Shown here one piece after another: positions 1 to 64,000 of a DNA stretch of 64,000 nt; within the stretch, counting starts at the first letter, position 1, and each line of letters begins with the position of its first letter. Source of the DNA: Polycladomyces zharkentensis. Its GTDB lineage: Bacteria > Bacillota > Bacilli > Thermoactinomycetales > JIR-001. Position numbers and translations under genes: made by a program. The stretch lies in assembly GCF_016938855.1 (NCBI RefSeq), contig NZ_JAFHAP010000006.1:1-64000 (forward strand), read 5' to 3'. The notes under the pieces were generated by a model, which made no database searches, was not told the DNA's origin, and saw only the letters and a list, made by a program, of their open reading frames with translations.

Positions 1-1600
1 AATCGGAGACGGATTCGGGTGTGAGATGTTTGGAGACAATGGTCTGCGGTGCGATTTTGGCAGTGTCGACGGATTGTTCGGCGAGGTGCTCCCGAGAGAC
101 GGCCCCGTTTTGGATATGATGTGACTGGATGGTATTGGGAGCGAGATGGCGCGTATGGACAGCTTGATCCTGGATGTGGGAATCGGAGACGGATTCGGGT
201 GTGAGATGTTCGGAAACGATGGCCTTCGATGCGATTTTGCCAGAAATAACTGCACCGTCAGCCAATTTGTTGCTGTTGACGGCATAATCGATCAGTTTGT
301 CAGTGGAGATGGATTCCGGGGACAACTTGGATGTAGTGATTGAATGATCCGCAATTTTTCCTCCGGTGACGGCATTTTCGGCAAGATGTTGTTCCTGCAC
401 GATCCCTTCCTGAAGATGGTCGGACTCAATCGATCGACGGTGAAGGTGTTTCGAATGAATGCTTTCTTTTTGAATGTGGTGACTTTGTATGGTTTGATCG
501 TCCACCATATCGGACTGAATCGAACGAGGTGCGATTTTGGATTGGGTTACAGCGTTGTCGGCCAAATGATAATCGTGAATGGCACCTGGCTGCACATGTT
601 CGTTGGAGACGGTTTTCCGTTGCAGGTGCTCTGTGGCAATCGAACCAGGAGCGATTTTAGATTGGGTGACGGCATGCTCCGACAGGTGGAACTCGGTAAT
701 GACGTTTTCGGCCAGATGTTTACTGATGATTGCTTGTTCAATAATCGCTTCACTGTGAACAGCTTCAGGTGCGATTTTGGAAGCTGTCACGGAACCATTG
801 GCCAGTTTGGAGGTTGTAACGGATTGATCCGCCAGTTTGGCGTTGGTGATGGATTCGTTGGCCAGCTGTCGAGACTCGATGGAGCCGCTTTTGATTTTGT
901 TTCCGGTAATGGCCTCATCCGCAAGATGGTCGGCTTCCACATGGCCCTTGACCAAGTGCTTGGAAGTGATCGATTTTTCTTTCAGTTTTCTGCCATCAAT
1001 ACTGCGATCAACCAACTTATCTCCCGAGACGCTGTTTTCCTTCAAGTGATCGGATTGAATCGCTTCCCTTCGTATTTTGTCGCTGGTAATGGTATCCGCC
1101 GCAATGTGGAACCCCCGAATTGCACCGGGTGCAATTTTCGGACCGGTAACAGCACCGTTGGCGATCTTGGCCGTGTTGACCGCACCGTCCGCTAAATGAT
1201 CTTCGTTGACGGACTGATTTTGCAGTTTGGATTCGTCAATCGCGCGCCGGGCAATTTTTTCCGCGGTGACCGCACCGTCGGTAATGTCATCCGTGTAGAT
1301 AAAGGCTTTGGACGATTGGGAATGGACGCGTTGTTTTTTTAGTTGTTGGGCGGTTTGTTTTGCTGCGGGTCCGCCGCTTTTGGGAGCGGGGGGGTCATCG
1401 TCGAAAAACGGTGACTCTATCGGCTTTTTGACCATTTCCTTTGCTCTCAGTATTTCTTCCTGTTCTTTTTTTATGATCTCCTCCAACACCTGTTCGTCAG
1501 CCAGTTCACTAAAGTCGCTCGATGGAAAAATCGGTTCCCTTTCCAACAAACGAGGCTGGATTTTTTTGTTGGAGAGGCTATTGGATTTCTTTTTCCTCAT
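1..1600 (-). CDS. Very large decapeptide-repeat protein, 3' end beyond the left edge
   Basis: Read on the minus strand from ATG at 1600, this frame stays open to position 2, giving at least 533 residues. The start has a good ribosome site (AAAGGATGGAG) just upstream; an in-frame ATG at 1612 is less likely. Residues 1-105 are charged and low in complexity (start MRKKKSNSLSNKKIQ). From about residue 107 the protein is an almost perfect 10-residue repeat of the form xx[SA][VI]xxxx[LI]x, for example DGAVNTAKIA, NGAVTGPKIA and NQSVNEDHLA, with about 42 units before the edge. There is no signal peptide or membrane segment in the visible part. The regular small-hydrophobic spacing suggests a beta-solenoid or fibre. 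Long proteins with similar ten-residue repeats and a C-terminal WIAG-tail domain are known in Bacillales; that end is not visible, so the family name is inference. The plus-strand open frames at 146-1195 are shadows of this gene. Confidence 0.85.
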   Translation of the reverse strand, partial: MRKKKSNSLSNKKIQPRLLEREPIFPSSDFSELADEQVLEEIIKKEQEEILRAKEMVKKPIESPFFDDDPPAPKSGGPAAKQTAQQLKKQRVHSQSSKAFIYTDDITDGAVTAEKIARRAIDESKLQNQSVNEDHLADGAVNTAKIANGAVTGPKIAPGAIRGFHIAADTITSDKIRREAIQSDHLKENSVSGDKLVDRSIDGRKLKEKSITSKHLVKGHVEADHLADEAITGNKIKSGSIESRQLANESITNAKLADQSVTTSKLANGSVTASKIAPEAVHSEAIIEQAIISKHLAENVITEFHLSEHAVTQSKIAPGSIATEHLQRKTVSNEHVQPGAIHDYHLADNAVTQSKIAPRSIQSDMVDDQTIQSHHIQKESIHSKHLHRRSIESDHLQEGIVQEQHLAENAVTGGKIADHSITTSKLSPESISTDKLIDYAVNSNKLADGAVISGKIASKAIVSEHLTPESVSDSHIQDQAVHTRHLAPNTIQSHHIQNGAVSREHLAEQSVDTAKIAPQTIVSKHLTPESVSD

Positions 1601-1878
1601 TCGTCTCTCCATCCTTTCGCATATTGAGTCAGTCATCTATAGGTATATTCATCAGGTACAAATGTGGAAACCATTGAACCTAAAAATGGGTGGTAACAAA
1701 TGGTTTGGATTGAAGATATAGGATTAAAATTGAATGATTATACAAATATTTTCTTTCATTAGGTATGAATGGAGTATATTACATAAACCTGGTGTAGCGA
1801 TTTATGTTACCATAGACAAGGATTTTAGGGATATCCTGAAATCTGTAAAAAATGGGAGACGGAGAAAAGGGGGATGTC

Positions 1879-2556
1879 ATGCGTTTTCAACAAGTGTTGA
1901 AAAAGTCGTTGCTGTTGATGACTGTATCGTTGATGACGGTAATGGCACTGCCCGCAGGGATTGGTCATGCCACACCGCAACAAACTGCGGTGACGCCGTC
2001 CAACGCCAATGCATACAGCATGGTTCAAAAAATATTCCGCCAATATGGAATCAACCGAACATACGCAGAAAATCGCCAGCAACAGACGGTTGCCGATCGC
2101 CAAACCAATCAGCAAACGCAAACCGTTCCACAAAACAACAACTCAGCTCAAGCGAATCAAACCGAGTCAAGTGCTTCCCTGGCTGACCGGATTATCCAAA
2201 CCGGGGAAAAATACCTGGGGACTCCCTACAAATATGGAGCGCCGTCCGGTCAAAAGCGATACTTTGACTGCTCGTTGTTCGTACAAACGGTTTTCAAAGA
2301 GAATGGCATCAATCTCCCCCGTTCTTCCCGTGAGCAAGCGCGGGTAGGTACGTTTGTGCCTCGGGGACAACTGCAAAAAGGAGATCTGGTATTCTTTAAG
2401 GCCGGGCGTTCGGACGGACAGATCGGTCACGTGGGAATCTACGCCGGCAACAACAAAATACTGCATACGTACGGACCGGGCGGGGTGCGTTACGACAGTA
2501 TGAGCACCCCTTGGTTGGACAAGACGTATGTCACGGCCCGCCGCGTGATCCGATAA
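1879..2556 (+). CDS. Secreted NlpC/P60 peptidoglycan endopeptidase
   Basis: This 225-residue protein starts with a signal peptide (basic MRFQQVLKK, hydrophobic stretch, likely cleavage near GHA-TP), so it is exported. Residues 30-100 are a Gln/Asn/Ser-rich linker. The C-terminal 120 residues form an NlpC/P60 domain with the catalytic Cys131 in YFDCSLFVQ and His184 in IGHVGIYAG. The family cleaves gamma-D-Glu-diaminopimelate or related bonds in cell-wall peptide stems. I chose ATG 1879 because AAAAGGGGG lies 5 bases upstream; an ATG at 1852 in frame lacks a ribosome site. No LysM or SH3 wall-binding domain is present, which is unusual but known for short family members. A strong terminator follows. 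The gene is divergent from the repeat protein. Confidence 0.9.
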   Translation: MRFQQVLKKSLLLMTVSLMTVMALPAGIGHATPQQTAVTPSNANAYSMVQKIFRQYGINRTYAENRQQQTVADRQTNQQTQTVPQNNNSAQANQTESSASLADRIIQTGEKYLGTPYKYGAPSGQKRYFDCSLFVQTVFKENGINLPRSSREQARVGTFVPRGQLQKGDLVFFKAGRSDGQIGHVGIYAGNNKILHTYGPGGVRYDSMSTPWLDKTYVTARRVIR

Positions 2557-2565
2557 GACACGGAC

Positions 2566-2600
2566 AAGCCCTTTGTTCCTGATGAACAAAGGGCTTTTGC
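2566..2600 (+). terminator. Rho-independent terminator after the NlpC/P60 gene
   Basis: A 13-base perfect stem (AAGCCCTTTGTTC with GAACAAAGGGCTT) and a 5-base loop are followed by TTGCTTT. It lies between convergent genes and probably serves both. Confidence 0.9.
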
Positions 2601-2628
2601 TTTGGACCGCGTTTCGCCGAAATGGGAT

Positions 2629-3096
2629 TCAGTCTGTTACTTCCGAAGGGTCCCAATTGCCGCCTGCCAGCCACAAGGTTGGTTTGCCCGTGGGGCCGCG
2701 GAACAGACGAAACGCCACCAACCCGGAGGAGAAGCACAATTTGAGGCTGGGGGTGTTATCGCAGGCAACGCGGGTATATACTTTTCCCAGTTCGTCCAAT
2801 GCATGCCCGAGCAGGGTTTCCCCGATCCCCTTTTTTCGAAAGGCGGGATGTACGGCGATAATCGATTCGTCCAGCCCGTAGCGCCCAAAGACGATGATGC
2901 CGACAATCCGTTTTTTTTCAAAGGCGATGGAGGCCAGTGTGCCTTCCGGATATTGTTCGTCAGATAGTTGTTGAAGCCAGCGAAGTGCTTTGTGCGTGAT
3001 TCGGTTTTCGCCATATTTCCGAAAAAAAGAGAGGATTTTGAGGCGGTATTGAGATAATTGCCGGGGAGTAAGCATTTGTACATGCACGGTGGTCAT
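2629..3096 (-). CDS. GNAT-family N-acetyltransferase
   Basis: This 155-residue protein has the GNAT fold. The acetyl-CoA pyrophosphate loop is visible at residues 82-95 (VHPAFRKKGIGETLL, the R-x-x-G-x-G motif), and the strand before it (SIAFEKKRIVGIIVFG) is typical. Its start overlaps the end of the upstream YheC/YheD-type gene by 4 bases (ATGA), so it is translated as the last gene of that operon. The substrate is unknown. Its position suggests it modifies something made or handled by the ATP-grasp proteins, perhaps an amino group of a spore-coat component, but that is inference. The last 20 residues contain a Trp-rich stretch (TLWLAGGNWDP) that is not diagnostic. Confidence 0.8.
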   Translation of the reverse strand: MTTVHVQMLTPRQLSQYRLKILSFFRKYGENRITHKALRWLQQLSDEQYPEGTLASIAFEKKRIVGIIVFGRYGLDESIIAVHPAFRKKGIGETLLGHALDELGKVYTRVACDNTPSLKLCFSSGLVAFRLFRGPTGKPTLWLAGGNWDPSEVTD

Positions 3097-4409
3097 GCCT
3101 CCTTGCTTTGCTTGAATCCGCTGAGATAAAGACAGTAATGGATCAACCGGGCCAACGACAGGTGCCGAATGTCCGGTTCGTCGAATTTCATCGGCTTGGC
3201 ATTGGCTTCAAAAAACCATAACCGCCCGTTTTGTTCGATGCCCAGATCCATCGACATTTCTCCCAGGTTGTATCGTCTTTCCGCCTCGATGTGGCGTGCG
3301 ATCTTGAGTGCTGTCTGCTCGATCGTCTCCCGGATCTCAGTTTGGTGATCCCGAAACACTTCCTGCAATACTTCGGAAGCGGGTGCGATGGACCCGCCCA
3401 TGGGAACATGTGTGGAAATGGCGTCCCGGCCGGCAACGCGAATGCCCAGGCCGGTGAATTGCCAACATCCCGTTCCGTCTTTTTGCAACAACAGTCGCAG
3501 ATCAAAGGGTCGGTTGCGGTAAGTGGCCAGGGGGATGCCCTGTTGCAGGATGTATTTTCGTTGATTCGTCAGGGTTTTCAGCAATCGCCACAACGAGTTG
3601 AAATCAGTCCTGTGGTATCGTTTCTTGCCGTTTTGCGATTGATGGATCACTTCATACCTGTTTGGCTCGCGAATGATGCGGATCATATCCAACCCCGCCT
3701 TGCCGTCGACAGGTTTTAAAAACAGAATGGGATGGCGCTGGAATAATTGGCGGCATTCGTTTTCTTTGTCCCATTGGACCGTTTCGGGCAGATAGGGTTG
3801 AGTCTCTTTGGAGTTCACCAGATATTCGTACAGCATCCATTTATCGAAGAAACCGGGGTTAAACAGCCGAATCCCTGGCGTCTCCTGGAAGAATCGGATC
3901 GCGACCTGCTCTTCATGTCGTTGTTCCAAAATGCGGTTGGGGATGCGGTTATATACAATGTTGGGCATGGGCATGGTAGCTGGAATCCATTGAATTTTCT
4001 CCTCATGATCGTCCAACAGGTAACCCTGTACGGTGGGTTCGTGGGGATGGATGCCGCTGGGGGTAACGACGAAAACGGTCACCCCGATTTTGCGACCCAT
4101 CCGGATAATGTCGATAAAATTACGTTTGTTTCCCCGGAAGTCGCGATTCCCGTCGGAGGTGAGGATGGCGACGAACGGTCCGACTCTGTATTCGTCATCG
4201 CTGGTGGGCAACACCCTGGCGGGAGTGTATAGAGTGTTGCCAACGTTGGTTCTTCTCTGTGCGACGGGAATTCTGGCTTTCCAGCCCGTTCCCAAAACAA
4301 CCGACAATTGTTTGGGCAACGGTTTCGGCGAGTAGCGCGGATGTGGGATAAACGCGACGGGAGTGGTCGCATTTTGCCATGCCAACCAACCAGCATTCGC
4401 TAACGCCAC
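3093..4409 (-). CDS. YheC/YheD-family ATP-grasp protein, divergent copy (paralogue 4)
   Basis: 438 residues from a GTG start. It aligns along its length with the three ATP-grasp genes before it: a beta-rich N-terminal region, VGPFVAILTS at about residue 77, VYNRIPNR at 152, the ATP-binding Lys in LKPVDGKAGLD at 231, QKDGTG near 320 and the metal-binding FFEANAKP near 400. The family in B. subtilis (YheC, YheD) is described as endospore-coat associated. In this copy the glycine-rich loop that reads GGSLGLG, GGSHGQG or NGSLGNG in its siblings is DGKAGLD, so nucleotide binding may be altered, although the Glu and Asn metal ligands remain. It lies 15 bases after the previous gene and overlaps the acetyltransferase, so it is in the same operon. 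Confidence 0.85.
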   Translation of the reverse strand: MALANAGWLAWQNATTPVAFIPHPRYSPKPLPKQLSVVLGTGWKARIPVAQRRTNVGNTLYTPARVLPTSDDEYRVGPFVAILTSDGNRDFRGNKRNFIDIIRMGRKIGVTVFVVTPSGIHPHEPTVQGYLLDDHEEKIQWIPATMPMPNIVYNRIPNRILEQRHEEQVAIRFFQETPGIRLFNPGFFDKWMLYEYLVNSKETQPYLPETVQWDKENECRQLFQRHPILFLKPVDGKAGLDMIRIIREPNRYEVIHQSQNGKKRYHRTDFNSLWRLLKTLTNQRKYILQQGIPLATYRNRPFDLRLLLQKDGTGCWQFTGLGIRVAGRDAISTHVPMGGSIAPASEVLQEVFRDHQTEIRETIEQTALKIARHIEAERRYNLGEMSMDLGIEQNGRLWFFEANAKPMKFDEPDIRHLSLARLIHYCLYLSGFKQSKEA

Positions 4410-4424
4410 CGATCAACATCCTCT

Positions 4425-5804
4425 CTACACAAAATTGGCGAGTCTCAAGCTGTATTCCGTGATATACCGGGCCGATTTGCGGCCGGCATCACGCAGGTCG
4501 GGGTGGAGAAAAATGTGGCGTCCCGGCTTGGCGTTGACTTCAAACAGCCATACTTGATGATTTCGATCGACGCCGATGTCCAGTCCCAACTCGCCGAGGG
4601 GACCGTCAATCTGCTCCTCCAGCACTTGCGCGATGCGGATGGAGGCTTCGTGGATTGCTTCTTTGACATACTGCTCCTCATCGCCGAATATCTTTTGCAT
4701 CAGCGTGGATGTCGAAAGCAACTGACCACCGGTACGTACATGGGTGGTCACACTGCCGAAACCGGCCACTTTGGTGCCGATGCCAACCACCTGCCATTGA
4801 CCGGATTTATCTTTGTGCATATGCACACGAAAGTCGACCGGACGGCCTTCATACTTGATCAACCGAATGCCTTGTTGCACCAGATAACGTTCAAAACGGT
4901 GCAATTGCTTGCCGAAATAATATTGGATCAGCTTATCCAGCGAATGGAAACGATGCAGGATATTTTTGTCCCCTTCGCGGAATCGGCAGTAATAGCCGCT
5001 TGTCGGATGCCGGGTGATGCGAAAGATGCCGAGGCCCAAGCTGCCTCCACTGGGCTTGAGATAGACCATTTGGTGCCGGTTCAGCATCTCCTGAATTTGA
5101 TTGATGGAAGGGCAGAGGGCGGATTCGGGGATGAATGGAGCCGTTAGCGGGTGATTGTGGAGCAATTCATGGATGGACCATTTGTTGAAAAATCCTTGGT
5201 TGAAAACCCGGCAATCGGTCAACGATTTCAACCGGTTCAGGCATTGTTGGACGTGAGGCAGCGATTCGGATTTGCGATTGGGTACACGTTCGTAAATCAC
5301 GTCGGGGAAAGGAGACGTCAGGCGTTCCCAGTGGTAGTGTCCCGACTTGTCTTTTCGAAGGAACCAACCATTGATAACGCCGCGCTGCCAATCGATCATT
5401 TCGGGAGTGAAAACATAAAAGTACGGTTTTTCATCCTGTCCGGCGACGAGGAAGTTGCGAAACAACTGTGTTCGGCTGCCGAATGGTGAAGTGATGGAGC
5501 CGGTAAAACCGGTTGTCAGGATGGCGAGGACCGGTCCCAATTTGATGCATCGGTTTTGGAAAGTGACCCGTACCTCGCCAAAGTAAGGTATACTGAGCTG
5601 TCGGGCGGTCGCAACCGGAAGATAAATGATCGGTGCACGCCGCCTGATGCTGATCACCCGCGTGATCAGCATTTTGTTTCCCAAGGAGATTTTGACGGAT
5701 TGCCCGTTGTTGCATCCCCATTTTTCCATCAGCGGTTGTGTGAGGATGACGGCTTCGGTTGGGGCATTGGATAAAGGAAGTATGCGGCAGATAATGGAAC
5801 TCAT
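4425..5804 (-). CDS. YheC/YheD-family ATP-grasp protein (paralogue 3)
   Basis: 459 residues, close to the usual length for YheC/YheD. The N-terminal 90 residues form a double-psi-like beta region that includes NGQSVKISLGNKMLITRVIS. LGPVLAILTTG starts the conserved core, followed by VIYERVPNR, and then the ATP-grasp domain with VYLKPSGGSLGLGIF (P-loop-like lysine and glycine loop), YLVQQGIRL and WLFEVNAKPGRH (metal ligands Glu and Asn). Such proteins join a carboxylate to an amine with ATP; the real substrate of this family is not established. ATG 5804 overlaps the TGA of the upstream paralogue, so the two are translationally coupled. Confidence 0.88.
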   Translation of the reverse strand: MSSIICRILPLSNAPTEAVILTQPLMEKWGCNNGQSVKISLGNKMLITRVISIRRRAPIIYLPVATARQLSIPYFGEVRVTFQNRCIKLGPVLAILTTGFTGSITSPFGSRTQLFRNFLVAGQDEKPYFYVFTPEMIDWQRGVINGWFLRKDKSGHYHWERLTSPFPDVIYERVPNRKSESLPHVQQCLNRLKSLTDCRVFNQGFFNKWSIHELLHNHPLTAPFIPESALCPSINQIQEMLNRHQMVYLKPSGGSLGLGIFRITRHPTSGYYCRFREGDKNILHRFHSLDKLIQYYFGKQLHRFERYLVQQGIRLIKYEGRPVDFRVHMHKDKSGQWQVVGIGTKVAGFGSVTTHVRTGGQLLSTSTLMQKIFGDEEQYVKEAIHEASIRIAQVLEEQIDGPLGELGLDIGVDRNHQVWLFEVNAKPGRHIFLHPDLRDAGRKSARYITEYSLRLANFV

Positions 5805-6925
5805 AGTGACCCTCCTACTTGCCCGTCCAACAGAGCCCGGGCATATCGCATCGGTAACTCAATGGAACGGCGTCGGATTTCTTTCTCACCGGTCAGCAGG
5901 AAAACGCTGCGCCCCGGTTTGGAATTGACCTCCAACAGCCAGACACGGCCCTGGGGATCGACACCGACGTCCAAGCCCACTTCCACCATGCGACCGTGTC
6001 GCGACTCGATCCGTATCGGCACTTGCGTAGACAACCATTGCAATTTCTCGAGGATATGTGTACGAAGTTCCGGGGCATAGTGGCGGGAAAAAAACGCTTC
6101 GGCCTTAACGGCTTTTCCACCCCCGTGAAGATTGGACGTCAGTGTTTGTGGTTTGCCCACGCGGACAGCCATGCCGGTTTGGACCCAATCTCCTCTTTCT
6201 CCTTTTTGCATCAGGATCCGGACGTCGAACGGTCGGCCATCTTTGGTACATAACGGCAGATACGGTTGAACAACATAGCGGGAGCCGTGAGTGAATCGTG
6301 ATATCCACTGCTCCATTTGAGAGCGATTGGCCAAACGGTGATCAAACGTCTGATTGCTGCGTGTACGACCGCGCACGCGAATCCCGTCTTTTCCGGGGAG
6401 GATGGCCGCCACTCCTTGACCGTGACTGCCGCCGTTGGGTTTGATCACCGCGGAACGGTAGCGCCCCAGGATCGTGTATAAATCTTGCATGGTCGTAAGA
6501 CATCGGGTTTCCGGAAGATGAGGTCGAAGATCGGGATCTTCGGCCAGAAACGTATAGGTTTGCCATTTTCCGCCCAGCGGCCGTCCCAAAAGGCGGATCT
6601 GGGGATCGGTGGCAAGTTTGTTGACGTAGGGTTTGTACTCCAGATAGTGACGAGTGTTGGAATAGTAACACCGATCGTAAATCAACATGGGAAGTGGATA
6701 ACACGCAGCGATCCATTGCCCGCGTCGGACGGAATACCGCCAGGCTGAAACCGAACGCCGCGCCCAGTCGACGTCTTTGGGGCAAAAGACGATTACCCGT
6801 ATTCCGAGCTTTTGACCTTCCCGCGTCAATTGTTTGAAATAGGCCGTTTCATGAAAAGGCGGGGTTCCGCGCGTCTTACAAACGGTGATCCCCAGTGTGG
6901 GCGTTTTGACCTGATCACCGTTCAT
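5801..6925 (-). CDS. YheC/YheD-family ATP-grasp protein (short paralogue 2)
   Basis: 374 residues. It lacks the N-terminal beta region of its neighbours and begins almost directly at the core (TPTLGITVCKTRG). The ATP-grasp features are intact: AVIKPNGGSHGQGV, YVVQPYLPLC, RPFDVRILMQKG and VWLLEVNSKPGRS. The C-terminus is Arg-rich. It overlaps both neighbours by 4 bases (ATGA junctions). The short form, next to two long forms, resembles the yheC/yheD pair of Bacillus, where one protein is shorter; assigning either symbol by length alone would be a guess. Proposed role: ATP-dependent ligation during spore coat formation, by family and by the promoter type upstream. Confidence 0.85.
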   Translation of the reverse strand: MNGDQVKTPTLGITVCKTRGTPPFHETAYFKQLTREGQKLGIRVIVFCPKDVDWARRSVSAWRYSVRRGQWIAACYPLPMLIYDRCYYSNTRHYLEYKPYVNKLATDPQIRLLGRPLGGKWQTYTFLAEDPDLRPHLPETRCLTTMQDLYTILGRYRSAVIKPNGGSHGQGVAAILPGKDGIRVRGRTRSNQTFDHRLANRSQMEQWISRFTHGSRYVVQPYLPLCTKDGRPFDVRILMQKGERGDWVQTGMAVRVGKPQTLTSNLHGGGKAVKAEAFFSRHYAPELRTHILEKLQWLSTQVPIRIESRHGRMVEVGLDVGVDPQGRVWLLEVNSKPGRSVFLLTGEKEIRRRSIELPMRYARALLDGQVGGSL

Positions 6926-8358
6926 CGGGATTTCCTCCTGACAGGTTTGGTTTGCGGTGTGCGCTTGATCTTGCGTCGCCCCTCGGCGGCAGAAACCAAA
7001 CCGCAGAGGTGGCAGGTGTAATCAATCAGCCGCGAGACGGACGGCCGGGTGGTCAAAGTGGGATTCGTCACCGTATCGTCAGTCTTGGACGGTTTGGAAT
7101 TGATCTCCAGTAACCACAGTTTTCCCTGAATGTCCAACGCCAGGTCGATTCCCAGTTCTGCGTAATGACCGTCGGCCAACCGTTCAAATGTCTGGGCGAT
7201 CTGTATGGCTTTGGCGCGAAGCTGAGCAAGCGTCGGCTTGTGGGGAACGTGCAGGTTCAGCAACACTTCGCCTGCTTTGTGCAATGTGCCGCCCCGAGCG
7301 AGATTGGACACGATGTCCTGATCGTTGGCGACGCGTCCCACTGTGGACGTGACCGCCCATTCTCCGCGAATGTTCTTTTGCACCAACACGCGAAAATCGA
7401 TTGGACGTCCATCTTTTCTGACCAGTGTCAATCCCTGTTGAATGATGTAGGGAGACCGTCTGATACGTTGTTGCAACCACTTCACCGCTACCGGCACGGA
7501 CCGCAATGTTTGCGTCAGATTGCGCGTTGCAGACGTGTATTGGCAAGTGATGACTCCACCATGGTTGGTGACGCGAAATATGCCGTTTCCCAGGCTGCCA
7601 TTGGTCGGTTTCAGGTACAGACAAGGGTATTTCATCAACATGATCCGCAGGATATTGGGAGAAAAAGGATAAGTTTCAGGTAACATGGTCCGAATTTTCG
7701 GATCCTGTTTCAATATGTCGTATACTTGTTGTTTGTCAAGAAAGCGCTCGTTGAAAATGGAGATATGATGCAGATTGCGCAGACGCTGGATTTTTTTTTG
7801 CAGTTGCGGTTTCGCTTCGATGCGGCGGGAGGTGATCCGGTTGTAAACCACATCGGGCAGTGGAAGCAACGCCTTTTGCCACTGATTTTGCTCGTATATC
7901 CATCCCCGAACCGTTTTGTCCTTCAAGAGGATCTCTTCCGGTCGGAGAACGGTCACGACAACACCGCGATTTTTGCCGGCGAGGATGCATTCCTCCAGAA
8001 AACGGGTCATGGACCCGAAAGGTTGGTCCATTTCGGTTGCCTGAACATCTTGGTTGATCAGGATGCCGAGGATGGGTCCGAACCGCAACACGCGTCCCTT
8101 CGGATCATATCGCGCGTTGGTGGACAATGACTGTGTCAGGTGGAGGTGGTGCGCCAGCGAAGCGCTGATGCGAATCAGAGGGCTTTGGGTTTGGGTCAAT
8201 GCGACGAGACCTGTTCCGGCGGCCGAACCGAAGGCGGTCCAGATGGTGTAATGCTCCAGATGGAGCTTTTGGGCCAGATGACGGCTGATGACCATGTTCA
8301 TCTGCGGGGGAAAGTATCGGTTCGGCACGATTTGAATTTGTACGCGATGTTGCCCCAT
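6922..8358 (-). CDS. YheC/YheD-family ATP-grasp protein (paralogue 1, first gene of the operon)
   Basis: 478 residues when started at ATG 8358, which has AAGGGGATCGTC before it; the open frame reaches back to 8487 without a ribosome site. The N-terminal beta region contains VQIQIVPNRYFPPQMN. Core motifs are LRFGPILGILIN, VVYNRITSRR, LYLKPTNGSLGNGIFRV, YIIQQGLTL, RPIDFRVLVQKN and LWLLEINSKPS. The tail is strongly basic (GRRKIKRTPQTKPVRRKSR), which could bind an acidic polymer or nucleic acid. It is the promoter-proximal gene of a five-gene operon; a sigma-K-like promoter lies 32 bases upstream of the start. Confidence 0.88.
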   Translation of the reverse strand: MGQHRVQIQIVPNRYFPPQMNMVISRHLAQKLHLEHYTIWTAFGSAAGTGLVALTQTQSPLIRISASLAHHLHLTQSLSTNARYDPKGRVLRFGPILGILINQDVQATEMDQPFGSMTRFLEECILAGKNRGVVVTVLRPEEILLKDKTVRGWIYEQNQWQKALLPLPDVVYNRITSRRIEAKPQLQKKIQRLRNLHHISIFNERFLDKQQVYDILKQDPKIRTMLPETYPFSPNILRIMLMKYPCLYLKPTNGSLGNGIFRVTNHGGVITCQYTSATRNLTQTLRSVPVAVKWLQQRIRRSPYIIQQGLTLVRKDGRPIDFRVLVQKNIRGEWAVTSTVGRVANDQDIVSNLARGGTLHKAGEVLLNLHVPHKPTLAQLRAKAIQIAQTFERLADGHYAELGIDLALDIQGKLWLLEINSKPSKTDDTVTNPTLTTRPSVSRLIDYTCHLCGLVSAAEGRRKIKRTPQTKPVRRKSR

Positions 8359-8389
8359 GACGATCCCCTTCCGCTGTATTTGGCTAATG

Positions 8390-8417
8390 TATCGTATGTA
8401 GGCATGTATATGCGGGT
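8390..8417 (-). promoter_or_regulatory. Sigma-K-like promoter of the ATP-grasp operon
   Basis: On the minus strand the sequence reads AC, then 17 bases, then CATACGATA. This equals the described sigma-K pattern (AC, 16-17 bases, CATAnnnTA). It ends 32 bases before the ATG at 8358. The rest of 8359-8663 shows nothing I recognise apart from the ribosome site of the next gene. Confidence 0.55.
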
Positions 8418-8663
8418 GAAAAAAAGGGGCTTGCCTATCAGACAACCTGCACGTGCGGAGAGGGGCTTTGTCTCGTCCGGCAAACACGTTACAATGATAG
8501 AGAAGTGACCAGGGTGTGTCCGGTCAATCATCCATAAGGCGCCAACACGTTCGAACCCAGTCGGTTTCCTTTCAGGGCGCAGGTTTGTAAAGCCGGGACA
8601 GGTGATGGACCATATTCATCGGACACGCTCAAAACCAGGAAAAGATCGGGAGGGAACATCACA

Positions 8664-9359
8664 GTGAAAATCCTGTTTCACGGGCACAGCTGTTTTGAGT
8701 TGGAACACGGCGACAAACGCGTGATCATCGATCCGTTCTTGACGGGCAATCCCAAAGCGACTGCCAAACCGGAAGACATCCGCGTGGATGCCATTCTGCT
8801 GACCCACGGACACGGGGATCATGTCGGCGACGCCCTTCAAATCGCCAAGGAAAACGACGCCACGATCATTGCGCCGTTCGAGTTGGCCACATGGTTGGGA
8901 TGGCAAGGAGCCAAAGTGCATCCCTTGCACATCGGCGGAGGGAACACGTTTGATTTCGGTCGCGTGAAATTGACGCCGGCATTCCACGGCTCCGGCTTCA
9001 CCCGTGAAGATACGCAGGAAATCATCTATCTCGGCATGCCAGCCGGACTGATCGTCACCATGGGGGACTTCACCATTTACCATGCGGGAGATACCGGTTT
9101 GTTCTCCGACATGAAACTGATCGGTATGCAACATGAAGTGGACGTGGCCATGCTGCCGATCGGCGACAATTTTACGATGGGACCGGAAGATGCATTGTTG
9201 GCGGCCGAATGGGTGGGTGCCAAACGCGTGATTCCCATGCATTACAACACCTTCCCGTTGATTGAGCAGGATGCCGACGCTTTCGTGAAACGGTTGGAGA
9301 CGAAAGGCATCCGGGGCGTCATCCTGCAAAGCGGGGAATCGATCGAACTCACCCGATAA
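8664..9359 (+). CDS. ytkL: UPF0173-type metal-dependent hydrolase YtkL (metallo-beta-lactamase fold)
   Basis: 231 residues starting at GTG 8664 after GGGAGGGA. The N-terminus [13 protein letters not shown], the zinc motif [13 protein letters not shown] (HxHxDH) at about residue 50, the further ligands AGDTGLF and PMHYNTFP are the hallmarks of the UPF0173/YtkL family, which is of normal length here. These are cytosolic metal-dependent hydrolases whose physiological substrate is unknown. In B. subtilis ytkL lies beside ytoI, as here (ytoI begins 0.7 kb downstream). A terminator follows at 9437. Confidence 0.93.
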
Positions 9360-9436
9360 AAAAATGTAAATGCGATGTAACGTGACTGTAATCTACTTCT
9401 ATTACGATTAAAAACAGGATGAAAACCCCCTTCATT

Positions 9437-9468
9437 GAGACGGAGCCACACCGTCTCTTTTTTTTTTT
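9437..9468 (+). terminator. Terminator after ytkL
   Basis: Stem GAGACGG / CCGTCTC with a 7-base loop, followed by eleven T. Confidence 0.92.
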
Positions 9469-9525
9469 GCATGCCTGCCGAGGTTGTACGTACAATGTAA
9501 CAACGGCGTGCGGGAGGGATGTTTC

Positions 9526-9810
9526 ATGTTGCGGAACAAGCACGGCTTATCGCTGGTGTTGACGTTGGCGATGATGTTGCTGGCGTTTCCCCGTCTGCCG
9601 TTTTCCGCCGAGTGGGGATGGGGTACATGGTTTGCTGTGTTGTGGACGTCATTGGCCGTACTCGTTGCGGCGGCAAACGGCTGGATGGCCTGGCGGACGG
9701 AGCGGGAGCGCGAGCGGCGGGAAGAATGGGAGCGGAGACAACGATGGCTGGAAGTACAGCGGGCATGGAACCATCGTTTGTCGAGCAGACAGAGGCGGCG
9801 TATGGGGTAG
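9526..9810 (+). CDS. Small membrane protein with a basic coiled tail, unknown function
   Basis: 94 residues from ATG 9526 with GGGAGGGA upstream. Two hydrophobic segments (about residues 8-24 and 31-52) are followed by a highly charged tail rich in Arg and Glu (RTERERERREEWERRQRW) that probably forms an alpha-helix or coiled coil in the cytoplasm. I do not recognise the family. It sits in the place between ytkL and ytoI and has its own terminator downstream, so it is probably monocistronic. It is not YtpI; that gene is at 13092. Confidence 0.6.
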   Translation: MLRNKHGLSLVLTLAMMLLAFPRLPFSAEWGWGTWFAVLWTSLAVLVAAANGWMAWRTERERERREEWERRQRWLEVQRAWNHRLSSRQRRRMG

Positions 9811-9932
9811 GACGAGTTGGTGAAACTTATGCCGGCAAACAACCGATGAATGAAGCTGGAAACCTGCGGAAAATGCCGCGGGATTCATTGTGTTTCAGTT
9901 TGAAACGAAAACTGTTACTTGGTAGAGAGTTA

Positions 9933-9966
9933 AAGGAGAGTCGAGACTCTCCTTATTCTTTTTTGG
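9933..9966 (+). terminator. Terminator upstream of ytoI
   Basis: Perfect stem GGAGAGTC / GACTCTCC with a 2-base GA loop, followed by TTATTCTTTTTT. Confidence 0.85.
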
Positions 9967-9990
9967 ACTGTATTTGATTTGGTGTATAAT
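9963..9990 (+). promoter_or_regulatory. Sigma-A-type promoter of ytoI
   Basis: TTGGAC (9963-9968) and a perfect TATAAT (9985-9990) are separated by 16 bases, ending 43 bases before the ytoI start. Confidence 0.65.
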
Positions 9991-10033
9991 GTTATATAAC
10001 AGGATCAACAATTCGGGGAAAGAAGGGATGCGC

Positions 10034-11347
10034 ATGCCCACCAAACATGAACAAATTTTACAATATATTGAGCAATTGGAGGTCGGCCACAAAATCTCCG
10101 TTCGTCAGATCGCCCAGACGCTGGGTGTCAGCGAGGGGACGGCGTATCGGGCAATCAAGGACGCCGAGGTTCAAGGGCTGGTCAACACGATCGAACGGGT
10201 CGGCACGGTACGGATCGAGAAAAAGCAACGTTCGGATATCGAGCGGCTCACGTTCGCGGAAGTGGTCAATATCGTCGACGGTCAAGTGTTGGGCGGTCGG
10301 GGCGGATTGCACAAAACCCTGAACCGGTTTGTGATCGGTGCGATGAAACTGGAGGCGATGATGCGGTATGTGGAACCGGGCAACCTGTTGATCGTAGGCA
10401 ACCGGGACAATGTGCATCGCATTTCCCTTCAGCGCGGCGCGGCAGTACTGATCACGGGCGGGTTCGATACGACGGAGGAAGTGAAGGCGCTGGCCGACGA
10501 GCTGGAGTTGCCCGTCATCTCCTGCAGTTATGATACGTTCACCGTGGCGTCGATGATCAACCGTGCGATTGACGATCGATTGATCAAAAAGGAAATCCTT
10601 TTGGTGGAAGATATGTTGTCCCCGGAGCGCAAGCCAGTCGCTCTGCATGTGAACGATCAAGTGGCACGGTTCCATGAGAAGGTGCAGCAGACGGGACACA
10701 GCCGTTATCCTGTAGTGGACGACGGCAACAGGGTGGTCGGTATGGTGACCACCAAGGATGTGATGGGGCACAATCCGGAAGAGCGTCTGGAGAAGGTTAT
10801 GACCAAACAGCCCATCACCGTGACGCCAAAAACCTCGTTGGCATCAGCCGCCCATGAGATGGTGTGGGAAGGGATCGAACTGTTGCCCGTGGTGAACGAA
10901 CAGCGCAAGCTGTTGGGCGTGATCAGTCGCCAGGACGTGATCAAATCGCTGCAATACATGTCGAAACAGCCGCAGGTGGGGGAAACGATCCATGATCTGA
11001 TCTTCCAGGGGTTCAGCGAAGTGCGGGACAAAAATGGCCAGGTCGCGTTTCGGGGCGTGGTGACGCCGCAGATGACAGATTCACTGGGGACGCTCAGCAC
11101 CGGGGTGTTGACCGCCCTGATCACGGAGGCGGCCAATCGCGTCCTGCGTCGTCAGCGGCGCAGTGACCTGGTGTCGGAAACCCTGACGATCTATCTGTTG
11201 AAGCCGGTACAGTTGGAGAGCGAAATCGTGCTCGTCCCGCGTATAATGGAGATGGGACGCAAGTTCGCCAAAGTGGATATGGAAGTCTACCACGAGGAGC
11301 AGTTGGTTTCCAAAGCGTTGGTGTCGGCGCAGGTGTTTGAACGGTGA
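10034..11347 (+). CDS. ytoI: YtoI: HTH-DRTGG-CBS-hotdog protein
   Basis: 437 residues, matching the family length. An N-terminal winged helix (residues 1-65, SVRQIAQTLGVSEGTAYRAI) is followed by a DRTGG domain (about 70-180), two CBS domains (about 190-310; YPVVDDGNRVVGMVTTKDV and LLPVVNEQRKLLGVISRQDV) and a hotdog-fold domain at the C-terminus (GFSEVRDKNGQVAFRGVVTP onward). CBS pairs bind adenine nucleotides, so this is probably a nucleotide-sensing regulator; its targets are unknown. I prefer ATG 10034 to ATG 10028 because GAAGGG then has 6-base spacing. The neighbouring ytkL supports the assignment. Confidence 0.9.
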   Translation: MPTKHEQILQYIEQLEVGHKISVRQIAQTLGVSEGTAYRAIKDAEVQGLVNTIERVGTVRIEKKQRSDIERLTFAEVVNIVDGQVLGGRGGLHKTLNRFVIGAMKLEAMMRYVEPGNLLIVGNRDNVHRISLQRGAAVLITGGFDTTEEVKALADELELPVISCSYDTFTVASMINRAIDDRLIKKEILLVEDMLSPERKPVALHVNDQVARFHEKVQQTGHSRYPVVDDGNRVVGMVTTKDVMGHNPEERLEKVMTKQPITVTPKTSLASAAHEMVWEGIELLPVVNEQRKLLGVISRQDVIKSLQYMSKQPQVGETIHDLIFQGFSEVRDKNGQVAFRGVVTPQMTDSLGTLSTGVLTALITEAANRVLRRQRRSDLVSETLTIYLLKPVQLESEIVLVPRIMEMGRKFAKVDMEVYHEEQLVSKALVSAQVFER

Positions 11348-11383
11348 TGAATCAATGTCATGGGAGCCGGAATCCGGACTTGT

Positions 11384-11762
11384 TCAGCAGTCAGGTGTAT
11401 GGAAAGCGGCTCCCGTTTTCAACTTTGCCCCCAACACATTTTTGCTGTCGGATGTGAGCGAAAGAATCAAAGACACGCCGGAACAATGCCCCTCTGAAGT
11501 TGAAGCGATCTGTATTTCCGCCGAGTCCATTCCATTCTTCTCTTCTTTTTCCATGTTCTTCGCGATGGCCTCCAAATGCGTTTCGAACCTTTTACACCAT
11601 CCAGACGATGAACCAGATGAGGGTGATGGGAATGCCGATGAAGAGTAGCAAACTGATCAACTGAAAAATCGAGGTGATGATCTCGAAGCCCATTGAACTT
11701 ACCTGCGCCTTATGTTCATAAACCTTCTCAAGAAAATACCATTGAGCCAGCCCGTCAAACAT
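11384..11762 (-). pseudogene. Small membrane protein gene split by a frameshift
   Basis: From ATG 11762 (AGGAG upstream) the minus strand codes MFDGLAQWYFLEK..., then a long hydrophobic helix (IFQLISLLLFIGIPITLIW), and stops at TAA 11592-11594. One base out of frame the reading continues as KRFETHLEAIAKNMEKEEKNG to a stop at 11384. Removing the T in GTGTAAAAGG joins the two parts into a single-pass membrane protein with a charged helical tail, a layout like the DUF4083 family. Either the gene is dead or this is a sequence error. The family link is weak; the hydrophobic helix and the two abutting frames are what is seen. Confidence 0.45.
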
Positions 11763-11936
11763 GGGAGTTGCATCTCCTCTCTTTTCTTTTTTCTGAGGTG
11801 TCCCATCACTCCGGATAAAAAATCACCTTGACCAAGGAATAGTCTGACATTATCTGGAAAAATAATAAAAAATTTCGGTTTATCCATCATCCAAAGATAT
11901 GAAAATTAATTCTTTTTCAACAGGAGTGAACAACCA

Positions 11937-12746
11937 GTGGACAAAGTGATTCGCTATTACCAGTCATTTGATGAGTGGGGACGTCTCGATCGGGAACCTC
12001 TTGAGTTTCACATCAATTGGCATTATATCAAACGATACCTTCCACCAGGCAGATGCATATTGGACAATGGAGCCGGCCCTGGGAAATACTCAATGGCATT
12101 GGCCCAACACGGATATCGTGTGACCTTGACGGATATCACACCTCGGCTGGTGGACATCGCCAGAAAAAAAGCGGCTGAGCTCGGGTTGATGGATCAATTC
12201 GACGGTTTTTTCGTGGCAGATGCCAGAGATCTGAAACAATGGAAAGAGGGACAATTTGACGCCGTTTTGATGATGGGGCCATTGTATCACCTGCAGGCAG
12301 AAGAGGAGCGGATCGCAGCGGTGAAGGAGTTATACCGCGTTACCAAAAAAGGTGGGATGGTATTTGTCGCATTCATGTCCAGAGTAAGGCATGTGCTCCA
12401 ATCGCTGTTGGCACCGCAGCAATGGAAGCCCCACGATCAGATGGACACGATCCGTCAATTTATGAAGACAGGCATTTTTGATCACCATGACGAAGGACGA
12501 TTTACAGGCGCATATTATTTTCCCATCGATGAGATCCAACCGTTTATGGAGAGCCATGGATTTGAGACCTTGCGCTTGATCGGTTCAACCAATCTTGGGG
12601 CTGTTTTTACGTCTGAGCAGTGGGAATATTAGCGGAATCGCGGGGAGAAAGAATTTGAAAAGCTGCTGGATTTACTGATTGAACTGGCAACAGACCCCTA
12701 CCTACTCGGCGTATCGTCCCACTTATTATATATTGGCAGGAAATAA
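11937..12746 (+). pseudogene. Class I SAM-dependent methyltransferase with an in-frame TAG
   Basis: GTG 11937 opens a 231-residue frame with a normal Rossmann methyltransferase core: CILDNGAGPGKYSMALAQHG (SAM-binding motif I, about residues 40-59), TDITPRLVDIARK, FDAVLMMGPLYHL and the helix-rich C-terminal part. It stops at TAG 12630-12632 after EQWEY. The same frame continues for another 37 codons (EKEFEKLLDLLIELATDPYL..., ending LLYIGRK) to TAA 12746. This tail is helical and looks like the normal end of the family, so the TAG appears to be a recent nonsense mutation or a sequencing error. The truncated 231-residue product keeps all SAM motifs and might still work. Substrate unknown. Confidence 0.7.
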
Positions 12747-12770
12747 GCCGCTACCAGCGGCTGCATTCAC

Positions 12771-12938
12771 TCATATCGACGTCCTTTTTGCGGCTCGAAC
12801 CCGTCGAATGCCATCCAACAAGCAACTTACGCCCAATGCCAGTTTCAGCCACGGATGAGCGTCGTTGGTAACCCCCTCAATCAGAGACATGGAAAGAAAA
12901 AGCATGCCGATATAGACGAAAAATTGTCCCTGGGTCAT
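12771..12938 (-). CDS. Small membrane protein, unknown (55 residues)
   Basis: MTQGQFFVYIGMLFLSMSLIE followed by a second short hydrophobic helix (LKLALGVSCLLDGIRRV) and a basic end. Its ATG overlaps the stop of the gene before it (AGATGACC), so the two are coupled. No known family; reported because of the coupling, the clean ribosome context (CGGAAGGAGACGACAACAG) and membrane character. Confidence 0.55.
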   Translation of the reverse strand: MTQGQFFVYIGMLFLSMSLIEGVTNDAHPWLKLALGVSCLLDGIRRVRAAKRTSI

Positions 12939-13051
12939 CTGTTGTCGTCTCCTTCCGCCCGGCGGAACTTGAAATAGAGCCGGATCAGCAGGACAAAAGA
13001 GATGACAGAGACGAGGATGCCGACCAACAGGAGCAAACTGCTCAAGATCAT
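12935..13051 (-). CDS. Small single-pass membrane protein, unknown (38 residues)
   Basis: ATG 13051 follows GGAGGG directly; TTG 13045 with the same GGAGG at better spacing may be the true start. The product is one hydrophobic helix (SSLLLLVGILVSVISFVLLI) with a charged tail (RLYFKFRRAEGDDNR), a positive-inside single-pass layout. It is translationally coupled to the 55-residue protein at 12771. The pair lies just downstream of ytpI on the same strand, 40 bases away, so the three may be one operon. Confidence 0.5.
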   Translation of the reverse strand: MILSSLLLLVGILVSVISFVLLIRLYFKFRRAEGDDNR

Positions 13052-13091
13052 CCCTCCAAAAAAAGAAAAAAGGCTGGTCAAAAACCGTTCG

Positions 13092-13463
13092 TTATTCACG
13101 GGCGGGATCAGTTTCGTTGTTAATGTCAGGGTCGCTGCCGTTTTGGGTTGCCTTTTCCGCAGTTTCGCTTTCCCGATCCAACAGCGTGCGAAAATGGCGG
13201 TAATGTTTGATCCCGTAATACAAGTTGATCAAGCCGATCAACAGGATCAATGTGTTCAACAAGGTACGCAACCATGCACCGCCCGGAGTGGCAAAGTGCA
13301 TGCCGGCGATGGCGAGAAACATGACTCCCATACTGATGTTCATTTTGGCTTGGTGAAAGCCGCGGCGGTTTCCTTCAGAACGGCGGGCAGCCATGTTGTA
13401 GATGAAGACGAGAATCGCTGTCACAATGATGATGGCGACGAAGAACGACAAAAGCGTTTTCAT
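13092..13463 (-). CDS. ytpI: YtpI-family membrane protein
   Basis: 123 residues with three hydrophobic segments: residues 3-21 (LLSFFVAIIIVTAILVFIY), about 44-62 (ISMGVMFLAIAGMHF) and about 72-88 (LLNTLILLIGLINLYYG). The central pattern of a small residue-rich helix followed by a helix ending NLYYGIKHYRHF is that of YtpI proteins, whose gene lies between nrnA and ytoI in Bacillus. The C-terminal 25 residues are acidic and variable. Function unknown. nrnA, the usual neighbour, is absent here. Confidence 0.7.
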   Translation of the reverse strand: MKTLLSFFVAIIIVTAILVFIYNMAARRSEGNRRGFHQAKMNISMGVMFLAIAGMHFATPGGAWLRTLLNTLILLIGLINLYYGIKHYRHFRTLLDRESETAEKATQNGSDPDINNETDPARE

Positions 13464-13548
13464 GACATCCTCCTACAGACAACAAGGATAGGTATACAAT
13501 AGAAAGCCGCCACCGTGACGGGTGGAGGCGAAACTTGTGGAAGTGCTG

Positions 13549-13737
13549 TCAACCTTCCTGTTTTTCAGGGATGAACCAGTACCCATGCGGTGTGCGGTCG
13601 ATATGAACCGGAATGTCCAGGTTGGCCAATTCCTTTTCGATCCACTGGGCCACTTCTTCCGTTTCCGCATATGCGGAATAGCCCTTTTTGATCTTTTCCA
13701 ATTTGGCTTTGGCCAAGTGTTTGCGACTGATGATCAT
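13549..13737 (-). CDS. Conserved small cytosolic protein, unknown (62 residues)
   Basis: ATG 13737 has an excellent ribosome site (AAGGAAAGGGGG). The protein is amphipathic and charged, starts MIISRKHLAKAKLEKIKKGY, has a middle acidic helix (TEEVAQWIEKELANLD) and ends with an HIDRTPHGYWFIPE stretch. It has no membrane segment or metal motif. I do not recognise it. Confidence 0.6.
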   Translation of the reverse strand: MIISRKHLAKAKLEKIKKGYSAYAETEEVAQWIEKELANLDIPVHIDRTPHGYWFIPEKQEG

Positions 13738-13779
13738 GGTGGTTCCCCCTTTCCTTCTAGTATCATCATACCGTGAACT

Positions 13780-14035
13780 ACATCGCCATTGAAATGGCGA
13801 GCTTCTCGCTTCATCTGGTGCAGTGCCCTGCATCCATCCACGAAGGCACGTCCAATGCCTGGTTTGGTTTCGTTTACCGAGTTTTCACTCGGATATCGTT
13901 TTCAGTGTTTCCGCACTCATCAGTATTATATTGTTGCTCCAAGCATCCCCGCAAGGGGGATACCGAGCAACGCTCGCTTTCATCTGCCCCAAGAAATGGG
14001 GAGGATTCTCACTCGCTAATCCTAAAATGAAAAGA
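13780..14035 (+). mobile_element. Decayed insertion-element end with an omega-RNA-like hairpin
   Basis: No gene here. A two-part hairpin is visible: GTTGCTC (13933-13939) pairs with GAGCAAC (13965-13971), enclosing ATCCCC / GGGGAT (13945-13950, 13956-13961). A second hairpin (TGCCCC...GGGGAGGATTCTC) follows. The same core, with the sequence GGGATACCGAGCAACGC, is found at 22087-22126. Such structures next to CATCCCAC...GTGGGCTTTC ends are typical of IS200/IS605-type right ends. No transposase remains. Confidence 0.5.
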
Positions 14036-14051
14036 TTTGCGACACGTTTTG

Positions 14052-14849
14052 TCAACCGGTCACAGCATTGTCAGACCTGGGTTCCTCACTGTTTTTGGTT
14101 CCGATGACAGCGAACACGCGATGGGGGATCATAAGCGGGTCAGGGTAGGAAGCCGATAATATCCTTTGCAACTCAGCATCAAAGGAGACGACTTGCTCAG
14201 GAGGCAAACTGGCTCCGATACCGGCGCTGGCGCGAATTCTCCCTCTCCAGCTTTCATGTGTGTACGGCACGTTTACATCGAACGAGAACGATTCCATGTC
14301 TTGAAATCCGGCTTCCGACAAGTCCGTCAACCATTGAGGGTAAATACCCGTCCCGCCGCCTCCTTTCCATTCCGGATTGTATTGCAGAATCAGCTGTTCG
14401 GTGACGGACACCACACTTCCGGGAAGTGGCAGCCAGTCGAAGTGAACAATCGCGATTTTTCCGCGGGGTTGGAGTACCCGGTACACTTCCCGGGCGGCTT
14501 GATCCCTTTCAAACCAATGCCAGCATTGACCGGCTGTCACGACATGAAAGGAACGGTCCGGAAATGGAAGTTTTTCCGCCCTCCCCTGAACATAACGGAT
14601 GGTGATATGCTGTTCCCGGTCCAATTGCTCAGCGGCGGTTAACATTTCGGCGGATGGATCCATGCCTGTCACTTTTGCTCCTTGTTTGGCCAGGGGCCGG
14701 GCCAGGTATCCCGTGCCTGTGCCGATATCCAGGATGGTTTGTCCAATGTGTCCGATTCCGTAGTCTTTCAGGCGGGAAAACAACGTTTCCGGATAACCTG
14801 CCCGATATTTTACGTAATCGTGAGAGGTCTTGCCGAAATCCACTTTCAT
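14052..14849 (-). CDS. Class I SAM-dependent methyltransferase
   Basis: 265 residues from ATG 14849 (AAAAGGG nearby; an ATG 9 bases upstream is an alternative). The start region VDFGKTSHDYVKYRAGYPE, then ILDIGTGTGYLARPLAKQG (motif I, about residues 38-56), GMDPSAEML, and DRSFHVVTAGQCWHWF (motif II) identify a methyltransferase of the type often annotated YxjB/UbiE-like or Methyltransf_11. The CWHWF signature is common in fungal and bacterial members with unknown small-molecule substrates. A cytosolic enzyme, probably monocistronic. Confidence 0.85.
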   Translation of the reverse strand: MKVDFGKTSHDYVKYRAGYPETLFSRLKDYGIGHIGQTILDIGTGTGYLARPLAKQGAKVTGMDPSAEMLTAAEQLDREQHITIRYVQGRAEKLPFPDRSFHVVTAGQCWHWFERDQAAREVYRVLQPRGKIAIVHFDWLPLPGSVVSVTEQLILQYNPEWKGGGGTGIYPQWLTDLSEAGFQDMESFSFDVNVPYTHESWRGRIRASAGIGASLPPEQVVSFDAELQRILSASYPDPLMIPHRVFAVIGTKNSEEPRSDNAVTG

Positions 14850-14991
14850 GTCGGTCATCCCTTTTATCCTATGTTGTATAAACAAACTGTGGAATAGCAC
14901 GATATCCCGTATTCAAGTTTATCGCTCTTGCGATTTAGCAATATTTTCGGAAGCTTCCGTTTGCGATTTCACGCCTCGACGATGATTCCGC

Positions 14992-15016
14992 TTGTATGTT
15001 GATTTTGATCATACAA
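14992..15016. promoter_or_regulatory. Inverted repeat in the divergent intergenic region
   Basis: TTGTATG and CATACAA are separated by 11 bases. The site lies between the divergent genes at 14849 and 15147 and could be an operator; no regulator is assigned. Confidence 0.3.
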
Positions 15017-15146
15017 AATCACATGTTTTTCCATATTTCAGTATACCGCTTCCAGGGAAGACGGGCAAGTTATCCGATATTTGAAAAGGAACGAATGGGG
15101 GGAGATGCCGAAACTGTGATAGAAGAAATTGCAGGGAGGCAAGAGG

Positions 15147-15401
15147 ATGAAAAAGTTTGCCTGCAGAATATCGGGTGCGTTACTGATGGTTCTTGGTGTG
15201 CTTTGCTTATGGAAGTTTGTTGAGTTGATCAACACACCTGTTCATGTCGGGGTGGAATTGCATTTTTACGGGTTTGAGATCGATAAAACGGTTCCTGAAG
15301 GAGATATCCCCATGTATGCAACCAGCTTTTTGGCAATGGGAGCGCTTTTTTCGACTGTCGGCGGGTTGCTGTTGAAAAAGGAACCCGATCCTGATCCGTG
15401 A
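15147..15401 (+). CDS. Small two-pass membrane protein, unknown (84 residues)
   Basis: ATG 15147 follows GGGAGGCAAGAGG. Two hydrophobic helices (about residues 7-26 and 60-78) flank an extracytoplasmic loop of about 35 residues (PVHVGVELHFYGFEIDKT...). The C-terminus is KKEPDPDP. I do not recognise the family. The stop overlaps a GTG that opens the LysR-like fragment. Confidence 0.5.
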   Translation: MKKFACRISGALLMVLGVLCLWKFVELINTPVHVGVELHFYGFEIDKTVPEGDIPMYATSFLAMGALFSTVGGLLLKKEPDPDP

Positions 15402-15601
15402 GTGAGGAAGAACGGGTCAGAACTTCTCAGCTTATTGGATGCACGGAAAAAATCTGTTGTGTTGAAGAGGGCTGCTCATGCAGAAACAGGTTGATCACTT
15501 GGATAAATGAACAAGGATACCACACCGACAGGATCATGGTTTTGGACTCGCTTGAGGCCATTTTGTCCCATGTCGAAGCTGGGATCGGGAGAAAAAAATA
15601 A
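15398..15601 (+). pseudogene. Fragment of a LysR-type regulator, substrate-binding domain
   Basis: The 67-residue frame contains GCSCRNRLITWINEQGYH and IMVLDSLEAILSHVEAGIG. These match the second half of a LysR co-inducer domain, where (G)CsYR, then [D/F]SLEAIL..VaaGlGi, are standard. The HTH domain and the rest are missing and the tail ends abruptly in GRKK. It has a GTG start overlapping the upstream stop, but is best read as a relic, not a working regulator. Confidence 0.5.
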
Positions 15602-15619
15602 CGTCCACAGGATGTGGAC
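15588..15619 (-). terminator. Terminator of the ytrH-ytrI operon
   Basis: On the minus strand GTCCACA / TGTGGAC with a 3-base loop is followed by GTTATTTTTTTC. It lies 33 bases after the ytrI stop. Confidence 0.85.
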
Positions 15620-15651
15620 AAAACGGTCAGATGTACTCTCCCTATGACACA

Positions 15652-16176
15652 TTATTCATCCGGGGGAACATCCTGCGCATCAATCCAGACTTTGAGATCG
15701 GAATCCACCAGGGTCACATATTTGACGCGAAGTTGCACCGCACTCGCTTTGGGATCGGGCAAACGGATCGTTCTGCCCTGCAGGACGGAGTCCAGCAAAT
15801 CCGGGTTGCGTCCCAACCACTCGATCGATTTGCCCACGAACGGTTGCAATAATTTCTCCACTTCGGCTTTGATCGTTTCCTGCCCGAAACGTTGCGGGGT
15901 CAACACTTCCACCTGAATTTTGCGAATCTTGCCGGCGGCTTCCCTGCGCTTGGATTCTTCGTGCGTGAGCCGGTCCAGTTCCGTTTTGAGACGCAAGATT
16001 TCCTTCTGCTTTTGGTTGTTGGCATAGTACATGGCATCCCGTTCCAGATAAAAACTGTCCAATTTTTCTCCCAGATAGACCAGCATACCGGCGGCACCGA
16101 TCAGGATACCGAGGATGAACACGACCCAGATGCGGGGATGGGGGCGGAATCGACCGTACATGTGGCGTCTCATCAT
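15652..16176 (-). CDS. ytrI: Sporulation membrane protein YtrI
   Basis: 174 residues: a basic cytoplasmic N-terminus (MMRRHMYGRFRPHPR), one transmembrane helix (about 16-37, WVVFILGILIGAAGMLVYLG), a coiled-coil (about 55-80) and a C-terminal outside domain. This layout and length are those of YtrI, which is needed for efficient sporulation in B. subtilis and is transcribed with ytrH in the mother cell. The start overlaps the ytrH stop (ATGA). The operon lies beside dnaE, as in Bacillus. Confidence 0.85.
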   Translation of the reverse strand: MMRRHMYGRFRPHPRIWVVFILGILIGAAGMLVYLGEKLDSFYLERDAMYYANNQKQKEILRLKTELDRLTHEESKRREAAGKIRKIQVEVLTPQRFGQETIKAEVEKLLQPFVGKSIEWLGRNPDLLDSVLQGRTIRLPDPKASAVQLRVKYVTLVDSDLKVWIDAQDVPPDE

Positions 16177-16499
16177 CCGTTCCCCTGGATGAGCCAGCGG
16201 ATCAGGACCGTGCCGACATGGGCGCCGAAAAACGCACTGAAAATGAACACCATCTGTTGAATCACCTGGTTCAATTTTCCTTCGAGAATGTGGACCTCAA
16301 ATGTGCGGATGGCATCAAACGTGCCTCCGATCGCGGCCACCATCGCCCAGATTTTGAGTTGCTCCGCCAAGTTGATCATCGTGTCCATCGGCGGCTTTCC
16401 GCCGATGACGGCGCCGATACCTCCCAGCAGTACCCCGCCCAGAACGACACCCAAGGCGATGAAAAAATCCAGCACGGTCGTGGATGCGAAATGGCTCAT
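16173..16499 (-). CDS. ytrH: Sporulation membrane protein YtrH
   Basis: 108 residues from ATG 16499. Three hydrophobic segments: FFIALGVVLGGVLLGGIGAV, WAMVAAIGGTF and VFIFSAFFGAHVGTVLIRWL. The Gly-rich first helix and the FDAIRTFE loop are typical of YtrH, whose mutants sporulate poorly in B. subtilis. An in-frame GTG at 16547 would add 16 polar residues that look unlike the family, and AAAGGACGGG precedes 16499. Cotranscribed with ytrI. Confidence 0.85.
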   Translation of the reverse strand: MSHFASTTVLDFFIALGVVLGGVLLGGIGAVIGGKPPMDTMINLAEQLKIWAMVAAIGGTFDAIRTFEVHILEGKLNQVIQQMVFIFSAFFGAHVGTVLIRWLIQGNG

Positions 16500-16707
16500 G
16501 TCGATCCCGTCCTTTGGTACATGATTTCCCCGTTCCTTTGTCACCACTTATATGAACCAATTCCGGAAAATATGTGGACAAGACCAAACGGACCAACAGG
16601 GAGCGAGCAGGAATCGAACCATGATGAAGCGGTCCGACAAGCGCGTGGCCGCTGCCTTTTCCGGCCCGCTTCACCCGCACCCTCCCAAGGAAGCGGGTTA
16701 TGTCCGT

Positions 16708-16873
16708 TCCGACCCGGCGCGCAGGATCCGGGTAACGTACGAGTACGCTTCGCTCAGAGGAAATTGCCCGCGCGTTCATCCCCGTGCTTTCCGGGTTTCG
16801 CCGGGCCGGGCTTTGACAAGTCACTCGCCCGGGAAAGCATTTGCTCCCTTCACGGATTTACCGGACACGCCCT
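16708..16873 (+). repeat. Dispersed intergenic repeat, copy 1
   Basis: About 165 bp with the core GTACGCTTCGCTCAGAGGAA at 16744 and the end GGACACGCCCT. It matches, with scattered differences, the reverse complement of 63413-63573, and its core recurs at 52949-52986. It fills most of the 470-base gap between ytrH and dnaE. The repeat has no coding capacity that I trust. Confidence 0.65.
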
Positions 16874-16971
16874 GGGCTACATGTTCTCCCGCCGTTTGGC
16901 GGCACGTTTCGTCCCTGTGCGGGGATTCGTTATAATGAGGGGGAAAAGTCGGAAACCGGCGGGTGGTTCAA

Positions 16972-19900
16972 ATGAATACCTCGTTCGTGCATCTGCACGT
17001 ACATACCGAATACAGTTTGTTGGACGGTGCCGCCAGGATCGATGCACTGGTTGAGGAAGCCCGGCGGCTCGGTATGCCGGCGTTGGCCATCACGGACCAT
17101 GGTGCCATGTACGGGGTGGTGCCGTTTTACGAAGCATGCCGGTCTGCGGGAATCAAGCCGATCATCGGGTGCGAATGTTATCTGACGGACGGCGATTTGC
17201 ATGAACGTCCGTCCCCGCGGGATCACCGGATGTATCACTTGTTGCTGATCGCCAAAAACAACGAAGGCTACCGCAACTTAATGAAACTCTCCACGATCGC
17301 CCATCTGGAGGGGTTTCACTACAAACCCCGGATCGACAAACGCGTGCTGCGGGAACTCTCAGGCGGCTTGATCGCCACCAGCTCCTGCCTGGCCGGGGAG
17401 ATTCCGCAGGCGATTCTTCAGGATCGGTACTCGGATGCGCGACGGTTGGCAAGGGAATATCTGGAGATCTTCGGAGAAGGCCACTTTTTTCTCGAGCTGC
17501 AGGATCATCGCATGCCGGAACAGCAAAAGGTGAACCGGTTTTTGATCGAGCTGAGCCGGGAAACGGGTATTCCGCTGATTGCCACCAACGATGTGCACTA
17601 CCTCAGACAAGAGGACCATGGTGTGCACGACTGTCTGCTCTGCATCGGTACTGGGCGGCGTTTGGCAGATGAGGACCGGATGCGGTTTCCGTCGGATCAG
17701 TTTTACCTGAAATCGGCGGAAGAAATGGGCCGTCTGTTTGCCCATGTGCCGGAAGCACTGGCCAACACCGTAAGGATCGCGGAGAAGTGCCATGTGGAGA
17801 TTCCGCTGGGACAACGGTTATTGCCGCGATTTCCCGTACCGGACGGGGAGACGGCCGCTTCGTATTTGCGGAAGTTGTGCGAACGCGGCTTGCGGGAGAG
17901 ATACGGAACCCCCACCGCGGAAGCGAAGCGGCGGCTGGACTATGAGTTGTCCGTGATCGAGCGGATGGGGTTCAGCGACTATTTTTTGATCGTATGGGAC
18001 TTCGTTCGGTTTGCCCGTGAGCAGGGGATCATGACCGGACCCGGGCGCGGATCGGCGGCGGGCAGCCTCGTCTCATACGTGCTGCGGATTACGAATATAG
18101 ATCCGATTCGGTACGGTCTGTTGTTTGAACGCTTTTTGAACCCCGAGCGGGTTTCGATGCCCGACATTGACATCGACTTCGATTACGAGCGGCGGGATGA
18201 AGTGATTGCGTATGTGACGCGCAAATACGGCGCTGATCGTGTCGCCCAGATTATCACCTTTGGTACGATGGCTCCCCGTGCGGCGGTACGGGACGTGGGC
18301 CGGGTGATGGGGTTACCGTACGCCGATGTGGATCGGGCGGCGAAACTCATTCCGTCGGCACCGGGCATGACGCTGGAAAAAGCGTTTGCCGCGGAACCGC
18401 GGTTGCAACAGCTGTGCGACGACCATCCCCGGATTGCGGAGTTGATGAAGGTTGCGCGGCAGGTGGAAGGGCTTCCCCGTCACGCTTCCACGCACGCCGC
18501 CGGAGTGGTGATTGCCGATCAGCCGTTGACGGCACACACACCGTTGCAGGAAGGGCATGATGGAGGCAGGCTGACCCAGTATCCGATGGAAGTACTGGAG
18601 AGGATCGGGTTGCTCAAGGCCGATTTTCTGGGATTGCGCAACTTGACGGTGATCGGGCGGGCGATCGAGTTGATCCGGGAGCATCACGGCAAATCAATCG
18701 ATTTCAGCCGCATGTCGTACGATGATCCCCAAACGTACGCGCTCCTTTCCCGTGGTGAAACGATTGGCGTATTCCAATTGGAGTCGGCGGGGATGCGAAA
18801 GGTGCTCCGGGAACTGAAACCTTCTCACTTTGAAGATCTGATCGCCGTATTGGCCTTGTACCGTCCGGGTCCGATGGATCAGATTCCCCGGTTTATCCGT
18901 GCCAAGCACGGGTTGGAAAAAGTAAAGTATCCGCACCCCGATCTGGAGCCGATCTTGCGCGATACCTACGGGATTATCGTCTATCAGGAACAGATCATGC
19001 AAATCGCCGCCAGGATGGCCGGATTCACTTTGGGGCAGGCCGATCTGCTCCGGCGGGCCGTCTCCAAGAAAAACCGGGCGTTGTTGGACGAACAGCGCAC
19101 CGCATTTGTAAAGGGATGTGTCGCCAACGGATATGACGAGGAGACAGGCGAAAAAGTGTATGACCTGATCGTCCGATTCGCCGACTACGGATTCAACCGC
19201 AGTCACTCCGCCGCTTATGCCGTGCTGGCCTACCAGACGGCGTATCTGAAGGCGCATTATCCGTTGGCGTATATGGCTGCTTTGCTTACAACGGTGATGG
19301 GCAGTCACGGGAAGATGGCCGAATACATCGAGGAATGCCGCCGTATGGGCATTGACGTCCGGTTGCCGGATGTAAACCGAAGCGCTGCTGCGTTCTCGGT
19401 GGAAGACGGTGCGATCCGCTTCGGACTGGCCGCAGTCAAACACGTGGGCAAGGGTGCGATCCGCGCGTTGATTCGGGAGCGGGAAAAGCGTCCGTTTCGC
19501 GACTTGTTTGATTTGTGCGCGCGGGTGGATTTGCGTGTCTGCAATCGCAGGGTACTGGAAGCGCTCATCCAATGCGGAGCGATGGACGCGTTTCCCGGTC
19601 ACCGCGCTCAATGGCTGGCCATGTTGGATGAAGCGATGGAGTACGGCACTTCCGTGCAGAAAAACCGGTCCGACGATCAGCTGGGATTGTTCGGGGATGA
19701 CGAACCCGTGAAACCGCGTACCCGTTTTTCCTACGAGAATGTCACCCCGTTTTCGGAAAAAGAGAAGTTGGAGCTGGAGCGGGAATTGCTGGGATTGTAC
19801 GTATCCGGCCATCCCCTGCAACCTTACCGCCGCGTGATCGAGGCGTATGCCACCCATACCGCTGCGCAACTGGATGAATGCCGCGAATCGGAAACGGTGA

Positions 19901-20436
19901 CCGTGGCGGGCGTCATCACCGAAGTGAAGCCGATCACCACAAAGCGCGGCGAGGCGATGGCGTTCGCAGAGATTGAGGATGGCGGGGTGCAGGTGGAAGT
20001 GATCCTGTTCCCCCGCGTGTTGGAGCGGTATCGTGCAACGGTGCGACTGGACCGGCCCGTGCTGGTGACGGGAAGAGTAAACCATCATGAAAACGGCGTC
20101 AAGATTTTGGCCGACAAGGTGGAAAATTTGGAGGCATTGGCCCAACGCCCTGATGTCGCCCGACAAACGGACGACCGGCGTGCGTATGTCCGCATCCCGG
20201 CGGATCGCGAGGAGAAAAACCGCTTGGAAGCGTTGAAACGCGTTCTGCTCGCCCACCGCGGAGAGGTGCCTGTTTATCTGTATTATGAGCGTACGCGAAA
20301 GCTGCTGGCGCTGCCCACCGAGAAATTCGGCATCGAACCCACAGACGAATGCCAAGCGCAAATCGAGGCCATCCTAGGAAAACACGCGGTTCAAATCGTG
20401 AGACGAAGTGGTACCACGTCTCCCTCCGGCGCATAG
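16972..20436 (+). CDS. dnaE: DNA polymerase III alpha subunit DnaE
   Basis: 1154 residues. The start ATG 16972 has GGGTGG upstream; an in-frame GTG at 16963 lies inside that site. Domain order is that of the short DnaE (not PolC): PHP domain (residues 1-270, FVHLHVHTEYSLLDGA, ITDHGAMYG), catalytic palm with the acidic motif PDIDIDFDYE (Asp398, Asp400), fingers and thumb (YGIIVYQEQIMQIA), helix-hairpin-helix region, and a C-terminal OB fold (TVAGVITEVKPITTKRG). DnaE extends RNA primers before PolC takes over in Gram-positive bacteria. It is probably followed in the same transcript by the PgpA-like gene, 37 bases later. Confidence 0.97.
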   Translation: MNTSFVHLHVHTEYSLLDGAARIDALVEEARRLGMPALAITDHGAMYGVVPFYEACRSAGIKPIIGCECYLTDGDLHERPSPRDHRMYHLLLIAKNNEGYRNLMKLSTIAHLEGFHYKPRIDKRVLRELSGGLIATSSCLAGEIPQAILQDRYSDARRLAREYLEIFGEGHFFLELQDHRMPEQQKVNRFLIELSRETGIPLIATNDVHYLRQEDHGVHDCLLCIGTGRRLADEDRMRFPSDQFYLKSAEEMGRLFAHVPEALANTVRIAEKCHVEIPLGQRLLPRFPVPDGETAASYLRKLCERGLRERYGTPTAEAKRRLDYELSVIERMGFSDYFLIVWDFVRFAREQGIMTGPGRGSAAGSLVSYVLRITNIDPIRYGLLFERFLNPERVSMPDIDIDFDYERRDEVIAYVTRKYGADRVAQIITFGTMAPRAAVRDVGRVMGLPYADVDRAAKLIPSAPGMTLEKAFAAEPRLQQLCDDHPRIAELMKVARQVEGLPRHASTHAAGVVIADQPLTAHTPLQEGHDGGRLTQYPMEVLERIGLLKADFLGLRNLTVIGRAIELIREHHGKSIDFSRMSYDDPQTYALLSRGETIGVFQLESAGMRKVLRELKPSHFEDLIAVLALYRPGPMDQIPRFIRAKHGLEKVKYPHPDLEPILRDTYGIIVYQEQIMQIAARMAGFTLGQADLLRRAVSKKNRALLDEQRTAFVKGCVANGYDEETGEKVYDLIVRFADYGFNRSHSAAYAVLAYQTAYLKAHYPLAYMAALLTTVMGSHGKMAEYIEECRRMGIDVRLPDVNRSAAAFSVEDGAIRFGLAAVKHVGKGAIRALIREREKRPFRDLFDLCARVDLRVCNRRVLEALIQCGAMDAFPGHRAQWLAMLDEAMEYGTSVQKNRSDDQLGLFGDDEPVKPRTRFSYENVTPFSEKEKLELERELLGLYVSGHPLQPYRRVIEAYATHTAAQLDECRESETVTVAGVITEVKPITTKRGEAMAFAEIEDGGVQVEVILFPRVLERYRATVRLDRPVLVTGRVNHHENGVKILADKVENLEALAQRPDVARQTDDRRAYVRIPADREEKNRLEALKRVLLAHRGEVPVYLYYERTRKLLALPTEKFGIEPTDECQAQIEAILGKHAVQIVRRSGTTSPSGA

Positions 20437-20473
20437 GATAGGGAACGATTCGTTTTTGGAAGAGGTGGGTGGC

Positions 20474-20995
20474 GTGTTTTATCGCCATGTGGTCAAACTG
20501 TTGGAGCAGCGGGGAGTGTCGCTGGAAGCGATCGGGAAGATCGTCTACGAGCTCCAGCGGCCCTACAACGATACATTATCCTTGGATGAATGCGTGGAAA
20601 GCGTAGCTCACGTCCTGAAAAAAAGAGAAGTCCAGAATGCGCTCCTCACGGGAATTGCCCTCGATGAACTGGCGGAAGCAAAGAAATTGCCGCAACCCTT
20701 GCAAACGATGATGGAGATCGATGAGCCGCTTTACGGTGTGGATGAAATCCTGGCGCTCTCCATCATCAACGTGTACGGGACGATCGGACTGACCAGCTTC
20801 GGCTATTTGGACAAAATCAAAGTGGGCATCTTGAAACGGTTGAATCACCGAAGCGACCGCATCCATGTATTTTTGGATGATCTGGTGGCCGGAGTGGCGG
20901 CGGCCGCTTCCGCCCGGATCGCGCACCGTCACCCCGACATGGAGCGATATGAGGCGGATAGGGATGAATCCACCGGACTGGATAAGGATCAATAA
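20474..20995 (+). CDS. Phosphatidylglycerophosphatase A family protein (YutG-like)
   Basis: 173 residues from GTG 20474, which follows AGAGGTGGG. Family signatures are EAIGKIVYELQRPYND, LDECVESVAHVLKKREVQ, LLTGIALDELAE and YGVDEILALSIINVYGTIG, ending with FLDDLVAGVAAAASARIAH (the conserved Asp pair). Members remove phosphate from phosphatidylglycerophosphate in cardiolipin and phosphatidylglycerol synthesis; the Gram-positive soluble group is YutG. Unlike E. coli PgpA there is no transmembrane helix. It ends the dnaE transcription unit, as a terminator follows. Confidence 0.88.
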   Translation: MFYRHVVKLLEQRGVSLEAIGKIVYELQRPYNDTLSLDECVESVAHVLKKREVQNALLTGIALDELAEAKKLPQPLQTMMEIDEPLYGVDEILALSIINVYGTIGLTSFGYLDKIKVGILKRLNHRSDRIHVFLDDLVAGVAAAASARIAHRHPDMERYEADRDESTGLDKDQ

Positions 20996-21012
20996 AGGAG
21001 AATCCGTACAAC

Positions 21013-21056
21013 AACACCGGCTTCCGGTCGCGCGGAAAGCCGGTGTGGTGTTTTTT
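21013..21056 (+). terminator. Terminator of the dnaE unit
   Basis: AACACCGGCTT pairs with AAGCCGGTGT(G), loop CCGGTCGCGCGGA, followed by GGTGTTTTTT. Confidence 0.9.
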
Positions 21057-21198
21057 GTTGATAGATCTTTTCCAGATGATGAATTTTTCTCTTTTCATCT
21101 TTTTTCAAAATCCCTTTCCTATTACAATCGAATTAATATTGTGTATTTTCGGTTATGATGTTGTTAGGTTCGATGGCCAAAGGGGAGGGACAAACGCG

Positions 21199-21479
21199 GT
21201 GCTGTTATCCAAGATGGAAAGGGCGTTGAACGAGCTGTTTCGAGAGAAGGTGCCCAAGCATACGTGACCGGTGAGATTCATTGCCGGGTGGACAATGACT
21301 ACGGCAGAAGGCGCTTTCGTGAGATGATGGACTACGTCCCTGCAATTCTGATGTCCTTGATCGGTGTCTCCCATGCAGCATCGAAGTTTTTGGTGATGAA
21401 GACGCAGATGCGACAATGGTTTGAACGGGAATGCGGGGTGGCGACAACCTTGCTTGAGCAAAATCAGTGGTGGCGATAA
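21199..21479 (+). pseudogene. Frameshifted small gene of unknown family
   Basis: GTG 21199 follows GGGGAGGG and codes MLLSKMERALNELFREKVPKHT then TGA at 21265. One frame over, the reading is AYVTGEIHCRVDNDYGRR..., ending NQWWR at 21479. Adding one G in CCCAAGCATACG fuses them into a protein of about 94 residues that looks natural (VPKAYVTGEIHCRV). Notable sequence: CRVDNDYGRRRFREMMDYVP and KTQMRQWFERECG. No family recognised. A single-base deletion or a sequence error. Confidence 0.5.
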
Positions 21480-21594
21480 TGGATGACGACAAACCAAAGC
21501 AGATGCTTGGAAGGAATCGGAACTGGTGATGAAACCAAACAGGGATGAAACGTGATGTCCGTACAAATGGTTATGGTGCGGGAACAAATGGATG

Positions 21595-21729
21595 TTGAGT
21601 CTGCCGGGTATCGGAGACAAAACGATCCGTGAAATAGTGGAATTGACGATAGACCCATTTTTATTTGGCCGGGCAAAAGTATCAAACACAGATCGGAGAG
21701 GTATTCAAAAAATGTTGGACTGGATTTGA
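21595..21729 (+). pseudogene. Helix-hairpin-helix-like gene fragment
   Basis: A short frame without a start reads LSLPGIGDKTIREIVELTID and ends RRGIQKMLDWI at TGA 21729. LPGIGDKTIREI resembles an HhH DNA-binding hairpin. It abuts the insertion-element end at about 21727, so it may be the tail of a gene cut during insertion. Weak evidence. Confidence 0.25.
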
Positions 21730-21962
21730 CACTCCACACGGCTAAAGTACCACAGGCACTCCCTATGGTCGCCGTGGGATTCTTGAGTGGTTAGCGCCCT
21801 CAGTCCATTTCTGTTTCGGGCAACCCTCAAGCTAGGGGGTGTGTCATCACCCCGTCCCATATGGTTCTGCGCCACCGGGCACATGTACCCACATGGGCGG
21901 CGTACCTGCGACCAACGGAAGTGCCCGTGGTATTACCAGTACGCTAGTTCTTTTTGCTCACT
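21724..21962 (-). mobile_element. TnpB-type element right end with putative omega RNA (minus-strand copy)
   Basis: About 235 bp that is nearly the reverse complement of 36569-36785. Read on the minus strand it includes ATACCACGGGCACTTCCGTT, CTTGAGGGTTGCCCGAAACA, TGGACTGAGGGCG and ends AGCCGTGTGGAGTGTCAA. In the other copy this stretch lies directly after the tnpB stop codon, where TnpB elements encode their guide (omega) RNA and right end. No tnpB is left at this locus. Confidence 0.65.
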
Positions 21963-22206
21963 CTCATGGTTTCATCCAGTGGGAGAGATTTGTTCGCCAC
22001 TGGAACCTCATACCATGACGTACACAGGAACAAGCCCACTACCAGTGGATGAGCACCGCTCATACGTTCGATTATACAACAAATTGGTTGCTCTTACCAT
22101 CCCCAAAAGGGGATACCGAGCAACGCCGCCTTTTCATCCCACGATTCAAATACCCCTAGGGTACTTCCTATGGTCGCCGTGGGCTTTCAGACGGCTTTTT
22201 CTGTAA
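21963..22206 (+). mobile_element. Second decayed insertion-element end with omega-RNA-like hairpin
   Basis: Contains GTTGCTC (22087-22093) / GAGCAAC (22118-22124) around ATCCCC / GGGGAT, the same core as at 13933-13971, then CATCCCACG...CGTGGGCTTTC, a form common at IS200/IS605-family right ends. The GC-rich arm around TTTCATCCAGTGGG precedes it. It lies head-to-head with the minus-strand copy and its outer end interrupts a DUF4260 gene. Confidence 0.5.
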
Positions 22207-22213
22207 ACGCACG

Positions 22214-22411
22214 GGAAGTTGGATCTACAACGCGGGGCATACGTACCTGTTACCATTGGCGATTTTCGCATTGGGTCACATCAGTGCATTTCCTTCTTGG
22301 ATCATCCCGGTTTCATTGATTTGGATTGCCCACATCGGTATGGATCGCTTCTTCGGCTTCGGACTAAAATATCCGGAGAAGTTTTCCAATACCCATCTGC
22401 ACCGGGCGTGA
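22214..22411 (+). pseudogene. 5'-truncated DUF4260 membrane protein
   Basis: The frame reads GSWIYNAGHTYLLPLAIFAL, then PSWIIPVSLIWIAHIGMDRF and FGLKYPEKFSNTHLHRA to TGA 22411. HTYLLP, LIWIAHIGMDR and GLKYPxxFxxTHL are the C-terminal signatures of DUF4260 proteins (about 110 residues). The first half is missing and the remaining 65 codons begin right after the insertion-element end, so the element destroyed this gene. Confidence 0.65.
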
Positions 22412-22495
22412 CAGAAAGCTGTGACCCACCTGGAAAATGAATTCCCCTCGGTTGTCAAAAAACCGATCAACCGTTGACAAATCTGGGATCATCGT

Positions 22496-22524
22496 TTTAT
22501 TCCCACTATCTCTTTTGGTATAAT
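22496..22524 (+). promoter_or_regulatory. Probable promoter of the malic enzyme gene
   Basis: A perfect TATAAT (22519-22524) with a weak TTTATT 17 bases before it, 57 bases upstream of the start codon. Confidence 0.5.
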
Positions 22525-22581
22525 AATTATACTTTGAAGTGGTCAGACCACCGGGGGGTACATAAAAGGAGAGGATGGATA

Positions 22582-23835
22582 TTGTCATCACTGCGTGAAG
22601 AATCTTTGCGGCTGCATCTGGAGCACCAGGGAAAACTGCGCGTGGAATCCAAGGTTCCCGTCCATGATGCCCGCGATCTCAGTCTGGCGTATTCTCCGGG
22701 CGTGGCCGAGCCTTGTAAAGAGATTCACAGCGATGTGGACAAGGTGTACGATTACACGATGAAAGGAAATCTGGTGGCCGTCGTATCGGATGGGACGGCC
22801 GTATTGGGATTGGGTAACATCGGTCCGCATGCAGCCATGCCAGTGATGGAAGGAAAAGCCGTGCTGTTCAAATCGTTCGCCGGTGTGGATGCGTTTCCAC
22901 TGGTCATCGATTCCACGGAAATCGATAAGATCGTCGAAACGGTCAAGTTGCTCGCTCCCACTTTCGGCGGCGTCAACTTGGAGGACATCGCGGCACCGAA
23001 GTGTTTCATCATTGAGGAACGGTTGAAAGATGAGATTGATATCCCGGTGTTTCATGACGACCAACATGGTACGGCGATCGTGACGCTGGCGGGGTTGTTC
23101 AACGCCCTCAAAGTGGTCGGCAAAAAGATGGAAGAGATTCGCGTTGTGGCCAACGGGGCCGGAGCGGCCGGGATCGCCATCGTCAAATTGCTGTTGCGCA
23201 TGGGTGTACGGGACGTGATTATGTGCGACAGCAAGGGGGCCATTTATGAGGGTCGACCGTACGGGATGAACCCGATGAAGGAATCCTTGGCCCAAATGAC
23301 CAACCGGGACAAGGTCCGGGGCACATTGGCCGATGCGTTGAAAGGGGCGGACGTGTTTGTCGGGGTGTCTGTCGAAGGAGCCGTTACCAAGGAGATGGTT
23401 GCTTCGATGAACCGGGACCCGATCATCTTTGCGATGGCCAATCCGGTACCCGAAATCATGCCGGAAGATGCTTATGCGGCCGGAGCGAAAGTGGTGGGGA
23501 CGGGACGCTCCGATTTTCCCAACCAAGTGAACAACGTGCTCGCTTTTCCGGGCATTTTCCGTGGTGCTCTGGACGTGCGGGCCCGGGCGATCAATGAAGA
23601 GATGAAAATCGCGGCGGCGTATGCGATCGCCGATTTGATCAGTGAAGACGAATTGCGGCCGGATTACGTCATACCTGCACCGTTTGATCCGCGGGTGGCG
23701 CCACACGTGGCGATGGCGGTGGCCAAGGCGGCAATGGAAACGGGTGAGGCGCGCATTCATGTGGATGTACAAGAAATCTATGAGCGCACCATCCGCCTGA
23801 CGCGCCCCAATCCAGAGGAAACCGCGGACGGATGA
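22582..23835 (+). CDS. Malate dehydrogenase (oxaloacetate-decarboxylating), short-form malic enzyme
   Basis: 417 residues from TTG 22582 (AAAGGAGAGG upstream). It converts malate to pyruvate and CO2 with NAD(P). Motifs are VHDARDLSLAYSPGVAEPC, the substrate region VFHDDQHGTAIVTLAGL, the nucleotide-binding VVANGAGAAGIAIVKLLL and RSDFPNQVNNVLAFPGIFRG. The short, single-chain form corresponds to B. subtilis YtsJ, which lies in the same place between dnaE and accD. The next gene, a FadR-like regulator, follows after 16 bases and is probably cotranscribed. Confidence 0.93.
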   Translation: MSSLREESLRLHLEHQGKLRVESKVPVHDARDLSLAYSPGVAEPCKEIHSDVDKVYDYTMKGNLVAVVSDGTAVLGLGNIGPHAAMPVMEGKAVLFKSFAGVDAFPLVIDSTEIDKIVETVKLLAPTFGGVNLEDIAAPKCFIIEERLKDEIDIPVFHDDQHGTAIVTLAGLFNALKVVGKKMEEIRVVANGAGAAGIAIVKLLLRMGVRDVIMCDSKGAIYEGRPYGMNPMKESLAQMTNRDKVRGTLADALKGADVFVGVSVEGAVTKEMVASMNRDPIIFAMANPVPEIMPEDAYAAGAKVVGTGRSDFPNQVNNVLAFPGIFRGALDVRARAINEEMKIAAAYAIADLISEDELRPDYVIPAPFDPRVAPHVAMAVAKAAMETGEARIHVDVQEIYERTIRLTRPNPEETADG

Positions 23836-23851
23836 GGAAGGTGGGAAATTC

Positions 23852-24535
23852 ATGTTGCCGGAGGTGGGGTCCAGCAAGTTTCAAACCATCTTGCACGGCA
23901 TCCATCATTTGATCGAACAGGACCGGTTAAAGCCGGGGGACCGTTTGCCTTCGGAACGGGAGTTGGCCGAACGGCTGGGAGCAGGGCGTTCCTCCGTGCG
24001 GGAAGTGTTGCGTGCGTTGGAGTTGCTCGGCTTGATCACGACGCGTCGAGGCGAAGGAACGTTTTTGAACCGGCATGATGCTCATCATTGGGTTGATATT
24101 CTGGCGTTCTATATTTTGCGTGAAGAACGGTCTCAACAAGATTTGCTGGAGATGCGTCTGTTGTTGGAGATGGATGCGGCACGGCTGGCAGCCGAACGCG
24201 TCACTGCCGAAGAAATTGCACAAATGTCGGATATACTGGAAAAGATGGAGGAAACGATCAGGCGAAACCAAATCCCGGTCGCAGAAGACTTCACTTTTCA
24301 CCGACAGATCGTCTCAGCCGCCAAAAATCGGCTGTTGTCGCGTGTGTGGCATCCCATCCTTCAATTTAGTCAATGCATACTCCCAACCGCTTTATCATGG
24401 CCCGGCCAGCCCCTGCAAGCGTTGGCGGAACACCGGGAGGTGCTGGCAGCGATCACATCGCATGACCCGGAGCGGGCAGCGGAAGCGATGAAGCATCACC
24501 TGATGCGGGCAGATCTCGCCACTACGAGTGCGTGA
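23852..24535 (+). CDS. GntR/FadR-family transcriptional regulator
   Basis: 227 residues. Winged-helix DNA-binding domain at 1-75 (RLKPGDRLPSERELAERLGA, GRSSVREVLRALELLGLI) and an FCD all-helical effector domain at about 90-220, with metal or ligand His in EDFTFHRQIV and LAEHREVLAAI. FadR-type regulators respond to organic acids or acyl-CoAs. Its place between malic enzyme and the acetyl-CoA carboxylase genes suggests control of carbon flow into malonyl-CoA, but the targets are not shown by the sequence. Confidence 0.88.
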   Translation: MLPEVGSSKFQTILHGIHHLIEQDRLKPGDRLPSERELAERLGAGRSSVREVLRALELLGLITTRRGEGTFLNRHDAHHWVDILAFYILREERSQQDLLEMRLLLEMDAARLAAERVTAEEIAQMSDILEKMEETIRRNQIPVAEDFTFHRQIVSAAKNRLLSRVWHPILQFSQCILPTALSWPGQPLQALAEHREVLAAITSHDPERAAEAMKHHLMRADLATTSA

Positions 24536-24732
24536 CGATGATCGTGGACCCCGGAGAAGAGCGAACCATTTTGTCCGCGAGCCGCTGTTGGACAAAGCGA
24601 AACAGGGAGCAAGGAAATATTTGCATCCGATACCGCGATCGGTCGACAGCGCTTCACGGCTTTGTCAATCACTCCCTCAGGTTGTTTCTGCCCGGAGTAC
24701 AAGAGGTTGGAAGTCTCGGTATTTCAAGGGCG

Positions 24733-24762
24733 TTGCGGGAGTTTTTCCGGCTGTGCTATGAT
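24733..24762 (+). promoter_or_regulatory. Promoter upstream of the accD unit
   Basis: TTGCGG, 18 bases, TATGAT; 34 bases before the GTG of the broken gene at 24796. Confidence 0.5.
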
Positions 24763-24795
24763 GACTCCGATGCAGGGCGAGTTTGGAGGAAGCCT

Positions 24796-24977
24796 GTGTG
24801 GACGGTGATATACCTCGTTCCCGCTCGGTCAACGGCGGAAAGGACCCGGGAGAAGATGGGATCGGAAGGGTTTTGGAACGGATTCGTCCGTCACATCATG
24901 GAGCCGGCCAATATGAAGTGCCGGTTCCCGGCGGTGAGCTGGACGAAGCACAAGAGGTACTGTGTTCCATCTTGTAA
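24796..24977 (+). pseudogene. Small conserved gene before accD, frameshifted in a T run
   Basis: GTG 24796 follows GGAGG and codes MWTVIYLVPARSTAERTREK then MGSEGF. The following frame, one base away, reads ERIRPSHHGAGQYEVPVPGG and EAQEVLCSIL to TAA 24977. A fifth T in GGGTTTTGG would fuse them (SEGFLERIRP) into a 60-residue protein of the small family found upstream of accD in many Bacillales, in which the pattern is ...EGLLVKIRP...YEILVPE.EVEEAQEVL. Function unknown. Real deletion or homopolymer sequencing error. Confidence 0.65.
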
Positions 24978-25014
24978 AATGAAAGCTGAGTTTATGTGCG
25001 GATGAGGTGTTAAC

Positions 25015-25881
25015 GTGTTAAAGGATCTGTTCAAGAAGCAACGAAAATATGCGACCATCACCATTCCTTCGGAACAGGCCAAACGGGAAATTCCCGAGGG
25101 CATCATGCAAAAGTGCCCGAAGTGTGGCACGATCATGTATAACAAAGAGCTGGAGAAAAACCTGAAGGTCTGCAAAACGTGCGGCTATCATTTTTCGATG
25201 TCTGCACCGGAGCGCATTCGTGCCACCGTGGATGAAGGACGATTTTTCGAGTACGACGTGGACATGCTCTCCGAAGATCCACTGGGTTTTCCCGATTACC
25301 GCAAAAAGCTGAAGTCGGATATGGAGAAAACCAATTTGAATGAGGCCGTGGTTACGGGGGAAGGCACAATCGGTGGCTATCCGGCGGTGATCGGTGTGAT
25401 GGACTCCCGTTTCCGGATGGGGAGCATGGGTTCCGTCGTTGGTGAGAAAATCGCTCGCGCAGCGGAAAAAGCGGCAACGAAACGGTATCCGTTCATCCTG
25501 TTTTCCGCCTCAGGCGGCGCACGGATGCAGGAAGGGGTTCTCTCCCTGATGCAGATGGCCAAAACCAGTGCGGCCCTGGAGCGGATGCACAGGGAGAAAG
25601 TGTTGTTCATTTCCGTGCTGACCAACCCGACCACCGGTGGTGTGTCCGCCAGTTTCGCCTCGCTCGGTGACATCAACATCGCAGAACCTGGTGCATTGAT
25701 CGGTTTTGCCGGTCGACGGGTGATTGAGCAGACGGTGCGGCAAAAACTGCCGGAAGACTTTCAGACGGCCGAGTTTTTGCTGAAACACGGCCAATTGGAC
25801 ATGGTCGTACCTCGCACGGAAATGCGTGAGATGCTGATTCGTCTGCTGGATTTGCACGCGTACGGGAGGGAACACGGATGA
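25015..25881 (+). CDS. accD: Acetyl-CoA carboxylase carboxyltransferase subunit beta
   Basis: 288 residues from GTG 25015. The N-terminal zinc ribbon is complete (CPKCG at about residue 38, CKTCG at about 57). The crotonase-like carboxyltransferase core has [26 protein letters not shown] and the oxyanion region [16 protein letters not shown]. Together with AccA it transfers CO2 from biotin on AccB to acetyl-CoA, giving malonyl-CoA, the first step of fatty acid synthesis. The stop overlaps the accA start by 4 bases, so the subunits are coupled for equal expression. Confidence 0.97.
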
Positions 25882-26840
25882 GCAACGGATATTTGCCCTT
25901 TGAAAAACCGATCGCCGAACTGCGGGAAAAGATTGCCGAGCTCAAAAAATTTACCCAACAATCCTCTCTGGACCTGTCCGAAGAGATCCGGACGTTGGAG
26001 GCACGGGCGGAGCGGTTGGAGCAGGAGATTTACGGCAATCTGACACCGTGGCAAAAAGTGCAGATTGCCCGACATCCCTCCCGTCCGACGACATTGGATT
26101 ATATTCGTCGCATTTTCACCGATTTCGTCGAGTTGCACGGAGATCGTCTGTATGGGGATGACCCTGCCATCGTCGGCGGCATCGCCAAACTGAACGGACG
26201 ACCGGTGACAGTGATCGGGCATGAGCGGGGGAAAGATACCAAGGACAAAATCGCCCGCAACTTTGGTCTGCCGCATCCCGAAGGATACCGCAAAGCGCTT
26301 CGTCTGATGCAACAGGCGGATAAATTCGGGCGGCCGATCATCACATTTGTGGATACGCAGGGGGCACATCCGGGCGTCGAAGCGGAGGAGCGGGGGCAAA
26401 GTGAAGCGATTGCCCGCAATCTGCGCGAGATGGCCGGATTTACCGTGCCCATCATCTGCGTGGTTACGGGGGAAGGCGGAAGCGGCGGCGCATTGGCGAT
26501 CAGTGTCGGAAACCGCTTGCTGATGCTGGAGCATGCGTATTATTCCGTCATATCGCCGGAAGGTGCGGCTGCCATTTTGTGGAGGGATGCGGCGCATGCC
26601 CAACAAGCGGCTGAGGCGCTCAAAATCACGGCTCAGGATCTGAAAGAGCTGGGGATTATCGACCGGATCATTCCTGAGCCCAAGGGAGGCGCTCACAAAG
26701 ACCCGGACGCACAGGCCGCGGAGATCAAAAAAGCGATTGAGGAAGAATTAACGGATTTGTTGCAGATGGATGGTGAAGAATTGCGGGAAGAGCGGTACAA
26801 TAAATATGCGAGGATCGGAGTTTACACCAGCGTGGTGTGA
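25878..26840 (+). CDS. accA: Acetyl-CoA carboxylase carboxyltransferase subunit alpha
   Basis: 320 residues, the normal size. An N-terminal coiled region ([12 protein letters not shown]) is followed by the family motifs [49 protein letters not shown] and [19 protein letters not shown]. It forms the alpha2-beta2 carboxyltransferase with AccD. A terminator overlaps its stop codon. Confidence 0.97.
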
Positions 26841-26859
26841 GAACTGCCCGTTCTCTTTT
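26839..26859 (+). terminator. Terminator overlapping the accA stop
   Basis: GAGAAC / GTTCTC with loop TGCCC then TTTTCC; the first bases belong to the TGA stop. Confidence 0.65.
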
Positions 26860-28164
<1,305 letters not shown>

Positions 28165-28183
28165 CGAAAAGAGGGGGAGAAGG

Positions 28184-29935
28184 ATGCGAAAGACGAAAAT
28201 CGTGTGTACGATCGGACCGGCCAGTGAAGATCCGGAGACACTGAAACGGTTGATTTTGTCCGGGATGAACGTGGCACGGCTCAACTTTTCCCACGGCTCG
28301 CACGAAGAGCACGGCCGGCGCATCGATGCGGTCCGACAGGCGGCAGCAGAATTGGGAAAAACGGTTGCCATCCTGTTGGACACCAAAGGGCCGGAGATTC
28401 GCACAGGTGAGCTGCAAGGCGGAGAAGCGGAGCTGAAAACGGGAGACCGGTTGACCCTGACGACGGAACCCATCCTGGGGAATGCCCAACGTGTATCGGT
28501 TTCTTATGAGGGACTGCCGGCCGATGTGCAACCGGGTTCCACCATTTTGATCGATGACGGCTTGATTCGGTTGGACGTGGAAGCGGTGGAAGGAACCGAG
28601 ATCCATTGTCGCGTGGCCAACGGCGGTTTGCTGAAGAATCGCAAGGGGGTCAATCTTCCCGGTCTGAAGGTGAATCTTCCGGGTATTACGTCCAAGGATG
28701 CCGAGGATATCGTGTTTGGTATCCAAAAAGGGGTCGATTTCATTGCCGCCTCGTTCGTGCGGAAACCGGAGGATGTCCTGGAAATCCGCAAAATTTTGGA
28801 AGAGCACCATGCCGATATTCAGATCATCGCCAAAATCGAAAACAGCGAAGGCCTGGAGCATTTGGATGAGATTTTGGAAGTGGCCGACGGCTTGATGGTT
28901 GCTCGCGGCGATCTGGGTGTGGAGATTCCTGCCGAAGAAGTGCCGTTGGTGCAAAAAGAGATGATCCGCAAATGCAACAATCTCGGCAAACCGGTGATTA
29001 CCGCCACGCAGATGTTGGATTCGATGCAGCGTAACCCGCGTCCGACGCGGGCGGAGGCGAGCGACGTCGCCAACGCCATTTTGGACGGAACGGATGCGGT
29101 GATGTTGTCGGGAGAAACGGCCGCAGGAAAATATCCGGTGGAAGCGGTGGAAACGATGGCCCGAATCGCCCTGCGGACGGAAAGAGCGCTCCGGTATCGA
29201 GATCTGTTTCGTCAGCGCCGTTTGGAGCAGGAAATCAGCATCACCGATTCCATCAGTCAGGCGGTGGTTCACGCCGCGGAAAGCCTGCAGTCGTCGGCGA
29301 TCATTACGTCTACCGAAAGCGGATTTACTGCCCGCATGGTTTCCAAATACCGTCCGCGAACGCCGATCATCGCCGTGACGCCCAATGATCGGGTGATGGC
29401 CAAGCTGTCGCTGGTTTGGGGCGTGTATCCTGTCAAAGGGACCAAGGTAACCAATACGGATGAAATGTTGCAGGTGGCGATTCGTTCGGCATTGGCTTCC
29501 AAATACGTCCGCCACGGTGATCTGGTTGTGATCACGGCAGGTGTTCCCAGCGGTCAGTCCGGTAGTACCAACCTGATGAAGGTTCATGTAATCGGCGATG
29601 TGCTGGCGAGCGGACAAGGGGTCGGCAAGCAAGTGGTTACGGGAACCGTAGTCGTGGGACGGTCAGCGGAAGAGCTGCGTGAAAAAATGGTGGATGGTGC
29701 GATTCTCGTCACGCCGGCGACCGATCGGGATATGATGGATGCCTTTGAACGGGCGTCCGCGGTGATCACGGAAGAAGGCGGTCTGACTTCTCATGCGGCG
29801 GTGGTGGGATTGAGCCTTGGCATCCCTGTCATCGTCGGTGTGGAAAACGCCACGGAAATCCTGAAAGACGGTATGGAGATCACAGTCGATTCCGACCGGG
29901 GACAAATCTACTCCGGACGGGCCAAAGTGCTTTAA
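28184..29935 (+). CDS. pyk: Pyruvate kinase with extra C-terminal PEP-utilising domain
   Basis: 583 residues, longer than the roughly 475 of most pyruvate kinases. The barrel contains [28 protein letters not shown] and [36 protein letters not shown] and TATQMLDSM complete the active site. After the allosteric domain (about 355-470) there is an added PEP-utiliser-like swivel domain (about 500-583) with [20 protein letters not shown]. This extension, with its conserved Thr-Ser-His, is typical of Bacillus-type Pyk. Start ATG 28184 has GGGGGAGAAGG. A terminator follows. Confidence 0.97.
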
Positions 29936-29945
29936 CAGTTCAAAA

Positions 29946-29992
29946 AGGGACCGTTCCGCTGAACGTGCACAGCGAATCGGTCCCTCGTTTTT
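29946..29992 (+). terminator. Terminator of the pfkA-pyk operon
   Basis: AGGGACCG / CGGTCCCT enclosing a 24-base loop that contains its own small GCTG/CAGC pairing, followed by CGTTTTTG. Confidence 0.85.
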
Positions 29993-30051
29993 GAAAATCA
30001 GGGTGTCCCGGCAGACGGAACGATTTTTTTTGATAATGGCAGTAAGCCCGA

Positions 30052-30126
30052 TCAAATGACGCGCAAACGAGGATAGATCCAAAGGCGCAACCGTTTGCGC
30101 CGCTTTCTTCTGCGAGCCAATTTCAT
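30052..30126 (-). CDS. Possible 24-residue arginine-rich peptide
   Basis: ATG 30126 has a near-perfect ribosome site (AAAGGAGTGAGGCCG). The product MKLARRRKRRKRLRLWIYP and then RLRVI is half basic residues. It lies in the 430-base gap between pyk and the thioesterase gene; the rest of that gap holds no other gene that I can support. A palindrome inside the frame (GGCGCAA...TTGCGCC) could instead be a structural element, so translation is only suggested. Confidence 0.35.
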   Translation of the reverse strand: MKLARRRKRRKRLRLWIYPRLRVI

Positions 30127-30363
30127 CGGCCTCACTCCTTTCCCCTTCACCAAGTTATCCGTTCATTTGGTTTGTACTTTTATTGTATCCGGAACCTTCA
30201 CTTTTGGCTATTCACATTATGTGTTTCTTTGCATCAAAATATGTAAATATCGAAGAAGATCCCAGATCATGACGGGATTGCTCACCATTTTTGTTATAAT
30301 AGCCTTACATACTGTCCGGCTTGCTCATACCACACCAATAGAGTCGTTGTGGAGGAATCGTAC

Positions 30364-30831
30364 ATGGAAAATCGGCGTGTGTTTGAAACCACCATTCGCG
30401 TTCGTTATCAAGAAACGGATCAAATGGGCGTGGTGTATCACACCAACTATATCGTTTGGTTTGAAGTGGCAAGGTCCGAAATGATTCGCGAGTTGGGCAC
30501 TTCTTACCGGGAATTGGAGGAAAAAGGGTTGTTATTGCCGGTAGTGGACGTGCATTGCCGGTATTTGTCTCCAGCCCATTATGATGAAGAAGTGATCGTG
30601 CGCACCGTTGTGAAGGAGTTGACCGGAAGCAAAATCCGGTTTGGATATGAAGTGGTTCGACGTGATGACAACCGGCTGTTGACAGTCGGCTCCACCACGC
30701 ACATCTGGGTAAACCGTGAGATGAAGCGGGTCAACATCCAACGTGATGATCCGGAACTGTACCGGCTGTTGGTGGAGCAAACGCTTGAAGGGGAGAGTAT
30801 TTCATGTTACGATGGGTCCTCTTGGCGCTGA
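30364..30831 (+). CDS. YbgC/FadM-type acyl-CoA thioesterase
   Basis: 155 residues from ATG 30364, which has GGAGG 8 bases upstream. The hotdog-fold signature TTIRVRYQETDQMGVVYHTN includes the catalytic Asp of the 4HBT family; YIVWFEVARSEMIRELG follows. The enzyme hydrolyses acyl-CoA (short-chain or aromatic) in the cytosol; the exact chain preference cannot be read from the sequence. Its end overlaps the start of fxsA by 28 bases, so both are in one transcript. Confidence 0.88.
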   Translation: MENRRVFETTIRVRYQETDQMGVVYHTNYIVWFEVARSEMIRELGTSYRELEEKGLLLPVVDVHCRYLSPAHYDEEVIVRTVVKELTGSKIRFGYEVVRRDDNRLLTVGSTTHIWVNREMKRVNIQRDDPELYRLLVEQTLEGESISCYDGSSWR

Positions 30832-31196
30832 TCGTCGTTCCTGTTCTGGAGATAGCCGGATTGGTCGCCATCGGCAACTGGATCGGACCGATGCCGACCA
30901 TAGTGCTCGTACTGGGCACCGGTCTGCTCGGGGCATATCTGGCACGACAACAGGGATGGCAAACATGGCGCTTGTTGCAAATCCAATTGCGAAACGGTGA
31001 AATGCCCGGAGAAACGCTGTTGGATGGCCTGTGTATCTTGATGGGCGGCGTTTGTCTTGTGATTCCCGGTTTTTTCAGCGATGTGATCGGGATATTCCTG
31101 CTGATTCCATATACCCGCGGCATTGCCCGGTTGTGGCTCAAGCGTTGGCTGTTGAAAAAATTCAGTGGCCGCCTTCATTGGTCATACCGGCGATGA
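30804..31196 (+). CDS. fxsA: FxsA-family membrane protein
   Basis: 130 residues with four hydrophobic segments (LLALIVVPVLEIAGLVAIG, TIVLVLGTGLLGAYLA, GLCILMGGVCLVIPGFFSD, IGIFLLIPYT). The motifs PVLEIAGL, GxxLARxQG and GGVCLVIPGFFSDxxGIFLLIP are diagnostic of FxsA, a cytoplasmic-membrane protein that in E. coli suppresses F-plasmid exclusion of phage T7. Its normal role is unknown. In B. subtilis the gene (ytzA) is next to pyk, as here. Confidence 0.92.
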   Translation: MLRWVLLALIVVPVLEIAGLVAIGNWIGPMPTIVLVLGTGLLGAYLARQQGWQTWRLLQIQLRNGEMPGETLLDGLCILMGGVCLVIPGFFSDVIGIFLLIPYTRGIARLWLKRWLLKKFSGRLHWSYRR

Positions 31197-31215
31197 TAAG
31201 GCTGTTAAGCCGAAA

Positions 31216-31270
31216 AAAACCGTTTCCCATCGGCAATCCAACATTCCCGGTGGGAAACGGTTTATCTTTT
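31216..31270. terminator. Bidirectional terminator between fxsA and ytvI
   Basis: AAACCGTTTCCCA pairs with TGGGAAACGGTTT around a 21-base loop; T-rich on the plus side (TTTATCTTTTTC), A-rich before it. Confidence 0.85.
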
Positions 31271-32401
31271 TCACGTCTCGACTTTGAAACCCTGTACGAT
31301 GAATCGCCAGATGTCTCTCATCACTCCCGCACGGTACAAAGCCATCAGGATGACCACCGTAACCGGGCCGATGATGACACCGATGAATCCCAACAATTTG
31401 AGTCCTACGAACAGGGCGATCAAGGTGGGCAGCGGGTCCAGACCGACATTGGAAGCGACCAGTTTGGGTTCCAACAGCTGCCGGACAACCACGATGACAC
31501 CGTACAATATGGCAATCCCGATTCCCAGATGGTAGTCGCCGATCAGCAAGAGGTATATCGACCAGGGAACCAGAATCGAGCCGACCCCGATATACGGCAA
31601 CAGGTCGAGCAGGAGTGCGATCAGCGCAATCGTCAACGCATAATTGACTCCAAGGATCAATAAACCGATCAGGATGATGGTAGCTGTGATCGTGATCAAT
31701 GTAAACTGGGCGCGAACAAATCCAAACAACGCATGGCGCAGGTCTCGCATAATGATGCCGCCCGTTTTGCGCGCACGATTGGGGATGATGCCCAGCATGC
31801 GCTTGCGCAGTTGAGGCCAGTCGATCCCGATAAAAAATGCGGCCAACACGATGAATACAATCACGGTGGCAATATAAGGCAAGTCACCGAGGAACGATCC
31901 GACACCCGAGATGAAATCGGTGATCATCTCCGTTCCTTTGTTGGCCAACACGTCCAGGTTTCTTTGAATACTGCTGATGATTTGAGCTTTGTGTTCCGGA
32001 TTGCGCTGGAGATAGTTTTGGACGGTGTCGATAATGCGGGACAACTGGGTATCCTTGGTGAGTATATCCACTAAGTATTGATTGAAAAATTGCAGATAAA
32101 CCGGCAGACGCTGGGCCAAATGCGTCAGTTCCAGTACCATTTGGGCGATGAGAATCAATAATCCCGTGATGATCGAGCCGACAAAAAGAAACAGGATCAG
32201 GAATACGCCCAACCATCGGGGAAGGCGAAGTCGCCGTTCCAAAAATTGGACGGGAGGTTGGATCAGCAGGGCGATCACCCAGCCGATCAAGAACGGATAT
32301 ACCAATGGGATCAAAAAGCTCAGTATATAATAGGCCGTGATGATCGCGAGCAAAACGACGGCGGCACGGATCGCGATACCCACCCCGGGATGCTGTGCCA
32401 T
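31271..32401 (-). CDS. ytvI: Sporulation integral membrane protein YtvI (AI-2E transporter family)
   Basis: 376 residues from ATG 32401 (AAGGGGGAG upstream; the frame extends to 32503 without a site). At least seven hydrophobic segments; the family core LLDLLPYIGVGSILVPWSIY and LEPKLVASNVGLDPLPTLIA, ending VGLKLLGFIGVIIGPV, is that of the AI-2E/PerM group. The sporulation-linked YtvI lies between fxsA and citZ in B. subtilis, in agreement with this position. Its transported substrate is unknown. Confidence 0.88.
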   Translation of the reverse strand: MAQHPGVGIAIRAAVVLLAIITAYYILSFLIPLVYPFLIGWVIALLIQPPVQFLERRLRLPRWLGVFLILFLFVGSIITGLLILIAQMVLELTHLAQRLPVYLQFFNQYLVDILTKDTQLSRIIDTVQNYLQRNPEHKAQIISSIQRNLDVLANKGTEMITDFISGVGSFLGDLPYIATVIVFIVLAAFFIGIDWPQLRKRMLGIIPNRARKTGGIIMRDLRHALFGFVRAQFTLITITATIILIGLLILGVNYALTIALIALLLDLLPYIGVGSILVPWSIYLLLIGDYHLGIGIAILYGVIVVVRQLLEPKLVASNVGLDPLPTLIALFVGLKLLGFIGVIIGPVTVVILMALYRAGVMRDIWRFIVQGFKVET

Positions 32402-32821
32402 GGCGCTCCCCCTTGCTTGCAGTTGATATGAATGATTATACCATTTTCTTCTCCGCATCCAAGCATTCAAAACGTTACAACCATCACAATCTGGTTTCGA
32501 CAAGGTTTGCGATGATGGATGCCAACAGTGTTATTTTTGTGTTACACTAAAGAAGGCGGGGTTCAGGGAAATACGGAGATAAAACAATATCAGACTGCGG
32601 GGGATTGCCCCGGTGCGGATCGTGAAGAGATGTTCGGTCGGTTGTTACACGAATCAATGGGAAGATTGTGAATGTTGTGCAATCCCGAACAAAGGCTGTC
32701 AACCGACGGGCGATTTCGTATAATCGAATTGTAATAAAAATAAATATATGATCCGTTCTATTTCGGGGCGATGCGACGATGGTCCCCTGACAGTGTATAC
32801 CAGAAGCAAAGGAGCGATCAT
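32402..32821 (+). other. Divergent ytvI-citZ intergenic region
   Basis: No gene. A perfect TATAAT at 32719-32724 with TGTCAA 16 bases upstream is the best promoter for citZ, leaving a leader of about 90 bases. I found no clear cre or CcpC-type site. Confidence 0.4.
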
Positions 32822-33937
32822 ATGACGGTTGCGAAGGGATTGGAGGGCGTAGTAGCGGTAACTTCCGAGATCAGCTCGATTATTGACGGCGTCTTGACCT
32901 ATCGCGGTATCGACATCGACGAGCTGGCCGAAAAGGCGAGTTTTGAAGAAGTCGTGTACCTGCTGTGGAAAGGCCATCTGCCGACGCGTGCGCAGCTGGA
33001 CGAACTGAAACGGCAGTTGGATCAATCTGCTGCACTGCCGACGGAATTATTGGAACAGTTGAAAGTGTATTCGAATACAGGCGCACATCCGATGGCCGTA
33101 TTGCGCACTGCCGTTTCGGCATTGGCATTGTACGACAAGGAAGCAGACGACAACAGTGCGGAAGCAAATGAGAAAAAAGCGATCAAGCTGACGGCGCAGA
33201 TTCCGACGATTATCACTGCGTTTTTCCGGATGCGCAAGGGGCTGGAACCCGTCGCTCCGAAGCAAGGTCTCGGATTTGCGGCCAATTTCCTCTACATGTT
33301 GACTGGTGAGGAACCGGATCGCGTGGCGGTGGAAGCGTTTGACAAAGCGCTGATTCTTCATGCCGATCATGAATTGAATGCTTCCACGTTTGCTTCCCGC
33401 GTCACCACTGCGACGTTGTCGGACATGTATTCGGCGATCACCACTGCGATCGGCACCTTGAAGGGTCCCCTGCACGGGGGCGCCAACGAACGCGTGATGG
33501 CGATGCTGGAGGAGATCGGATCGCTGGATCGTGTGGAATCCTATATCAGGACGAAATTGGACAACAAGGAAAAAATCATGGGTTTCGGCCATCGCGTGTA
33601 CAAAAACGGTGATCCGCGAGCCAAACACCTCCGCGAGATGTCCCGGCAATTGGCCGAGTTGACCGGTGAAAAGAAATGGTATGAGATGTCCACGCACATT
33701 GAACGCTTGGTGGACCGGGAAAAAGGCCTCAAGCCAAACGTGGACTTCTACTCCGCTTCCGTCTACACCTACCTGGGCATCCCGCGCGATCTGTTTACCC
33801 CGATCTTCGCGATGAGCCGCGTATCGGGCTGGACCGCGCATGTAATGGAACAATACGCCAACAACCGTCTGATCCGTCCTCGTGCAGAATACACGGGACC
33901 GTCCAATCGTTCGTATATTCCGATCGATCAACGGTAA
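32822..33937 (+). CDS. citZ: Citrate synthase
   Basis: 371 residues, the short Gram-positive type II-like form. Start ATG 32822 has AAAGGAGCGATCAT. Active-site regions: ADHELNASTFASRV (His and Asn), GPLHGGANERVMAML and IMGFGHRVYKNGDPRAKHL (catalytic His), ending PRAEYTGPSNRSYIPI (Arg that binds citrate). It condenses oxaloacetate and acetyl-CoA, the entry into the TCA cycle. It heads the citZ-icd-mdh cluster; icd starts 83 bases later. Confidence 0.97.
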   Translation: MTVAKGLEGVVAVTSEISSIIDGVLTYRGIDIDELAEKASFEEVVYLLWKGHLPTRAQLDELKRQLDQSAALPTELLEQLKVYSNTGAHPMAVLRTAVSALALYDKEADDNSAEANEKKAIKLTAQIPTIITAFFRMRKGLEPVAPKQGLGFAANFLYMLTGEEPDRVAVEAFDKALILHADHELNASTFASRVTTATLSDMYSAITTAIGTLKGPLHGGANERVMAMLEEIGSLDRVESYIRTKLDNKEKIMGFGHRVYKNGDPRAKHLREMSRQLAELTGEKKWYEMSTHIERLVDREKGLKPNVDFYSASVYTYLGIPRDLFTPIFAMSRVSGWTAHVMEQYANNRLIRPRAEYTGPSNRSYIPIDQR

Positions 33938-34020
33938 GCGATTGCAAACAGGAGATCGTCAGGGGCGGGTTGATCCTGTCCCCTGTTTTTTGAGATACAG
34001 CAACAGAAAGAGGGGTTGAC

Positions 34021-35307
34021 ATGGCACTCTGGGAGAAACCGACCACCGGTGAAAAAATCGTTGTCGACAACGGAAAATTGCATGTTCCGGATCATCCGAT
34101 CATCCCGTTTATCGAGGGTGACGGGACAGGCCCGGACATTTGGGCGGCTGCCCGTCGCGTCTTGGATGCCGCCGTGGAAAAAGCTTACGGAGGCACCAAA
34201 AAGATCGCATGGTACGAAGTGTATGCCGGGGAGAAAGCATACAACCGTTTCGGCCAATGGTTGCCGGAAGAGACACTTCAAGCGGTACGCGAATACTACG
34301 TTGCGATCAAGGGGCCGCTTACCACACCGGTCGGTGGTGGGATTCGCTCGTTGAACGTGGCGCTCAGACAGGAATTGGATCTTTACGTGTGCTTGCGCCC
34401 GGTGCGTTACTTTGATGGCGTGCCGTCACCGGTCAAGCATCCCGAGCTGGTGGATATGGTCATTTTCCGGGAGAACTCGGAAGACATCTATGCCGGGATC
34501 GAGTGGCCGGCCGGGTCTGAAGAAGTGAAAAAAGTGATCCGTTTCCTGCAAGAGGAGATGGGTGTGAAAAAAATCCGTTTCCCGGAAACGGCCGGAATCG
34601 GTGTCAAACCGGTGTCACGGGAGGGAACGGAACGATTGGTGCGGGCGGCCATCAACTATGCGCTCAAGCACGGACGCAAAAGCGTCACCCTGGTACACAA
34701 GGGGAACATCATGAAATTTACGGAAGGTGCCTTTAAAAACTGGGGATACGAGTTGGCGGAACGTGAATTTGCCGATCAAACCTTTACTTGGGCGCAATAT
34801 GACCGCATCAAGGCGGAAAAAGGCGTGGAAGCGGCCAACCAAGCGCAAAAAGAGGCCGAGGAAGCGGGCAAAGTGATCGTGAAGGACTCGATCGCGGACG
34901 CCTTCCTGCAACAAATCCTGACGCGTCCGGCAGAGTACGATGTGATCGCCACACTGAACCTCAACGGAGATTATATTTCCGACGCCTTGGCGGCGCAGGT
35001 GGGCGGCATCGGGATCGCGCCGGGAGCCAATATCAACTACGACACGGGGCATGCGATTTTTGAAGCCACGCACGGAACCGCGCCGAAATACGCGGGTCTG
35101 GACAAAGTCAACCCGGGATCGGTCATTCTCTCCGGCGTGCTGATGTTGGAGCATCTCGGTTGGCAGGAAGCGGCAGATCGGATTTACGCCGCGATGAGCA
35201 AAACGATCAGCCAAAAAACGGTGACCTATGACTTTGCACGCCTGATGGAAGGCGCCACCGAAGTGAAATGCTCCGAATTTGCCGATCGTCTGATCGACAA
35301 TCTGTGA
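34021..35307 (+). CDS. icd: NADP-dependent isocitrate dehydrogenase
   Basis: 428 residues. Start ATG 34021 has AGAGGGG. Substrate loop [13 protein letters not shown]-like sequence ([20 protein letters not shown]), [14 protein letters not shown] at the N-terminus, [19 protein letters not shown]-like region and [20 protein letters not shown] with ANINY. It oxidises isocitrate to 2-oxoglutarate. Second gene of the TCA operon, followed by mdh after 69 bases. Confidence 0.97.
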
Positions 35308-35376
35308 TTTCACGAAACAAACAAGCGGATTCGGAATGTGTCCGGGTAACAAACTCTGACAGGAGGGGAAAGGCAG

Positions 35377-36315
35377 ATGGCCATCCGGAGAAGAAAAATT
35401 TCCGTCATCGGTGCGGGATTCACAGGTGCCACCACCGCACTCATGCTGGCGCAAAAAGAATTGGGCGATATCGTGTTGGTGGATATCCCCGAAGCGGAAG
35501 GACCGACCAAAGGAAAAGCGCTGGACATGTTGGAAGCCGGTCCGGTGCAGGGCTTTGACGCCAATATTGTCGGAACGAGCGATTACGCCGAAACGGCTGA
35601 CTCCGACTTGGTGATCATCACCGCCGGTGTGGCGCGCAAACCGGGCATGAGCCGGGATGATCTCGTCAACATCAACGCAAAAGTGATGCGCTCCGTCACC
35701 GAGCAGGTGGTCAAATACTCGCCCGACAGCATTTTGCTGGTATTGACCAACCCGGTGGACGCCATGACCTACGAGGTGTACCGGACGTCCGGATTCCCGA
35801 AGCACCGCGTCATCGGGCAATCCGGCGTATTGGACACTGCGCGCTTCCGCACTTTCGTTGCACAAGAGCTGGGCGTCTCCGTTGAAGATGTGAGCGGATT
35901 TGTGTTGGGCGGTCACGGTGACGACATGGTACCGCTGGTCCGCTACTCCTATGCAGGCGGCATTCCGCTGGAAAAACTCCTGCCGAAAGAGCGTCTGGAT
36001 GCCATCGTCGAGCGCACCCGCAAAGGCGGCGGTGAAATTGTCAACCTGCTGGGTACAGGCAGTGCCTACTATGCCCCCGCCGCATCGCTGGTGCAAATGG
36101 CTGAAGCGATTTTGAAAGACAAAAAGCGCATCCTGCCGGCCATCGCCTATCTGGAAGGCGAATACGGATACCATGACATGTACCTCGGCGTACCGACGAT
36201 CATCGGTGGCAACGGACTGGAAAAAGTGATCGAACTGGATTTGACCGAGGAAGAGAAACAAGCGTTGGACAAATCGGCGGAATCGGTTCGCAAAGTGATG
36301 AAAGTATTGGGATGA
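35377..36315 (+). CDS. mdh: Malate dehydrogenase (LDH-like)
   Basis: 312 residues of the lactate-dehydrogenase-like MDH type. NAD site [40 protein letters not shown], substrate Arg and catalytic His in [19 protein letters not shown] (His about 179). An Arg in position of the LDH Gln (RKPGMSR) fits malate. Start ATG 35377 has ACAGGAGGGGAAAGG. A terminator follows immediately, ending the citZ-icd-mdh unit. Confidence 0.97.
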
Positions 36316-36324
36316 TGAACATTG

Positions 36325-36348
36325 GCCCGGGGTATTCCCGGGCTTTTC
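36325..36348 (+). terminator. Terminator after mdh
   Basis: GCCCGGG / CCCGGGC with loop GTATT, followed by TTTTC. Confidence 0.92.
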
Positions 36349-36397
36349 TGTATAGCATGCATGTAAACGCTGTCACCCACACAGGCACCAACCTGCG

Positions 36398-36568
36398 GGC
36401 ATTCGGGTAGAGATCGTCGACCCCGAATACACCAGCCAAACCTGTAAGTGCGGTCATCGAGAAAAAGCGAACCGATGCGGCATCCGCTTCCAGTGCAAAC
36501 CGTGCGGATACACCATCCACGATGATTTGACTGGAGCGATCAACATCGCCCAAGCCATTTCAGGTTAG
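36398..36568 (+). pseudogene. tnpB: C-terminal fragment of a TnpB (IS605 OrfB) protein
   Basis: The frame codes GIRVEIVDPEYTSQTCKCG, then HREKANRCGIRFQCKPCGY and DDLTGAINIAQAISG, ending at TAG 36568. This is the zinc finger (CxC...CxxC) and the last RuvC acidic residue (D in DLTGAxNIA) of TnpB, the RNA-guided nuclease of IS200/IS605 elements. The N-terminal 300 or so residues are missing and no start codon is present; upstream sequence joins the mdh terminator within about 50 bases. One Cys pair is CKC instead of the usual CxxC. Confidence 0.85.
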
Positions 36569-36785
36569 TAGTTCGGCACACTGATAATACCACGGGCACT
36601 TCCGTTGGTCACAGGTGTGCCGCCCATCCGGGTACGTGCGAACCGGGTGGGACGGGCTGATGACACAGCCCTTGGCTTGAGGGTTGCCCGAAACAGAAAT
36701 GGACTGAGGGCGTTCACCACTCAAGAATCCCACGGCGACCATAGGCAGTGCCTGTGGTACTTTAGCCGTGTGAAGTGTCAACCTG
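36569..36785 (+). mobile_element. Putative omega RNA and right end of a TnpB element (plus-strand copy)
   Basis: Directly downstream of the tnpB stop and closely matching the minus-strand copy at 21724-21962: CCACGGGCACTTCCGTTGGT, TTGAGGGTTGCCCGAAACAG, AATCCCACGGCGACCATAGG, ending AGCCGTGTGAAGTGTCAA at about 36781. In TnpB elements this segment encodes the guide RNA scaffold. Beyond it, 36782-36865 is an open frame for PDFSAVTVIKTLAVPVMIG and MALLTGWV, perhaps the tail of a membrane-protein gene cut by the insertion. The rest of 36866-37028 holds nothing I recognise. Confidence 0.65.
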
Positions 36786-37028
36786 ACTTCTCTGCGGTGA
36801 CAGTCATCAAAACGCTTGCCGTACCAGTCATGATCGGCATGGCCTTGTTGACCGGTTGGGTGTGAGATGGCGAAACGGGATCACACTTTCGCGGAAAATG
36901 AAGCGGATGATGACAATATGGATCAGTAATGACCAAAAGCAACAACCGTCCCAAAAGTGACCTTCCGTTTGCGTAACAGAGTGAAGGAAAAGGCATCCCA
37001 AAACGTAAGGAAAAAGGGGGAGGACATT

Positions 37029-37799
37029 GTGAACCAACGACGTGTCGTGGTGGTGACGGGTGCGGCCAGAGGCATTGGCTACAGTATCGCGGAGGCGTTT
37101 GCAAACAATGGTGATCATGTGGTGATTGGTGATTTAAACGGGGAAGCCGCCTCGGACGCGGCTCGGCGCATCGCGGATCAAACAAGTGGGTCGGCGGAGG
37201 GACATATGCTGGATGTAACCCGGGAGACATCGGTTCGCTCACTGGTGGAACAAATCGTGGAGACGCACGGAAGGATCGACGTCGTCATCAACAATGCCGG
37301 CTTGCAACATATCGACCGTGTGGAAGATTTTCCGTTGGAAAAATGGAAACAACTGATCGATGTCATGTTGACCGGGCCTTTTTTGCTGACCAAATATACG
37401 GTGCCTGTGATGAAACGGCAACGGTTCGGCCGCATCATCAACATTTCCTCTGTTCACGGACGTACCGCTTCCCCGTTTAAATCCGCTTATGTGTCCGCCA
37501 AACACGGTGTAGTGGGATTGACGCGGACCGTTGCGCTGGAAGTGGCCGAATTCGGGATTACCGTCAATGCCGTCATGCCGGGTGCGGTGGATACGCCGTT
37601 GGTGCAAAACCAACTGCAACATCTGGCGGAAACGGAACAGATCAGCCGGGAGGAAGCCCTGCACAAGCATTTGTTGCACAAACAGGCGATCAAACGGTTC
37701 GTCAAGCCGGAAGAGGTGGCCGCTTGCGCCTTGTATCTGGCCTCGGATGCGGCCGCTGTCGTTACGGGAGAATGCTTGGGCGTCTCCGGCGGATGGTGA
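37029..37799 (+). CDS. 3-hydroxybutyrate dehydrogenase (SDR family)
   Basis: 256 residues from GTG 37029 (GGGGGAGGACATT upstream). Classical short-chain dehydrogenase: NAD site VTGAARGIGYSIAEAF, NNAGLQHIDRVEDF, catalytic Ser in ISSVHG and Tyr-x-x-x-Lys in SAYVSAKHG. LQHIDRVEDFPLEKW, the HLLHKQAIKRFVKPEEVA loop and the C-terminal SGGW fit D-3-hydroxybutyrate dehydrogenase, which makes acetoacetate from 3-hydroxybutyrate. The next gene, 9 bases later, is a PHB-depolymerase-type esterase, which supports the substrate call. Confidence 0.8.
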   Translation: MNQRRVVVVTGAARGIGYSIAEAFANNGDHVVIGDLNGEAASDAARRIADQTSGSAEGHMLDVTRETSVRSLVEQIVETHGRIDVVINNAGLQHIDRVEDFPLEKWKQLIDVMLTGPFLLTKYTVPVMKRQRFGRIINISSVHGRTASPFKSAYVSAKHGVVGLTRTVALEVAEFGITVNAVMPGAVDTPLVQNQLQHLAETEQISREEALHKHLLHKQAIKRFVKPEEVAACALYLASDAAAVVTGECLGVSGGW

Positions 37800-37808
37800 A
37801 GAGAGCGC

Positions 37809-38810
37809 ATGAGGAAGAAAATCACCCGGTGGTGGTGCATCGCCGTTGTCACATTGTCGGTATGGGTACTGGGAACGATGATGATGGCTCCGTCCACACA
37901 TGCGGCAGGTCAATTTCTCCGATACACGGCGGATGATGGGCGTATATACAAACTGTATGTACCATCCGGTTATACGGGAAGTGCACCATTTCCCCTCGTC
38001 GTGATGCTCCATGGGTGTACACAGGACCCGGACGGTTTCGCAGCGGGGACAGAAATGAACAGTTATGCCGAACAGTATCATTTCTTAGTTGCTTATCCGG
38101 AACAACCCGCTTCGGCCAATTCCAACAAATGCTGGAATTGGTTTGATTCGCGTCACCAGTTCAGGGGAACGGGAGAACCGGCTTCGATTGCCGGCATCGT
38201 CAACAAAGTGAAACGGGATTACGCTGTGGATGACCGCCGCATCTATGTGGCCGGTTTGTCGGCTGGAGCGGCGATGAGCGTCATTCTGGGAGCCGCTTAT
38301 CCCGATGTATTTGCCGCCATCGGGGTCCATTCCGGTTTGGAATACCAGGCGGCCACCGACACAAACGCAGCTTGGATGGCTATGTTATACGGCGGCCCTG
38401 ATCCCGTACAGCAGGGAACCAAGGCATATCAGGCGATGGGCGGACTTGCCAGAGTGGTTCCGACGATCGTGGTTCACGGAACGGCCGATTATACCGTATA
38501 TTCAATCAATGGCCACCAAGTTCTTTCCCAATGGGCGCAAACCAATGATTGGGCAATGGATGGGTTGGATAACAACGATGTGGATGATCAAGCCGAATTG
38601 ATTGAGTACAAATCAGTGCCGGGTGGTAAAGCCTACACGGAGTACTCGTACCGGTACCGGACCGGGAATGTGGTGATGAAAAAGGTGATGGTCAACGGGA
38701 TGGGGCATGCGTGGTCGGGCGGAAGTTACGCAGGTACCTATACAGATCCACAGGGGCCGGAAGCAAGTTTGATGATATGGCAGTTTTTCGCTAGTCATCC
38801 CAAACCCTGA
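37809..38810 (+). CDS. Secreted PHB-depolymerase-family esterase
   Basis: 333 residues. The first 32 form a signal peptide (RKKITRWWCIAVVTLSVWV..., cleavage near THA-AG), so the enzyme is exported. Alpha/beta-hydrolase features: VVMLHGCTQDPDGFAAGTEM (oxyanion), nucleophile Ser in AGLSAGAAMS, VHGTADYTV (Asp) and GMGHAWSGG (His). This is the Esterase_phd family, which includes extracellular poly(3-hydroxybutyrate) depolymerases and also feruloyl and acetylxylan esterases. No separate substrate-binding domain is present. With the dehydrogenase upstream the simplest reading is use of external PHB or its oligomers. Confidence 0.8.
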   Translation: MRKKITRWWCIAVVTLSVWVLGTMMMAPSTHAAGQFLRYTADDGRIYKLYVPSGYTGSAPFPLVVMLHGCTQDPDGFAAGTEMNSYAEQYHFLVAYPEQPASANSNKCWNWFDSRHQFRGTGEPASIAGIVNKVKRDYAVDDRRIYVAGLSAGAAMSVILGAAYPDVFAAIGVHSGLEYQAATDTNAAWMAMLYGGPDPVQQGTKAYQAMGGLARVVPTIVVHGTADYTVYSINGHQVLSQWAQTNDWAMDGLDNNDVDDQAELIEYKSVPGGKAYTEYSYRYRTGNVVMKKVMVNGMGHAWSGGSYAGTYTDPQGPEASLMIWQFFASHPKP

Positions 38811-39076
38811 CAGCCGGAAGACTTAAAGCGGGAGAAGTGAATCAGCCTCATCTTTTGGTTGTGCGGGCGCGTGTTCCCAAGTGGCGGATATGGTTCATGG
38901 TGGTGGCAGTGAGGGTTCTGTACCCGTTATCCTCCTTAAAAATGCATAAAACGCTTTTTCTGGGAAAGTGTATGAATGAGGATTCCAATATTTGTGCTTT
39001 CTGTTCGAATTGACTGAAATTGAATTTTGTGACATGATAGCATTGAAAGCGCATACATGAAGTGGAGGCGTCGAAA

Positions 39077-39544
39077 ATGATTCTCGGGAACAAGCGAACC
39101 GCTGGGAAGAAATGGGACGATCTCGGTGTCGGAGATCGTTTGGAAGTCACCCGGACCGTTGCCGATCGTGACATCCTTCTGCATTTAGGCGTGATGGACG
39201 ATGCCAATCCGATGTATTTGCATTCCCATGATGCGGAGTTTGGACGATTGGCCGTTCCGCCGGGTCTGTTGGCCGGATGGATGACATCATTGGTTTCCAC
39301 TCGATTACCGGGACCCGGCAGTGTCATTCGGGAACAGCGGTTGCGTTTTCCCCGATTGTTGCCACACGGCGCTGCTGTCACCCTGTCCCTGGAACTGACG
39401 GAAAAGCATGCGGAGAAAAAAATGGTAACCATAAAGGCGATGGTGCGGGATGAAGACGGTCGCCCCGTCGTGGAAGGTGAGTTTCTCGTTTCCCCGCCCC
39501 GGCCCGCCCCGTCGTTGTTGCATCACGCGTTGGATAATTTTTGA
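39077..39544 (+). CDS. MaoC-like hotdog protein without the canonical hydratase His
   Basis: 155 residues from ATG 39077 (GGAGG 8 bases upstream). It has a MaoC-type hotdog fold: LGVGDRLEVTRTVADRDI, DDANPMYLHSHDAEFG, VPPGLLAGWM and RFPRLLPHGAAVTLSLEL. In (R)-specific enoyl-CoA hydratases the motif is DxNPxH and later HG; here it is DANPMY and PPG, the pattern of the MaoC N-terminal-like dehydratase halves. It is therefore probably an acyl-thioester-binding protein or a half-active dehydratase. A MaoC-like gene between mdh and phoP is known in other Bacillales. Confidence 0.7.
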   Translation: MILGNKRTAGKKWDDLGVGDRLEVTRTVADRDILLHLGVMDDANPMYLHSHDAEFGRLAVPPGLLAGWMTSLVSTRLPGPGSVIREQRLRFPRLLPHGAAVTLSLELTEKHAEKKMVTIKAMVRDEDGRPVVEGEFLVSPPRPAPSLLHHALDNF

Positions 39545-39559
39545 TCTGTCAATCAACGA

Positions 39560-39593
39560 CCGTCGGCCTTGCAGCCGGCGGTTTCAGTTTTTT
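39560..39593 (+). terminator. Terminator after the MaoC-like gene
   Basis: CCGTCGGC / GCCGGCGG (one G-U pair) with loop CTTGCA, followed by TTTCAGTTTTTT. Confidence 0.8.
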
Positions 39594-39673
39594 ATGAGAA
39601 ACTTTTATGTATGCCATTCATAAGAGAGGGAACAGGGTGCGTTCGATCCCGTTCGAGTGCGGACCATTGTTTT

Positions 39674-39688
39674 CTGAAAACGTTTTCT
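39674..39688 (+). promoter_or_regulatory. cre-like site upstream of phoPR
   Basis: CTGAAAACGTTTTCT matches the CcpA consensus WTGNAANCGNWNNCW except for the first base. It lies about 125 bases before phoP. CcpA repression of phoPR is known in B. subtilis. Confidence 0.45.
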
Positions 39689-39810
39689 TTTTCTCAGCAT
39701 AATCTTAACGTTTTCCGGGTTGAAAATTGACTTATGCTAAGATGAGAAGGGATTCCCTGACTGCTCATCCCGGATCAGGGAATCGAAAGCCGCAACCGGA
39801 GGGGAATGGT

Positions 39811-40530
39811 ATGGATCGCCAAAAGAGAGTGTTGGTTGTGGACGACGAACCGTCCATCGTGAAATTGGTGCAATTCAACCTGGAAAAAGAAGGATTTTCT
39901 GTGGACAGTGCCTATGACGGCACAACCGCGTTGCAAAAGATTGAACAGGATCCTCCGGATCTGGTGGTATTGGATTGGATGTTGCCCAAAATGGATGGTT
40001 TGGATGTATGCAGAAAACTGCGGCAACAACTGAAACGGCATCTCCCGATTTTGATGCTGACAGCCAAATCGGATGAGTTCGATAAAGTGCTCGGTCTGGA
40101 ACTGGGTGCCGATGATTACATGACCAAGCCTTTCAGTCCCCGGGAGTTGGTGGCCCGCGTCAAGGCGATTTTACGACGGATGGAAGCGGTGGAGCAGCAG
40201 GGTGAAACCGTGGAACAGCAACCGATCAAGGTGGGAAACCTTCACATCGACCCGGTGGGATACGAAGTGCGCAAAGGCGAGCAGGAAGTGGATCTGACGC
40301 CGAAGGAGTTTGAACTGCTGGTTTATATGGCCAAAAATCGCGGACGTGTACTGTCACGCGAACAGCTGTTGAATGCTGTCTGGAATTACGACTTTGTGGG
40401 CGACTCCCGGATCGTGGACGTACATGTCAGCCATTTGCGCGACAAAATTGAGGAAGATTCGCGTAATCCGGTGTTTATCAAGACGGTACGGGGGATCGGG
40501 TACAAGTTTGAGGGTCCGAAGGAAAAATGA
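39811..40530 (+). CDS. phoP: Phosphate response regulator PhoP (OmpR family)
   Basis: 239 residues from ATG 39811 (CGGAGGGGAATGGT). Receiver domain at 1-120 with Asp55 (VVLDWMLPKMDG) as the phosphorylation site, acidic pair DDEPS near 9 and Lys in DDYMTKPFSPRELVARV. The C-terminal winged helix (about 138-237) has DLTPKEFELLVYMAKNRGRV and DVHVSHLRDKIE. Its position before phoR and a Pho-box-controlled pst operon identifies it as PhoP, not another OmpR paralogue. The 4-base overlap couples it to phoR. Confidence 0.95.
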   Translation: MDRQKRVLVVDDEPSIVKLVQFNLEKEGFSVDSAYDGTTALQKIEQDPPDLVVLDWMLPKMDGLDVCRKLRQQLKRHLPILMLTAKSDEFDKVLGLELGADDYMTKPFSPRELVARVKAILRRMEAVEQQGETVEQQPIKVGNLHIDPVGYEVRKGEQEVDLTPKEFELLVYMAKNRGRVLSREQLLNAVWNYDFVGDSRIVDVHVSHLRDKIEEDSRNPVFIKTVRGIGYKFEGPKEK

Positions 40531-42266
40531 GAACACTGCGCAGTCGTTTGACCTGGATGTTTTTGACTTTGATCGGTTTGTCCATGCTGGGAACGGGATT
40601 GTTTGTCGGGCTGCTGTTACAGGCCACCTATCTGGACTCGCTGACGGGACGCCTCAACAAAGAGGGGACCTTGTTGGCGCAGACGCTGGACTGGGGAAAA
40701 CAGGATTCGTTTGATGTCCAGGCGGAAGCATTTGGTCGGACATTGTCGGCACGGGTGATCATTCTGGATCGCGACGGTACGGTATTGGGGGATTCCGTCA
40801 GGGACAAGGCGGGTACACGCAATCTCCGTCACCTGCCGGAGGTTCGACAGGCACTGAAGGGGACAACCCCTTCCAATCAATTCGCGCAAAAACGGGACAA
40901 CCGGTTGAATACGGCCATCCCGGTGATTCGGGACGGTCAAATCTTGGGTGCGGTATGGATTCAATTGGATGTGACTGATGTCAATCGTTCCATCCGGCAA
41001 ATATGGATTTCGATGGCGGGCGGATTGGCCGTCGCATACCTGTTGGCGGCTCTGGCCAGCTCGCGCTTCGCACGGGATGTGACCCGGCCGATCGAGGAGA
41101 TTACCCGGGTGGCGGAGGATATTGCGCACAACAAGCTGTATCGCAGCGTGGCCGTTTACGGTGAGGATGAAATCGGTCGTCTGGGAGAATCGATCAATCG
41201 GATGGCGCGCAGCCTCCGCAGTCAGATGAGTGCGATCCGGAAGAGCGAACGTCGGTTAACCAGCGTCATCGAGACGATGGAAAGTGTGCTGTTTCTGGTC
41301 GATCCCAGTGGAAGCGTCAGTTTGGCCAATCCGGCATTTGAGCGGCTGTTCGGTGTTCCCGTTTCCGACATCCAGGGAAAATCGATTCAGCATCTGCCCG
41401 GCCCTTACGAGCTGATCCAACTGATCACCCGTTGCCAGGAAACGGGGGAACGCCAGCGAAAAGAGCTCCACTTTTTCTATCCTGAGGAACGGATTGTGGA
41501 AGCCAGTCTGTCGCCGATGGGTGTGGAAAAAGACGGCAGGGGTGTGGTGGCGGTGCTGCATGACATCACCGCCATTCGCAGGTTGGAAAAGATGCGGTCG
41601 GAGTTTGTGGCCAATGTTTCTCATGAACTGAAGACGCCCATCACTTCAATCGTTGGGTTTACGGAAACATTGCTGGACGGAGCGATGCAGGACCCCAACA
41701 CCTGCCGCGAATTTTTGGAAATCATCCTGGAAGAGGGCAATCGTCTGCAGCGACTGGTGGGAGACATTCTGGATCTGTCGAAAATCGAGTCCAAGCAAAT
41801 CCATCTGGAACTGGAAACCGTCCCGATCGGTGAGCTGATCCAATCCGCGACAAAAACGATGGAGGACCAATTCCGTGCCAAACAGTTGACATTGGAGGTG
41901 CAATTGCCGGACCCGCTGTTTACCGTGACCGTGGATCGGGACCGTTTCCGGCAAATACTGCTCAATTTGCTTTCCAACGCGATGGCGTATACGCCTTCCG
42001 GTGGAAAAGTGACCGTTCGAGCGGAACGGGAAACGGAGTCTTGGCGGTTGCAGGTGGCGGATACGGGAATCGGGATTCCCAAAGAGGATCTGCCGCGGAT
42101 CTTTGAGCGTTTTTACCGTGTGGATAAAGCCCGGTCGAGAGCATCGGGCGGTACCGGGTTGGGGCTGGCCATCGTCAAACATCTGGTTGAGGTGCACAAA
42201 GGCACGATTCATGTGGAAAGCCAAGTGGGAGAGGGAACGACGTTTACGTTGACGTTTCCGTTGTAG
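40527..42266 (+). CDS. phoR: Phosphate sensor histidine kinase PhoR
   Basis: 579 residues. Transmembrane helices at about 8-30 and 158-178 flank an extracytoplasmic sensor region; then HAMP (about 185-235), PAS (about 245-350), the dimerisation domain with His366 in NVSHELKTPITSIVGF, and the ATPase domain with N box LLNLLSNAMAYTPSG, G1 VADTGIGIPKEDLPRIFERF and G2 GGTGLGLAIVK. It is the normal Bacillus PhoR layout and phosphorylates PhoP under phosphate limitation. Unlike B. subtilis, where polA follows, pstS follows here. Confidence 0.95.
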   Translation: MRTLRSRLTWMFLTLIGLSMLGTGLFVGLLLQATYLDSLTGRLNKEGTLLAQTLDWGKQDSFDVQAEAFGRTLSARVIILDRDGTVLGDSVRDKAGTRNLRHLPEVRQALKGTTPSNQFAQKRDNRLNTAIPVIRDGQILGAVWIQLDVTDVNRSIRQIWISMAGGLAVAYLLAALASSRFARDVTRPIEEITRVAEDIAHNKLYRSVAVYGEDEIGRLGESINRMARSLRSQMSAIRKSERRLTSVIETMESVLFLVDPSGSVSLANPAFERLFGVPVSDIQGKSIQHLPGPYELIQLITRCQETGERQRKELHFFYPEERIVEASLSPMGVEKDGRGVVAVLHDITAIRRLEKMRSEFVANVSHELKTPITSIVGFTETLLDGAMQDPNTCREFLEIILEEGNRLQRLVGDILDLSKIESKQIHLELETVPIGELIQSATKTMEDQFRAKQLTLEVQLPDPLFTVTVDRDRFRQILLNLLSNAMAYTPSGGKVTVRAERETESWRLQVADTGIGIPKEDLPRIFERFYRVDKARSRASGGTGLGLAIVKHLVEVHKGTIHVESQVGEGTTFTLTFPL

Positions 42267-42569
42267 TAGTTTCAGCTTTGCGTGCTCCGGTTTCCCACGC
42301 TGATCACCGCTTATGATCGAGTTGCCCGGCTGTAAATTCGGACACGCTCCTGACAAAGCAGGTGTGATTATCCATTCAGCCGATCTTTGCCCCTGATGCA
42401 TGGAAGAAACGAAAGGAAAAATGGTTTTCTGCCTTGGATGAAGGACCGGTGCCCATTTTCTTAACACAAGCTTAACATTGGATTTAATAGCTGACAAAAG
42501 AGGCACGCTAATGTATGTAATGGATGGATCAGAAAACCAACGTGAACAATTCCAAGGGGGAACTCATCC
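42267..42569 (+). promoter_or_regulatory. phoR-pstS intergenic region with a tandem Pho box
   Basis: TTAACA (42461-42466), TTAACA (42472-42477) and TTTAAT (42483-42488) recur every 11 bases, matching the PhoP binding pattern TT[A/T/C]ACA in direct repeats. TAATGT (42509-42514), 20 bases downstream, is a likely -10. The first 190 bases hold nothing I recognise. Confidence 0.8.
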
Positions 42570-43463
42570 ATGTGGAAGAAGACATTGGCCACCATCGGTT
42601 CGATGGTGTTGGTATTAAGCCTCGCCGTCGGCTGTGCCAAAGGAAATCAGCAAGGAGGCGGAGCGGCCGGCGGACAACTGACTGCCGTGGGTTCCACTGC
42701 GATGCAGCCGTTGGTGGAGGAAGCGGCGAACCAATTTATGTCGGAAAATCCGGGAACCCAAATCACGGTTCAGGGCGGCGGTAGCGGTGCCGGCTTGAGT
42801 GCTGCGCTCAACGGTTCCGCCGACATCGGCAACTCCGATCTGTTTGCCGAAGAAAAGCAAAAAGATCCGACCAAACTGGTGGATCATAAAGTGTTTGTCG
42901 TCGGAATGGCGCCGGTTGTCAACCCGAAAGTGGGAATCGACAATCTGACTCAACAACAGTTGATCGACATCTTCACCGGCAAAATCAAAAACTGGAAAGA
43001 AGTGGGTGGTGTTGATCAAAAAATTGTGTTGGTCAACCGTCCGGAAAACTCCGGCACCCGCTCGACGTTTGTCAAATATGCCCTGAATGGCGCAAATGAA
43101 TACCGGGGCAAAGACAGCATCGTGCAAGACTCCTCGGGAACCGTGCGCAAGATCGTTGCGGAAACGCCGGGAGCGATCGGTTATCTCGCCTTCTCCTACT
43201 TCGACAAATCGATCAAGCCGGTCAAGTTGGATGGCGTGGAACCGACCAATGAAAACGTATATACCAATAAATGGAAAGTTTGGGCGTACCAGCATATGTA
43301 CACCAACAAAGATGGCAAAAACAAAGAGCTTGAAGAAAAATTCATCAATTTCATTCTCACTCCGGCAGTGCAACAAAATTTGGTTGAAAAAATGGGTTAC
43401 ATCCCGGTGACCAAGATGAAAGTGGAACGGGATGCCCAAGGCAATGTCAAAGAAAAAAAATAA
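42570..43463 (+). CDS. pstS: Phosphate ABC transporter substrate-binding lipoprotein PstS
   Basis: 297 residues. A lipoprotein signal (MWKKTLATIGSMVLVLSLAVGC) ends in the lipobox Cys22, so the mature protein is membrane-anchored outside the cell. Phosphate-binding regions are AVGSTAMQPLVEEAANQF and GGGSGAGLSAALNGSADIG, with NRPENSGTRSTFVKY later. It captures phosphate for PstCA. First gene of the pst operon, under the Pho box. A strong hairpin separates it from pstC. Confidence 0.96.
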   Translation: MWKKTLATIGSMVLVLSLAVGCAKGNQQGGGAAGGQLTAVGSTAMQPLVEEAANQFMSENPGTQITVQGGGSGAGLSAALNGSADIGNSDLFAEEKQKDPTKLVDHKVFVVGMAPVVNPKVGIDNLTQQQLIDIFTGKIKNWKEVGGVDQKIVLVNRPENSGTRSTFVKYALNGANEYRGKDSIVQDSSGTVRKIVAETPGAIGYLAFSYFDKSIKPVKLDGVEPTNENVYTNKWKVWAYQHMYTNKDGKNKELEEKFINFILTPAVQQNLVEKMGYIPVTKMKVERDAQGNVKEKK

Positions 43464-43486
43464 CATACAAGACAACAGACACACTC

Positions 43487-43533
43487 CGGAAAAGCGAGGG
43501 GAGGCCGCGTAATGGCCATCCCCTGCTTTTCCG
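43487..43533 (+). promoter_or_regulatory. Intercistronic hairpin between pstS and pstC
   Basis: CGGAAAAGC / GCTTTTCCG arms enclose a second paired block (AGGGGA..GGCC with GGCC..TCCCCT). There is no T tract, so it more likely stabilises the pstS transcript or reduces read-through, giving more PstS than PstCAB. Confidence 0.65.
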
Positions 43534-43559
43534 TGTAGAAGGGGTTGAATTTCGACAGG

Positions 43560-44483
43560 ATGGAGAACCGAGCGACGAGTCAATGGGCGACTGAATTGCT
43601 TCGACCCGACAAAAAACAGCGTCGATTGGAACTTAAGGGGCGCTTGATGACGTTGGTCAGTGCTTGGGTCATTATTCTCACGTTGTTCTCGCTGTTGTAT
43701 TTCATTGCTTCCAAAGGGGTTTCTACATTCCTTTTTGACGGTGTCCCGCTGTCCCAGTTTTTCTCAAGCGAATGGGCGCCGACGGGGACCCCGCCCTCCT
43801 TCGGTACGCTGCCGTTTATCATGGGGTCGTTTATGGTGACGGTGTTGGCGGCGGTGATCAGTGCACCGCTGGGTGTCGGTGCGGCGATCTACATGACGGA
43901 AATCGCTCCCTCGTGGGGGAAAAAGGTGTTGCAACCGGTCATTGAGCTGTTGGTCGGCATCCCTTCGGTTGTTTACGGATTTGTCGGCTTGACGGTCATT
44001 GTGCCGTTTTTGCGGGATGTGACAGGAGGACCCGGATTCAGTCTTCTGGCCGGAGTGCTGGTGCTGTCGGTGATGATCCTGCCCACCATCACCAGCATAG
44101 CGGTGGACACCCTGCAATCGATTCCCCGTTCGATGCGGGAAGCCTCCTATGCGTTGGGGGCCACCCGTTGGCAAACCATCTCCCGTGTTTTGGTGCGGAC
44201 GTCGTTGCCCGGCCTGATGACGGGGGTGGTGCTGGGAATGGCACGTGCGTTCGGGGAGGCATTGGCCGTTCAGATGGTGATCGGGAACGCCGATAATATG
44301 CCGACAAGCCTGATCCAACCGATCAACACCCTGACCAGCGTAATTACGTTGCATATGGGGAACACCGTTCCCGGAACGGTATACAACGACGCATTGTGGT
44401 CGATGGCCCTGATTCTGCTGTTGATGACGCTGGTCTTTATCGTGTTGATCCGTTGGATGACGAGAAGGGGAGAAGCGAGATGA
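43560..44483 (+). CDS. pstC: Phosphate ABC transporter permease PstC
   Basis: 307 residues from ATG 43560; TTG 43545 next to AAGGGG is an alternative start. Six transmembrane helices, including ISAPLGVGAAIYMTEIAP and the permease EAA-type loop SMREASYALGATRWQTISRV. The helical pair with PstA forms the channel. The stop overlaps the pstA start by 4 bases. Confidence 0.94.
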   Translation: MENRATSQWATELLRPDKKQRRLELKGRLMTLVSAWVIILTLFSLLYFIASKGVSTFLFDGVPLSQFFSSEWAPTGTPPSFGTLPFIMGSFMVTVLAAVISAPLGVGAAIYMTEIAPSWGKKVLQPVIELLVGIPSVVYGFVGLTVIVPFLRDVTGGPGFSLLAGVLVLSVMILPTITSIAVDTLQSIPRSMREASYALGATRWQTISRVLVRTSLPGLMTGVVLGMARAFGEALAVQMVIGNADNMPTSLIQPINTLTSVITLHMGNTVPGTVYNDALWSMALILLLMTLVFIVLIRWMTRRGEAR

Positions 44484-45367
44484 ATGCGAAACTGGCTGAC
44501 CGGATTGCAACAGTGGTCTTTTATGTGATTGCCCTGTTGATTATCGGCATATTGGCAGGACTGATCGGTTTTATTTTGGTACGGGGCCTCGGCGTGATCG
44601 ATTGGCACTTTCTGACTTCCCCGCCGTCAACGATTACTGCGGGCGGAGGAGTGGCGCCGCAGTTGTTTAACTCCTTGTATCTGTTGGTGTTGACGATGTT
44701 GATCACCATCCCGCTCGGCTTGGGAGGCGGCATTTATCTGGCGGAATACGCCAAACCCGGCAAATGGACGGACATCCTCCGGCTCAGCATCGAAGTGCTG
44801 TCCTCTCTGCCGTCGATCGTGGTGGGATTGTTCGGTTTTCTGGTGTTCGTGCAATATACCGGATGGGGTTTTTCGCTTGCGGCGGGTGCTTTGGCTTTGA
44901 CGGTATTCAACCTGCCGCTGATGGTGCGGGTGGTGGAGCAAGCCATCCGTTCGGTTCCGCGTGAGCAACGGGAAGCGTCGTATGCGTTGGGCGTTTCCAA
45001 GTGGCAGACGATTACCCGAGTGGTGTTGCCCGCGGCGTTGCCCGGAATCTTGACCGGTACGATCTTGTCGGCGGGGCGTGTGTTCGGGGAAGCGGCAGCG
45101 CTGATGTTCACGGCCGGGATGAGTTCGCCGATGATGGACTTTACCGACTGGGACCCGACTTCCCTTTCCTCGCCGCTCAATCCGTTCCGTCCGGCATCAA
45201 CGTTGGCGGTGCATATCTGGAAGATCAATTCGGAAGCCATTATCCCTGATGCCAAGGAAGTGGCCGCAGGTGCGTCAGCCGTGCTGGTATTGGCCGTGTT
45301 GTTTTTCAACCTGACGGCCCGTGCATTGGGACGTTGGATTCACAAACGGATGACATCCGGTTCTTGA
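44480..45367 (+). CDS. pstA: Phosphate ABC transporter permease PstA
   Basis: 295 residues from ATG 44480 (AGGGGAGAAGCGAG). Six helices; the coupling loop REQREASYALGVSKWQTITR and GGIYLAEYAKPGKWTDILRL are typical. ASTLAVHIWKINSEAIIPDA near the end is a PstA hallmark. Partner of PstC. Confidence 0.95.
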   Translation: MNAKLADRIATVVFYVIALLIIGILAGLIGFILVRGLGVIDWHFLTSPPSTITAGGGVAPQLFNSLYLLVLTMLITIPLGLGGGIYLAEYAKPGKWTDILRLSIEVLSSLPSIVVGLFGFLVFVQYTGWGFSLAAGALALTVFNLPLMVRVVEQAIRSVPREQREASYALGVSKWQTITRVVLPAALPGILTGTILSAGRVFGEAAALMFTAGMSSPMMDFTDWDPTSLSSPLNPFRPASTLAVHIWKINSEAIIPDAKEVAAGASAVLVLAVLFFNLTARALGRWIHKRMTSGS

Positions 45368-45379
45368 TGGGAGGAATCA

Positions 45380-46216
45380 ATGATGGTGATGACAGCGGAA
45401 CGGGTGCAGACCATGGTGCGGACGGTTCAGCCGAAATCGAAAGAGCCGGCTGCGACCGAGATGCACAGGGTATTGTTGGAAACGCGGGATCTCAACGTCT
45501 ATTACGGGGAAAACCACGCCGTCAAAAACATCAACCTCAAATTGTACGAAAAAGCGGTGACGGCGTTCATCGGTCCGTCCGGTTGCGGGAAGTCGACATT
45601 TCTGCGCTGTTTGAACAGAATGAACGACACCATTCCGCATGCCCGTGTCACCGGAGAAATCTTGATTGAGGGGATCAACGTGAACGATCCCGCGATCGAT
45701 GCGGTCAATCTGCGGCGTCAGGTGGGCATGGTGTTCCAAAAACCCAACCCTTTCCAAAAGTCGATTTTCGAAAATGTCGCTTACGGCCCGCGCATCCATG
45801 GCGCCAAGAAAAAAGAATTGCCGGAAATCGTGGAGCAAAGCCTCCGTCAGGTCGGTTTGTGGGATGAAGTGAAAGACCGCCTGCACACTTCTGCTCTGCA
45901 ATTGTCGGGTGGTCAGCAACAGCGCCTGTGCATCGCACGGACGATCGCGATGCGCCCCCGGATCATCCTGCTGGATGAGCCCACATCCGCGTTGGACCCG
46001 ATCTCTACGGCACGGATTGAAGAGTTGATCCAGGAGCTGAAAAAGGAATACACGATCGCCATTGTGACACACAACATGCAACAAGCGGCGCGCATCTCCG
46101 ATTACACGGCGTTTTTCCTGATGGGAGAACTGATCGAGCACGATGAGACGCACCGATTGTTTACCAATCCCAAACGGCGGGAGACAGAGAATTATCTGAC
46201 CGGACGCTTCGGCTGA
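45380..46216 (+). CDS. pstB: Phosphate ABC transporter ATPase PstB (copy 1)
   Basis: 278 residues. An N-terminal extension of about 25 residues precedes the ATPase. Walker [21 protein letters not shown], signature [16 protein letters not shown], Walker [14 protein letters not shown] and switch His in [12 protein letters not shown]. It powers phosphate import by PstCA. A second, similar ATPase follows after 39 bases, as in B. subtilis pstBA/pstBB. Confidence 0.95.
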
Positions 46217-46255
46217 TGCGTCAGGAGGAGGAACCAGGGAGAAGGAGTCGTTGTC

Positions 46256-47011
46256 ATGAGCGGAAAAATCGAAGTGCGGGATTTCAACTTATATTACGGC
46301 GAACACCAGGCGCTCAAACAGATCCGCTTGTCGATTCCGGAACGGGACGTCACCGCATTGATCGGTCCGTCCGGTTGCGGGAAGTCCACATTCCTGCGCA
46401 GTATCAACCGGATGAACGATTTGATCCCCAATGTCCGGGTAGAAGGGGCGTTGGAGATCGACGGAGCGGATGTGTACGCGCCTGACCGGGATGTGGTTGA
46501 GTTGCGCAAGCGGGTGGGCATGGTGTTTCAGCAGCCCAATCCGTTTCCGATGTCGATCTATGACAACATCGTCTACGGTCCCAAAATTCACGGTATCAAA
46601 GACAAGAAAAAACTGGACGAGATCGTGGAGCGCACGCTGCGGCAGGCCAACCTGTGGGACGAAGTGAAAGACCGTCTGCACGCGTCGGCGATGGGACTTT
46701 CGGGAGGACAACAGCAACGGCTGGTGTTGGCGCGCGTGTTGGCCGTGGAGCCTGAGATCATCCTGATGGACGAGCCTGCTTCCGCACTCGATCCCATCTC
46801 GACCGAACGTTTGGAAGAATTGATTCAACAGTTAAAACGGGAATACACGATCGTCATCGTCACCCACAACATGCAACAAGCCGCGCGGGTGTCAACTTAT
46901 ACGGCGTTCTTTTTGAACGGCGAAGTCGTGGAAACCGGATTGACGGAAAACATCTTCACCAACCCGCAGGACAAGCGGACCGAGGATTACATCACCGGTC
47001 GGTTTGGCTGA
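46256..47011 (+). CDS. pstB: Phosphate ABC transporter ATPase PstB (copy 2)
   Basis: 251 residues from ATG 46256 (GGAGAAGGAG upstream). Walker [21 protein letters not shown], signature [16 protein letters not shown], Walker [14 protein letters not shown], switch His in [12 protein letters not shown]. It is about as similar to copy 1 as B. subtilis PstBB is to PstBA; the two may form a heterodimer or serve alternately. The C-terminus [17 protein letters not shown] is the normal family end. Confidence 0.95.
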
Positions 47012-47042
47012 CCGGTATGGCATGGATAAGGAGTGGATCGAG

Positions 47043-47699
47043 ATGATTCGCCAATTTGACCAGTCGTTGCAGGACGTGAAAAACCTGTTGCTGCAAATGG
47101 GGGAGCACCTGGAAATCGCGATTGACAAGGCCGTGAAATCGCTGTCCAGGTTGGATGCCCGTATGGCGCGGGAAGTGTTGGAACACGATCCGGTCATCGA
47201 TGAAATGGAAGGAAAAATTGACGATGCCGTCGCCAAACTGATCGCCACGCAACAACCGGTGGCCACCGATTTGCGGCGGTTGATCGCGGCGATGAAAATC
47301 GCGTCGGACATGGAGCGGATGGCCGATTTGGCCGCCAATATCGCCCAGGTGACGGTGCAATTGGTCGAGCAAAAACTGTCGTTGTTCAAAGAATTGGAGG
47401 ATATCCCGAAAATGGCCGCCATCACCCAGCAGATGGTGCATGACGGGATCAACAGCTACATCGACGGAAACGTGGCGCTCGCTCGCAAACTGGCCGACAC
47501 CGACGACGAAGTGGATCGGATGTATCATGACATCGTCAACGAGTTGCTCGATCTGATCAAGCAAAACCAAGCGGACACCGAAGTGGCGCTGCGGTTGTCC
47601 TTTGTCGCGCGCTACCTCGAACGGATCGCCGATCATGCGACCAATATCGCGGAAAACATCGTATATATCCAAACCGGTAAACGGGCCGATTTGAACTGA
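47043..47699 (+). CDS. phoU: Phosphate signalling protein PhoU
   Basis: 218 residues from ATG 47043, which has AAGGAG 9 bases upstream. All-helical, two repeats each with the metal-binding pattern E/DxxxD: LEHDPVIDEMEGKIDDAVAK and KLADTDDEVDRMYHDIVNEL, plus MKIASDMERMADLAANIAQ and VARYLERIADHATNIAE. PhoU damps PstSCAB activity and Pho signalling. B. subtilis itself lacks a classical PhoU in this operon, so this arrangement is closer to Clostridia and other Bacillales. A terminator follows. Confidence 0.95.
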   Translation: MIRQFDQSLQDVKNLLLQMGEHLEIAIDKAVKSLSRLDARMAREVLEHDPVIDEMEGKIDDAVAKLIATQQPVATDLRRLIAAMKIASDMERMADLAANIAQVTVQLVEQKLSLFKELEDIPKMAAITQQMVHDGINSYIDGNVALARKLADTDDEVDRMYHDIVNELLDLIKQNQADTEVALRLSFVARYLERIADHATNIAENIVYIQTGKRADLN

Positions 47700-47712
47700 C
47701 AAAGCCCGTCGA

Positions 47713-47738
47713 AGGGGACCGCAAAGGTCCTCTTTTTG
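47713..47738 (+). terminator. Terminator of the pst-phoU operon
   Basis: GGGGACC / GGTCCTC (one G-U) with loop GCAAA, followed by TTTTTG. Confidence 0.85.
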
Positions 47739-47897
47739 TTGGCAGGATAAAGTTTGAACTGTCTCGAAAATAAAAGGATTGTGCACTTCAAATAAATCCC
47801 GGAACACATGGGGAACCGGGCTGCGAGACACAGGGATGGGTACTGCTAAAGACGAGATACTCCATCCACCGCTGTTTGATATAAAGGGTGAGCAAAG

Positions 47898-48446
47898 ATG
47901 AAATTGGTGGGACACAAAATCTATTTGCGATTTTTGGAGGATTCAGATGCGGGTCCGTTGACAGAGATGCACCGTAGAAACCGAGATTTTTGGCAACGGT
48001 ATACACCAGAAAGGACCGAGGAGTTCTATACGGAGGAATATCAGTTAAATCGAATCAGAACCAGCTTGGCGAAGAGGGAAAGAGACGAGCAATACACGTT
48101 CGGCATTTTCCTCATCGGTACTGATGAACTGATTGGCATCATTGAGTTGACTGAAGTGGTCCGTGGTCCTTTACAGACTTGTTGGCTGGGCTATTATTTG
48201 GATCACTCGAACAACGGACGTGGCTATACGACTGAAGCTGTGCGCCTGGTTGTTGACTATGCCTTTGAGGTTCTCCGGTTGCACAGAATTGAAGCGGGAG
48301 TCATGCCACACAACATCGGGTCGATTCGAGTTTTGGAAAAAGCGGGATTTCATAAGGAGGGGCTTTCCAAGAAGAACGTGAAGATTAACGGGAAATGGGA
48401 AGATCATCTACACTTCGCCATCGTAAATCCAAATGATTCAGAATGA
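47898..48446 (+). CDS. GNAT acetyltransferase, RimJ/RimL type
   Basis: 182 residues. The RimJ-like start LVGHKIYLRFLEDSDAGPL, then GYYLDHSNNGRGYTTEAVRL (acetyl-CoA loop) and AGVMPHNIGSIRVLEKAGF are typical of N-terminal acetyltransferases for ribosomal proteins and related YdaF/YjcK enzymes. The true target is uncertain. Monocistronic, on the plus strand after the pst operon. Confidence 0.85.
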   Translation: MKLVGHKIYLRFLEDSDAGPLTEMHRRNRDFWQRYTPERTEEFYTEEYQLNRIRTSLAKRERDEQYTFGIFLIGTDELIGIIELTEVVRGPLQTCWLGYYLDHSNNGRGYTTEAVRLVVDYAFEVLRLHRIEAGVMPHNIGSIRVLEKAGFHKEGLSKKNVKINGKWEDHLHFAIVNPNDSE

Positions 48447-48923
48447 CCATAATACCCCAGTTTCCCAATTCTTTGTTACGCCATTTGATTGGAAACCGGA
48501 CTTGACTTGATTCATGTCAGTTGACATCCCCAAAGCCCTTATCATTGAGCATGTCCAATGACACATTCGTACCAAACAAAACAGAAATAAGCCTTCATGG
48601 ATAGATTGGGTTGCACGCCAAATGAAGCGAGAAGTCCGCGGCGATCAAAAGGAGTCCTTGGTGCCAAAGCCGTGAGGGAACAAGTTACGGGTGATACATC
48701 TGTCAAGAGAAGGGTGACCATTTTCCCGCGTATCGGGAGGGAAGATGGGTCACCCTTCTAAAGCGGTACGGATTTCTCGTCTCATTTCCGGCGGGAGCGA
48801 TCCGGGAAAGTGAAGCGACATCAGGCAAGATCCCGACCACTGTGTCCACAATCCGTACCTGTTTTCAGTGGAAATATGCACGATGTTCAATGGTTTCCGC
48901 AGGGTTCCGGTAACATTTATTTA
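48447..48923. other. Non-coding region with a long hairpin
   Basis: No gene I can support. Two palindromes stand out: ATGTCAGTTGACAT (48514-48527), and a 52-base hairpin at 48708-48759 whose 12-base arms read AGAAGGGTGACC and GGTCACCCTTCT, with a partly paired interior. The frame around 48590-48690 codes for short protein-like pieces without start codons and may be a gene relic. Confidence 0.4.
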
Positions 48924-48951
48924 TTTTGAGAGAGAAATATCTCTGTATAAT
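48924..48951 (+). promoter_or_regulatory. Promoter with an internal palindrome upstream of the PTS regulator
   Basis: TTTTGA and TATAAT (48946-48951) are separated by 16 bases; between them AGAGA-AATA-TCTCT (48931-48944) is a perfect inverted repeat that would place a bound regulator on the promoter. Confidence 0.5.
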
Positions 48952-48983
48952 AGTCGACGAAGGGCTGGTTCAGAAGTGTTTGG

Positions 48984-50945
48984 GTGGTGATAGGGTTGGA
49001 AGAGCGAAAAAAGCAATTGTTGCGGTATTTGGTTCATACCAATGGTTATGTCACCACTGAAAAATTGGCCAAAGAGCTGAACGTGTCCGAAAAAACGATT
49101 CGCAACGATTTGAAACGACTGGATGTTTGGTTGCAATCTTTTTTGGGTGCGGGGATCATCAGACAACCCGGGATGGGCGTTGAACTCCGGGTGTCGGACG
49201 AGGAACGGGAGGCCATATTGCACCATCTGGACCATGCACATGAGACTGGCCCTGACACCACATTGATGGACCCTTTTCATCGCAAAATCATTCTTTTGCG
49301 GATTCTGCTAGAGGAAGAGCGCGTGTTCACTTTGCAACAATTGTCCGATCGATTGTACGTGAGCAAAGCCACGGTTAGCCAGGACTTGACCTTGGTTGAA
49401 CAATGGCTGGATCGATACGGGCTTCGCTTGATCCGCAAACCCAATATGGGTTTACGGGTGGAGGGGGATGAACGATCCAGAAGATTGGCGATGGCCAAAT
49501 TTTCGCAAATGCCATCCAAAGGCAGTTTGGGGAATAACCGCTTGGAGCCTTCACACCAAGATGCGTTGATCAAACAAACCATCCGGAAAATCGAACGGAA
49601 ATCGGACCTTCGTTTTACTGACGAGGCGGTGGAACGGTTGACGGTGCATGTGGCGATCGCTCTCAAAAGAGTGAAAATGGGGTGCCGAATCTGTTTGTCA
49701 TCCGGGGAAATGGCCAGGCTTCAGGTGAAGCGGGAGTATCGGTTGGCCGAGGAATTGGCAAAGGATCTGGAAAAAACGTTCGCCGTCACTTTGCCCAAAG
49801 ATGAAATCGCTTACATGGCAATGCATCTGTTGGGAGCAAAATGGCACTATGTTCCCGTCCATGTTGATCAGTTGACCCATTCTCTCGACAGAGTCGATGA
49901 GGAATCGATCCAGCTGTCACAAAAATTGATTGCCAAAATGGAAGAGTTGACGGGATTGCCGCTCACCCGAGACAGGGAGTTGCTGGTCGGCCTGTCGATT
50001 CACATGCAGACGGCGGTTCATCGGATCAGACATCGCCTTTATGTAACCAATCCGATCCTTCATGATATCAAGCGATCATACCGCTATATGTTTGAAACCG
50101 TACTGTTGGCAGTTTCCATGATGGAATTTGATATGGAAGGCAAGGTTTCGGAAGACGAAGCGGGCTATCTGACCATGCATTTTCAAGCGGCTTGGGAGCG
50201 GTTGAAAAAACATCATGTACACCCCAAAAAAGTACTGTTGGTCTGCACGACGGGGGTTGGCACTTCCCAGTTGATGGCAGCCAGAATCAGCCGCTGGTTC
50301 CCGTCATTGACCATCCTCGGCACAACCCCGGTTTCCCGTCTGAAGCAGTCACTCGAATTGGTGCGGCCCGATCTTTTGATCAGCACGGTTCCATTGACAG
50401 AGTCGAGCATTCCCATGGTTCATGTGTCCCCTTTGCTCAGCGAACGGGATCGGAAGAATATCCAACGCGCGGTGATGGAAGAAGTGTCGTCAACCGGTTC
50501 GAACCGCTCCGGTGCCACAGTCACATTGAAAACCTTCATTGATCCACGGATGGTTTGGCTGGACGTGGACGGGGAGGATCGTGACCAAGTCATTCGATTG
50601 ATGGCCGAACGGTTGATCGAAGCCGGTTTCGCCAAGGAGGGATTTGCCGAAAGCGCGTGGGACCGGGAGCAAATATCGAGCACCTATATCGGGGGAGGTG
50701 TAGCCACTCCGCACGGTGCAGTCGATCTCGTGATTCAATCCACCGTGGCGGTGGCACGGCTGAACAAACCGATGGATTGGCAAGGCAATCCGGTATTTCT
50801 CGTCATCATGCCGTGTGTGAATTGGCAAGACAAAGAAACAGCAGAGCGCGTCTTTGCGGATTTGGTGGAACTGTCGGAGAATCCGGTTCGCCTCCATGCA
50901 CTCCGGAAGGCGGACTGCGTTGAACAATTTCTGAATGAACTCTGA
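48984..50945 (+). CDS. manR: PRD-containing PTS-linked transcriptional regulator (ManR-like)
   Basis: 653 residues. Two N-terminal HTH domains (TEKLAKELNVSEKTIRNDLK and LQQLSDRLYVSKATVSQDLT), two PRD domains with the phosphorylatable His in VERLTVHVAIALKRV, AYMAMHLLGAKW, LVGLSIHMQTAVHRI and YLTMHFQAAWERL, an EIIB-like domain (VLLVCTTGVGTSQLMAARI) and an EIIA domain with His in GGGVATPHGAVD. This is the MtlR/ManR/LicR activator layout. The downstream mannose PTS genes and manA point to ManR. The start is uncertain: GTG 48984 is used, but TTG 48996 has the better-spaced GGTGG. Confidence 0.85.
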   Translation: MVIGLEERKKQLLRYLVHTNGYVTTEKLAKELNVSEKTIRNDLKRLDVWLQSFLGAGIIRQPGMGVELRVSDEEREAILHHLDHAHETGPDTTLMDPFHRKIILLRILLEEERVFTLQQLSDRLYVSKATVSQDLTLVEQWLDRYGLRLIRKPNMGLRVEGDERSRRLAMAKFSQMPSKGSLGNNRLEPSHQDALIKQTIRKIERKSDLRFTDEAVERLTVHVAIALKRVKMGCRICLSSGEMARLQVKREYRLAEELAKDLEKTFAVTLPKDEIAYMAMHLLGAKWHYVPVHVDQLTHSLDRVDEESIQLSQKLIAKMEELTGLPLTRDRELLVGLSIHMQTAVHRIRHRLYVTNPILHDIKRSYRYMFETVLLAVSMMEFDMEGKVSEDEAGYLTMHFQAAWERLKKHHVHPKKVLLVCTTGVGTSQLMAARISRWFPSLTILGTTPVSRLKQSLELVRPDLLISTVPLTESSIPMVHVSPLLSERDRKNIQRAVMEEVSSTGSNRSGATVTLKTFIDPRMVWLDVDGEDRDQVIRLMAERLIEAGFAKEGFAESAWDREQISSTYIGGGVATPHGAVDLVIQSTVAVARLNKPMDWQGNPVFLVIMPCVNWQDKETAERVFADLVELSENPVRLHALRKADCVEQFLNEL

Positions 50946-50960
50946 AACGGAGGGAGCAGG

Positions 50961-52373
50961 ATGAAACTGTTGGCAGTAACCGCTTGTCCAGTGGGGATCG
51001 CTCACACGTACATCGCTGCCGAAAAGTTGAAAAAAGCGGCGGAAGAGTCCGGTTATACGATCAAGGTGGAAACCTGGGGTTCCATCGGTGTGGAAAACGC
51101 ATTCACACAGGAGGAGATTCTGGAAGCGGACGGGATTATTCTCGCCGCGGACAAGGAGGTGGACAAACATCGTTTTCATGGCAAACGGGTGTTGGAGTGT
51201 TCCGTACAGGATGCGATCCATCGACCGGAAGAGTTGTTGAAACGTTTCGCCGAGGGGGATGTTCCCGTGTACCGGGACCCGGAAAAAGTGGAACGAAAAC
51301 GGGAGGAAACACAAGCGCAAAAGGCGGAAACACAGCGATCCTTTTACCGCAACCTGATGAGTGGCGTTTCCTACATGATCCCGTTTGTGGTGGTCGGCGG
51401 ACTGTTGATCGCATTGTCGCTCGGTTTCGGAGGAAAACCCACCTCGCAGGGGTTTGTGGTGCCTGATCATTCATTCTGGAAGCCGATGTTGGAAGTGGGT
51501 AAGGCCGGTTTTCTGTTCATGGTGCCCATCCTGGCCGGATTCATCGCTTACAGCATCGCGGATCGCCCCGGTCTGGCTCCCGGCATGATCGGCGGCTATA
51601 TCGCGGCCAATGGGAGCTTTTACGGAAGCGAAGCGGGCGCCGGATTCATCGGTGGGATCATTGCCGGATTTTTGGCGGGCTACCTGGCCAAAGGCATCAA
51701 ATCTTTGCGCGTACCGAAGATGATTCAGCCCATTATGCCCATTTTGGTGATTCCCTTGCTCACGTCCATATTGATCGCCGTTCTCTTTATCTATGTGATC
51801 GGGGCACCCATATCCGCGATCATGACGGGGTTGACCCATTGGCTCAACGGTATGCAAGATGCCAGCAAAGTGGTGTTGGCCTTGATTTTGGGAGCGATGA
51901 TCGCATTTGATATGGGCGGTCCGATCAACAAGGTGGCATTTTTGTTCGGAGCGGCGATGATCGGTCAGGGACAGCCCTTTATCATGGGAGCGATTGCCGC
52001 CGCGATTTGCACGCCGCCGCTCGGCATGGGTCTGGCCACGTTGCTGGCCAAGCATAAATATTACCCCGAAGAATGGGAGGCAGGGAAGGCGGCTTTGGCC
52101 ATGGGATTGGTCGGAATCACGGAAGGGGCGATTCCGTTTGCATCCCGGGACCCTTTCCGCGTCATTCCGAGCATCATGATTGGTTCCATGGTGGCGGCAG
52201 TGATCGCCATGCTGGGGGGCGTTACGGATCATGTGCCGCATGGGGGGCCGATCGTGGCGGTGTTCCAAGCCGTTGACCATGTTCCGATGTTTGCCTTTGC
52301 CATCGTGGTGGGGACGGTTGTAACGGCATTGTTGGTCAATGCACTGAAAAAAACAGTCTCCGACGGCGAGTGA
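50961..52373 (+). CDS. manP: PTS fructose/mannose-type EIIBC component
   Basis: 470 residues from ATG 50961 (GGAGGGAGCAGG). EIIB domain at 1-100 with phosphocysteine Cys9 in VTACPVGIAHTYIAAE; EIIC membrane domain at about 130-470 with GGLLIALSLGFGG, MGGPINKVAFLFGAAMIGQG and ITEGAIPFASRDPFRVIPS. This is the fructose family, to which B. subtilis ManP (mannose) belongs. There the EIIA domain is fused; here it is the next gene. It imports and phosphorylates the sugar, which ManA then isomerises. Confidence 0.88.
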   Translation: MKLLAVTACPVGIAHTYIAAEKLKKAAEESGYTIKVETWGSIGVENAFTQEEILEADGIILAADKEVDKHRFHGKRVLECSVQDAIHRPEELLKRFAEGDVPVYRDPEKVERKREETQAQKAETQRSFYRNLMSGVSYMIPFVVVGGLLIALSLGFGGKPTSQGFVVPDHSFWKPMLEVGKAGFLFMVPILAGFIAYSIADRPGLAPGMIGGYIAANGSFYGSEAGAGFIGGIIAGFLAGYLAKGIKSLRVPKMIQPIMPILVIPLLTSILIAVLFIYVIGAPISAIMTGLTHWLNGMQDASKVVLALILGAMIAFDMGGPINKVAFLFGAAMIGQGQPFIMGAIAAAICTPPLGMGLATLLAKHKYYPEEWEAGKAALAMGLVGITEGAIPFASRDPFRVIPSIMIGSMVAAVIAMLGGVTDHVPHGGPIVAVFQAVDHVPMFAFAIVVGTVVTALLVNALKKTVSDGE

Positions 52374-52398
52374 GAATACAGGAAAAGGAGTGGAGAAA

Positions 52399-52848
52399 AT
52401 GAACATGGCACAGTTGATTACGGATGATTTGATTGATTTGGAATTATCCGGCCGCGTTAAAGAAGAGATTTTGGATGAAATGATTCACATGTTGGATCGT
52501 TCGGGTGTGCTCATCGATGCCTCGCGGTTCAGGAACGCTGTCATGGAACGCGAAACGCAAGGCCATACGGGAATCGGCTTCGGAATCGCCATTCCCCACG
52601 GCAAATCAGATGCCGTGAAAACGCCGCGGGTCGCATTTGGAGTGAAAAAGGAAGGGGTGATATGGGACCCGTCAGGCGAAAGGGTTCAGTTGGTCTTTCT
52701 GATCGCCGTACCTGAGAAGCAAGCCGGAAATGAGCATTTGCAAATACTCCGGTTATTGGCCCAAAAACTGATCGATGAGCAGTTTCGAAACGCCTTGCTG
52801 AAGGTGGCGACCAAAGAGGAAGCACGCCAATTGTTGGCTGCGGTCTAG
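52399..52848 (+). CDS. PTS fructose-type EIIA component
   Basis: 149 residues from ATG 52399, 8 bases after AAGGAG. Active-site His67 in GFGIAIPHGKSDAV, preceded by RETQGHTGI, and the C-terminal LLAQKLIDEQFRNALLKVAT are typical of the EIIA-fru family (PTS_EIIA_2). It passes phosphate from HPr to the EIIB Cys9 of the preceding gene. Third gene of the mannose PTS operon. Confidence 0.9.
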   Translation: MNMAQLITDDLIDLELSGRVKEEILDEMIHMLDRSGVLIDASRFRNAVMERETQGHTGIGFGIAIPHGKSDAVKTPRVAFGVKKEGVIWDPSGERVQLVFLIAVPEKQAGNEHLQILRLLAQKLIDEQFRNALLKVATKEEARQLLAAV

Positions 52849-53261
52849 AGAGTGTCTGGACCATGTCGCGTGCATCATTTTCCCGGATCGCTGGCACCTG
52901 CGCATGAAAGGAAGCAGATCAAGGGCGTTGTCAACCGGAAACGAGCACGCGGACAAAGACGCTTCGCTTTAGGGGAAATTGCCCGCAAAATGAATTCGGG
53001 TTATTGACAAAGTCCGCGGACCCCGATTCCCGTCTGAAGCTCCTTACTCGACGGGAATCGGTCCCGCCCCTCAACTGTGCGTCTGTTGACCGCATTGTCA
53101 CGGTTCCCTCTCCATTTCGGTTCACCGTTTGGTCGGGCTTGGGTCTTCCCTCGAAAAAACGGGAAAGAGGGACTTTGGTGGAATGAACCGGACACGTTCT
53201 CGTGTGTGGTGGATGAATGCCAAACGAAGTCGCTGACATTCTCTGTATCGGAGGTGGTTGT
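52849..53261 (+). repeat. Intergenic region with a partial copy (3) of the dispersed repeat
   Basis: At 52949-52986 the core GACGCTTCGCTTTAGGGGAA ATTGCCCGC is close to copies at 16708 and 63413 (reverse). The remaining bases before manA show no gene or clear promoter; the frame that enters manA begins at 53217 but lacks a ribosome site. Confidence 0.5.
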
Positions 53262-54215
53262 TTGTTGCGACCGGCGCCTATCTTTCTCAAACCGGTTTTC
53301 AAGGAGCGGATTTGGGGCGGACATACGCTGAGAGAGCGGTTTCATTACGACATTCCGTCCGAAAAAACCGGCGAATGTTGGGCCATCTCCGCACATCCGA
53401 ACGGCCAAAGCACCGTAGCGGATGGTCCCTATGCGGGGTGGAAATTGGGGGAGTTGTGGCATCATCATCGGGAGCTGTTCGGTCACCATCCGTCCCGATC
53501 GTTTCCCCTTTTGGTCAAAATATTGGATACGAACGATGATCTCTCCGTTCAGGTGCACCCTGACGACCCGTACGCCAACCGATGGGAGCGGGGAGAAAAC
53601 GGCAAGACGGAATGTTGGTACGTCATCGATTGCACCGATGGCGCAGAGATGGTCTATGGTCATACGGCACAAACACGGGAAGAATTTGAGGAACGGTTGC
53701 AAAAGGGGGAATGGGATCGGTTACTGCGTCGGGTCAAAGTCAAACCGGGAGATTTTTTCTACGTACCCAGCGGCACCGTTCATGCACTCGGTCCGGGAAT
53801 GTTGGTGTTGGAAACGCAGCAAAATTCCGACACAACATACCGACTGTACGATTACAACCGGGTTGACACAGCGGGAAACAAAAGGGAATTGCACATCGAA
53901 CGGGCGCTGGATGTGATCCGGTACCCTCACCGGGAGGCGGTTTTCCGCCCACAAGTGTGCAGGGTGCCAGGGGGGTGTGTCACCACCTTGATCACATGTG
54001 ACTATTTCACCGTTCAAAAATGGGATGTCCACGGGGACATGGATTTGTGGCAATCCCACGCTTTCATCAATATCAGCGTCATCGACGGAATCGGGGCGTT
54101 GGTCAGTGATTCGGGTTGCCGTTCCATCAAAAAAGGCGATCATTTCATCTTGCCGTACGGCATGGGGCAAGTACGGTTGACGGGAGAGTTGACGCTGATC
54201 GTTTCCTTTCCGTGA
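53262..54215 (+). CDS. manA: Mannose-6-phosphate isomerase, type I
   Basis: 317 residues from TTG 53262, 7 bases after GGAGG. It matches the 315-residue Bacillus form: FLKPVFKERIWGG, ECWAISAHPNGQSTV, VKILDTNDDLSVQVHPDDPY (zinc ligands Gln and His), KTECWYVID, PGDFFYVPSGTVHALG. It interconverts mannose 6-phosphate and fructose 6-phosphate, linking the mannose PTS to glycolysis. Probably part of the same regulon, although 413 bases separate it from the EIIA gene. Confidence 0.93.
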   Translation: MLRPAPIFLKPVFKERIWGGHTLRERFHYDIPSEKTGECWAISAHPNGQSTVADGPYAGWKLGELWHHHRELFGHHPSRSFPLLVKILDTNDDLSVQVHPDDPYANRWERGENGKTECWYVIDCTDGAEMVYGHTAQTREEFEERLQKGEWDRLLRRVKVKPGDFFYVPSGTVHALGPGMLVLETQQNSDTTYRLYDYNRVDTAGNKRELHIERALDVIRYPHREAVFRPQVCRVPGGCVTTLITCDYFTVQKWDVHGDMDLWQSHAFINISVIDGIGALVSDSGCRSIKKGDHFILPYGMGQVRLTGELTLIVSFP

Positions 54216-54298
54216 ATGGGCGCCGTATGTCAAGAACCACCCAAGCGGGTCGGGAATATCCTGTCTCTGGCATATCACCATGAGCAGGAGGAATTGTG

Positions 54299-55858
54299 AT
54301 GCGCTTGAGTCGTTGGATATCGGGGTGGTTGGTGTTGGTGTGGGGGATGTGTTTGACGTTATCCCAATCATGGGCCGCCTCCCCGCCGACAAATCAGTTG
54401 GTGAAGTCGACGGTGTCGACGAAGGTACCGTCGGAAAAAACGTTGCGGGTCGGTCGGTTGACCGGTTATTTTCAGCAAGCGGCCAAAGAGTTCGGAGTGC
54501 CCGTGCAGGTGTTGAAGGCTGTAGGCTATGCCGAAACCCGGTGGATGGATCACGGGAGGAAACCGAGTCAATTGAACGGATACGGGATCATGCACTTGGC
54601 GGACAATCCCGCCAACCACACGTTGAAAGAAGCGGCTCGCTTGTTGGGCGTGCCGGTGCATACATTGAAAACCGATGTTCAGCAGAACATCAGGGGAGCG
54701 GCTGCGGTCATGGCGCAGGAAGCACGCCGGCAATATGCGGGTCGCCTCCCGTCCAACCTGGGTGATTGGTATACGGTGGTAGCGGCCTACGGCGGTACCG
54801 GTTCCAAATTGACAACCAAATGGTACGCGGATGAAGTGTTTCGGATCATCCAGCGCGGCGCGTACCGGACCGTCGGGGGAGAAGATGTGTGGCTGTCACC
54901 CGCGCGAGTGACACCGAACCGCGGCCCTTATGCGGAAGTGAAAGAGGTATTGCCCTTTGCTGCACCGGATTATCCGGGGGCTTCATGGGTTCCGGCCAAC
55001 AGCGGCAATTACACGGCAGCCAATCGGGAAGCGGATGGAAATGCGATCAATTATGTGATTATTCATACGACGGAAGGGAGTTATGCGGGGACGATCAGTT
55101 GGTTCCAAAATCCGTCGGCCAAAGTGAGCGCTCATTACGTCATCCGTTCCAGCGACGGGGCGATCACGCAGATGGTGCAAAACAAGGATATTGCCTGGCA
55201 CGCGGGAAACTGGGATTACAATGTCCACAGTATCGGGATCGAACATGAGGGATACGTGAACGATCCCAGTTGGTACACGGATACGATGTATCGGGCTTCG
55301 GCCAACCTGACGCGTTGGATTTGCGACAGATACGGCATTCCGAAAGACCGGGCGCACATCATCGGGCATCATGAAGTGCCGGGAGCGACGCATACCGATC
55401 CGGGACCGGGATGGGACTGGAACTATTATATGTCCCTGGTGACCCAGGCACCCTCGATCATCGTCGACAACGCCACGTCAGGGCGGTTCTCGTCCGGTGC
55501 CAATTGGCAGATCAGCTCTTGGAACACGCAAAAATACGGTTCCGATTACCGATTTGCCACCCCGCAGTCGATCAGCGATGCGGCTTGGTATAAAGTGAAC
55601 ATCGCCACGGCCGGCAATTATGATGTATATGCCTGGTGGCCGGCCAACAGCGGATACAACAGCGCGACGCCTTTCGTGATCAAAACGGCCACCGGCAACA
55701 AGACAGTGTATAAAGATCAGCGCGTCAACGGCGGCAAATGGGTGTTGCTCGGCACGTTTTCATTGGGTGCGGGTGACGATTGGATCATCGGCGTCTCCCG
55801 TTGGACTACCGGCAGTGGATATGTGATCGCCGATGCGGTCAAAGTGGTGAAACGTTGA
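54299..55858 (+). CDS. Secreted N-acetylmuramoyl-L-alanine amidase, three-domain form
   Basis: 519 residues. Signal peptide at 1-27 (ends SQSWAAS). Residues 50-190 resemble a lytic transglycosylase/SLT-like domain (AAKEFGVPVQVLKAVGYAET, GYGIMHLADN). Residues about 220-385 are an Amidase_2/PGRP domain with zinc ligands in VIIHTTEGS and GHHEVPGATHTDPGPGWDW and VGIEHEG-like SIGIEHEGYV. Residues 390-519 form a golvesin/Xly-type carbohydrate-binding domain (DVYAWWPANSGYNSATPFVI). Thus one protein could recognise and cut both glycan and peptide parts of peptidoglycan. ATG 54299 has GGAGG 7 bases upstream. Confidence 0.88.
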   Translation: MRLSRWISGWLVLVWGMCLTLSQSWAASPPTNQLVKSTVSTKVPSEKTLRVGRLTGYFQQAAKEFGVPVQVLKAVGYAETRWMDHGRKPSQLNGYGIMHLADNPANHTLKEAARLLGVPVHTLKTDVQQNIRGAAAVMAQEARRQYAGRLPSNLGDWYTVVAAYGGTGSKLTTKWYADEVFRIIQRGAYRTVGGEDVWLSPARVTPNRGPYAEVKEVLPFAAPDYPGASWVPANSGNYTAANREADGNAINYVIIHTTEGSYAGTISWFQNPSAKVSAHYVIRSSDGAITQMVQNKDIAWHAGNWDYNVHSIGIEHEGYVNDPSWYTDTMYRASANLTRWICDRYGIPKDRAHIIGHHEVPGATHTDPGPGWDWNYYMSLVTQAPSIIVDNATSGRFSSGANWQISSWNTQKYGSDYRFATPQSISDAAWYKVNIATAGNYDVYAWWPANSGYNSATPFVIKTATGNKTVYKDQRVNGGKWVLLGTFSLGAGDDWIIGVSRWTTGSGYVIADAVKVVKR

Positions 55859-56087
55859 GTGCAGGATCATCTGTGAATAAAAAACGGATCGTTTCCCCGT
55901 TTTGTTTGGGTGAAGCGATCGGCAGTGTCATATGCAAGGAAATGATGGATTACGATATGTTCCCCAAAGCGGAATCAACATTTTTCTTCGGGTTGGCCCA
56001 ATCAGCGTTTTCTATCAATCTCAACAACGGCGAAAACAGATGAAATCCCATCAAATTGCAAAAACCTAAAAGCATGTCATAACAGAC

Positions 56088-56147
56088 GGGAGCCAAAACC
56101 CGCTGTGTCCCGGATGATGGGGCCGGGAAGCGGTCGGCTCCCTTTTT
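56088..56147 (+). terminator. Terminator after the amidase gene
   Basis: GGGAGCC / GGCTCCC enclosing a 41-base structured loop, followed by TTTTTG. 55859-56087 carries no supported gene. Confidence 0.8.
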
Positions 56148-56168
56148 GTTCAATAGGGCGATGGATGT

Positions 56169-56360
56169 TTATCGCGTCCGTTTGCGGACGGAACCGTTTT
56201 TTCCGATGATATGGGCGGTCCGGTCACCGAAGGCGCGGTGCTTTTGCGATTTGCCTTGTTGCACCACTGCGACGGAACGTTTGCCGCGGGGTTTGTTGGC
56301 CAGTTCTTCGTGTACGGGAATCTGCTGGAAAATCCGGTGCATGATCGAGGACAGCTTCAC
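56169..56360 (-). CDS. Hypothetical small basic protein (63 residues)
   Basis: GTG 56360 follows AGGAGGGTTATCC. The product begins MKLSSIMHRIFQQIPVHEE, is basic (PRGKRSVAVVQQGKSQKHRA) and ends KNGSVRKRTR. No recognised family, no membrane helix. Confidence 0.5.
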   Translation of the reverse strand: MKLSSIMHRIFQQIPVHEELANKPRGKRSVAVVQQGKSQKHRAFGDRTAHIIGKNGSVRKRTR

Positions 56361-56655
56361 GGATAACCCTCCTCTCAAACCATAAGGTTACTATATGGTA
56401 TATGCAAGTCTGGCAAGAGTGTTCGAGAAATGGGTTTTACAGTCAGAGAGCTTGTCTTTTTGTTCTCAATAAAGAAGTCCTCGTGTGAGGACTGGAGACG
56501 ACTGACAAGTGTTGAACCACTCTCGCGGGTGAGCCGTTTTATCGTTTGATTTTGCAAGTTCGCAGATTCCCGCAGGTATTTTCCACTCTTTTGAGAGGAG
56601 TAAGATTCATTTCCTGGTGGTGTGGAGATTCAAAACGGGAAATCGGAGTCCGTGG
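56361..56655. other. Intergenic region with a small hairpin
   Basis: No gene seen. AGTCCTC-GTGT-GAGGACT (56476-56493) is a perfect hairpin. No tRNA or riboswitch recognised. Confidence 0.35.
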
Positions 56656-58023
56656 TCATCGCAAACGCAACGGTTTGATGCACTGTTCCAGTTTCATCGA
56701 CCGGGACGCTTTAAAATAGAGAACTGATCCGGCAGGCAGATTGTGACGCAAGTGGTTGACCAGTGACATCCCGGAGGAAAAGGAGCGGATGCGGGATCCC
56801 GGCATTCCTGCCTCTTTGGCGGCAGCGGCGATGGACCTGGCGCGCGGGCCGATCGTGAACAGATAACTGATCTGCAAGCGGGCCACTTCCCGCCCGACCT
56901 CCCGGTGCCCGCTCTCGGTGAGCCTGCCCAGTTCTGACATGTCCCCCAGTACGGCGACTGTGGTCCGCCCTGCCCCGATCTTCTTCAACACTTTCAATCC
57001 GGCGATCATTGAGTCGGGATTGGCATTGTACGCGTCATTGATCAGTGTGTGACCGTTGATGCCGCGCAGGGGTTGCAGGCGCATCGGCGGCGGCGTAAAC
57101 GAGCGCAATCCGCGCCGAATCGATTCCGTCGGCACTTTCATCAATCGGCCGACAGCGATGGCGGCCAGCGCATTGTAGACGTTGTGCGTCCCCCAAACCG
57201 GGATAAAATACGGCGTGCTGTTGACCTCAAACGAGATGCCTTTTCTGGTAAATCGAATGTTTTGCGCTCTCACATTGGCAGGCCGGTAGATGCCGAACGT
57301 GACGACTTTCCCTTGAAAACGGCGCAGAGACAATTTGCGTGTACCGGGGTCATCGGCGTTGAGCACGATGATGCCACCGGGTCTGAGGCCGTCGATCATT
57401 TCCTGTTTGGCACGTGCCACATTCTCCACCGAGCTGCCCAGTTTCCCCGCATGAGCTCTTCCCACGTTGGTGATGATCCCGATAGACGGCTTGGAAAACA
57501 AGCACTGACTGCGGATGTTACCGAAGTTGGCCATCCCCATTTCCAGCACGACGACCTGATGACTGGGGCGCAAACGGAAAAAATGGCTGGGAATGCAGGA
57601 GAAAACATTGTTGTTGGCCCAAGACTTCAGCGTGCGGTATTTTTGCATGAGAATGGAGGCGATCATTTCCTTGGTCGTCGATTTGCCGCAACTGCCGGTC
57701 ACGCCGATTACCATCGGTTGATGACATTGTACGTATTGCCATTTGGCCAGTTTCAAGGCGGCCACAAACGGATCGGAAACGCGGATGACTGCATGCCCGG
57801 CGGGAATTCGGTGTTCCCAGCCCGCAGGGACGACGATACAGCCGGCCCGCGTGGCCCGCAAATTCCGCATCACCGCTGCCATATTTTTGATTTTCTTCGG
57901 GTCGAGAAAGAAGACAACGCCCGGACGGACATATTTGGAGCTGTACTGGATGGCGGAACGAATGGCTTTGCGCGGGGAGCCGCGGTAAATGCGTCCGCCG
58001 ATGATGGCGGCCAATTGCTTCAT
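56656..58023 (-). CDS. Orphan MurF-like Mur ligase
   Basis: 455 residues if started at ATG 58023; the frame runs to 58146 and GTG 58047 is possible. N-terminal uridine-binding-like region (MKQLAAIIGGRIYRG), ATP site VIGVTGSCGKSTTKEMIASI, central MGMANFGNIRSQCLF, and the C-terminal NDAYNANPDSMIAGLKVLKK shared by MurF. MurF adds D-Ala-D-Ala to UDP-MurNAc-tripeptide. The gene stands alone, away from a dcw cluster, and is unusually basic, so it may be a second, perhaps sporulation- or stress-specific, ligase. Similar to true MurF but substrate not proven. Confidence 0.75.
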   Translation of the reverse strand: MKQLAAIIGGRIYRGSPRKAIRSAIQYSSKYVRPGVVFFLDPKKIKNMAAVMRNLRATRAGCIVVPAGWEHRIPAGHAVIRVSDPFVAALKLAKWQYVQCHQPMVIGVTGSCGKSTTKEMIASILMQKYRTLKSWANNNVFSCIPSHFFRLRPSHQVVVLEMGMANFGNIRSQCLFSKPSIGIITNVGRAHAGKLGSSVENVARAKQEMIDGLRPGGIIVLNADDPGTRKLSLRRFQGKVVTFGIYRPANVRAQNIRFTRKGISFEVNSTPYFIPVWGTHNVYNALAAIAVGRLMKVPTESIRRGLRSFTPPPMRLQPLRGINGHTLINDAYNANPDSMIAGLKVLKKIGAGRTTVAVLGDMSELGRLTESGHREVGREVARLQISYLFTIGPRARSIAAAAKEAGMPGSRIRSFSSGMSLVNHLRHNLPAGSVLYFKASRSMKLEQCIKPLRLR

Positions 58024-58401
58024 CTGAATCGGATACAACTCCGTCACCCCAATAAATTCTTGTCCTGACACGTTATTGTATGGTGGTATCGTCCTTGTTG
58101 AATGGGGATAATGCCATACAATGACACAAATTAAACACAGGCCCAAGCGGATGTGTGAGCGCCGGCTTCAGACCTGGCGGGGATCTGTAACGGAGGTTAT
58201 CGTTCTTTTTTCCGTCGCAACACCGCGTTGAAAACGGTGATGTGTTTTTCCCGCTCATCAGTGTTTCGATATCGGGATCGCAACAGGTTATTCAGCGAAG
58301 ACAGCGATTCAAAGGAGTGTCATTTTGTAACCAATCTTCCCGGGGGGGATTATGATGGTAGAGAATGGGCAAACAGCGTCAAATGATCGGGGGACGTATG
58401 T
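58024..58401. other. Divergent region between the MurF-like and spore genes
   Basis: No gene supported. On the minus strand the frame from about 58317 to 58200 codes HSFESLSSLNNLLRSRYRN and ends VLRRKKER; it looks protein-like but has no start codon. Could be a relic. Confidence 0.3.
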
Positions 58402-58614
58402 ATGAACATTCCTTTTATCGTCAAGGTGAACAACGTTTCGTCCCGAGGGGATGTGAATTTTGGCCTCAATCTTCTCTTGCAGCAGGATGCGTTTCAAAAA
58501 AACAATTCACCTGTTTCCAACTACGGTGACGGAACGCTGTTCTTCGTGTTCTCACCGGTAAACGATCCTGAAGCAATCGATACGCAAGTCAACCAGGTAA
58601 AGCTGTTTCCATGA
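58402..58614 (+). CDS. GerPA/GerPF-like spore germination protein
   Basis: 70 residues from ATG 58402 (GGGGGA upstream). The start VKVNNVSSRGDVNFGLNLLL and the end DPEAIDTQVNQVKLFP resemble the small GerPA/GerPF family (VN.VS.GVVNFGD..., D.D..N...). These proteins are thought to help germinants pass the spore coat. Only the general pattern is visible, so the assignment is tentative. Confidence 0.5.
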   Translation: MNIPFIVKVNNVSSRGDVNFGLNLLLQQDAFQKNNSPVSNYGDGTLFFVFSPVNDPEAIDTQVNQVKLFP

Positions 58615-58622
58615 TCGAAAGA

Positions 58623-58656
58623 AGAAGCACCCCATGCGCATGCACGGGGTGCTTCT
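58623..58656. terminator. Hairpin between convergent small spore genes
   Basis: AGAAGCACCCC / GGGGTGCTTCT, 12-base loop. The T tract is weak on both sides. Confidence 0.6.
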
Positions 58657-58670
58657 CGGTTGGAAGCAAA

Positions 58671-58787
58671 TCAGTAACCGAAGCCCACTCCGGCAAAGAC
58701 GAAGATGGTGGCGATCACCAACAGGAAGATCAGCAGACGGCGCAGACCGAATCCGAAGCCATATCCACCATATCCGAAACCGCTCAT
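58671..58787 (-). CDS. YjcZ-family sporulation peptide
   Basis: 38 residues: MSGFGYGGYGFGFGLRRL, one hydrophobic helix (LIFLLVIATIFVFAGVG) and a terminal FGY. This Gly/Phe/Tyr-rich start plus one helix is the pattern of YjcZ/YhzF small proteins made in sporulating Bacillales. ATG 58787 has GAGGAG 9 bases upstream. Confidence 0.85.
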   Translation of the reverse strand: MSGFGYGGYGFGFGLRRLLIFLLVIATIFVFAGVGFGY

Positions 58788-59189
58788 GGAATCCAACTCC
58801 TCTCTGTGCTTTCGTGTTAATGTATTAGGGAGAAGGAGGAAGGGGAACCGTATTTGTCCCGATTTGAATAAAATCGGGCGGGGATGTTTGGATGGACCAA
58901 CACGGCCTGAAGCGAGTATGGTCAGAGTAACAGCGCCGAACGGGCGTTTCGCAGGCACAACGCAGTCCATCAAGAGAGTCTGTTTGTGCCCAACGGCCCA
59001 CTCGGGGTACAATGGACATGTGCGCAAATGAACGGTCAGGTCGTGTCCGGGTCAGGGCGACATCGGGAACCATTTCCCGGGGAGCGACTTCACGTTCCCC
59101 ATTGGACATGCTTGTACCCACGGATTGACCGACACGACCCAATAACAGTTGGATGACTACCGACCGAAAGATTGCGGGGGAACGGTTGT
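58788..59189. other. GC-rich intergenic region before polA
   Basis: No gene supported. I find no clear promoter for polA. Short words such as CCGGGTCAG recur in other gaps, but I could not align this region to the dispersed repeat. Confidence 0.3.
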
Positions 59190-61844
59190 ATGGACAAACT
59201 GGTATTGATCGACGGCAACAGCATCGCGTTCCGTGCGTTTTTCGCCCTGCCGCGCCTGACCAATTCGGCGGGCGTCTACACGAACGCGGTGTATGGTTTT
59301 ACGATGATGTTGATGAAGGTGCTGGAAACGGAAGCACCTTCCCACATACTCGTGGCGTTTGACGCAGGCAAGACGACGTTTCGACACGACGATTATCAGG
59401 AATACAAAGGAAAGCGGGAAAAGACGCCGAGTGAGTTTTCCCAGCAGATCCCGCTGATCAAAGAGGTGTTGGATGCGTTCAGCATTCGCCATTTTGAGTT
59501 GGAAGGGTTTGAGGCCGACGACATCATCGGCACATTGGCCCGCCGGGCTGAACGTGCCGACCTCGATACACTGATCGTCACCGGAGACAAGGATTTGCTG
59601 CAACTGGTGACCGACAAGGTGCATCTGTTGCTGACGCGCAAGGGTGTTACCGAGACTGAGCGGTACGATGTCGAAGCGGTGAAGGAACGGTACGGCTTAA
59701 AGCCGGAACAGATCGTTGATTTGAAAGGGCTGATGGGTGACCCGTCGGACAATATCCCGGGTATTCCGGGAGTGGGGGAAAAAACGGCACTCAAACTGCT
59801 TCATCAATTCGGCTCCGTTGAAGCGGTGTTGGAGCATGTGGATGAACTGTCGGGCAAAAAGTTGCGGGAACGGGTGGCCGAACACCGGGAACAAGCCCGG
59901 CTCAGCAAAAAGCTGGCCACCATTCATTGCGATGTTCCCCTCCCGTTTGAACTGGAGGATATCAAATTTGTCCAATATGACCGACAACGGGTGTTGGAGC
60001 TGTTCAAGCGGTTGACCTTTCAATCGCTGATCGATCGGTTGGGGGGCGCGGGGGAGCCTGCCGAACGGGACGATGCGCAAGACGGTGCACAGGAGGTCGA
60101 CGTCCGGATCGTACACGAATCGGATGCGCGGTTGGACGAGCTGCTCACACGGGATCGTCTCGCCTGTCACGTTGAATTGAGCGAGGCGAACTACCATCGC
60201 GCTGACATCATCGGTGTGGCGTTATCCGATGGAGAACGGCATGTTTACCTGCCATGGGAAACCGCCCGTCAACACGATGTGCTGCTGTCGTGGTTGGCCG
60301 ATTCATCCAAGACGAAGATCGGGTATGATGTCAAGGCCGCCACCGTTGCCCTGCGACGGCACGGGGTACGAGCCGCCGGGTTTACTTTCGATATTTTGCT
60401 CGCATCCTACCTGCTCAACCCGTCGGAATCGACCCATGAACTTTCTGACGTGGTGCGGCGCAAACTGGACGGCAGTCTGCCGGACGACGAATCGTTCTAC
60501 GGCAAAGGACAAAAGCGGCGCCAACCGGAACAAGACGAGTTGGCCCGCCATCTGGCGCGCAAAACGGCAGCGATGGTGCGTCTCCATCCCTTGCTGGTCG
60601 AGGAATTGGACGACGCTCAGATGATGTCGTTGTTTGCAGAGCTGGAGATGCCGCTCTCCCGCGTGCTGGCTGACATGGAATGCGTTGGGGTGAAAGTGGA
60701 TCGGGAGCGGTTGGTGAGGCTGGGTGAGGAACTGAAAGAACAATTGGATTCCTTGACCCGAGAGATTTACGATTTGGCGGGCACCGAGTTCAACATCAAT
60801 TCGCCCAAACAATTGGGTGAAATCTTGTTTGACAAATTGGGTCTGCCGGTATTGAAAAAAACCAAAACCGGTTATTCCACCAGTGCCGACGTGCTGGAAA
60901 AGCTGGCCCCCCAACATGAGATCGTGGAGAAGATCTTGCATTTCCGCCAGGTGGGCAAATTGATTTCCACCTATGTAGAGGGATTGCTGAAGGAGATCGA
61001 CCCGGAGACAGGCAAAATCCACACCCGGTTCAACCAGACCATCACGGCGACGGGGCGCCTGTCCAGCACGGAACCCAATTTGCAAAACATCCCGATCCGC
61101 TTGGAAGAGGGACGCCGCATCCGTCAGGTGTTCGTGCCGTCCGAACCGGATTGGCTGATCCTGTCCGCCGATTATTCACAAATCGAGCTGCGCATATTGG
61201 CTCATCTGTCCGGAGACGAAAACCTGAAAGAAGCGTTTGTACGGGATATGGACATCCACACCAAAACGGCGATGGATGTGTTCGGTGTGTCAGAGGAGGA
61301 AGTGACACCGTTGATGCGCCGCCACGCCAAAGCGGTCAATTTTGGGATCGTCTACGGGATCAGTGATTACGGATTGTCGCAAAACCTGAACATCCCCCGT
61401 AAAAAAGCAGCGGAGTTCATCGAACGGTATTTTGCGAGCTATCCGGGTGTCAAAGCGTACATGGATCGTGTCGTGGAGCAGGCCAAACAAGACGGTTACG
61501 TTACCACGATGCTGAACCGGCGCCGCTATCTGCCGGACATCCGTTCGCGGAACTACAATCTGCGCAGTTTCGCCGAACGGACGGCGATGAACACCCCGAT
61601 CCAGGGAACGGCGGCAGATATCATCAAGACGGCGATGGTACGCATGGATGAAGTGTTGAAGGCAAAGGGCGCTCAAAGCCGCATGTTGCTCCAGGTGCAT
61701 GACGAGTTGATTTTTGAAGTGCCGACATCCGAGCTGGATTGGATGAAGGAAACGGTTCGGGAAGTGATGGAGGGGACGATGGCGTTGTCCGTTCCGCTTA
61801 AAGTGGATGTTCATCACGGTCCCACATGGTATCAAGCGAAGTAA
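59190..61844 (+). CDS. polA: DNA polymerase I
   Basis: 884 residues from ATG 59190 (GGGGGAACGG). The 5'-3' nuclease domain (1-290) has KLVLIDGNSIAFRAFFALP, FEADDIIGTLARRAERAD and DNIPGIPGVGEKTALKLL. The middle domain (about 300-480) has lost the acidic residues of a proofreading exonuclease (LACHVELSEANYHRAD), as in other Bacillus-type enzymes. The polymerase domain has motif A SADYSQIELRILAHLSGDE, motif B RRHAKAVNFGIVYGI and motif C LLQVHDELIFEVP. It fills gaps and removes RNA primers. mutM follows after 22 bases: a repair operon. Confidence 0.97.
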   Translation: MDKLVLIDGNSIAFRAFFALPRLTNSAGVYTNAVYGFTMMLMKVLETEAPSHILVAFDAGKTTFRHDDYQEYKGKREKTPSEFSQQIPLIKEVLDAFSIRHFELEGFEADDIIGTLARRAERADLDTLIVTGDKDLLQLVTDKVHLLLTRKGVTETERYDVEAVKERYGLKPEQIVDLKGLMGDPSDNIPGIPGVGEKTALKLLHQFGSVEAVLEHVDELSGKKLRERVAEHREQARLSKKLATIHCDVPLPFELEDIKFVQYDRQRVLELFKRLTFQSLIDRLGGAGEPAERDDAQDGAQEVDVRIVHESDARLDELLTRDRLACHVELSEANYHRADIIGVALSDGERHVYLPWETARQHDVLLSWLADSSKTKIGYDVKAATVALRRHGVRAAGFTFDILLASYLLNPSESTHELSDVVRRKLDGSLPDDESFYGKGQKRRQPEQDELARHLARKTAAMVRLHPLLVEELDDAQMMSLFAELEMPLSRVLADMECVGVKVDRERLVRLGEELKEQLDSLTREIYDLAGTEFNINSPKQLGEILFDKLGLPVLKKTKTGYSTSADVLEKLAPQHEIVEKILHFRQVGKLISTYVEGLLKEIDPETGKIHTRFNQTITATGRLSSTEPNLQNIPIRLEEGRRIRQVFVPSEPDWLILSADYSQIELRILAHLSGDENLKEAFVRDMDIHTKTAMDVFGVSEEEVTPLMRRHAKAVNFGIVYGISDYGLSQNLNIPRKKAAEFIERYFASYPGVKAYMDRVVEQAKQDGYVTTMLNRRRYLPDIRSRNYNLRSFAERTAMNTPIQGTAADIIKTAMVRMDEVLKAKGAQSRMLLQVHDELIFEVPTSELDWMKETVREVMEGTMALSVPLKVDVHHGPTWYQAK

Positions 61845-61866
61845 TGGATGCAGGAGGGGTTGAACG

Positions 61867-62691
61867 TTGCCGGAATTGCCCGAAGTGGAGACAGTGAGAC
61901 AAACGCTGGAGCAATTGATCGTCGGAAAAACGGTGGCGGATGTCGCCGTTTTCCTGCCCAAAATCGTAAAGGAACCGCCGGATGTCGACCTGTTTGTCCA
62001 GCGGTTGATCGGGACTGAGGTGACCGGAGTGGGGCGCAGGGGCAAGTTTCTGCGCATCTTTTTCGGTGATTGGGTGCTCGTCTCCCACTTGCGCATGGAA
62101 GGCAGGTATTCGCTCGCACAACATGATGAGCCGGTGGAAAAGCACACGCATGTGATTTTCCGTTTTACCGACAAAACGGAGTTGCGGTACCGCGACGTGC
62201 GGCAGTTCGGTACGATGCATCTTTATCCGGCGGGGGAGGAGGAACAATACCCCCCGCTCAACAAACTGGGTCCGGAACCGCTGTCGGACGACTTTACGCT
62301 GGACGTGTTCCGCGCGCGGCTGGCCGGACGCAAAACCAAACTGAAAGCGCTCCTGCTCAACCAAGAGTTTCTGGTTGGTTTGGGCAACATCTATGTCGAT
62401 GAAGCGCTTTTTTCCGCAGGACTGCATCCCGAGCGACCGGCAGATGCGTTGACCGAAGCGGAACAGAAGCGGTTGTACAAAAGCATCCGCTCCACCTTGG
62501 CCGAGGCGGTGCGGTTGGGCGGCTCGTCCGTTCGATCGTATGTCAACGGCAAGGGAGAGATGGGGATGTTTCAATTGCAAATTCAGGTATATGGACGCAA
62601 GGGCGAGCCCTGTATGCGCTGCGGGGAACCGATCACGCGGCTGGTCGTCGCCGGTCGGGGTACGCACGTTTGCTTAAAGTGCCAGCGGTGA
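61867..62691 (+). CDS. mutM: Formamidopyrimidine-DNA glycosylase
   Basis: 274 residues from TTG 61867 (GCAGGAGGGG). After loss of Met the catalytic Pro is first (PELPEVETVRQTLEQ). Lys57-region GRRGKFLRIFF, the H2TH motif GLGNIYVDEALFSAGLHPE and the C-terminal zinc finger CMRCGEPITRL...CLKCQ are all intact. It removes 8-oxoguanine and other oxidised purines. In the polA-mutM-ytaF-coaE order of Bacillus. Confidence 0.97.
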   Translation: MPELPEVETVRQTLEQLIVGKTVADVAVFLPKIVKEPPDVDLFVQRLIGTEVTGVGRRGKFLRIFFGDWVLVSHLRMEGRYSLAQHDEPVEKHTHVIFRFTDKTELRYRDVRQFGTMHLYPAGEEEQYPPLNKLGPEPLSDDFTLDVFRARLAGRKTKLKALLLNQEFLVGLGNIYVDEALFSAGLHPERPADALTEAEQKRLYKSIRSTLAEAVRLGGSSVRSYVNGKGEMGMFQLQIQVYGRKGEPCMRCGEPITRLVVAGRGTHVCLKCQR

Positions 62692-62720
62692 CGACGGGAT
62701 AAGCACTTCCCATTCCCCTT

Positions 62721-62741
62721 TCCAATATGATAGGTTGGAAT
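62721..62741 (+). promoter_or_regulatory. Inverted repeat upstream of ytaF
   Basis: TTCCAA / TTGGAA separated by 9 bases that include TATGAT, a possible -10. It could control ytaF independently of mutM. Confidence 0.35.
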
Positions 62742-62766
62742 ACCTGACGAGAAAGGGGAGAGCGAA

Positions 62767-63414
62767 GTGTGGTCAACTTTATCGATGTGGTTGCTGGCCT
62801 GTGCAGTCAGCTTTGACGGATTCGTGGCCGGCTTGACCTATGGTATGCGGAGAGTGAAGATTCCTGTTGTATCGGTCGGTGTCATAGCAGGGTTCTCCGG
62901 TGGATTGATGTTTCTCTCCCTGCATGCGGGACATTGGATCGCACATGGTTTCTCTCCGTTTTGGAGTCGATTGTCAGGTGCACTCATTTTGATCGGGATC
63001 GGCGTATGGACGTTGTTCAACAAAGGACAACGGGAGGAGGAACCGGTTCTGCGGCAGGCGGAGACGGGCAAGACCGTACTGTCCTTTGAAATCCGGATGC
63101 TCGGGCTGGTCGTACAGATTTTGAAAACACCGATGGCGGCAGATGTGGACCGGTCCGGTGTGATTTCTCCCATGGAAGCCGTATGGCTGGGATTGGCGCT
63201 CTCCTTGGACGCTTTCGGGGCCGGTTTGGGAGCGGCGATGGTGGGGTATCCGCCGTTCCCTCTCGCATTGGCGATCGCCGGAACCAGTGCCCTGTTTCTG
63301 TTGACCGGCATTCGGACAGGATGGAAAGTGTCGGGACGACGATGGGTGTCTTCGGTGGAGTACCTGCCCGGTTTGCTGATGATCGCCATCGGACTCTTTC
63401 GTCTGATTGACTAG
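62767..63414 (+). CDS. ytaF: Sporulation membrane protein YtaF (MntP-like fold)
   Basis: 215 residues from GTG 62767 (AAAGGGGAGAGCGAA). Six transmembrane helices arranged as an inverted pair, each half with the acidic pattern of MntP pumps: VSFDGFVAGLTYGM in helix 1 and ALSLDAFGAGLGAAMVGYP in helix 4. YtaF is made in sporulating cells; a role in metal export is suggested by the fold. The loop KTPMAADVDRSGVISPMEAV contains a Ca-binding-like DVDRSG. Its stop overlaps the dispersed repeat. Confidence 0.93.
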   Translation: MWSTLSMWLLACAVSFDGFVAGLTYGMRRVKIPVVSVGVIAGFSGGLMFLSLHAGHWIAHGFSPFWSRLSGALILIGIGVWTLFNKGQREEEPVLRQAETGKTVLSFEIRMLGLVVQILKTPMAADVDRSGVISPMEAVWLGLALSLDAFGAGLGAAMVGYPPFPLALAIAGTSALFLLTGIRTGWKVSGRRWVSSVEYLPGLLMIAIGLFRLID

Positions 63415-63573
63415 GGCGTGTTTGTTCATTCCGTAAGGGAGCAATGTTTTCCCGGACGAGCGACTGACCAAGCCCTGACTGAACGAAGACTCGGGAAGCG
63501 CAGGATGGAAATCGCGGTCAATTTCCTCCAAGCGAAGCGTACTTTGCCCGCGACCTGGGCTGACCGGGTCGGA
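63413..63573 (-). repeat. Dispersed intergenic repeat, copy 2
   Basis: The reverse complement aligns with 16708-16873: GTACGCTTCGCTTGGAGGAA, ATTGACCGCG, CAGGGCTTGGTCAGTCGCTC, GTCCGGGAAAACATTGCTCC and ACACGCCCT. It overlaps the ytaF stop codon and separates ytaF from coaE. Confidence 0.65.
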
Positions 63574-63667
63574 GCGGTAATCATCTGCATTCCTGCAGGG
63601 CGCAGGTGGAGCGAGCCGGGAAAGCACTGTGGACAACACCAGACACACTCTGGAAGGAGGGAAGCAT

Positions 63668-64000
63668 GTGATTGTCGGATTGACCGGCGGGATTGCAACG
63701 GGGAAAAGTACGGTTTCCCGGATGTTGGCTGAACGGGGGGCACATATCATTGATGCCGACCAGGTGGCGCGGGAGGTGGTGGAACCGCACACCGAAGGAT
63801 GGCATCGGATTCGTGTCCGGTTCGGCGAAGAGGTGTTCCACCCCGACGGGACATTGAATCGGCAGGCGCTGGGAGCGCGGGTGTTTCGTGATACCGCGGC
63901 ACGGGAAGAGCTGAACCGGTTGTTGCATCCCCTGATCGTGGAACGGATGCAAATACTGACGGAGCAGTGCCGGGCGCGCGATCCCGACGGCATCGTTGTT
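63668..64000 (+). CDS. coaE: Dephospho-CoA kinase, 3' end beyond the right edge
   Basis: GTG 63668 follows GGAAGGAGGGAAGCAT. The first 111 residues contain the P-loop MIVGLTGGIATGKSTVSRML, the substrate motif HIIDADQVAREVVEPHTEGW and LHPLIVERM. The enzyme makes CoA from dephospho-CoA, the last step of CoA synthesis. In B. subtilis coaE (ytaG) also follows ytaF. About 90 residues remain outside the window. Confidence 0.95.
   Translation, partial: MIVGLTGGIATGKSTVSRMLAERGAHIIDADQVAREVVEPHTEGWHRIRVRFGEEVFHPDGTLNRQALGARVFRDTAAREELNRLLHPLIVERMQILTEQCRARDPDGIVV

Follow-up and report, generated by a model that had tools for sequence, protein, structure and literature searches.

What do four adjacent ATP-grasp genes of the YheC/YheD type and an acetyltransferase gene do together, and is the arrangement peculiar to one bacterium? 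The window analysed here is the stretch of 64,000 nucleotides at positions 1-64,000 of the forward strand of Polycladomyces zharkentensis contig NZ_JAFHAP010000006.1 (GCF_016938855.1). On its minus strand, from 8358 to 2629, it carries four PF14398 (YheC/YheD) ATP-grasp genes, here called A to D, and then a GNAT gene (Table 1). Neighbouring genes overlap by 4 bases (A/B, B/C and D/GNAT), with a single 15-base gap between C and D. The PF14398 scores are 245, 254, 279 and 261 bits for A, B, C and D (cut-off 26.8), so that coordinates and Pfam scores confirm the original prediction of four tandem paralogues ending in a GNAT gene.

The longest reading frame of gene A begins at 8487, but in 65 of 67 A proteins the start aligns with the methionine at 8358. 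The basic tail of A recurs, with at least four Lys/Arg among the last 10 residues in 57/67. The N-terminal domains of A and C (residues ~1-95) had no Pfam match; from the order of their strands we suspect a candidate double-psi beta-barrel. The last protein matches Acetyltransf_1 (PF00583) at 33.8 bits (cut-off 20.7) and had no match among solved structures at E 0.01. It contains the acetyl-CoA motif of the GNAT family, R/Q-x-x-G-x-G/A, as RKKGIG; among 59 relatives the R is present in 59, the first G in 42, and the last position is G in 50 or A in 9.

Table 1. Features of the cluster (window coordinates)
Feature	Position	Strand	Description
Sigma-K-type promoter	8390..8418	-	CACC (8418-8415), 16-nt spacer, CATACGATA (8398-8390)
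Ribosome-binding site of A	8365..8370	-	AAGGGG; direct reading
Gene A	6922..8358	-	478 aa; N-terminal beta-rich domain, YheCD ATP-grasp, Arg/Lys-rich C-terminal tail; clade A
Gene B	5801..6925	-	374 aa; YheCD ATP-grasp without N-terminal domain; clade B
Gene C	4425..5804	-	459 aa; N-terminal domain and YheCD ATP-grasp; clade C
Gene D	3093..4409	-	438 aa, GTG start; N-terminal region and YheCD ATP-grasp, altered glycine loop
GNAT-family N-acetyltransferase	2629..3096	-	155 aa; Acetyltransf_1 (PF00583)
Terminator-like hairpin	2566..2596	+	separates GNAT from the convergent NlpC/P60 gene; 13 pairs, with the T-rich tail on the + strand

Four orthologous clades in a conserved order

Phylogenetic analysis by maximum likelihood (IQ-TREE; 103 sequences from 29 loci) resolves the four positions as four orthologous clades, with UFBoot values of 99, 100, 100 and 93 for A, B, C and D, and places clade D as the sister of clade C. 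In a larger FastTree run (368 sequences) the support was only 0.624 for clade C and 0.716 for D. Gene position matches the corresponding clade for A and B in 64, and for C and D in 63, of 64 four-gene loci. A local expansion in the P. zharkentensis genome was ruled out because the four positions are old clades common to distant families.

The set A-B-C-D is intact, in the same order and with similarly tight spacing, in 38 of the 40 genomes of the same order whose loci were read; in the other two, B is split in two frames (L041) or the contig starts inside B (L052). The GNAT gene follows D in 40/40, shortened to 82 aa in one. Outside these 40 loci, one genome of the order (G031) has only three PF14398 matches, the best at E 2.6e-59. 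The four-gene form with its GNAT gene is thus kept in close relatives. The order A-B-C-D also recurs in many Bacilli, and relatives in Brevibacillus and Thermoactinomyces retain all four genes. The choice of loci was not random but followed the strongest PF14398 matches or similarity to C, and L092-L114 and L122 were excluded from the tree and promoter counts because their contigs have the same lengths as those of genomes already included.

Departures from the full set are found at the locus itself, although the remaining members could sit elsewhere in those genomes: in two Bacillus-type genomes, with yheA- and yheB-like genes adjoining, the locus is limited to a B of 363 aa and a C of 452 aa, C stands alone in three genera, and A, C and D occur in one. 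At five loci D accompanies two or three other paralogues, and in one of these (L156) IQ-TREE groups another gene with C. The GNAT gene lies directly downstream of D at 67 of 88 D-bearing loci and is absent there in 21, counting both copies of two contigs (L115/L146 and L120/L147), which were also kept in the 98-locus pattern counts.

Genes of the YtpI and YtrH types recur as neighbours of the cluster, as do three families that match no Pfam entry. A Brevibacillus repeat protein was considered as a common substrate and had no match in the P. zharkentensis genome, although the blank of one genome shows little. Elsewhere in this genome, there is a fusion of one PF14398 paralogue with a GT4 glycosyltransferase, and two more paralogues each have a HipA-like kinase as partner.

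A sigma-K-type promoter sequence upstream of A

About 40 nt upstream of A is a sigma-K-type promoter sequence, CACC-N16-CATANNNT. The search patterns were built on the consensus letters for sigma-K. Element lengths and spacing were taken from PMC517825. Upstream of A, the loose pattern was found at 64/65 loci and the strict pattern at 57/65, two of the 67 A genes (L081 and L086) having been dropped as their starts were misaligned. In random windows from the same loci, the loose pattern occurred in 257/13,000 (2%) and the strict one in 54/13,000, and the loose pattern preceded neighbouring gene families in 2/43, 1/23, 0/21, 0/40 and 0/27 cases. A sigma-K-type motif was present in 13 of 15 further loci, scanned over 400 nt with the start unfixed and with the repeats L115/L146 and L120/L147 included. 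A ribosome-binding sequence (AAGGGG, GGAGG or AGGAG) lies within 25 nt before A at 62/65 loci.

Upstream of A, a sigma-E-type -35 element was identified at 1/65 loci and a SpoIIID-like GGACA at 3/65, below the shuffled expectation (10.65). There is also a weak sigma-70-like site (9/12) at 8522-8494, in a region where such sites are over-represented (11 observed versus 4.6 expected). Terminator-like hairpins are not commoner in the region than in shuffles (7 versus 8.0). The promoter of A looks spore-specific. A promoter common to A and to the downstream repeat protein (window 1-1636) was rejected, since the motif precedes only 2/25 such genes at 24 loci. Among the other PF14398 genes of the genome, a sigma-K-type motif was found in 1/6 upstream regions, that of the PanD-like gene.

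Active sites and predicted folds

The original prediction called the four proteins different ligase-like enzymes, and both their active sites and the RimK-like folds of the models of A and C support this. The ATP-binding lysine, D-x-R and the metal-binding E-x-N are kept at 97-100% in each of the four clades and are present in all four window proteins. Each clade also carries its own active-site signature; for instance, the commonest residues of the glycine loop are K-P-x-x-G-K-A-G in D and K-P-x-x-G-S-L-G in A and C.

Folds were modelled for A and C, from alignments of 44 and 30 chosen sequences (pLDDT 88.4 and 93.4). The best structural matches of the two models are RimK, LysX/ArgX and glutathione synthetase. 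RimK, the poly-glutamate ligase of ribosomal protein S6, and LysX/ArgX are the nearest solved folds over residues ~91-458, with Z of 20.8-21.6 for RimK and at most 20.7 for LysX/ArgX. The VIA-align Z to RimK is 21.5 for A (rmsd 2.9, 274 aligned) and 21.6 for C (rmsd 3.1, 274 aligned), and the best LysX/ArgX and glutathione synthetase chains reach 20.7 and 20.7 for A, and 20.1 and 19.8 for C. However, identity is 14-21% in the aligned parts, and A and C have the extra N-terminal beta-rich domain. No protein of A-D exceeded the cut-off of any NCBIfam ligase model, including that of the RimK family (C against TIGR02291, 18.4 bits versus 314.2).

The best 50 chains listed for C are RimK, LysX/ArgX, glutathione synthetase and TTL/TTLL; many are titled as tubulin complexes, whose F chain we take to be TTL. 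Tubulin tyrosine ligase comes after the other three (Z 18.5). Like TTL and the TTLL polyglutamylases (Z ~18 with C), the window proteins would be ATP-grasp ligases of protein tails, and weak profile matches (E 0.04-0.13) fall mostly around the E-x-N motif; but the TTL/TTLL enzymes are eukaryotic, identity is low and the sequence match is non-significant. The fold alone is no proof of a ligase, because A also aligns with synapsin and inositol kinases at Z 17.4-18.6.

Sporulation and the Bacillus yheC-yheD pair

Spore-wall or capsule roles were reportedly predicted for the PF14398 family by Iyer et al. 2009 (Mol. BioSyst.), and are said to be predicted in the Pfam note. In 200 genomes of the class, counted as genomes and not as independent events, PF14398 (with paralogues outside the cluster included) and SpoIVA were both found in 136, PF14398 only in 5 (including one match below the family cut-off, G145), SpoIVA only in 12 (including one broken remnant, G043) and neither in 47. 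Since 12 of the 148 genomes with a SpoIVA match lack PF14398, one of them having a remnant, the family is dispensable for sporulation as such. Anoxybacillus flavithermus is described as having no yheD (PMC3533761).

At the two loci beside yheA-/yheB-like genes, the first gene falls within clade B and the second within clade C. With just these two members present at such Bacillus-type loci, B very probably corresponds to YheC and C very probably to YheD, orthology being judged through these loci. In B. subtilis, yheA and yheB adjoin yheC and yheD; this gene order and the YheC and YheD lengths served as background to the assignment. The usual two genes in Bacillus, as originally stated, fit these two loci. 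The notion of a four-gene expansion beyond Bacillus had to be given up, as the four-gene form is widespread and the Bacillus-type loci are a subset of it. The set of A-D and GNAT is old and widely conserved, and Bacillus appears to retain no more of it than the two genes in the middle.

Across 75 compared loci, a yheB-like gene (DUF445) occurs in 22 and a yheA-like gene (YlbF-type) in 21. The window set shares PF14398 with yheC-yheD but comprises four genes and a GNAT gene rather than two, and its divergent neighbours are ytkL- and ytoI-like genes, not yheA/yheB. Unlike its sigma-K-type promoter sequence, the control of yheC and yheD in B. subtilis is that of the sigma-E regulon, raised by SpoIIID, according to PMC517825. 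YheD is a B. subtilis coat protein that forms a shell round the spore and interacts strongly with itself; two-hybrid tests found no direct contact with SpoIVA or other morphogenetic proteins (PMC7911427). Its localisation is reported to be SpoIVA-dependent (PMC7769602).

Proposed function and alternatives

We favour, with a probability of about 0.6, a sporulation operon that would be transcribed late in the mother cell and whose products, four RimK-like ligases that have sub-functionalised and a single acetyltransferase, would act at the spore surface. We infer expression in sporulation, amide-ligase chemistry, a spore-surface substrate and the role of the GNAT. Every one of the four ATP-grasp enzymes would use ATP to activate a carboxylate as an acyl phosphate, to be joined to an amine as in RimK and LysX. 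The likely acceptors would be spore-surface proteins or peptides, so that coat material would gain amino acids or short peptides through A-D, while the GNAT may acetylate a free amine of the precursor or product. The four enzymes are not redundant copies, since each lineage is old and has a distinct active-site signature. The set is likely either to decorate the spore surface or to make part of it.

Constant order and tight packing in distant lineages, together with four distinct signatures and kept catalytic residues, would also suit an assembly line in which A, B, C and D take successive turns on one short non-ribosomal peptide or graft, with one bond formed by each enzyme and a cap added by the GNAT. 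A strict four-step pathway is weakened because there are loci with B and C, with C alone and with A, C and D, as well as D among other paralogues and clusters without the GNAT, and we consider this scheme unlikely. More probably, A-D differ in the acceptors or positions that they modify and do not depend on one another as links of an A-B-C-D chain. Of the original proposal of an operon for building or tailoring a peptide, possibly for the spore coat, the distinct ligase-like enzymes and the tight unit hold, the sporulation-type promoter sequence lends support, and stepwise building of one product becomes only one option.

Kinase activity, or synthesis of a coat polysaccharide, would accord with the GT4-fused and HipA-paired paralogues and with the fold shared by inositol kinases. 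Yet the best RimK, LysX/ArgX and glutathione synthetase chains outrank kinases for A, the best 50 chains listed for C are all ligases of the kinds named above, and no glycosyltransferase or kinase is among the annotated recurrent neighbour families (several families have no Pfam match); we regard this reading as quite improbable. It is very improbable, in our judgement, that the proteins are mainly structural, ATP binding or hydrolysis driving coat assembly with no new bond: the YheD shell and self-interaction described in PMC7911427 and the basic tail of A agree with it, but E-x-N, D-x-R and the ATP lysine, so constant in four clades, are not obviously required by assembly alone.

Significance

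The kind of enzyme and its general role are already known; for the four-gene set with a sigma-K-type promoter, we found no description in the open-licence literature. Tentatively, and with more doubt than confidence, the set may build peptides or tail proteins specifically in spores, with four ancient specificities, and so modify the spore surface across many Bacilli that form spores; the YheC/YheD pair of B. subtilis would then be what is left of it after reduction. In the best-studied spore former, YheD is described as a coat protein whose function has yet to be assigned (PMC7911427). On comparative grounds, its gene very probably belongs to a group of four ligases that are old, conserved separately from one another and apparently active, which would turn its role into a testable question of enzymology. 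B. subtilis may therefore be ill suited to a study of the complete system, all four members of which are retained by relatives in Brevibacillus and Thermoactinomyces.

Organization and conservation of the cluster

The window was predicted to carry an operon of four YheC/YheD ATP-grasp paralogues ending in a GNAT enzyme; the open frames, their spacing and the Pfam matches confirm this description and its coordinates. The proteins of genes A, B, C and D match PF14398 (ATPgrasp_YheCD) with 245-279 bits (cut-off 26.8), and the last protein matches Acetyltransf_1 with 33.8 bits (cut-off 20.7). Genes A/B, B/C and D/GNAT overlap by 4 bases, and a 15-base gap separates C from D. The longest frame of A begins at 8487; in the alignment, 65 of 67 A proteins start at the position of the Met at 8358. 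At least four of the last ten residues are Lys or Arg in 57/67 A proteins, with a tail of variable length (about 6925-6984 in the window).

Features of the cluster and its flanks in the window
Feature	Position	Strand	Description
Five same-direction open frames	8358 to 2629	minus	A, B, C, D, GNAT
Gene A	start 8358	minus	478 aa
Gene B		minus	374 aa
Gene C		minus	459 aa
Gene D		minus	438 aa, GTG start
GNAT gene		minus	155 aa, last of five
Sigma-K-type promoter	8418-8390	minus	CACC-N16-CATACGATA, ~40 nt before A start
Long repeat protein	1-1636	minus	start only, cut by contig end; no Pfam match

At least one PF14398 match occurs in 56 of the 61 genomes of the relatives search (source genome included), and loci were read in 52 of the other 55 (all except G031, G055 and G056). 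The four-gene form and its GNAT gene, proposed from the window alone, are kept in relatives: A-B-C-D is whole and in order in 38/40 same-order genomes read, the exceptions being L041, with B in two frames, and L052, whose contig starts inside B, and every one of the 40 has a GNAT gene after D, in L078 a shortened one. Only three PF14398 matches (best E 2.6e-59) were obtained in G031, from the same order. A larger count of 98 loci combined relatives, named loci from Brevibacillus and other taxa, and a broader sample of the class; it includes two Brevibacillus contigs twice and five other paralogues, four of them source-genome stretches. It gave A-B-C-D in 72, A-B-C-D plus an extra paralogue in 6, A-B-C-D with B in two frames in 2, B-C-D at a contig edge in 1 and other patterns in 17. 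The complete set occurs in named genera such as Thermoactinomyces, Laceyella, Shimazuella, Melghirimyces, Kroppenstedtia and Brevibacillus.

B is split in two distant genomes (L041 and L145), both with intact A and C genes; D is intact in L041 and short, at 255 aa, in L145. Seven loci (L148, L150, L151, L152, L157, L079 and L080) have an extra PF14398 gene (360-394 aa) after D, at 30 bp in L150 and about 450-770 bp in the other six; it is sister to clade B in an IQ-TREE run that included four of them (all except L079, L148 and L150).

GNAT is the commonest same-strand neighbour (53/75 loci). With a more sensitive profile, 67 of 88 loci have it immediately downstream of D; loci where no GNAT was detected beside D include several from Brevibacillus and some more distant ones. 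The divergent upstream genes are ytkL-, yheB- or yheA-like, differing by lineage, and YtpI- and YtrH-type genes recur farther away. Upstream, past the divergent genes, lie a YtrH-type sporulation gene in L043 (103-429) and five other loci and a YtpI-type gene in 20 loci; thus, several spore-related genes share the area of the cluster. Of the 75 loci, 24 (counting the window) have relatives of the window's repeat protein downstream. A Brevibacillus repeat protein (IFxPGFAGTNVQEVR-like) lies downstream on the same strand in L115 (12902-13519) and 13 other Brevibacillus loci, and is possibly a coat protein or substrate.

Four lineages of predicted ligases

In a tree of 287 proteins the genes form four separate clades by position (supports 0.962, 0.995, 0.987 and 0.831). 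Position matches clade in 64/64, 64/64, 63/64 and 63/64 four-gene loci for genes one to four; in the odd locus, L085, the third gene groups with D and the fourth with none. Supports for A, B, C and D were 0.985, 0.997, 0.624 and 0.716 in a tree of 368 proteins, and ultrafast bootstraps were 99, 100, 100 and 93 with IQ-TREE (103 sequences, 29 loci), where clade C takes in one added gene of L156 and C and D are sisters (99). These phylogenies indicate that positions A-D are four old lineages.

We took as assumed background the yheA-yheB neighbourhood of yheC/yheD in B. subtilis and the lengths of YheC and YheD. Two genomes have only two PF14398 genes at the locus, beside yheB-like (DUF445) and yheA-like (YlbF type) genes, and their proteins fall in clade B (363 aa) and clade C (452 aa). 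Locus tags in a passage of PMC517825 place B. subtilis yheC and yheD side by side. Taken together, YheC very probably corresponds to B and YheD to C. Loss of A and D would be the simplest account of the Bacillus-type pair.

In all four clades, conservation is 97-100% for the glycine-loop Lys that binds ATP, 98-100% for the D-x-R pair and 97-100% for the metal-liganding E-x-N; the glycine loop is altered in clade D. Just after E-x-N, clade A has S-K-P-S-K, clade B S-K-P-G-R (first K 72%), clade C S/A-K-P-G-R and clade D A-K-P-M-K (M 67%). Kept catalytic residues and clade-specific signatures together fit four working enzymes with different substrates. Predicted models of A and C are confident (pLDDT 88.4 and 93.4), and their nearest solved fold is RimK (A, Z 21.5, rmsd 2.9; C, Z 21.6, rmsd 3.1; 274 residues each), with LysX/ArgX and glutathione synthetase among the closest. 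Synapsin and inositol kinases reach Z 17.4-18.6 against A, and tubulin tyrosine ligase about 18 against C. By sequence search, the sole solved relatives below E 0.01 were glutathione synthetases, spanning 46 profile positions.

Promoter and link to sporulation

The element upstream of A was typed by what we take to be the sigma-K consensus letters. Within 130 nt upstream of A, 64/65 loci contain the pattern AC-N14-18-CATANNNT (shuffles: mean 3.15) and 57/65 a stricter form, the loci being related and the trials not independent. Random 130-nt windows from the same loci gave 257/13,000 (loose) and 54/13,000 (strict), and the loose pattern precedes 2/43 ytkL-like, 1/23 yheB-like, 0/21 yheA-like, 0/40 ytoI-like and 0/27 NlpC-like neighbours. 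Beyond AC, CATA and T, which the pattern itself sets, aligned matches have C before AC (89%), C after AC (89%), A before T (84%) and A after T (75%). A passage of PMC517825 describes sigma-K promoters as having a 5-nt -35 and a 10-nt -10 separated by 14-16 nt. No such element was found in the 260 nt before B in either Bacillus-type B-C locus, in line with the sigma-E control of yheC/yheD in B. subtilis (excerpt of PMC517825). Upstream of A, a weak sigma-70-like site at 8522-8494 may be a second promoter.

Across 200 class genomes, 136 have both PF14398 and the sporulation protein SpoIVA, 5 PF14398 only, 12 SpoIVA only and 47 neither. In the nearer sample of 61, SpoIVA is present in 56/56 genomes with PF14398; the other five comprise three genomes with no SpoIVA, one with a broken remnant, and G051 (84% complete), in which SpoIVA is present.

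Other PF14398 genes in the genus

The source genome has nine PF14398 matches, against 24 and 16 in G001 and G002 of the same genus, where many of the genes are short, some are clustered and a few have internal stop codons; this looks like a young, fast-changing expansion. On contig C8 of the source genome, a PF14398 ATP-grasp domain is fused to a GT4 glycosyltransferase (L138, 6268-8514; 748 aa), which suggests a link of the family to glycan synthesis. On the same contig, a PF14398 gene is paired with a HipA_2-type kinase gene twice in tandem (L137, 6733-11057); a search of the other two genomes from the genus gave no HipA_2 match. On C17, the gene for a PanD-like aspartate decarboxylase shares 4 bases with a short PF14398 gene (L140, 6543-7774), possibly a beta-alanine ligase pair.

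Predicted function

A spore-coat role for YheC/YheD-type ATP-grasps, reportedly predicted by Iyer et al. in 2009, is already known as a general idea. The open-licence literature searched yielded no report of the four-lineage set, its sigma-K-type promoter or the reduction to B and C in Bacillus-type genomes. An excerpt of PMC7911427 places YheD in a shell in the spore coat.

The four enzymes might work in fixed order as one A-B-C-D chain; we consider this unlikely, and partial sets of A-D favour enzymes acting apart. Our preferred reading, to which we give a probability of roughly 0.6, is that the four enzymes are RimK-like ligases and act late, in the mother cell, on spore-surface material.
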